From positions 1-22,998 of IMG/VR virus record IMGVR_UViG_3300023301_000115: a stretch of DNA of 22,998 nucleotides. One strand, given 5' to 3'. Shown here piece after piece: positions 1 to 22,998 of this stretch. The translations under genes were made by a program, and so were the position numbers. The DNA is from a virus. Under the pieces are notes generated by a model. The model was not told the origin of the DNA. It ran no database searches and saw only the letters and a program-made list of their open reading frames with translations. Numbering within the stretch: position 1 is the stretch's first letter; every line of letters begins with the position of its first letter.

Positions 1-224
1 ATGTCAGTGGTCTGTCAGCATCAGGGCTAGTGGCTGGCCCCAGCAAGTACATAGTAGCGCATGAGTTCTACCATCTAGTAGGCTGTGGTCATGGCATGAG
101 CAAGAACAACTGCTACGCCAAAATTAAGGAAATGAAGCATATTTCAACGGATGAGTTCGTGCCGAGCTGGAGCTTTATGCTCGACAAATGGTTGTATGAG
201 CGGGATGGGAAGCTGGTACCATAA
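1..224 (+). CDS. Metzincin-like zinc metallopeptidase, C-terminal part (5' end outside window)
   Basis: The reading frame is already open at base 3 and ends with TAA at 222-224, so 73 C-terminal residues are visible and the true start lies upstream. A GTG at 30 is the first in-window start codon, but nothing shows that it is used. The key motif is HEFYHLVGCGH, an exact HExxHxxGxxH: three histidines that bind zinc plus the catalytic glutamate, the metzincin signature. A methionine follows shortly after (GMSKNN). It need not be the Met-turn, which usually lies further downstream. The protein probably cleaves peptide bonds in protein or in wall cross-links; the substrate is unknown. Its stop overlaps the ATG of the M15 peptidase (TAATG), so the two are translationally coupled and probably act together in lysis or wall entry. 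The motif is clear, but family assignment is uncertain because the N-terminus is missing. Confidence 0.62.
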   Translation, partial: VSGLSASGLVAGPSKYIVAHEFYHLVGCGHGMSKNNCYAKIKEMKHISTDEFVPSWSFMLDKWLYERDGKLVP

Positions 225-565
225 TGGCACTGCACTTCAAAGAGGGCATACCAGCTACAGGTCTCCAACGTGAGATGCTGTTCGCCCTCGATATAGCCAC
301 AGCTGTATTCAAGAAGGTAGGTAAGGACTGTATCGTAACTAGCGCCCGCAGTGGTAGGCATAGCCGGTACTCGCACCACTATAAAGGACTGGCAGTAGAC
401 TTGCGGTCTCATCACCTTGTAGATAAGGCTATGCGAGAGCCCGTGTTACGGGATCTTTCGCGTGAGCTAGGCCCTCAGTACCAAGTACTGTTAGAGGCAG
501 TAGACACGCCTAACGAGCACTACCATATAGAGTATGACCCAGAGGTGCTATATGAACGCATATAA
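224..565 (+). CDS. Peptidase M15-type endolysin (L-Ala-D-Glu / D-Ala-D-Ala peptidase-like)
   Basis: This 113-residue protein has the M15 zinc-peptidase signature. S50-x-H52-x-x-G55-x-A57-x-D59 (within SHHYKGLAVDL) supplies two zinc ligands, and the later EHYHIEYD (HxH, H99 and H101) supplies the third ligand and a likely catalytic region. Known M15 phage enzymes, such as the T5 endolysin of about 137 residues, cut peptide bonds in peptidoglycan stem peptides. No signal peptide is visible, so export would depend on a holin, which fits the membrane protein encoded next. Start: the ATG overlaps the preceding stop codon, with GGGA-rich sequence about 15 bases upstream. Its 3' end overlaps the next gene by 14 bases. 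A virion-bound wall peptidase is the alternative, but size and neighbours favour endolysin. Confidence 0.85.
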   Translation: MALHFKEGIPATGLQREMLFALDIATAVFKKVGKDCIVTSARSGRHSRYSHHYKGLAVDLRSHHLVDKAMREPVLRDLSRELGPQYQVLLEAVDTPNEHYHIEYDPEVLYERI

Positions 566-779
566 TGCCGCGATATCGGACTACGGGTCCCGGAAATTCA
601 TCATGGCTGCTGCTGGTCTAGTAATGAGTGGGGTACTACTCTGGTTTGGTAAGATAGATGGAACCGACTTTGTGGCTCTAAACAGTGTACTAGGCGGCAC
701 TTATATGGCAGCTAATGCATATGTAACTAAGCGCCTCCCCGCACCACAGAACAACAGCACGACTGAGTATAAGCATTAA
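552..779 (+). CDS. Small two-helix membrane protein, probable holin
   Basis: 75 residues. I chose ATG 552 over the in-frame ATG at 534 because AGAGGTG at 541-547 is well spaced from 552. Two hydrophobic segments are visible: about residues 17-34 (FIMAAAGLVMSGVLLWFG) and about 40-60 (FVALNSVLGGTYMAANAYV), separated by a short charged loop (KIDGTD). The C-terminal tail is polar (KRLPAPQNNSTTEYKH). Small size, two membrane spans and a position directly after the endolysin are typical of holins, which make the inner-membrane lesions that let the endolysin out. There is no family-specific motif, so function rests on architecture and context. Confidence 0.6.
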   Translation: MNAYNAAISDYGSRKFIMAAAGLVMSGVLLWFGKIDGTDFVALNSVLGGTYMAANAYVTKRLPAPQNNSTTEYKH

Positions 780-786
780 GGATTTT

Positions 787-810
787 AGGATGGGCAATAT
801 CGCCCCTCCT
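787..810 (+). other. Intergenic hairpin upstream of the proline-rich membrane protein
   Basis: AGGATGGGC and GCCCCTCCT form a nine-position stem with one T/C mismatch around the loop AATATC. No T-tract follows on the + strand, so it is a poor intrinsic terminator. It lies between the holin-like gene and the next ribosome site (GAGAGGT at 817-823) and could affect mRNA stability or initiation. Confidence 0.4.
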
Positions 811-833
811 TACATGAGAGAGGTAAGAAACAG

Positions 834-1478
834 ATGAACACTACTATTATTGTATTATCCGCGTTAGCCGTTATTGCGGCGGCAGGCTACTTCCTTTATT
901 GGAAGGACAGTAAGGATGACAAGGATGAAGAGGTATTAACCCCCTTCCCTACACCCACCCCCCTACCGCCAGTACGGCCTACGCCTCCACAGACGGGGCC
1001 TGTTGTAGAACCGGCACCTGCACCCGCAGGGCCTCGGCCTACGCCGGGACCAGTTCCGGGACCTAAGCCAACACCACCCCCAGTCGCACCAGCCCCGAAG
1101 CCGGACCCTACGGCACTGTACAACTTCGCAGTTGCACGCAAAGTTAAGAAGATTGATTTCTCTAAGCTGCGTGATATAGGTGAAGTGCAGTTAGGTGATA
1201 ACCGAGTTGATCGTCTTACAAATGTAGTATTTACATTTAAAGATGATGCTTCCTTTTATGGCTATATCGCCAAGGATTCTCACTTTAACAAGAGTGTGAT
1301 CTACCTTTGTAACAGCACAGGACGTGTATTTGGTTTCGCTATCAGCGCGCCGGGTGCTAAAGCGGCTGAACGCAAGGTTCAGTACACCAAGGGACGTTTT
1401 AAAGAGGGTGCTTACCTCGTACAGGTTTCTGATGGAACCCACACGGGCTCGCACTTTCTGCGTCCCCGCGGCAACTAA
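834..1478 (+). CDS. Membrane-anchored proline-rich protein with C-terminal globular domain (TonB-like layout)
   Basis: 214 residues; function not recognised. Visible layout: an N-terminal membrane anchor (about residues 4-22, IIVLSALAVIAAAGYFLYW), a charged patch (KDSKDDKDEE), a proline-rich stretch of nearly 60 residues (about 35-92, with PTP, PVP and PAP repeats), then a 120-residue domain rich in beta-type sequence. The DNA under the linker is repetitive; CGGCCTACGCC occurs at 975-985 and 1035-1045. A membrane anchor plus a rigid proline linker plus a C-terminal domain is the shape of TonB and of some periplasm-spanning proteins. Here it may place the C-terminal domain near wall or outer membrane, perhaps as a spanin substitute; that is inference. 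GAGAGGT at 817-823 supports the ATG. Confidence 0.72.
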   Translation: MNTTIIVLSALAVIAAAGYFLYWKDSKDDKDEEVLTPFPTPTPLPPVRPTPPQTGPVVEPAPAPAGPRPTPGPVPGPKPTPPPVAPAPKPDPTALYNFAVARKVKKIDFSKLRDIGEVQLGDNRVDRLTNVVFTFKDDASFYGYIAKDSHFNKSVIYLCNSTGRVFGFAISAPGAKAAERKVQYTKGRFKEGAYLVQVSDGTHTGSHFLRPRGN

Positions 1479-1498
1479 TCCACTAGAACCGGGAATGA

Positions 1499-1532
1499 AG
1501 TACTACATGCACATGCCTGTGTGTGTAGTACT
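1499..1532 (+). other. Strong 15-bp intergenic hairpin
   Basis: Bases 1499-1513 pair with 1518-1532 along their full length: 13 Watson-Crick pairs and two central G-U pairs, closed by the loop TGCC. No T-run follows (CGGGTATC does), so it is not a standard terminator. It lies about 15 bases before the ATG of the beta-sandwich gene, whose own Shine-Dalgarno is weak. It could be an RNase III processing site or a translation-control element. Confidence 0.6.
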
Positions 1533-1546
1533 CGGGTATCATATGT

Positions 1547-2047
1547 ATGCCAACATTTAAAGACCTGCCACCTGACGCACGTATACGTCTTAACGAGTAT
1601 ATAGTGGAGACAGAGAAGACCTTACGGCAGCTGTCTACGAGTGTCATGTACACAGAGCCTGCGCCTACCGAGGAAGGGAATTTTACAGCAACGCTGACAT
1701 GTTCAACTAGCGGCAGTTATGCGCTACATGCTTCAAATAAAACGCTGGCATACACGAAGATTGGCGATAGGGTTTTCGTGGATGGTAAGCTACAAATAGT
1801 TAGTGCAAGTAGCCCTGTTGGGCAGTTGCTTATATCACTACCCTTGGATCCAACATGGGGGGCTGCATCATTGCCACACATTAATATCCTTGGTCATGGG
1901 GGTACGATAGTCAATCCAGTACTAGATATAGGGCCGGATGGTGGCGCTATATACTCGCTTAGTGATTCTGGCGCATTATCGGCAGTAACAGCCGCTGACG
2001 TTGATACAGCATTTAATATACATGTGCATATTTGGTACAAAGTCTAA
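1547..2047 (+). CDS. Tail-fibre-type beta-sandwich protein
   Basis: 166 residues. The N-terminus (PTFKDLPPDARIRLNEYIVE) looks helical. From about residue 48 it matches a pattern I know from the C-terminal ends of phage tail fibres and spikes: GNFTATLTCS, then a SGSYALH strand, then YTKIGDRVFVDGKLQI, then LLISLPL. In those proteins this beta-sandwich tends to be surface-exposed and receptor-facing. Here it stands alone rather than at the end of a long fibre, so it may be a fibre tip, a chaperone-like cap or a small receptor-binding protein. The ATG at 1547 lacks a good Shine-Dalgarno (CGGG at 1533-1536 is the best candidate). The similarity is from memory of the motif and was not searched. Confidence 0.6.
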   Translation: MPTFKDLPPDARIRLNEYIVETEKTLRQLSTSVMYTEPAPTEEGNFTATLTCSTSGSYALHASNKTLAYTKIGDRVFVDGKLQIVSASSPVGQLLISLPLDPTWGAASLPHINILGHGGTIVNPVLDIGPDGGAIYSLSDSGALSAVTAADVDTAFNIHVHIWYKV

Positions 2048-2049
2048 TG

Positions 2050-2077
2050 GCGTCTACAAAGACGCATCTAATTTTTT
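2050..2077 (+). terminator. Probable intrinsic terminator after the fibre-type gene
   Basis: GCGTCT (2050-2055), loop ACAA, AGACGC (2060-2065) form a perfect six-pair stem. After a six-base spacer (ATCTAA) there is a run of six T (2072-2077). It begins right after the stop at 2047, where a terminator is expected. The spacer between stem and T-run makes it weaker than usual. Confidence 0.55.
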
Positions 2078-2115
2078 GATGATCGTTTAATTGGGAAAGC
2101 AAGGAACCAAGGTTA

Positions 2116-2472
2116 ATGAGCGATACGGAAAAAATACCCGGTAGGTGTCCTAAGGTTATGCTGGATATTCCGCATTACGTAGACATTCGGTTAGCAGAGA
2201 TCAGCCAGAAGTTTAAGGGACAGAAAAAGGCGCTGAAATTGGCTACAACTGCCCTAGACTACAGGCTGAACAATCTAAATGATCTACACGCTCAAATGTT
2301 AGCCAGTCAACAGACGTTTGCCCGTGCTGACGAGATGGAAGTTAAACACCTTACGATTAACGAGAAATTAGTGGCACAGGACAGACTGATAAACAGAGGC
2401 GTGGGAATTATACTGACGGTGCAGTTTATCATACTAGTATTGGCGGGGCTGGTTGCCTACTTCGCCAACTGA
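2116..2472 (+). CDS. Coiled-coil protein with C-terminal membrane anchor
   Basis: 118 residues; no family recognised with certainty. The middle (about 25-90) is highly charged and helical with heptad-like spacing (ALKLATTALDYRLNNLNDLH, MEVKHLTINEKLVAQDRL), suggesting a coiled coil. Residues 95-116 (GVGIILTVQFIILVLAGLVA) form a single C-terminal membrane helix ending in YFAN. This resembles the XhlA-like layout of phage lysis accessory proteins: a cytoplasmic coiled coil with a C-terminal anchor. CAAGG at 2108-2112 precedes the ATG. It is followed 18 bases later by a micropeptide with a similar membrane helix, which suggests a paired role such as holin/antiholin. Confidence 0.65.
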   Translation: MSDTEKIPGRCPKVMLDIPHYVDIRLAEISQKFKGQKKALKLATTALDYRLNNLNDLHAQMLASQQTFARADEMEVKHLTINEKLVAQDRLINRGVGIILTVQFIILVLAGLVAYFAN

Positions 2473-2490
2473 TTTTGAGGATAAAAAGCT

Positions 2491-2586
2491 ATGAAAGACC
2501 GTACGCCTTTTTTCATTGTGCTGGGGATTTGGTTGACTATCACACTGATATTAGCTGGCCTGATTGTCTATCTCGCTGCAGCCTGA
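2491..2586 (+). CDS. 31-residue single-span membrane micropeptide
   Basis: ATG at 2491 is preceded by TGAGG at 2476-2480, and the frame ends with TGA at 2584-2586. The product starts MKDRTPFF and continues as one membrane helix ending LILAGLIVYLAAA: a short positively charged start, then about 24 hydrophobic residues. Its helix resembles the end of the preceding gene (shared GI-x-LT and LAGL-x-x-Y spacing), so it may be a shortened duplicate. A ribosome site, tight spacing and strong hydrophobicity support expression. A role in lysis, such as antiholin or holin regulator, is inferred from context only. Confidence 0.6.
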   Translation: MKDRTPFFIVLGIWLTITLILAGLIVYLAAA

Positions 2587-2618
2587 TAAGAGAATATCAA
2601 TTTAACTTGGAGGTTAAT

Positions 2619-2903
2619 ATGACAGATAGTGTAAAAGTAATATATACAGAGGGCGATGCCAATGCATCAGTAGTTGCCTCCCGTGTAGCGATCCTAAGAG
2701 AAGCTATACAGCAAGACAACCTAGTAGCAGTAGCATGCAAAGATAAGGATACTGGCGCAGATGCCATACTCCTTACTGTAGTATCCACCAACCACGAGAG
2801 CGGAAACATGCAGTACTCCCCCATAGCAGAGCTGTTCTATCCGGAAGACGAGAGTTTTATGAGAATGATACCCCCCACAAATGCAATCACTGCCTCGGAG
2901 TAG
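2619..2903 (+). CDS. Small hypothetical protein upstream of terminase
   Basis: 94 residues, not recognised. I start it at ATG 2619 because TTGGAGGT at 2608-2614 is an excellent ribosome site. The frame is open upstream to 2475, but that part overlaps the micropeptide gene and has an unconvincing composition. The protein looks like a compact alpha/beta fold: strands VKVIYTEG and LVAVACK with a helix AILREAI between them, then DAILLTVVS, and a C-terminal segment PIAELFYPEDESFMRMIPP. The PIAELF...PP ending resembles small proteins often found near phage late genes, but I can assign no function. It ends six bases before the small-terminase GTG. Confidence 0.7.
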   Translation: MTDSVKVIYTEGDANASVVASRVAILREAIQQDNLVAVACKDKDTGADAILLTVVSTNHESGNMQYSPIAELFYPEDESFMRMIPPTNAITASE

Positions 2904-2909
2904 TATGCT

Positions 2910-3308
2910 GTGAGTGTAACTAAACAACTACCAGATGGGTGGGCCTCCGTGATTGCGAGAGAGTACCAAGCAGGTGCCTCCGATACCGAGGTGCGTGCTA
3001 AGCTGCGCGTGACTAAGGCCCTGTGGGAAAGCCTATACAAGAGTGCAGATTCGAGCTCTTTTAAAGAGGTAGTAGATCTAGGCCGCATGCTAGCCAAAGC
3101 ATGGTGGTTAGAGGAGGGACGCAAGGCCCTACGCGATAAGACCTTCAACGCAGCTTTATGGCACATGAACATGAAGAACAGGTATGGCTGGTCAGACAAG
3201 TCTGAGATCCATACTAAGACAGATCATATGATGTCCTCCGATGAGCTAGACAACGCCATTGACGAGGCTGTCAGAAAAGCCCAGCGCCTGCGTTTGGGTA
3301 CCGGCTAA
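2910..3308 (+). CDS. terS: Terminase small subunit
   Basis: 132 residues. The small terminase binds the packaging start site on concatemeric phage DNA and hands it to the large subunit. The N-terminal half (about 10-50) is helix-turn-helix-like (ASVIAREYQAGASDTEVRAK, then a recognition-like helix). The segment KTFNAALWHMNMKNRYGW (about 78-95) closely matches the conserved LW-MNMKNR-GW pattern of many phage small terminases. The C-terminus is a charged helix that may contact the large subunit. Start is GTG 2910, with CGGAG at 2896-2900 upstream; the nearby ATG at 2905 runs into a stop after two codons. It sits just upstream of the large terminase, the usual arrangement. Confidence 0.85.
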   Translation: MSVTKQLPDGWASVIAREYQAGASDTEVRAKLRVTKALWESLYKSADSSSFKEVVDLGRMLAKAWWLEEGRKALRDKTFNAALWHMNMKNRYGWSDKSEIHTKTDHMMSSDELDNAIDEAVRKAQRLRLGTG

Positions 3309-3386
3309 GGTGCCGGAGTTGTTGTACCTTTGGGTACTGCCTCCAGACGGCTCCGCCACCTTTTTATCCACCACGGAAACTGTATA

Positions 3387-4253
3387 GTGACAGACTCACG
3401 CCATCAAGATATCATCACAGAGGTGTACGGCCCCGCGGCCCTAACCCCGTTAGATGAGGATAGCACAGATGAGTCATTACTAACGCTTATACAGCAATGT
3501 GCGGATCTGGAGTCCGCCACTGCTCAGCGGTCGGGTAACACTGCATCATACGCCGAAAAGCTAGCCATACTGAATATCCTCCGAGCTGGGGAAGAGCGTG
3601 CTAAGTACCAAGGCCACTTTGCCTACTTCCCCTCTGAGGGACCACTACGGGCAGAGCTATATAAGAAACACATGCAGTTCTTCGATGCCGGTATGCTACA
3701 TAGAGAGCGTATCTTCATGGCCGCGAACAGGGTAGGCAAGTCGATCAGTGGTGGGTATGAGATGACCTGTCATCTTACTGGCATGTATCCCAAGTGGTGG
3801 ACAGGGCGTAGATTCCTTGATCCCACGGATGCGTGGGCAGCAGGGGATACCAGTCAGACCACACGAGATATTGTACAGAGAGTTCTCATGGGAGAAGTGT
3901 CGGACTTCGGTTCAGGTATGATTCCCCACGAGCTAATGGAAGAGATTAGAATGCGTCCCGGTGTTCCCGGGGGTGTTGACAGCCTTAAGATAAAGCACAC
4001 GTCGGGGGGATACAGCAACTTAGGGTTTAAATCCTTCGATCAGAAACGACGTGCATTCCAAGGAACATCAAAACATGTAATATGGCTAGACGAAGAGCCA
4101 CCCTACGAGGTTTACGGAGAATGTCTTATACGTACGATGACCACACACGGTCTAGTGTACGTAACCTTTACACCCCTACAGGGCCTTACTGCATTTGTAA
4201 CGGAGTTTCAAAAAGCTATAATGTCACAAGAGCTGGAGGCTGGTAATGTCTAA
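3387..4253 (+). CDS. terL: Terminase large subunit, ATPase half (split gene)
   Basis: About 288 residues from GTG 3387. An in-frame TTG at 3330, with GGAG at 3315-3318, is the alternative start and would give 307. This is the packaging motor: Walker A is AANRVGKS (about residues 112-119), Walker B with catalytic acids is HVIWLDEE (about 230-237), and the coupling-type segment VYVTFTPLQGLT (about 257-268) follows. All match gp17-like phage terminases. It ends (QELEAGNV) just where such proteins normally continue into the nuclease domain, but TAA stops it at 4251-4253. The nuclease is encoded by the next gene in the +1 frame. The last eight bases overlap that gene's start (ATGTCTAA). No conserved ATPase segment appears missing, so this looks functional rather than decayed. 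Confidence 0.85.
   Translation: MTDSRHQDIITEVYGPAALTPLDEDSTDESLLTLIQQCADLESATAQRSGNTASYAEKLAILNILRAGEERAKYQGHFAYFPSEGPLRAELYKKHMQFFDAGMLHRERIFMAANRVGKSISGGYEMTCHLTGMYPKWWTGRRFLDPTDAWAAGDTSQTTRDIVQRVLMGEVSDFGSGMIPHELMEEIRMRPGVPGGVDSLKIKHTSGGYSNLGFKSFDQKRRAFQGTSKHVIWLDEEPPYEVYGECLIRTMTTHGLVYVTFTPLQGLTAFVTEFQKAIMSQELEAGNV
4235..4239 (+). promoter_or_regulatory. Strong Shine-Dalgarno for the terminase nuclease gene
   Basis: GGAGG lies six bases before ATG 4246, inside the 3' end of the ATPase gene. It is one of the best ribosome sites in the window. It supports independent initiation, or termination-reinitiation, of the nuclease polypeptide rather than a chance frameshift. Confidence 0.7.
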
Positions 4254-4974
4254 GTCCATTGTCATGGCGGGCTGGAATGATGCAGTCCACCTAGGGGAAG
4301 AAGAGAAGAAAGAGATGCTGGCGGCATGCGAGCCTCATCTTCGACGGGCACGCTCCGAGGGAGTGCCCTCATTAGGTTCCGGCGCCATATTCCCAGTACC
4401 TGAATCCGAGTTTGTTATTGATCCCGTACAAATACGCCCATGGTTCCACAGATGTTACGGATTGGATGTAGGCTGGAACTACACAGCCGCTGTATGGGGT
4501 GCTCTAGACAAAGAGACTGATATCCTCTATCTGTACGACTGCTACAAGCGCGAGAAGGCAGAGCCAGAAATACACTCCGCGGCTATTAAGCTGCGTGATG
4601 GTAAAAACACACAGTGGCCGGGGGTGATTGATCCTGCTGCTAGAGGTAGAGGACAGGCAGACGGTACACAGCTCCTGCAGCTATATCGTAAGCAGGGATT
4701 GAAGCTACGGGTGGCTGATAACAGCGTAGATCCCGGCATCTACAGAATATGGTCGCGCCTATCTACAGGTAGGCTTAAGGTAGTACGGGGTCCTATGACC
4801 CAGTGGCTGGAAGAATATCGTATGTACCGTAGGGATCAGAATGGTAAAATTGTAAAGACACACGATCACCTTATGGATGCGACTCGCTACCTAGTATCCT
4901 CTGGACTTACCCATGCGCTGCGCCTTACCCCACAACGCACCTTGCAAACATCATCTAGAAACTACGGGTTTTAA
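4246..4974 (+). CDS. terL: Terminase large subunit, nuclease half (split gene)
   Basis: 242 residues. This is the RNase H-like headful-cutting domain of the large terminase. Expected metal-binding acids are all visible: D74 in GLDVGWN, D129 in VIDPAARG, and D207/D211 in HDHLMDATRY. The N-terminal GWNDAVHLGEEEKKEM and GSGAIFPVPE correspond to the linker that in one-piece terminases directly follows the ATPase. The two genes together therefore reconstruct a normal-length large subunit (about 530 residues). It starts at ATG 4246 behind GGAGG and overlaps the ATPase stop by eight bases. The frame upstream is open only back to 4222, so no longer N-terminus exists. Alternatives are a +1 programmed frameshift or an assembly indel. 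Confidence 0.85.
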   Translation: MSKSIVMAGWNDAVHLGEEEKKEMLAACEPHLRRARSEGVPSLGSGAIFPVPESEFVIDPVQIRPWFHRCYGLDVGWNYTAAVWGALDKETDILYLYDCYKREKAEPEIHSAAIKLRDGKNTQWPGVIDPAARGRGQADGTQLLQLYRKQGLKLRVADNSVDPGIYRIWSRLSTGRLKVVRGPMTQWLEEYRMYRRDQNGKIVKTHDHLMDATRYLVSSGLTHALRLTPQRTLQTSSRNYGF

Positions 4975-4977
4975 ATA

Positions 4978-7341
4978 ATGGTACACAACATAGATTTAGA
5001 TATGGACAGCATTCCCGATAAAGTTGAGGATGTGCCCGAGGAGATTACCACCATGCTGGCTACTATAGATACAGCATTGATGCAGCTATGCTCCTCCCTG
5101 TCCGTTAAGTTCACTGACTACGCTTCTAAGAGAACTGCCAAAGAAGAGGAGTGGGTACAAGCAGAGCGTCAGTACTCTGGTAGTCTAGACATCGAAGATG
5201 ACAAGAAGCTGAGAGCACTCGGCGGATCTCGTGCGCACTCATCTCCCCCCATAGTAAACATTACACGACCCAAAACAAATATCGCTATCGCCCGTATGCA
5301 GGATATCCAATTCCCTCTCGGCGGTAACTACAATTTCATACTAGAACCAACAGAAGTGCCAGAGCTGCGGAAGGCTTTGAAGGATGACACACCCGTAGAA
5401 GAGGAGCAGGAGCCGGAAGAGATGTCTATGGCTGGGACGCCTATGGCACCCATGGATCCTACTGCTGAGGAGGGCCCCCCACCGGAGCCAACCCAAGCCC
5501 CTACCATAGCTGATATAGCCAGATCTATTATGTCCGAGGCCAAAGAGGCCGCGACTGCTATGCAGACACAGATACGTGATCGCCTTACAGAGGCTAGCTA
5601 CGGTAAGAAAGCACGTAATTCCATGGATGATATGTGCCGGTTAGGCACTGCTGTTATTAAAGGTCCTGTACATAAGCAGAAGATTGACCGCAAGTACGAC
5701 AGGGTCCCCACATCAGATGGGGATTCTATCGAGGCACTGACCTTGACAGAGCGCACCATACCATCCGTACAGTGGGTAGATCCCCGTCTTGTGTACCCAG
5801 ATCCGGATGCAAGGCCGGGCACGGACATGGAGGATATCTTTGAGGTCCACTTAATGACAGCCCGTACGGTATCTAAGCTGGCATCTAACCCCGCGTTTAT
5901 GCGCGAGAGAGTACGCAAGGTACTAGGTACCGAGCCCGACATTAGCTCACTGGGCTCCGCTATACAAAGCCTATCCTTAGTAGGCTCTGCCGGTACCCGT
6001 ATACAAAATCGCTATGCAGTTAAGGAATACCACGGATCCATAGACAAGCAGGTTCTGCTTGATGTGGGTCTAATCAGTGAGGAACAGAAAGAGGACAGCC
6101 TGTTCTTGCCACAGGGCGAGGTATGGTTCTGTAATAACCACGTCATACGAATTTCCCTGTCACCACTAGAAGCGGATGATAGTGTACCTTATTTCTTCTG
6201 TACATGGGAGGATGATAAGTCCAGCATCTTTGGTCATGGTATACCCTATCTTATGCGGCATGCCCAGCGCGTGGTAAACTCATCATGGCTGATGTTGCTA
6301 GATAATGCCGGACTCACCGCAGGTCCTCAGATTGTACTGAATCGTGAGATGATTAGGCCTGCATCACCCGAAGAGGGGTGGCGCATAGAGCCTATGAAGG
6401 TGTGGTTCATGACAGAGTATGGCGCTAATGTTCAGGAAGCCATGCAATTCGTTAATGTACCTACACAGCAAGAGTCCATTGCAAACATCACTGAACTAGC
6501 GATGACCTTTGCCGACATAGAGTCGGCTATACCCGCTATCCAATCGGGGGAGATGCCTTCCGGTAATAACACACTGGGTGGTGTGGCTATGGTACTTACC
6601 GCCTCGCACATTGTACAGCAGAGAGTGAGTGAAAGGTGGGACGATAATATAACCGTGCCCCTTATACGTCGCTTCTACGACTGGGAAATGCAGTATAGCG
6701 AGGACGAGAATATCCGCCGCGGGGATTTGAATGTTAAAGTAGGTGGTGCTACAGAGCGGATTGACAAGCAAGTTAAAGCACAGGACATTGAGCGCATCCT
6801 AGGTTTGGCGGGATCTAACCCCGACTTCCAGAAGCACATCGACGCGGATGCCGCCTTCCGGGAGCTTGTAGCTACTACACGCGCAGGTGACATTATCCTG
6901 AGCCTCGAAGAGGTAGCACGCAGAGAGCAGGAGGCCGCTGCACAGCAGCAAGAGGCCCCACCAGACGCCGAGACTATCAAAGCGCAAGCAGCTATGCTGT
7001 CCGCGCAGGTTAAGCAGCAGGCGCTGGAGATCAACCAGCAGATGGCCCAAGCTGAGTTAGAGATGAACTCACAAATATCTCAGGCTAAGCTAGAAAACGA
7101 GCGCATCAGGATGCAGGCCACGCAGCAGGAAGGCTTTATGAAGGTGCAGCTAGCCCAGATGGATCGAGAGCAGAAGCTTCTTGAACTGGCGGCTAAGGGT
7201 GAGATGACACAGTCAGAGCTGACACAGAAATTGCAGATCGCTGTTATGACAGAGGAGACTAAGCGCATTCTTAAGGAGGCAGACATATCCCAGTTCCGTG
7301 AGGAGCTGAGTATTAAACGGGAAATGGGAACAGGAATTTAA
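4978..7341 (+). CDS. Portal protein
   Basis: 787 residues, within the range of large podovirus portals, which form the dodecameric ring through which DNA enters and leaves the head. The N-terminal quarter contains the segment NITRPKTNIAIARMQDIQFP, then NYNFILEPTEVPEL. I recognise this style of sequence (a run of helix then LxPTPVPEL) from podophage portals. An acidic, proline-rich insert follows (about 130-165). The last 130 residues (about 655-785) are Gln/Ala/Glu-rich helix with coiled-coil character, probably the barrel or crown reaching into the capsid. It lies between terminase and scaffold, the canonical slot. The start at 4978 has only a weak upstream site (CGGG), so translation may be coupled to the terminase three bases before. 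Confidence 0.87.
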   Translation: MVHNIDLDMDSIPDKVEDVPEEITTMLATIDTALMQLCSSLSVKFTDYASKRTAKEEEWVQAERQYSGSLDIEDDKKLRALGGSRAHSSPPIVNITRPKTNIAIARMQDIQFPLGGNYNFILEPTEVPELRKALKDDTPVEEEQEPEEMSMAGTPMAPMDPTAEEGPPPEPTQAPTIADIARSIMSEAKEAATAMQTQIRDRLTEASYGKKARNSMDDMCRLGTAVIKGPVHKQKIDRKYDRVPTSDGDSIEALTLTERTIPSVQWVDPRLVYPDPDARPGTDMEDIFEVHLMTARTVSKLASNPAFMRERVRKVLGTEPDISSLGSAIQSLSLVGSAGTRIQNRYAVKEYHGSIDKQVLLDVGLISEEQKEDSLFLPQGEVWFCNNHVIRISLSPLEADDSVPYFFCTWEDDKSSIFGHGIPYLMRHAQRVVNSSWLMLLDNAGLTAGPQIVLNREMIRPASPEEGWRIEPMKVWFMTEYGANVQEAMQFVNVPTQQESIANITELAMTFADIESAIPAIQSGEMPSGNNTLGGVAMVLTASHIVQQRVSERWDDNITVPLIRRFYDWEMQYSEDENIRRGDLNVKVGGATERIDKQVKAQDIERILGLAGSNPDFQKHIDADAAFRELVATTRAGDIILSLEEVARREQEAAAQQQEAPPDAETIKAQAAMLSAQVKQQALEINQQMAQAELEMNSQISQAKLENERIRMQATQQEGFMKVQLAQMDREQKLLELAAKGEMTQSELTQKLQIAVMTEETKRILKEADISQFREELSIKREMGTGI

Positions 7342-7344
7342 ACG

Positions 7345-7527
7345 ATGAGTAATATTGATCTGGACAAAGTACTCAGTGTAATGAAGGAAGAGCTGCACAA
7401 GAAGGAGTCTATGGCTCTACGGGTGCAGCCAACCACTAACGAGCAGTATGCCTGCCTAGGCAGAGCGGCTGGTATTAGAGAGCTTATAAATAAGTTCGAG
7501 CAGATGGCGCAACAGGGTTCACTCTAG
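7345..7527 (+). CDS. Small helical protein between portal and scaffold
   Basis: 60 residues, not recognised. The sequence (SNIDLDKVLSVMKEELHKKE, later LGRAAGIRELINKFEQMAQQ) predicts two charged amphipathic helices joined by a short loop. AGGAA at 7332-7336 gives a reasonable ribosome site. It starts three bases after the portal stop and sits 23 bases before the scaffold, so it belongs to the capsid-assembly operon. Small proteins in this slot are common in podoviruses and may assist portal or scaffold assembly; this is context only. Confidence 0.75.
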   Translation: MSNIDLDKVLSVMKEELHKKESMALRVQPTTNEQYACLGRAAGIRELINKFEQMAQQGSL

Positions 7528-7550
7528 TTGCCCCATAATAGGAGCGTAAG

Positions 7551-8549
7551 ATGAGTACGACTGATCAAGAGTCAGGTATTGTAGAAGAAGAAGTATCGTC
7601 AGATGATTTATTTAATGCGATGTGGGGTTCTAAGAGTAAAACAGACCTCACCCCGGAAGATGATGACTCGGATGACGATGAAGACAGTGGTGATGAGGTA
7701 AAGGGAGCTGATACTCCCAAGGACACGGATGAGGTAGAGGCACCACCTGCTAAGGCAGCTGGCACCAAACCTGCATCCACACCTGAGCCACCAACCCGGC
7801 AGGCCCGAGATCCACATGAGTGGATTAAGAGTCTCCCAGAAGAGCAGCGAGAACTGGCCGAGGCCTTACGGCACGAAGCCCTTTCTGATAGGGGTAGAGT
7901 TTCAGCCCTTACGCGAAAGATTAATGAAACTGCAACGGAGTTGGCCCGTATCAAAGCCCACCCGCCCACAACAGGTTCCGCAGAAGAGAAACCTGCTGTT
8001 GCCCCAACTGAGTCAGAAGCCCTGTCCCAGTTAAAGTCGGATTACCCAGAGCTAAGCAAGACCCTCGAAGCCGTTATGGCCGAACGGGAAACTTCCTTAA
8101 AGCAGGAATTCGACGCTCGACTAACTCCTATTCAAGAAGGCAGGGAAGCAGACGCGAAAGCCTCTGCAGCTAGCCAGCTCGAACAGAAGGCTGCCGAGAT
8201 CTTCGACACTGAAAATACCGGAGTTTATTGGAAGGATGTAGTACACAGTGAAGACTTCTCCGCGTGGTTGGATACACAACCCTCCTTCATACAAAACACA
8301 GCACGTACTACTGAGGACCCCGCAGAGGGACTCGATGTGCTAGCTATGTATGAACGAGCGTACCAAGCCGCCGTAGGAGCCATCCCAGAAGACGATACCG
8401 GTACCGATACTTCACAAGGTGATAAAATCAAAGCACAACGGTCGAAGCGTAAAGTTACGACAACATCCCCAGATAGTAAGCCAGCGGGAAGCGATTCCAA
8501 GGATTACTCAGGTGATTACGATGCTATGTTTAAGGCCATGTGGGGTTAA
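7551..8549 (+). CDS. Scaffolding protein
   Basis: 332 residues. Position directly before the major capsid gene, low sequence complexity, strong negative charge near the N-terminus (DDDSDDDEDSGDE) and a helical Ala/Glu/Lys-rich centre identify it as the internal scaffold that guides procapsid assembly and then leaves. Unusually, a short motif occurs at both ends: LFNAMWG at residues 20-26 and MFKAMWG at 326-332, the latter being the exact C-terminus. Scaffolds usually bind the capsid through a terminal element, so both copies may be docking peptides. TAGGAG at 7539-7544 is the ribosome site. No protease motif is seen. Confidence 0.85.
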   Translation: MSTTDQESGIVEEEVSSDDLFNAMWGSKSKTDLTPEDDDSDDDEDSGDEVKGADTPKDTDEVEAPPAKAAGTKPASTPEPPTRQARDPHEWIKSLPEEQRELAEALRHEALSDRGRVSALTRKINETATELARIKAHPPTTGSAEEKPAVAPTESEALSQLKSDYPELSKTLEAVMAERETSLKQEFDARLTPIQEGREADAKASAASQLEQKAAEIFDTENTGVYWKDVVHSEDFSAWLDTQPSFIQNTARTTEDPAEGLDVLAMYERAYQAAVGAIPEDDTGTDTSQGDKIKAQRSKRKVTTTSPDSKPAGSDSKDYSGDYDAMFKAMWG

Positions 8550-8584
8550 TTAAATAAACCACGTAATATTATAGGAGTTACATA

Positions 8585-9595
8585 ATGAGTGTAGCAACAA
8601 CCTATGGCGATATAGGCCAACGTACGGCGGTGTGGGCAGAGGGCACAATGCTTGAGCACGCAGAGCCGATTTTAGTACTTGATAAGTTTGGTGAATCCAA
8701 ACCCCTGCCTAAGAACAAGGCAGACACCATCAAGTTCCGTCGCCCCGTTCCATACGCTGTATCAACTTCGCAGTTGGTAGAGGGTGTGACACCTGCTCCA
8801 AAACAGATCAACTATGAAGACGTAACTGTCCAAATGGGCCAGTATGGTGATCTAGTGAGCATCTCTGATCGTGTCGCAGACATGTCTGAGGATCCTGTTC
8901 TGGCTAATGCAGCAATGCTGGCTGGTGAGCAGGCTGCAGAAACCAAAGAGTTAGTTCTCTGGGGTACGCTGCGTGCAGGTACTAGCGTGTTCTATAGCGG
9001 TACTGGTACACCTACCAGCCGTTCGGGTGTGAACAGCGTCGCAACACTTGCGCTGCAGCGTGCAGTAATCCGTGCGCTCAAGCGCCAACGTGCTCGTACG
9101 ATCACCTCCGTAGTAGCCGCTTCTCCGAAGTATGGCACCATGGCGGTCTCACCTGCATACATTGCATTTGGTCATACCGATATTGAGCAGGATATCCGGG
9201 ATATGGCAGGCTTCGTTGCTGTGGAAAGCTACGGTACCTACTCACCTGTATCCGATTATGAAATCGGCAAGGTAGAGGGCGTACGGTATATCCTTTCACC
9301 AGTACTGGAACCATTCCTGTCTGCAGGTAGTGCCACGCTTAACGGCATGGTGGCTACGGACGACACTAATGTAGATGTGTATCCATTGATTTATATCGCC
9401 AAGAACAGCTATGGTACTGTTCCGTTGAAGGGTGCGGGTTCTATGAATCCTACCGTTATCAACCCCGGCACTATCAGTAAGTCTGACCCTCTGGGCCAGC
9501 GTGGTTTTGTTGGCTGGAAGATGTACTTCGCTGCTGTAATCCTGAACGAAGCATGGCTTACCCGTGTGGAAGTTGGCGTTACAGACCTCACATAA
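8585..9595 (+). CDS. Major capsid protein, N4-gp56 family
   Basis: 336 residues. It matches the N4 gp56-type major capsid pattern along its length: TYGDIGQRTAVWAEGTMLEH at the start, LPKNKADTIKFRRPVPY, LVEGVTPAP, QYGDLVSISDRVADMSEDPV, GEQAAETKELVLWGTL, then DIEQDIRDMAGFVAVESYG and a C-terminal DPLGQRGFVGWK with ILNEAWLTRVEV. It should build the icosahedral shell with an HK97-type fold. TAGGAG at 8571-8576 provides initiation. Codon use differs clearly from most neighbours: one ATA against about twelve ATC, arginine almost always CGT, and no AGA or AGG. This is typical of a very highly translated gene. Confidence 0.93.
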   Translation: MSVATTYGDIGQRTAVWAEGTMLEHAEPILVLDKFGESKPLPKNKADTIKFRRPVPYAVSTSQLVEGVTPAPKQINYEDVTVQMGQYGDLVSISDRVADMSEDPVLANAAMLAGEQAAETKELVLWGTLRAGTSVFYSGTGTPTSRSGVNSVATLALQRAVIRALKRQRARTITSVVAASPKYGTMAVSPAYIAFGHTDIEQDIRDMAGFVAVESYGTYSPVSDYEIGKVEGVRYILSPVLEPFLSAGSATLNGMVATDDTNVDVYPLIYIAKNSYGTVPLKGAGSMNPTVINPGTISKSDPLGQRGFVGWKMYFAAVILNEAWLTRVEVGVTDLT

Positions 9596-9613
9596 TAACT
9601 AGGAGTATAAATT

Positions 9614-10021
9614 ATGGCTAATATTCAAGACCACCAATACGCGGAGGACGCCCGCGTAGACTTTAATACGGGACAGGTGCGTATTAACACTGACTGGGGC
9701 GTAACTAACCTGACTATCAACTCACAGCAGCGCGTATTCAAAGCTGCGAAGGACGGTTACGTATCCAACTTTGCCCTGACTAGTACCGATATGGACACCA
9801 ACGCTATTCCAACGTTGACCATTGATGTAGGTACGGAAGCTAACGATGACGCCTTCATGGCGGCTGCTACTAGCGGTCAGGCGGGTGTATCCAGCATTGC
9901 TAACGTTGCGGAGCGCGTACTACTCGCTGAGGGTGAGTACGTGATTATCAGCATCAAGGCAGCATCCGCGACAGCGGCAGCTGGTAGCACCCAGCTGAGC
10001 TTTAACTTCACAGTTCTGTAA
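9614..10021 (+). CDS. Capsid decoration / cement-type protein
   Basis: 135 residues. After a polar N-terminus (about 1-35) there is a beta-rich domain: QRVFKAAKDGYVSNFALTST, DMDTNAIPTLTIDVG, then ERVLLAEGEYVIISIKAAS and TQLSFNFTVL. This alternating strand pattern resembles the jelly-roll-like proteins often encoded immediately after N4-gp56-type capsid genes, which probably bind the outside of the shell. Like the capsid gene it contains no ATA codon and favours abundant-tRNA codons, which argues for a structural protein in many copies. AGGAG at 9601-9605 is the ribosome site, and a strong terminator hairpin follows the gene. Identification is by pattern and position. Confidence 0.7.
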   Translation: MANIQDHQYAEDARVDFNTGQVRINTDWGVTNLTINSQQRVFKAAKDGYVSNFALTSTDMDTNAIPTLTIDVGTEANDDAFMAAATSGQAGVSSIANVAERVLLAEGEYVIISIKAASATAAAGSTQLSFNFTVL

Positions 10022-10042
10022 GTAGAGCTATAACTAGGTTGT

Positions 10043-10058
10043 GGGGGCTTCGGCCCCC
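10043..10058 (+). terminator. Rho-independent-type terminator after capsid/decoration genes
   Basis: GGGGGC, tetraloop TTCG, GCCCCC form a six-pair GC stem closed by the very stable C(UUCG)G tetraloop, followed by CTTCCT. Flanking GTTG (10038-10041) and CAAC (10067-10070) could extend the pairing. The T content after the stem is low, so it may be a partial terminator or an mRNA-stabilising end that keeps capsid message levels above those of downstream genes. Confidence 0.75.
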
Positions 10059-10084
10059 CTTCCTACCAACTATAGGAAACAATT

Positions 10085-10531
10085 ATGTCAGCTGATACAG
10101 CATTAGACGAGACACTCAAGGGCATGTCAAAGGGCGAGCTTATTAAATACGCCACAATGACCTACGGTCTCCAAGTAAACACAAGCTTCTCGGTAGTAGA
10201 TCTTATTACTGCAATCAAGAGTGCTTCCACCAAGTATAGCGGCAATGCCGTCATATCCCTATCTACGGATGCTTTAAAGCCGGGCTATGCCCGTATTAAG
10301 ATTAATAAGACCGAGCTGAACCGGCAGGGCAGACCCGCTATCGTAGGGTTGAATGGTACTATGTACTCCCTGCCAGTAGGCAAGGAGATCACAGTGCCTC
10401 TATCCCTAGTAGAGATTCTCTCTAACGCGGTACGCTATGAGTACGAGCCTGATGAAGAGGATGAGAATGCCTTGGTGCGGCGGGAGGTACAGTCGTATCC
10501 ATTCAGCGTACTAGAGATGGCGGCTAAGTAA
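10085..10531 (+). CDS. Capsid-associated hypothetical with SAP/HeH-like N-terminus
   Basis: 148 residues, function unknown. The N-terminal 40 residues (LKGMSKGELIKYATMTYGLQ, then VVDLITAIKSA) have the helix-extended loop-helix look of SAP/HeH/Rho-N-type DNA-binding modules: a helix, a short polar strand and a second helix. The rest (about 60-148) looks like a small beta domain (AVISLSTDALKPGYARIKIN, GLNGTMYSLPVGKEITVPLS) with an acidic segment near the end (EPDEEDENA). AGGAAA at 10073-10078 precedes the ATG. Its place between decoration protein and adaptor suggests a head-completion or capsid-vertex role. The SAP/HeH resemblance is by eye and not certain. Confidence 0.65.
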   Translation: MSADTALDETLKGMSKGELIKYATMTYGLQVNTSFSVVDLITAIKSASTKYSGNAVISLSTDALKPGYARIKINKTELNRQGRPAIVGLNGTMYSLPVGKEITVPLSLVEILSNAVRYEYEPDEEDENALVRREVQSYPFSVLEMAAK

Positions 10532-10567
10532 CTTAAACGAACGTAGAAAGAGTGGAGTGAATGTCCT

Positions 10568-11251
10568 GTGGCTACATATCTAAAACTAGTCCAAAAAGCT
10601 GTACGTAAATCCGGCGCGAGCGTAGATGTTCCTACTACTATTGTGGGTGCCACGGGCATCACCGAGATGTTTGTAGAGTGGGTACAAGACGCATGGAAGG
10701 ATATACAGCTAGAGCATATGGGCTGGAATTGGCGCGTAGTCCGGGACGACACCCTAGCTATTACTGCAGGTACCGACGAGTATGCCATGCCCGCAGATCT
10801 TGAGAGTTTTGATAATCGAACCTTGTCTATATATATAGATCCTGCTGACGAATCACCTCTGCACTTTGTGAACTACCATGTATGGCGTAATACTATGGAT
10901 AAGCAGAGCCCGGCCACGCCTGCGCGGCCACAGCGGTTTACTATTACTCCCGACGATAAGATAGCTATATTCCCCCCACCTGATGTGGGTTACACCCTGC
11001 GTATGGATGGGTTTAGGGTACTACAACTACTAGATGTGGAAAATAATAATGACATACCTGCTTACCTGCGCCCCGAGTACCACGATGGTATAATGTGGCG
11101 GGCTGTTATGTACTATGCACAGCACTTCGAGGATGGGGCTAAGCTCCAAGAGGCACAGGCCCATTTCAAACCTTATAAAAAGTACTATGAGGAAAGAGAG
11201 CTGGAAGATATTACTTTAGATACTACATCAATGTACTCACGCGGCCACTAA
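10568..11251 (+). CDS. Head-to-tail adaptor protein
   Basis: 227 residues, with GTG start. GTGGAG upstream (GGAG at 10554-10557) fits it, while the ATG at 10561 is in another frame and stops after 15 codons. The sequence (FVEWVQDAWKDIQLEHMGWN, then RDDTLAITAGTDEYAMPAD, then RPQRFTITPDDKIAIFPPP) is the recurring pattern of podophage and siphophage adaptor proteins: an N-terminal helical bundle, a beta-type middle reading out as ...I.P, and a C-terminal helix (RPEYHDGIMWRAVMYYAQHF). Such adaptors (T7 gp11-like, P22 gp4-like by role) ring the portal base and carry the tail nozzle, which is the next gene four bases on. Confidence 0.75.
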   Translation: MATYLKLVQKAVRKSGASVDVPTTIVGATGITEMFVEWVQDAWKDIQLEHMGWNWRVVRDDTLAITAGTDEYAMPADLESFDNRTLSIYIDPADESPLHFVNYHVWRNTMDKQSPATPARPQRFTITPDDKIAIFPPPDVGYTLRMDGFRVLQLLDVENNNDIPAYLRPEYHDGIMWRAVMYYAQHFEDGAKLQEAQAHFKPYKKYYEERELEDITLDTTSMYSRGH

Positions 11252-11255
11252 TACC

Positions 11256-14200
11256 ATGCCCTATATAGATCCTAAAGACATAGAAGAACGTAACTACCAG
11301 CCTGTTGACCTACGTGGTGGCCTAGATCTTACTACGAGTAAATTCACGGTACCCCGAGGAACACTGCAGGACTGCCTAAACTACGAGGCAACCGATCAGG
11401 GGTATACTAGATCGCAGGACTTGTGGCCCTTCGATGGTACCTCCAATGGGGCCTTAGAGGACGCCTTTGAGGTAAGCGGTAGATACGATAGTGACTTTAG
11501 TGGCCTGTTCACACAGGGTGGAGAAGTTACGTGGTCAGCGTCTGCTGGTGGGGCCACTATAGGTAGGGGAGTAGTAGCCTATTGGACGGCGGACTATACC
11601 CCTGACTCTGACTATGAAACCCCACTTCTAGGAATTGTAGATATTACGGGAACCGCCCCGACAATCACACATTACTTCTACGATACCGCTACCGGTGCAA
11701 CATTCTCTGCTGTGGGCTCTGTAGAGTTCCTAGTAGGGCTCTCATCTGGTAGGGCGGGAACCACTACCCAATCATTCCTCACACGGCTCAATGACTCCAT
11801 CAACCCCGGTAGAATAGTATCTACTAATACAGAACATCGACCCGCCTATCGGGGAAAGGTGCCCGGATTTGGGGGTGTTACGGGCGGGTTCCAATTCAAA
11901 GATACGGTCTATGCTGTACGAGACTACACCGCTGTGGCATTCGAGGACGGGAAGTACATGTCAGCAGACTCTGGCGCAAAATCCCTAGTAGGGCAGATAA
12001 TTGTTAATCAGGTTTTAGATAGCGCTGTCGTAGCCCAAGTAGTAGATTTAAAGGTCACGTCGGGGGATTGGTGCTCTGGAAATGCTACAGGTATACTGTA
12101 CCTATCCCACATAGTACCAGCTAAGAAGACTCCTTGGGCGATTGGTCAGAGTATACCACAAGAGAGCATACAAGAACATAATGGAGTATACTACTTTAGC
12201 CCCGCTGCCCACACAGCCTCTGCGTTAACCGAGCCCCTAGTAGGGGCTAACTGGACTAGCGTTTGGCTCCCGTCGACGGCGCCGCAGGACATGATATTTA
12301 GTGGTAGCTTAAGGGTACAAGATGGTCCTGCTGTAGCAACCGTCGCTTCTGCAGAGACTCCTCGGAAGGGGATGCTGTGGAAGGCTACCTCCTCGGGATG
12401 GACCCCCCAAGACACGGGATGGGAGATCGGCTTCGAGGATGGCAAGGCTGCACCTAACATAAGAAGCACCTCTCTATTTAGTAATAGCCCCTTAATAACA
12501 GAGTTGTGGCAAGAAGTTGCTGCTATGAGCAATGGACGTACCTCATGGGGGGACGGCCTTGACTGCGCCCCATGGACTATAGGCACTCCCCCAAGTGACA
12601 CCACAGTTGTTTCCTCGGAAGTAACAATACCCGCAGGGAAGTATAGTGAGTATATAAAGCTACCCCTACTTTCCTCATTAACGAGAGACCCAGAAGGTTT
12701 GGAGCTAGTGGGGATACTGCTAAATGTTGAGGCCTATACTTCCGCCTCCACTACAGGGGTAATAACTCATGAGGTTCTTCTTGTTAATGAGAAGACCGGA
12801 GCGGAATGGTATATGTCCCCCAACCAGTCGGAGTTCGGGGAGATAGCAGCCTCCACGGACTCATTTAGGTACCAGACATTCGGGAGTGCCCAGAGTCTGT
12901 GGGAAGTCGAGGGGTTAACTACTGCAGATACTATCAGCGGGGATCTATACGTAGCTATTCGCTACTATAATAGTGCCGCCACAGCCCGTACCGTTACCAT
13001 ATTTGATACCTTGGTCACGCTGTGGCATAGACAGCTAACACAGCCTGCCTACTTTTGGGATGGCACCACGGATGTATGCACAGCAGATATCGTATCAGCG
13101 CAGGCGCTGGGCTCTGCTCAGATATGGACAGATGATGTTGCAGTATCCGCCGTTAGTGCGTCGGCTATCATGTACATATATGAATATGAAGCCACCTCGG
13201 GCACTATAGATTCCGTTAAGGTAGATGGTGTACAATTACTGGGCTCCCAAGTAGCGTACGATACAGACGCGGCGACGACTGCCACAGCAGTAGCAGCTAA
13301 CATTACAGCTAACACCAGCTCCCCAAACTACGAGGCTACTTCCACCGGACCTGCAGTATACATACTTGCGGACAGTGACGCAGGTAGTGCGCCGAACGGC
13401 TTTGATGTAACTAGCTGGGGTGTGGGTGTGGATACATTTGATACTGATATGGAGGGAGGTGTGGACTATGCAGCAGCACCCCTGCTGCCAGAGGGGGTAA
13501 TGACTCTAACTAACGTCTCAGCCCCTTATAAGTTAAGGACGGGTCTGGAGGTACGCTCAGGGCCTACCGGCTTTGGTAGTTTAATCGCCACGACCACTAC
13601 AGCAGGGTCATACAATACCCTGCCCTCTGCAGCAGAAATGGCAGCAGCCAAGTCACAGTACACCTCTGTAGAGGCTAACTTTTACTTAGATGCGGATGAT
13701 GAGTCCACGTACACAGCTACCGGTGCCAGCCCCGCATTTACATATGATGGGACTAACTTTTCCTATATTCACACACCCTTTAAGAGCAGCCGTGATAAGC
13801 CCCGGCATATAGAGTTTCATCTTAACATGCTAGCCCTTGGGTATGACACAGGCCATGTTCTCCTGTCTGTAATTGGTGAGCCCCTTGATTTTCGGGGAGT
13901 ATCGGGTGGTACGAGCTGGGGATTTCGATCTGCTATCACTGGCCTTAAAACCCTGCCCGGAGAGGTGTTATCTGTCTTGACTAGGGAGTCTACAGGTAGT
14001 CTAGAGGGTACCGATCCTTCTTCTATAAAGCTGAAAAATATACAAGCTAACTCTGGGGCGCGCGAGTACACAATGCAGCAGGTTATCGCTCCCTTCTTCC
14101 TAGATTACTATGGTATAAGCACATTAGATGCTACCGCGAAGTATGGTGACTTCTCCTTTGGGCGTGTGTCAGAGATGATAACACCATGGCTCCGGGGGCG

Positions 14201-14873
14201 TTTACAAGATCAGTCATCTACTTCTGGGGCTTCACGCACAGTTAAGGGATCTGTGGTTATACACAATAAAAACCAGTACCGATTATACTTTAATGATGGG
14301 TATATACTTACAGCTTCCTTCTTTACTGGCCGGGGTGTTGAATTTACATGGCAGCACTATGACACTGTTCACCTGTCAAACACCTATGTACCTAATTTCA
14401 CTCACACTACCGTGCTGAGCACTGGTCGTGAGCGGGCCATCATGGGCTGTAATAATGGGTGGGTATATGTTATTGATGGTAACAACAACGCCTTGGAAAC
14501 ATCGCGTGATGCCTACATAACACTAAACCCCACTAATTTAGGTAAGCCCGAATCTGTAACCAAGTATATGCACACCGTGGTTATGGGGCAGTTCTATGGG
14601 TGGGAAGTGATAGAGGCGTGGGCAGCCACTAACTACGTATTTACCAGTACCGGGGGGGCACAGGCTACTGCTGTTATCGGAGACCCCACGGGGGCTGTAC
14701 AATTAGAAGCCAACAGCGAACTAGACAGTATATATTTACCCATATTAGCTGATGGGTTCTCCATAAAACTACAAACGCAGGTGGATGGTAGTAAGCCTCA
14801 TACACTCCAATCGCTGCTACTGCGCTCCACTACTAAGGGCACTGATAGGACACGGACTAGTAAGGTATACTAA
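11256..14873 (+). CDS. Giant nozzle / tail-hub structural protein with inserted domains
   Basis: 1205 residues. The N-terminus (DLRGGLDLTTSKFTVPRGTL, about 18-37, then LNYEATDQGYTRSQDLWPFDG) is a known opening of podophage nozzle-type tail proteins. Near the C-terminus (around 1000) NKNQYRLYFNDGYILTAS and later GRERAIMGCNNGWVYVIDG look like beta-propeller blades, as in T7 gp12-type nozzles. Two inserts stand out. One at about 288-337 (WAIGQSIPQE, HNGVYYFSPAAH, NWTSVW) recalls a carbohydrate-binding module of family 5/12. One at about 645-738 contains IDSVKVDGVQLLGSQV and DTDMEGGVDYA, a module seen in other phage tail proteins. It is much longer than T7 gp12 (about 800), consistent with the inserts. 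It starts four bases after the adaptor stop. Role by pattern and position. Confidence 0.72.
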   Translation: MPYIDPKDIEERNYQPVDLRGGLDLTTSKFTVPRGTLQDCLNYEATDQGYTRSQDLWPFDGTSNGALEDAFEVSGRYDSDFSGLFTQGGEVTWSASAGGATIGRGVVAYWTADYTPDSDYETPLLGIVDITGTAPTITHYFYDTATGATFSAVGSVEFLVGLSSGRAGTTTQSFLTRLNDSINPGRIVSTNTEHRPAYRGKVPGFGGVTGGFQFKDTVYAVRDYTAVAFEDGKYMSADSGAKSLVGQIIVNQVLDSAVVAQVVDLKVTSGDWCSGNATGILYLSHIVPAKKTPWAIGQSIPQESIQEHNGVYYFSPAAHTASALTEPLVGANWTSVWLPSTAPQDMIFSGSLRVQDGPAVATVASAETPRKGMLWKATSSGWTPQDTGWEIGFEDGKAAPNIRSTSLFSNSPLITELWQEVAAMSNGRTSWGDGLDCAPWTIGTPPSDTTVVSSEVTIPAGKYSEYIKLPLLSSLTRDPEGLELVGILLNVEAYTSASTTGVITHEVLLVNEKTGAEWYMSPNQSEFGEIAASTDSFRYQTFGSAQSLWEVEGLTTADTISGDLYVAIRYYNSAATARTVTIFDTLVTLWHRQLTQPAYFWDGTTDVCTADIVSAQALGSAQIWTDDVAVSAVSASAIMYIYEYEATSGTIDSVKVDGVQLLGSQVAYDTDAATTATAVAANITANTSSPNYEATSTGPAVYILADSDAGSAPNGFDVTSWGVGVDTFDTDMEGGVDYAAAPLLPEGVMTLTNVSAPYKLRTGLEVRSGPTGFGSLIATTTTAGSYNTLPSAAEMAAAKSQYTSVEANFYLDADDESTYTATGASPAFTYDGTNFSYIHTPFKSSRDKPRHIEFHLNMLALGYDTGHVLLSVIGEPLDFRGVSGGTSWGFRSAITGLKTLPGEVLSVLTRESTGSLEGTDPSSIKLKNIQANSGAREYTMQQVIAPFFLDYYGISTLDATAKYGDFSFGRVSEMITPWLRGRLQDQSSTSGASRTVKGSVVIHNKNQYRLYFNDGYILTASFFTGRGVEFTWQHYDTVHLSNTYVPNFTHTTVLSTGRERAIMGCNNGWVYVIDGNNNALETSRDAYITLNPTNLGKPESVTKYMHTVVMGQFYGWEVIEAWAATNYVFTSTGGAQATAVIGDPTGAVQLEANSELDSIYLPILADGFSIKLQTQVDGSKPHTLQSLLLRSTTKGTDRTRTSKVY

Positions 14874-14874
14874 T

Positions 14875-16167
14875 ATGGCATATACATTCGACGAGCTAAA
14901 TGAAAATCGGCAGAACAAGAAGAAGCGGGAGTATATACCTAGGTATCCGCACCCCAATCCCGGCAGTGGTATAACTGACGTGACGCCCCCTCTCGGGGAG
15001 GAGCCCACGCCTACCTATAACGACGCCCAGACTCCCGAAGCCCGTGCTGCCTATGAGAACTGGTACAAGAACCAATCTACGGCGGTACTGGGCGATATTG
15101 GGGGAGGATCCACCAATACCCACGTACCATCAGCCCCCAATGGTACACCACCACCTCCCGCAGTAGCGGGAGAGATGTCGCCCGCAGAGAAGGCAGCTAT
15201 AGATGAGCGCAACTTATCTGGGGTGGAGATCGGCAATACAGAGTACAGTACCCGTACTGTGCAGGATAATGAGCTAGTTGGAGACCACCTGAGCAAGCTG
15301 TTAGATGGTAATAGTTCCTATATCCTAAATGCACGCCGCAGAGGCGCTGAACTATCAAACCGCCGGGGTCAGTTCACATCTAACCTGTTTGCAGGCGCTT
15401 CCGAGCGTGCTGCCATAGAAGCATCTATGCCTATCGCAACTGCGGATGCTCAAGCATACCGCGACGCCGCAGGACAGAACCTAGCCGCACGTAACCAGAA
15501 TGCTATCGCAAATATACAGAGGGCCAGCTCTCTGGATACTGCGCTGCTCGGATCCCGTACTAGTATAGCCATGGCGAACTTAGATGCAAGCCTGCGTGTG
15601 GGGGAGGCTAATCTAAGGGCTCTAACATCCGTGGACATTGCAAATCTAGATAGCGCTACACGCACTAACGTAACAAGGATGCAGTCTGCTACACAGCTAT
15701 TAATACAGGGTATGCAGTCTGATTTGGAGAAGACCCTACAGAGCCGTAACATAAGCCACGAGCGCGCTGTAGAGAAGTTCCGCCAAGATGGCAGGATGGA
15801 TCTGGCTAAGCTGGATTCTGATTTACGTTTAGAATTACAGGAGAGGGGATTTGCCAATGACTTCTCTTTACAGGAACTATCTGGTGAGCAGGCTTTAACG
15901 CTGAATACTCTAGTACAAGAGTATGATCTTGAGAAGCAGATGCGAGATCAGGGATTTAATAACCGGCAGAGCCACATAGCCATGGCAATGCAGGCACAGG
16001 TAAACTATACTAACTTCATGTCCTCCTTTGCTAATGTAGAGATGGATGAGAACGCAGCCGCACGTGTGCAAGAACAGGCTACTAACCAGCTCCTATCCTC
16101 CTATGCTCTGATTAATGGGCTGTATCCCGACCAGCCACCTATCACTATAGAATTTGGTGGCGGTTAA
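14875..16167 (+). CDS. Internal virion / ejection-type coiled-coil protein
   Basis: 430 residues from ATG 14875, one base after the nozzle stop. An in-frame start at 14785 lies inside the nozzle gene and is rejected. The first 125 residues are proline- and glycine-rich and probably disordered. From about 140 the protein is long helix with repeated Ala/Leu/Gln (RRRGAELSNRRGQFTSNLFA, ASERAAIEASMPIATADAQA). The RGQF.SNL.AG.SERAAIE.A.PIA..DA pattern is one I associate with podophage proteins encoded after the nozzle and ejected with the DNA or filling the core. No enzymatic motif is seen. Confidence 0.68.
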   Translation: MAYTFDELNENRQNKKKREYIPRYPHPNPGSGITDVTPPLGEEPTPTYNDAQTPEARAAYENWYKNQSTAVLGDIGGGSTNTHVPSAPNGTPPPPAVAGEMSPAEKAAIDERNLSGVEIGNTEYSTRTVQDNELVGDHLSKLLDGNSSYILNARRRGAELSNRRGQFTSNLFAGASERAAIEASMPIATADAQAYRDAAGQNLAARNQNAIANIQRASSLDTALLGSRTSIAMANLDASLRVGEANLRALTSVDIANLDSATRTNVTRMQSATQLLIQGMQSDLEKTLQSRNISHERAVEKFRQDGRMDLAKLDSDLRLELQERGFANDFSLQELSGEQALTLNTLVQEYDLEKQMRDQGFNNRQSHIAMAMQAQVNYTNFMSSFANVEMDENAAARVQEQATNQLLSSYALINGLYPDQPPITIEFGGG

Positions 16168-16168
16168 T

Positions 16169-16615
16169 ATGATACGGCCTGCCCGCTACACGGATACACG
16201 GGAGCTGGCTTCCTTTGTAGAGAAGTTCCATAAAGAGAAGAGTAATTTGGGAGATATACCCATAGATCGGCAGTCCCTGACTTCTTTCATCGACTACCAC
16301 ATAGGCACGTCAAAGCATATCTGCTATATACATGTGAGTGGGGACGATGGGGAAATTACTGGGTTTATCTTAGGGGGTCTTAGTCCTTTCCCTCATAATC
16401 AGAAAGCCCTGTGGGCTACTGATAGTATGTTCATAGCGGATAAGGGTGGAGCAGAGCTGCTCAAACGCTTCCACGCATGGGCGTGGGCTAACAAGGCCAA
16501 GCGCATTTTTCATGGTGTCAGTACGGGGGATACTAGAGCAGATGCTCTGTATACAGCCATAGGTATGGAGCGCATGGGCGGGATGTACAGCCTCGCACCA
16601 GCCACGAACACGTAA
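16169..16615 (+). CDS. GNAT-family N-acetyltransferase inside the virion gene cluster
   Basis: 148 residues from ATG 16169; the in-frame GTG at 16154 is less likely because GGTGGCGG at 16155-16162 serves 16169. It has GNAT features: start MIRPARYTD-RELASFVEKF (first strand and helix), central strand HICYIHVSG...ITGFILGG, then WATDSMFIADKGGAELLKRF (acetyl-CoA-site region with the motif A-like helix) and a C-terminal IFHGVSTGDTRADALYTAIG followed by ERMGGMYSL. The enzyme would transfer an acetyl group from acetyl-CoA to an amine; the target is unknown. T7-like phages also carry a small acetyltransferase-like protein at this point, needed for virion assembly, so this copy may be structural or modify a virion or host protein. 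Confidence 0.72.
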   Translation: MIRPARYTDTRELASFVEKFHKEKSNLGDIPIDRQSLTSFIDYHIGTSKHICYIHVSGDDGEITGFILGGLSPFPHNQKALWATDSMFIADKGGAELLKRFHAWAWANKAKRIFHGVSTGDTRADALYTAIGMERMGGMYSLAPATNT

Positions 16616-16636
16616 GTATAATCGGAGATATCAGAC

Positions 16637-17737
16637 ATGTCATTTGTAAAAACTGCGGCCAAGAAGGTCTTCTCATTTTTCAAGAAGGTAGTTAAGAGCG
16701 ATGTATTTAAGTGGGTTGCAGTAGCTGCTATCGCATTTTTTGCAGCCGGAGTATCTGCCGGTGGATTCTCCTCCTTCACGGGGGTATCCGGCGTAGGCCA
16801 GTTCTTCACTGCGGTAGGACAAACCATGGCTACCGGAGCAGCATCCATTGCTAGTATGATGGGATGGCAGTCCGGTGCTAGTAGCATCGCACAGCATGGC
16901 GGTGCATCAGCAATCCAAGCGGGCTTTACGGATACCGCATACTCCGCTGGCGGAGATATCATCTCTGCTGATATCGCTTCCGGACAGATTGTAGGAGAGG
17001 GGGGTGCGGCGTTTGTCACTAACTCCAATCAGGCTGTAAACCTTAGTGCCAAGGCGCTGGCTAATGAGCAGGCTAAGGCAGCTCTACTAGGAATAGCCGC
17101 TGATCCAGATGCAGTTACTTCCGAGTCTATAGGATTAGGGAGTGGTGGGGGTGGAGGCTCCTCGATAGGTGCCACGGGCGGAACTACACAGTATGAGAAA
17201 GCAGTCAATACCATAGTAAGTCAGGGCCAATCTGCGGGCATTTCTGGGCACGTATGGAAGGGGCTACAGAGTGGCTTCGTGGCTATGCTTTCATCATCTG
17301 CAAACAAAGAGCGTAAGAAGAAAACATTTGTTGCAGGTGGGCTCTCCCAAGGAGGGCCTGCTACTATCGGATCCCGACCGTTCTTTGCCGTGGGCGGCAA
17401 GATAGTGGACCAAGGCCCTCTAGCAGGATCCGAACAGGCACAGGACACCGCAGAGGCACCCAATCCCTCTGTAGCATATCAGATGTCGCGGGACCCTAAT
17501 AGAGGTCAGCCAGCCAGCTCTGCAGAACAATTAGTGGGACAGGCACCAGCGGGGACTAGAGCACCAGCAGCAGTGGGAAGTGTACAACAAGAGCAGGTTG
17601 CACAACAGCCTGCCGGTGTACTGGGTGTTGCCTCACCCGCAGCAGCCCCTACATCAGCCCAATCCTTTTACCGCGACTATCAGGCTACTAATATTCAGGA
17701 ACTAGCAAAACCACCTAGGAGTATCCTCTATGCCTAA
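16637..17737 (+). CDS. Internal virion protein with amphipathic/hydrophobic N-terminus
   Basis: 366 residues; no enzymatic motif. The first 20 residues are strongly basic and amphipathic (SFVKTAAKKVFSFFKKVVKS), followed by a hydrophobic stretch (about 24-45, FKWVAVAAIAFFAAGVSAGG) and then Gly/Ala/Ser-rich low-complexity sequence to about 125. The C-terminal half (about 190-366) has a glycine run (GLGSGGGGGSS) and many Gln/Ala/Pro. Membrane-seeking N-termini of this type fit proteins ejected into the host envelope at infection. CGGAG at 16623-16627 is the ribosome site. Its stop overlaps the next ATG (ATGCCTAA). Confidence 0.65.
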   Translation: MSFVKTAAKKVFSFFKKVVKSDVFKWVAVAAIAFFAAGVSAGGFSSFTGVSGVGQFFTAVGQTMATGAASIASMMGWQSGASSIAQHGGASAIQAGFTDTAYSAGGDIISADIASGQIVGEGGAAFVTNSNQAVNLSAKALANEQAKAALLGIAADPDAVTSESIGLGSGGGGGSSIGATGGTTQYEKAVNTIVSQGQSAGISGHVWKGLQSGFVAMLSSSANKERKKKTFVAGGLSQGGPATIGSRPFFAVGGKIVDQGPLAGSEQAQDTAEAPNPSVAYQMSRDPNRGQPASSAEQLVGQAPAGTRAPAAVGSVQQEQVAQQPAGVLGVASPAAAPTSAQSFYRDYQATNIQELAKPPRSILYA

Positions 17738-18416
17738 TCCAGATACAGACTTCCAAAATAGGATTAGTATGCAGCCAGAGATGGGGCCACTAACCGCTAA
17801 TGAAGAGCCGACCGAAGAAGAGGCAATGGCGATGCAGGACATCTCAGCAGAAGTTATTAAAGTCATACATGGTGATAACAACTCAGCTGTACTGGGAGTT
17901 ATGTCTAATACACCAGAGCTGTACCAAGGCGTAGCTCAGGCAGCATTCCAGATACTGCTATCCTCGAAACAGAAGTATGAGTCAGGTGGGCAGAAGGTAC
18001 CCCCTGCAGCACTGTTTGGCGAGGGAGCTGCTATACATACCGCCGTTGATGAACTATTCCAACTGGCGCAAGCTGCAGGCTTGCCCGGCAGTGAAGAGCA
18101 GGACCAATACAGCGCGGCTATTATGGATGTTATGCGCCAAGCAGGCGAGCATATAGAGAAGTCAGGGGATGATACTTCCATTGCAGAGGCTCAAGAGTTA
18201 CTAATAGATATCGAGGCAACAGGCCCTAATGCCGGAGTCCCCGACTATACCGAAGAGGATGCCAGCAACGTGGAGAGTACCGTGCGTAGATCTCTCGATA
18301 AGCAGAACCAGTCTCTAAACCCAGAGTATGTAGACGAGGGCCCCCCTCCGGAAGAGCAAGAGCAGATGATGCCACAGCAGGCCCCTATACAGGGCGGAGG
18401 TATACTAAATGGCTAG
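17730..18416 (+). CDS. Helical virion-associated protein of ejection module
   Basis: 228 residues, not recognised. Mostly helical: two or three bundles (AEVIKVIHGDNNSAVLGVMS, VAQAAFQILLSSKQKYESGG, AVDELFQLAQAAGLPG), then a proline-rich acidic tail (EGPPPEEQEQMMPQQAP). TAGGAGT at 17716-17722 precedes the ATG. The ATG overlaps the previous stop and the TAG overlaps the following ATG, so it is translationally coupled on both sides. Helical proteins of this size and tail composition are usual in this part of podophage genomes; a specific role cannot be named. Confidence 0.65.
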   Translation: MPNPDTDFQNRISMQPEMGPLTANEEPTEEEAMAMQDISAEVIKVIHGDNNSAVLGVMSNTPELYQGVAQAAFQILLSSKQKYESGGQKVPPAALFGEGAAIHTAVDELFQLAQAAGLPGSEEQDQYSAAIMDVMRQAGEHIEKSGDDTSIAEAQELLIDIEATGPNAGVPDYTEEDASNVESTVRRSLDKQNQSLNPEYVDEGPPPEEQEQMMPQQAPIQGGGILNG

Positions 18417-19479
18417 TTCAGCAAAGGCAGGATTACTAGGGTTTGCTTCGGGTTATGCAGGAAGCAAGTCGGATCAGATTGATATGGAGTACAAGCTGGA
18501 GCAGGAAGAGGCTCTGCGCATGCGCGTGCAGGAGGCCAGTATACTAAAAGAACGCCGATTATTGCAGTATAAATCAGAAGCTAAGGTAACAGCTACCGCT
18601 GCTGCCAAGAAGTTAGCAGATGACGAGCGCGACCTACAGCTATTTAATACTGGGGTGATAGATGCCGACGGTAACTTAATGGGTGACTATCCTATAGGGA
18701 TTGATAAAACCAATGTAGCTAAATTCCTAGATGACGAGGCCGCCAATGATCGCATAGTTGGACGCGCCGATACAGCAGCTGAGCGCGCCCAGAGCCGGGC
18801 TGATAAGGCTCCCGTGGTAGTACCCGAAAACGCTACAGTTACAACCGCAGGGGCGTATCAAGACGCACTTGCTGGGAAGAGCTCTGTAGATGATATAGGC
18901 GTTAAGACAGGTGAGGGCCGTCTGACCCGCAAGGAAATAGACGCATCCTTATCTAAGGTGCGTGTTGCCCTAGACAAAGCCTTCCCAGTAGAGTTCAATG
19001 CTGCTGCACAGCAGAGGCTGGCGGGTACAAGCTGGAAGGAACTCTCCAGCGGTAATGCCCGCTATGGGCAGCCCCTTACGGCAGCCATCTCTACCTTAGT
19101 GCGGAATGACTGGGAAACCAGTGTTGCTGATATGCCTACCGATCAGCTGCGAGTACTAAGCTCCGCCGAGGAGTTGGCCGCTATACAGGGTGATGTTAGG
19201 CAGCTGGAGTCCGATATAAAGGGCACCCTTGAAAAGGTAAATGCTGATAGTATCGCGGCACATGAGGTTGACCCCACTTTATTGGATGATCCCGAGCGCC
19301 GCAAAGAGATGGCGCGGGCAGTACTTACCAAGCCAATTCCGTATACTACTAAGGATGGCAAGCCCGGTCAGTACACTATACAGGGCTGGCTACAAGACGA
19401 GGGGCTGGATGCTCCTTACATTGAAGCTCTATTCTATAATACATTCATGAAGCCATATAAAGCTGAAAGGCCTAAATAA
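18409..19479 (+). CDS. Helical internal virion protein
   Basis: 356 residues. The first 110 residues are charged helix (DQIDMEYKLEQEEALRMRVQ, EASILKERRLLQYKSEAKVT) with coiled-coil character, followed by mixed helical sequence to the end. No catalytic motif is visible. GGAGG at 18396-18400 precedes ATG 18409, which overlaps the preceding TAG. The stop at 19477-19479 abuts the ATG of the giant gene. Position between two ejection-type genes suggests it is packaged in the head or core and delivered with DNA. Confidence 0.65.
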   Translation: MASSAKAGLLGFASGYAGSKSDQIDMEYKLEQEEALRMRVQEASILKERRLLQYKSEAKVTATAAAKKLADDERDLQLFNTGVIDADGNLMGDYPIGIDKTNVAKFLDDEAANDRIVGRADTAAERAQSRADKAPVVVPENATVTTAGAYQDALAGKSSVDDIGVKTGEGRLTRKEIDASLSKVRVALDKAFPVEFNAAAQQRLAGTSWKELSSGNARYGQPLTAAISTLVRNDWETSVADMPTDQLRVLSSAEELAAIQGDVRQLESDIKGTLEKVNADSIAAHEVDPTLLDDPERRKEMARAVLTKPIPYTTKDGKPGQYTIQGWLQDEGLDAPYIEALFYNTFMKPYKAERPK

Positions 19480-22400
19480 ATGTCACTTGAGTCATATCTG
19501 TCATCCTTAGACTCCACTGGTGTGGAAAATGCCACCACTATGCGTTCTGTAATAGAGTTCCCATATGAAGGGCAGGTATATAGTATAGCTACCGAGGGCT
19601 ACGGCACCGAGGATGCTGCTATAGATGCATTCCTTAGTGGGCAAAATGAGCCGGTATCCTACGACCCTCTGGAGGAGGGAGCACCGGAGGAGTTTGATAT
19701 TGCCCTAGATCCGGCACAGCCGGAGGCTAGTGCTGAGTGGGGATTTACGTTCCCAGAACGCATTGCTCCCGAGGTAGTAGAGGAGCCTGAGAAGGGTGGG
19801 CTATTCAGCGCAGATTGGCGAGAGATTGGTGGGGGTATAGTAGATTCTGTGCAGGGAGCAGGACAGAGCTTTGCAGCTGGTACTGTAGATTTCCTCGACG
19901 ATATAGTTAAGGAACCATTACGAGGGCTGGGAGTACCCGATGAGATGCTGCTGCCCACCAACGAGGCGGGTGAAAAGGTAGATCCTATAGGGGATACGGT
20001 CGCCTCCTTACGCTCTAGTGCTAAAACTAACTTCGAGGGTGCGCAAGCTAGTGCCCCAGATAATGTAGTAGGGGAGTTTGCATATAACGCCGCTAACGCG
20101 ACTATACAGATGATACCCGATGTAAGTCTATCTCTAGCCCTAAAGAAACCGACTGCCGGTTTAATCTCTATGGGGTCACGGGTATTTGGCCTGTCCTACG
20201 ACAAGGCCCAGACTGATGGTCTGTCTCAAGAAGAATCTGTGAACCATGCGGTACGTCAGGTATTATATGAGGTGGGTCCTGAGAAGGCCTTTAGGTTCTT
20301 CGATATGGTTCCGGGGGCTAAGTCCGCTAAGCTGTGGGCAGCTACCTCTATGGCAGAGGGCCTAAGTGAGGCTGTTACATCTGCATTAAACCAAGGCGAC
20401 GAACTGACCTTCCAAGATAAAGAATGGGAAGGTTGGGTACCGTTCCTTAAGCGTATAGGCTATGACGCCGCGCTAGGTGTTGTCATGGGTGGGGCATTAA
20501 GCGCCCCCACTGCCCTCGGCAGCTCTAGGGAACCTACCCCTCAGCAAAAAGCAAAGGCTATAAGTATCGCCTTAGATGCGTGGGTAAGTGATACAGAATT
20601 AAATACGGAAGAGTCTCTTCAATCGTCTGCCGTCACTTCATTGGACCCCCAGTATAACGATCCTGCTGTAATAGATCCTATTACGGGACTAGATTCGGAC
20701 ATCAGTCCACAGGACATCTCCACCCAATCAGATCTACCAGACGTGGTACCCCTAGATGTGCCCGATGTGGGGCCAGTGGTAGCACCTGTAGCAGCTAATG
20801 ATCCCAATCAAATAGCGCCCCCTGTGGAGCAGGAAGTACTGGAGGATCTGGTAGGTGCCGATCCTATCCAGCAGGAAGTAGAGGATCTGGTAGGAGGTAC
20901 GCGTGAAGCTCTCATCAAAGACAATACCAAACAACAACTCCAACTTCTCGTAGAGAAGAGGACGGGATCTAGACCCCCTGCCTCCCAGACTAAAGCACAG
21001 CTAGTAGAGAGCGTATTCGAGGAAGCACAGGTACTTCTCAATACTACGCGAGGGGGTGATCTATCGAACCCGGATACCTTTAGCCCAGAGGTGGTAGATA
21101 CGGCAGAGCAAATACCAGATATAGATCCTACGGTATCTTCACAGGAGGGTATTGGCGATAGTGATACGGATACTCTCAGCCCCGAGAGCGGCACCCCCAC
21201 AAGATCGGTAGTTCCTGCCCACGCAATGGAGGAGTGGTCCGCTCTAGGCATATCTGCGGATACAGTTGAATCTTATGGAGTGACAGGGGATCTGCAACGG
21301 GGTGCTCCCGAGATAGCTATGACTAGGGTGCAGACTGCCAATGGCGGGGGTGTCTTATCATACGTGGTAGAGCATCTGGGTGATATCAGTAACAGGGCCT
21401 CGCCCATGCATGGCTTCGATTGGGGTCGTGAGACTGCAGTACACAAGGCTGAGCAGGTCTTACGCACTCTGCGCAACGAGTACGGGTTTCAGAAAGAGCA
21501 CGATGAAAACATCTTCTCTAACTCTAAGAGTGCTGGTGTGCCCGTAGGCCGACACAGAACAAAGCTAAATATGGAGTTAAGCGCTTATGCAAAGGAGCAT
21601 AAAGCCTTACCTGTTAATAATGAAGTACAGAGACTGGCCCGTGATGCAGCGGTAGCGGTTGGAGAACAGCGATTTGATGATGCGGCTGTACTAATTGAGC
21701 AGTTCATAGCTATAGCCGGTAACCGAGATACCTATATTGCTGCACTCAAGAACCCCACTAACGACCCCACTGCTACTACTGATGGTGATAGTGAAGCGGA
21801 TACTCTCAGTCCGGGGCCCTCTACGGGCTTTTCAGGCGACCCATTTATATCACGGCTGGCAGCTACAGTCGAGGCGGCTGAGGGCATGCCACAGAAAGGT
21901 AGTGGTAACTCCTATAAGCAGTGGTTAGATGGTAACCAGAAGCGAGGTAAGCTTAAACAAACCGAGCGGGATTGGATGGGTCTGGACGAGTGGTTGGATT
22001 CTAGAGGTACGGATACTATCACACGGTCAGAAGTGCAAGAGTTTGTCCGTAACAACACAGTAACCATCAAAGAAATTACACGTGAGGGTGTAGAGGCTAC
22101 GCAGTACAAGCCATGGACCCTAGCGGGGGGTACCGCGTACAAGGAAATCTTATTAACATTACCACCTACTAAAGATAAGGATTCCAACTATACCGGGGGG
22201 CACTATAAGGAGCCTAATGTGCTCGCCAGTGTGCGCATTAAAGATCGTGACGGGCCTAATGGAGAGCGCATTCTATTTATAGAAGAGCTCCAATCTGACT
22301 GGCATCAGGAGGGTCGGGCGGAGGGTTATGCACCAAACGTAGATACCTCCGGCTGGACTGCAAAAAAGGTTTCACTGGCGATTGGTAGCAGATCACTGGA

Positions 22401-22998
22401 CTCATGGAAGATTTATGACAGCAGTGGTACTTCTGTGCATGAACTACCTGTCGGTAGCGCCAAATCTCCTGCGGAAGCATTGGAGAAAGCGAAACATCAA
22501 CTAAACACTGCTGATACTGGGAAGCTTCCAGACGCGCCCTTCAAGAAGACATGGCCTATGCTGGCTATGAAACGTATGGTACGTTACGCCGCTGAGAATG
22601 GGTACAACAGTCTGTCGTGGACTACGGGCGCACAGCAGAATAAACGCTATGATCTAAAGAAACAGGTAGATACTATAACGTGGTCAAAGGATTCCAACAC
22701 GGGGGAGTACACCGTAGATTTCTGGAAGGACGGGGAAGAGCTGGGAAATCTATACGACCCTGTACCGGCACGCCGCTTGTCGGGAATAGTAGGTAAGGAT
22801 ATAGCAAGTACCATCGTAAATGCTCCCGCCGACCAGACAACTGGAGATATTACAGGCGATCAGTTAACTGTGGGGGGAGAGGGCATGACTGCCTTCTATG
22901 ATCGTATCCTCGTTAACGAGACTAATAAGCTAGTCAAGAAGTGGGGAGGGCGTGTTACACAGCAGAACTTGGGTCTGCGCGCCCGTACACGATGGCAA
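19480..22998 (+). CDS. Large polyvalent virion protein, incomplete at right edge
   Basis: The frame runs unbroken from ATG 19480 to the last base (1173 codons), with no stop in the window. GAAAGG at 19465-19470 precedes the ATG. Modules by eye: an acidic N-terminus; a hydrophobic region (about 215-350); disordered Asp/Pro/Glu linkers (about 370-470); a SAP/HeH-like segment (about 475-515, KQQLQLLVEKRTGSRPP, KAQLVESVFEE); and a mid module (about 570-765). Last comes a domain containing ILFIEELQSDWHQ, PDAPFKKTWPMLAMKRMVRY and VGGEGMTAFYDRILVNETNK. I recognise that last combination from giant 'polyvalent' proteins of phages and mobile elements, where it is often followed by more effector domains. 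Such proteins enter the host with DNA and act early. Biochemical activity is unknown. Confidence 0.8.
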   Translation, partial: MSLESYLSSLDSTGVENATTMRSVIEFPYEGQVYSIATEGYGTEDAAIDAFLSGQNEPVSYDPLEEGAPEEFDIALDPAQPEASAEWGFTFPERIAPEVVEEPEKGGLFSADWREIGGGIVDSVQGAGQSFAAGTVDFLDDIVKEPLRGLGVPDEMLLPTNEAGEKVDPIGDTVASLRSSAKTNFEGAQASAPDNVVGEFAYNAANATIQMIPDVSLSLALKKPTAGLISMGSRVFGLSYDKAQTDGLSQEESVNHAVRQVLYEVGPEKAFRFFDMVPGAKSAKLWAATSMAEGLSEAVTSALNQGDELTFQDKEWEGWVPFLKRIGYDAALGVVMGGALSAPTALGSSREPTPQQKAKAISIALDAWVSDTELNTEESLQSSAVTSLDPQYNDPAVIDPITGLDSDISPQDISTQSDLPDVVPLDVPDVGPVVAPVAANDPNQIAPPVEQEVLEDLVGADPIQQEVEDLVGGTREALIKDNTKQQLQLLVEKRTGSRPPASQTKAQLVESVFEEAQVLLNTTRGGDLSNPDTFSPEVVDTAEQIPDIDPTVSSQEGIGDSDTDTLSPESGTPTRSVVPAHAMEEWSALGISADTVESYGVTGDLQRGAPEIAMTRVQTANGGGVLSYVVEHLGDISNRASPMHGFDWGRETAVHKAEQVLRTLRNEYGFQKEHDENIFSNSKSAGVPVGRHRTKLNMELSAYAKEHKALPVNNEVQRLARDAAVAVGEQRFDDAAVLIEQFIAIAGNRDTYIAALKNPTNDPTATTDGDSEADTLSPGPSTGFSGDPFISRLAATVEAAEGMPQKGSGNSYKQWLDGNQKRGKLKQTERDWMGLDEWLDSRGTDTITRSEVQEFVRNNTVTIKEITREGVEATQYKPWTLAGGTAYKEILLTLPPTKDKDSNYTGGHYKEPNVLASVRIKDRDGPNGERILFIEELQSDWHQEGRAEGYAPNVDTSGWTAKKVSLAIGSRSLDSWKIYDSSGTSVHELPVGSAKSPAEALEKAKHQLNTADTGKLPDAPFKKTWPMLAMKRMVRYAAENGYNSLSWTTGAQQNKRYDLKKQVDTITWSKDSNTGEYTVDFWKDGEELGNLYDPVPARRLSGIVGKDIASTIVNAPADQTTGDITGDQLTVGGEGMTAFYDRILVNETNKLVKKWGGRVTQQNLGLRARTRWQ
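20829..20894 (+). repeat. Imperfect tandem repeat in the polyvalent gene
   Basis: GCAGGAAGTA (20829-20838 and 20871-20880) and GAGGATCTGGTAGG (20842-20855 and 20881-20894) recur in order, 42 and 39 bases apart; the first copy has an extra CTG codon. Encoded repeats are QEVLEDLVG and QEVEDLVG. It lies just before the SAP/HeH-like segment and looks like a recent in-frame duplication in a linker. Confidence 0.75.
21157..21179 (+). repeat. Linker repeat copy 1 (DTLSP) in the polyvalent gene
   Basis: Twenty-three bases match 21787-21809 at 21 positions and are in the same frame, 630 bases (210 codons) apart. They encode GDSDTDTLSP here and GDSEADTLSP in the other copy. The two copies bracket one protein module. 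Confidence 0.75.
21787..21809 (+). repeat. Linker repeat copy 2 (DTLSP) in the polyvalent gene
   Basis: Second copy of the linker at 21157-21179, 21 of 23 bases identical, two mismatches at positions 9-10 of the unit. It precedes the C-terminal domain with the EELQSDWHQ motif. Confidence 0.75.

What the first reader, a model, noticed from the sequence alone, without database searches (positions are those of the whole stretch)
3387..4974. Large terminase split into separate ATPase and nuclease genes
The packaging motor is normally one polypeptide. Here the ATPase half (Walker A AANRVGKS, Walker B WLDEE) stops at 4253, and the nuclease half (D74, D129, D207/D211) begins at 4246 in the +1 frame with its own GGAGG. 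Both halves keep all visible key residues, and the junction falls in the interdomain linker with no loss of conserved sequence. This suggests a genuine two-subunit terminase with independently made, perhaps non-equimolar, motor and nuclease. Alternatives are a +1 programmed frameshift giving a fused minority product, or a single-base assembly error.
Basis: partly seen in the sequence, partly recalled or inferred. Interest (0 to 1): 0.82.

Follow-up and report, generated by a model that had tools for sequence, protein, structure and literature searches.

The report
Phage DNA-packaging motor split in two
In this phage the enzyme that pumps DNA into the virus shell is made as two separate proteins instead of one, and many related phages do the same, with the cut always at the same spot inside the motor domain; this appears to have gone unremarked and gives a natural two-piece packaging motor to study.

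Summary
The split is real and is not peculiar to this window. ORF 3387-4253 (ATPase half) and ORF 4246-4974 (nuclease half) overlap by 8 nt (ATGTCTAA), and the second has GGAGG 6 nt before its ATG. Among 206 non-redundant relatives from viral contigs and bacterial genomes, 91 have a split TerL and 115 a fused one. The cut always falls in the same variable loop between the C-motif (TFTPL) and WDDvPHL. Junctions range from short overlaps (-8, -4, -1 nt) to gaps of up to about 7.5 kb filled with other genes, in all three relative frames. No intron was found in 31 loci and no intein was seen at the junctions examined. An assembly error and a conserved programmed frameshift are therefore very unlikely. 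The halves probably must pair about 1:1; independent, non-equimolar subunits are not supported. Split and fused states interchange on the tree (one split clade rejected, AU p=3.9e-72). HNH/EndoVII cassettes in the loop suggest how the fission arose. New variant of a known kind.

The parts
3387..4253 (+). TerL-N: ATPase half (288 aa): Walker A, Walker B and C-motif; ends 24 aa after TFTPL. The GTG start at 3387 aligns with the MTD start of the sister phage L001
   Evidence: Pfam Terminase_6N pos 1-150 E 4e-17; phrog_31467 E 5e-67
4235..4239 (+). GGAGG Shine-Dalgarno, 6 nt before the nuclease ATG
   Evidence: sequence; 28/45 adjacent-junction loci have an SD match of 4 nt or more against 27% of control positions
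4246..4253 (+). 8-nt overlap ATGTCTAA of nuclease start and ATPase stop, likely translationally coupled
4246..4380 (+). First ~45 codons of the nuclease gene: last ATPase-core strand and lid helices (ATPase-domain material on the nuclease polypeptide)
   Evidence: (Terminase_6N pos 169-214 in residues 10-55)
4246..4974 (+). TerL-C: lid plus RNase H-like nuclease half (242 aa), D74, D129, D207, D211
   Evidence: P22 gp2 nuclease 4dkw E 6e-19; 4dkw Z 24.7
2910..3308 (+). Candidate small terminase (gp3-like; weak match, below Pfam cut-off)
   Evidence: GP3_package E 0.034, 14.8 bits against cut-off 29.4
4978..7341 (+). Portal / head-tail connector, starting directly after TerL-C
   Evidence: phrog_332 E 8e-36, phrog_1216 E 7e-13

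Best explanation
This is a two-gene P22/podovirus-type large terminase. The terL ORF has been divided at a tolerant surface loop inside the ATPase domain, between the C-motif strand/helix and the last core strand. The ATPase cistron ends in the overlap and the nuclease cistron is started separately from its own Shine-Dalgarno, probably with coupling (inferred). The two polypeptides then assemble non-covalently: the nuclease polypeptide supplies the last strand of the ATPase sheet and the lid, restoring one TerL protomer, and the motor ring is built of such two-chain protomers (inferred). Related phages have made or undone the same division many times. Insertion of HNH/EndoVII-type or other cargo genes into the loop, with later loss of the insert, is the likely route (inferred from intermediates).
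For: Split at the same site in 91 of 206 non-redundant relatives, among them prophages of isolates such as Vibrio galatheae, Kushneria aurantia, Neptunomonas marina and Sphingomonas melonis. Junctions vary within the window's own clade: -8, -4, -1, +394. Gaps of about 5.3-7.5 kb in L027, L300, L180 and L255 (with locus coordinates). No intron in 31 loci; no intein sequence at the junctions printed. SD enrichment at nuclease starts. Catalytic residues kept. Purifying selection on both halves (window vs L001 pN 0.27/0.24 against pS 0.78/0.84; other pairs with computable ratios dN/dS 0.05-0.43). AF2 of fused homologue L022: junction loop pLDDT under 50, then strand 296-301 and lid helices before the nuclease at ~336. 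The same strand is lost when the nuclease half is folded alone. Close pair L115 fused / L077 split by an Endonuclease_7 gene; HNH genes with 4-nt overlaps at both ends in L069, L135, L182. One split clade rejected, AU p 3.9e-72.
Against: No protein-level evidence: association, stoichiometry and activity are inferred. In the window itself a frameshift product would have a normal linker length (about 33 aa), so a minority fused product is not excluded. SD motifs are weak at some relatives' junctions. L001, the sister phage, has no standard start codon at the aligned position (CTG, or a TTG 17 codons upstream). The window's exact junction was not found in any other contig.
Confidence: 0.83

Rival explanations
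1. Programmed +1 frameshift (or bypass) joins the two frames into one TerL.
For: The halves overlap in the +1 frame and a joined product would have a normal loop length (about 33 aa against a fused median of 30). Terminase decoding by bypass has been proposed for Streptomyces phage Hau3 (PMC5009743).
Against: The relative frame is not conserved: +2 in 31, +1 in 11, 0 in 3 adjacent junctions, and it differs within the window's clade. Many relatives have whole genes between the halves. The P-site codon GTC before TAA cannot re-pair with TCT in the +1 frame (inference from base pairing). The nuclease gene has its own SD and start.
Confidence: 0.05
2. Assembly or sequencing error in the window.
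For: The window is a single metagenomic virus record and its exact junction has no second copy in the collection.
Against: The sister phage L001-L003, from three metagenomes, is split at the same place. So are many other relatives, isolates included, some with kilobase gaps. A well-placed GGAGG precedes the ATG, and each half keeps its reading frame.
Confidence: 0.03
3. Split or intact intein, or self-splicing intron, restores one polypeptide, as in known interrupted terL genes.
For: TerL genes with inteins (Mic1, PMC7156551) and group I introns (Jug phages, PMC12363816) exist.
Against: The window has no intervening sequence: the cistrons overlap. In relatives the N half ends 14-37 aa after TFTPL and the C half starts just before WDD. 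No Rfam intron in 31 loci.
Confidence: 0.02
4. Independent motor and nuclease subunits made in different amounts.
For: Separate starts; the nuclease has a strong SD and the ATPase a weak one (GTG with GGAA only). Nuclease modules have been exchanged between ATPase lineages.
Against: The cut is inside the ATPase domain: the lid and last core strand are on the nuclease chain, so the ATPase half alone lacks parts that known TerL motors use.
Confidence: 0.1

Closest known systems
Single-chain TerL of P22 (gp2), Sf6 gp2, D6E, P74-26/G20c and T4 gp17
   Same: Same ATPase and RNase H-like nuclease folds and catalytic residues
   Different: One polypeptide there; here two genes with the cut inside the ATPase domain
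Fused terL of EBPR podovirus 1, Chlorobiaceae phage CV-1-33, StenR_269
   Same: Closest fused homologues in GenBank, 45-57% identical over both halves
   Different: Single ORF
Podoviridae sp. ct2G2228 (MW202785.1)
   Same: GenBank record with two genes both annotated 'large terminase protein', same split site
   Different: 133-nt spacer between the genes; no comment on the split in the record
terL interrupted by introns or inteins (Jug phages PMC12363816; Mic1 PMC7156551) or proposed bypass (Hau3, PMC5009743)
   Same: terL reading frame broken
   Different: Those restore one polypeptide by RNA or protein splicing or by bypass; none of these signs is present here
PHROGs phrog_31467 (matches the ATPase half, 'unknown function', 261 positions) and phrog_5653 (matches the nuclease half, 199 positions)
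   Same: They match the two halves separately
   Different: Not linked to each other or recognised as a split TerL

Membership tests
Large terminase (TerL), Terminase_6 / P22-type | ASCE P-loop ATPase with Walker A, Walker B, C-motif | tested here: met
Large terminase (TerL), Terminase_6 / P22-type | RNase H-like nuclease with acidic triad | tested here: met
   (4dkw Z 24.7, 31% id)
Large terminase (TerL), Terminase_6 / P22-type | Position next to portal (and TerS) | tested here: met
   portal at 4978; the TerS candidate at 2910 is only a weak match
Large terminase (TerL), Terminase_6 / P22-type | Both domains in one polypeptide (usual, not definitional) | tested here: not met
   shared by 91 of 206 relatives
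Programmed-frameshift terL | Conserved frame relation and slippery site at the junction | tested here: not met
Intron- or intein-interrupted terL | Intron RNA or intein blocks at the junction | tested here: not met
Two-chain TerL protomer | Physical association and joint activity of the halves | not testable with these tools
   needs co-expression and packaging assays

The most novel reading that the evidence does not exclude
A widespread, recurrently arising two-chain packaging motor in which the ATPase domain itself is completed in trans by the nuclease polypeptide. The loop at the cut acts as a landing site for mobile endonucleases and cargo genes and as an exchange point for swapping nuclease modules between phage lineages.
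Probability: 0.5. Interest if true: 0.75.

Novelty: new variant of a known kind. Interest (0 to 1): 0.62.

Why it matters
TerL is treated as one polypeptide and used as a universal phage marker gene. A naturally split motor, cut between the ATP site and the lid thought to transmit force, lets the ATPase core and the lid/nuclease be mixed, titrated and swapped without engineering, which makes lid-coupling models of packaging directly testable. It also means that length filters and one-gene TerL annotation will miss or mislabel these phages, and it documents recurrent gene fission of an essential motor protein.

Tried and rejected
Rfam on 31 sources including the window: only tRNAs, no introns. 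The N tails and C heads printed at the junctions showed no intein-like extension. Simulating a +1 fusion with a four-letter codon word gave a second unwanted shift, so a fused homologue was folded instead. Cultured phages checked (RHph_N3_2, KG853, JB8) have a single terL CDS. PDB sequence search with the ATPase half alone found nothing. NCBIfam has no model for either half above its cut-off. Nine literature searches found no description of a two-gene TerL of this kind; 'gene fission' in PMC3118219 concerned a tape measure protein. L023's extra gap gene looks HNH-like by eye but has no Pfam match. Exact-junction scan of viral contigs: none. The low N/C identity correlation in split loci (r 0.25 against 0.65) is partly due to one nuclease class; without it r is 0.50 against 0.64, so it is only weak evidence that split halves reassort more than fused ones.

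Full report
Observation. The window is a 22,998-nt virus record. ORF 3387-4253 encodes an ATPase half and ORF 4246-4974 a nuclease half in the +1 frame; they overlap by 8 nt (ATGTCTAA) and GGAGG lies 6 nt before the second ATG. A weak small-terminase candidate lies upstream (2910-3308) and a portal directly downstream (4978-7341). Pfam places Terminase_6N positions 1-150 on the first protein, and the end of the same model (169-214) plus Terminase_6C on the second. The protein division therefore falls within the ATPase model.

Relatives. Protein-level scans of viral contigs and of one genome per bacterial or archaeal species, plus a few GenBank phage records, gave 300 loci. Profiles of both halves, run over stop-to-stop ORFs, classed 163 as fused, 125 as split and 12 with one half only. 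After removing redundancy at 90% identity, 115 were fused and 91 split: 60 of 131 from IMG/VR and 29 of 70 from GTDB genomes. The sampling is not unbiased, because the profiles were built from split members. The site is always the same: fused proteins have mostly 24-40 aa (median 30; a few outliers) between TFTPL and WDD, and split N halves stop 14-37 aa (median 20) after TFTPL. About half of the split junctions are overlaps or near-abutments, mostly -4 (ATGA), -8 or -1; the others have gaps. In four of the loci first seen with one half, the nuclease half is about 5.3 kb (L027), 5.8 kb (L300), 6.2 kb (L180) and 7.5 kb (L255) downstream on the same strand (arithmetic from the locus ranges). In three records with a split TerL the ATPase profile finds only one copy, so there is no sign of a fused spare of this family there.

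What it is not. Within the window's own clade the junctions are -8 (window, L001, L226), -4 (L068), -1 (L004, L236) and +394 (L067), in two relative frames. Over all adjacent junctions the frame offset is +2 in 31, +1 in 11 and 0 in 3. A conserved frameshift is excluded by this and by the gapped loci. No intron reached threshold in 31 sources including the window. The halves examined carry no intein-like extension. An assembly error does not explain the sister contigs L001-L003 or the isolate genomes.

How it probably works. AlphaFold2 of the fused homologue L022, with 69 fused sequences, gave mean pLDDT 86.6. The equivalent of the split site lies in the only internal segment under pLDDT 50 (281-289). 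After it come a strand (296-301), two helices (311-331) and the nuclease domain. Known ATPase domains align to about 67-336 (P74-26 4znl, Z 21.2) and the P22 nuclease to 336-522 (4dkw, Z 25.1). The cut is thus about 45 residues before the domain boundary. The window's nuclease half folded alone (mean pLDDT 90.1) keeps the lid helices (18-27, 30-38) and the nuclease (from about 42-46), but the first residues, a strand in the fused model, become coil. Inference: this strand completes the ATPase sheet across two chains. A review states that the Walker A-region arginine of Sf6 TerL interacts with a lid glutamate after hydrolysis and that the lid or linker coordinates the two domains (PMC7617512). 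In this phage the Walker A arginine and the lid are on different chains, so a motor made without the nuclease polypeptide is unlikely to work. Independent initiation is supported by Shine-Dalgarno matches of 4 nt or more at 28 of 45 adjacent nuclease starts against 27% of control positions. Both halves are under purifying selection.

How it may have arisen. On a 206-row tree the split/fused state changes 26 times against about 67 for shuffled labels; starred branches alone force at least 14. A 44-row test rejects one split clade (AU p 3.9e-72). Direction (fission or re-fusion) is not told by the tree, and exchange of halves blurs it. A close pair shows a probable fission: L115 is fused, and L077, similar along its whole length, carries an Endonuclease_7 gene in the loop with a new start for the nuclease half. 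HNH genes with 4-nt overlaps at both ends sit in the same place in L069, L135 and L182. Other gaps hold ordinary cargo: Tad2-like anti-defence, Cpn10, gp49-like, HTH and TROVE genes. A simple reading is insertion of a mobile endonuclease or cargo gene into a tolerant loop, then loss or exchange of the insert, leaving overlapping cistrons as in the window. Nuclease halves with a WPHDG motif form one clade on the nuclease tree but need at least 6 changes on the ATPase tree, so nuclease modules have been exchanged at or near this junction, in fused and split forms alike.

Novelty. No paper found in the held library describes a two-gene TerL of this type. Known interrupted terL genes use introns (PMC12363816), inteins (PMC7156551) or proposed bypass (PMC5009743) to make one chain. 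PHROGs matches the halves with separate families, one of unknown function. One GenBank metagenomic phage carries two 'large terminase' genes without comment. Subscription literature could not be searched, so 'unreported' is provisional. Verdict: a real and widespread new variant of TerL; association of the halves and the motor mechanism remain inferred.

Noticed in passing
L192:6609-7202, L077:3634-3996, L069:2170-2643, L135:3492-4004, L182:2013-2570, L153:6729-7397: The space between the terL halves is an insertion hot spot: Tad2-like anti-Thoeris, Endonuclease_7, HNH (with AP2 or NUMOD4) and gp49-like genes, several with 4-nt overlaps to both terL halves.
   Followed up: partly
L024, L150, L151, L148, L160, L176, L237 and others (nuclease half): A second nuclease class with a WPHDG motif in place of the IDPA motif forms one clade on the nuclease tree but is scattered over the ATPase tree, which implies swapping of nuclease modules.
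   Followed up: partly
L180, L255, L300, L027: The terL halves are separated by 5-7.5 kb of other genes, in L180 including large ORFs of 962 and 590 aa.
   Followed up: partly
L020:4410-5414: ORF with an apparent internal duplication (zinc-ribbon-like plus chaperonin-10-like segment repeated) between the terL halves.
   Followed up: no
window 834-1478: Weak match to a Zot-like family (phrog_197, E 0.001); probably only a P-loop protein.
   Followed up: no
window 19480-22998: 1173-aa ORF open at the window end with an endolysin-family match in its C-terminal part, possibly a virion-associated lytic protein.
   Followed up: no
L001:2950-3008: The sister phage's nuclease half has no standard start codon at the aligned position (CTG, or a TTG 17 codons upstream inside the ATPase gene).
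   Followed up: no
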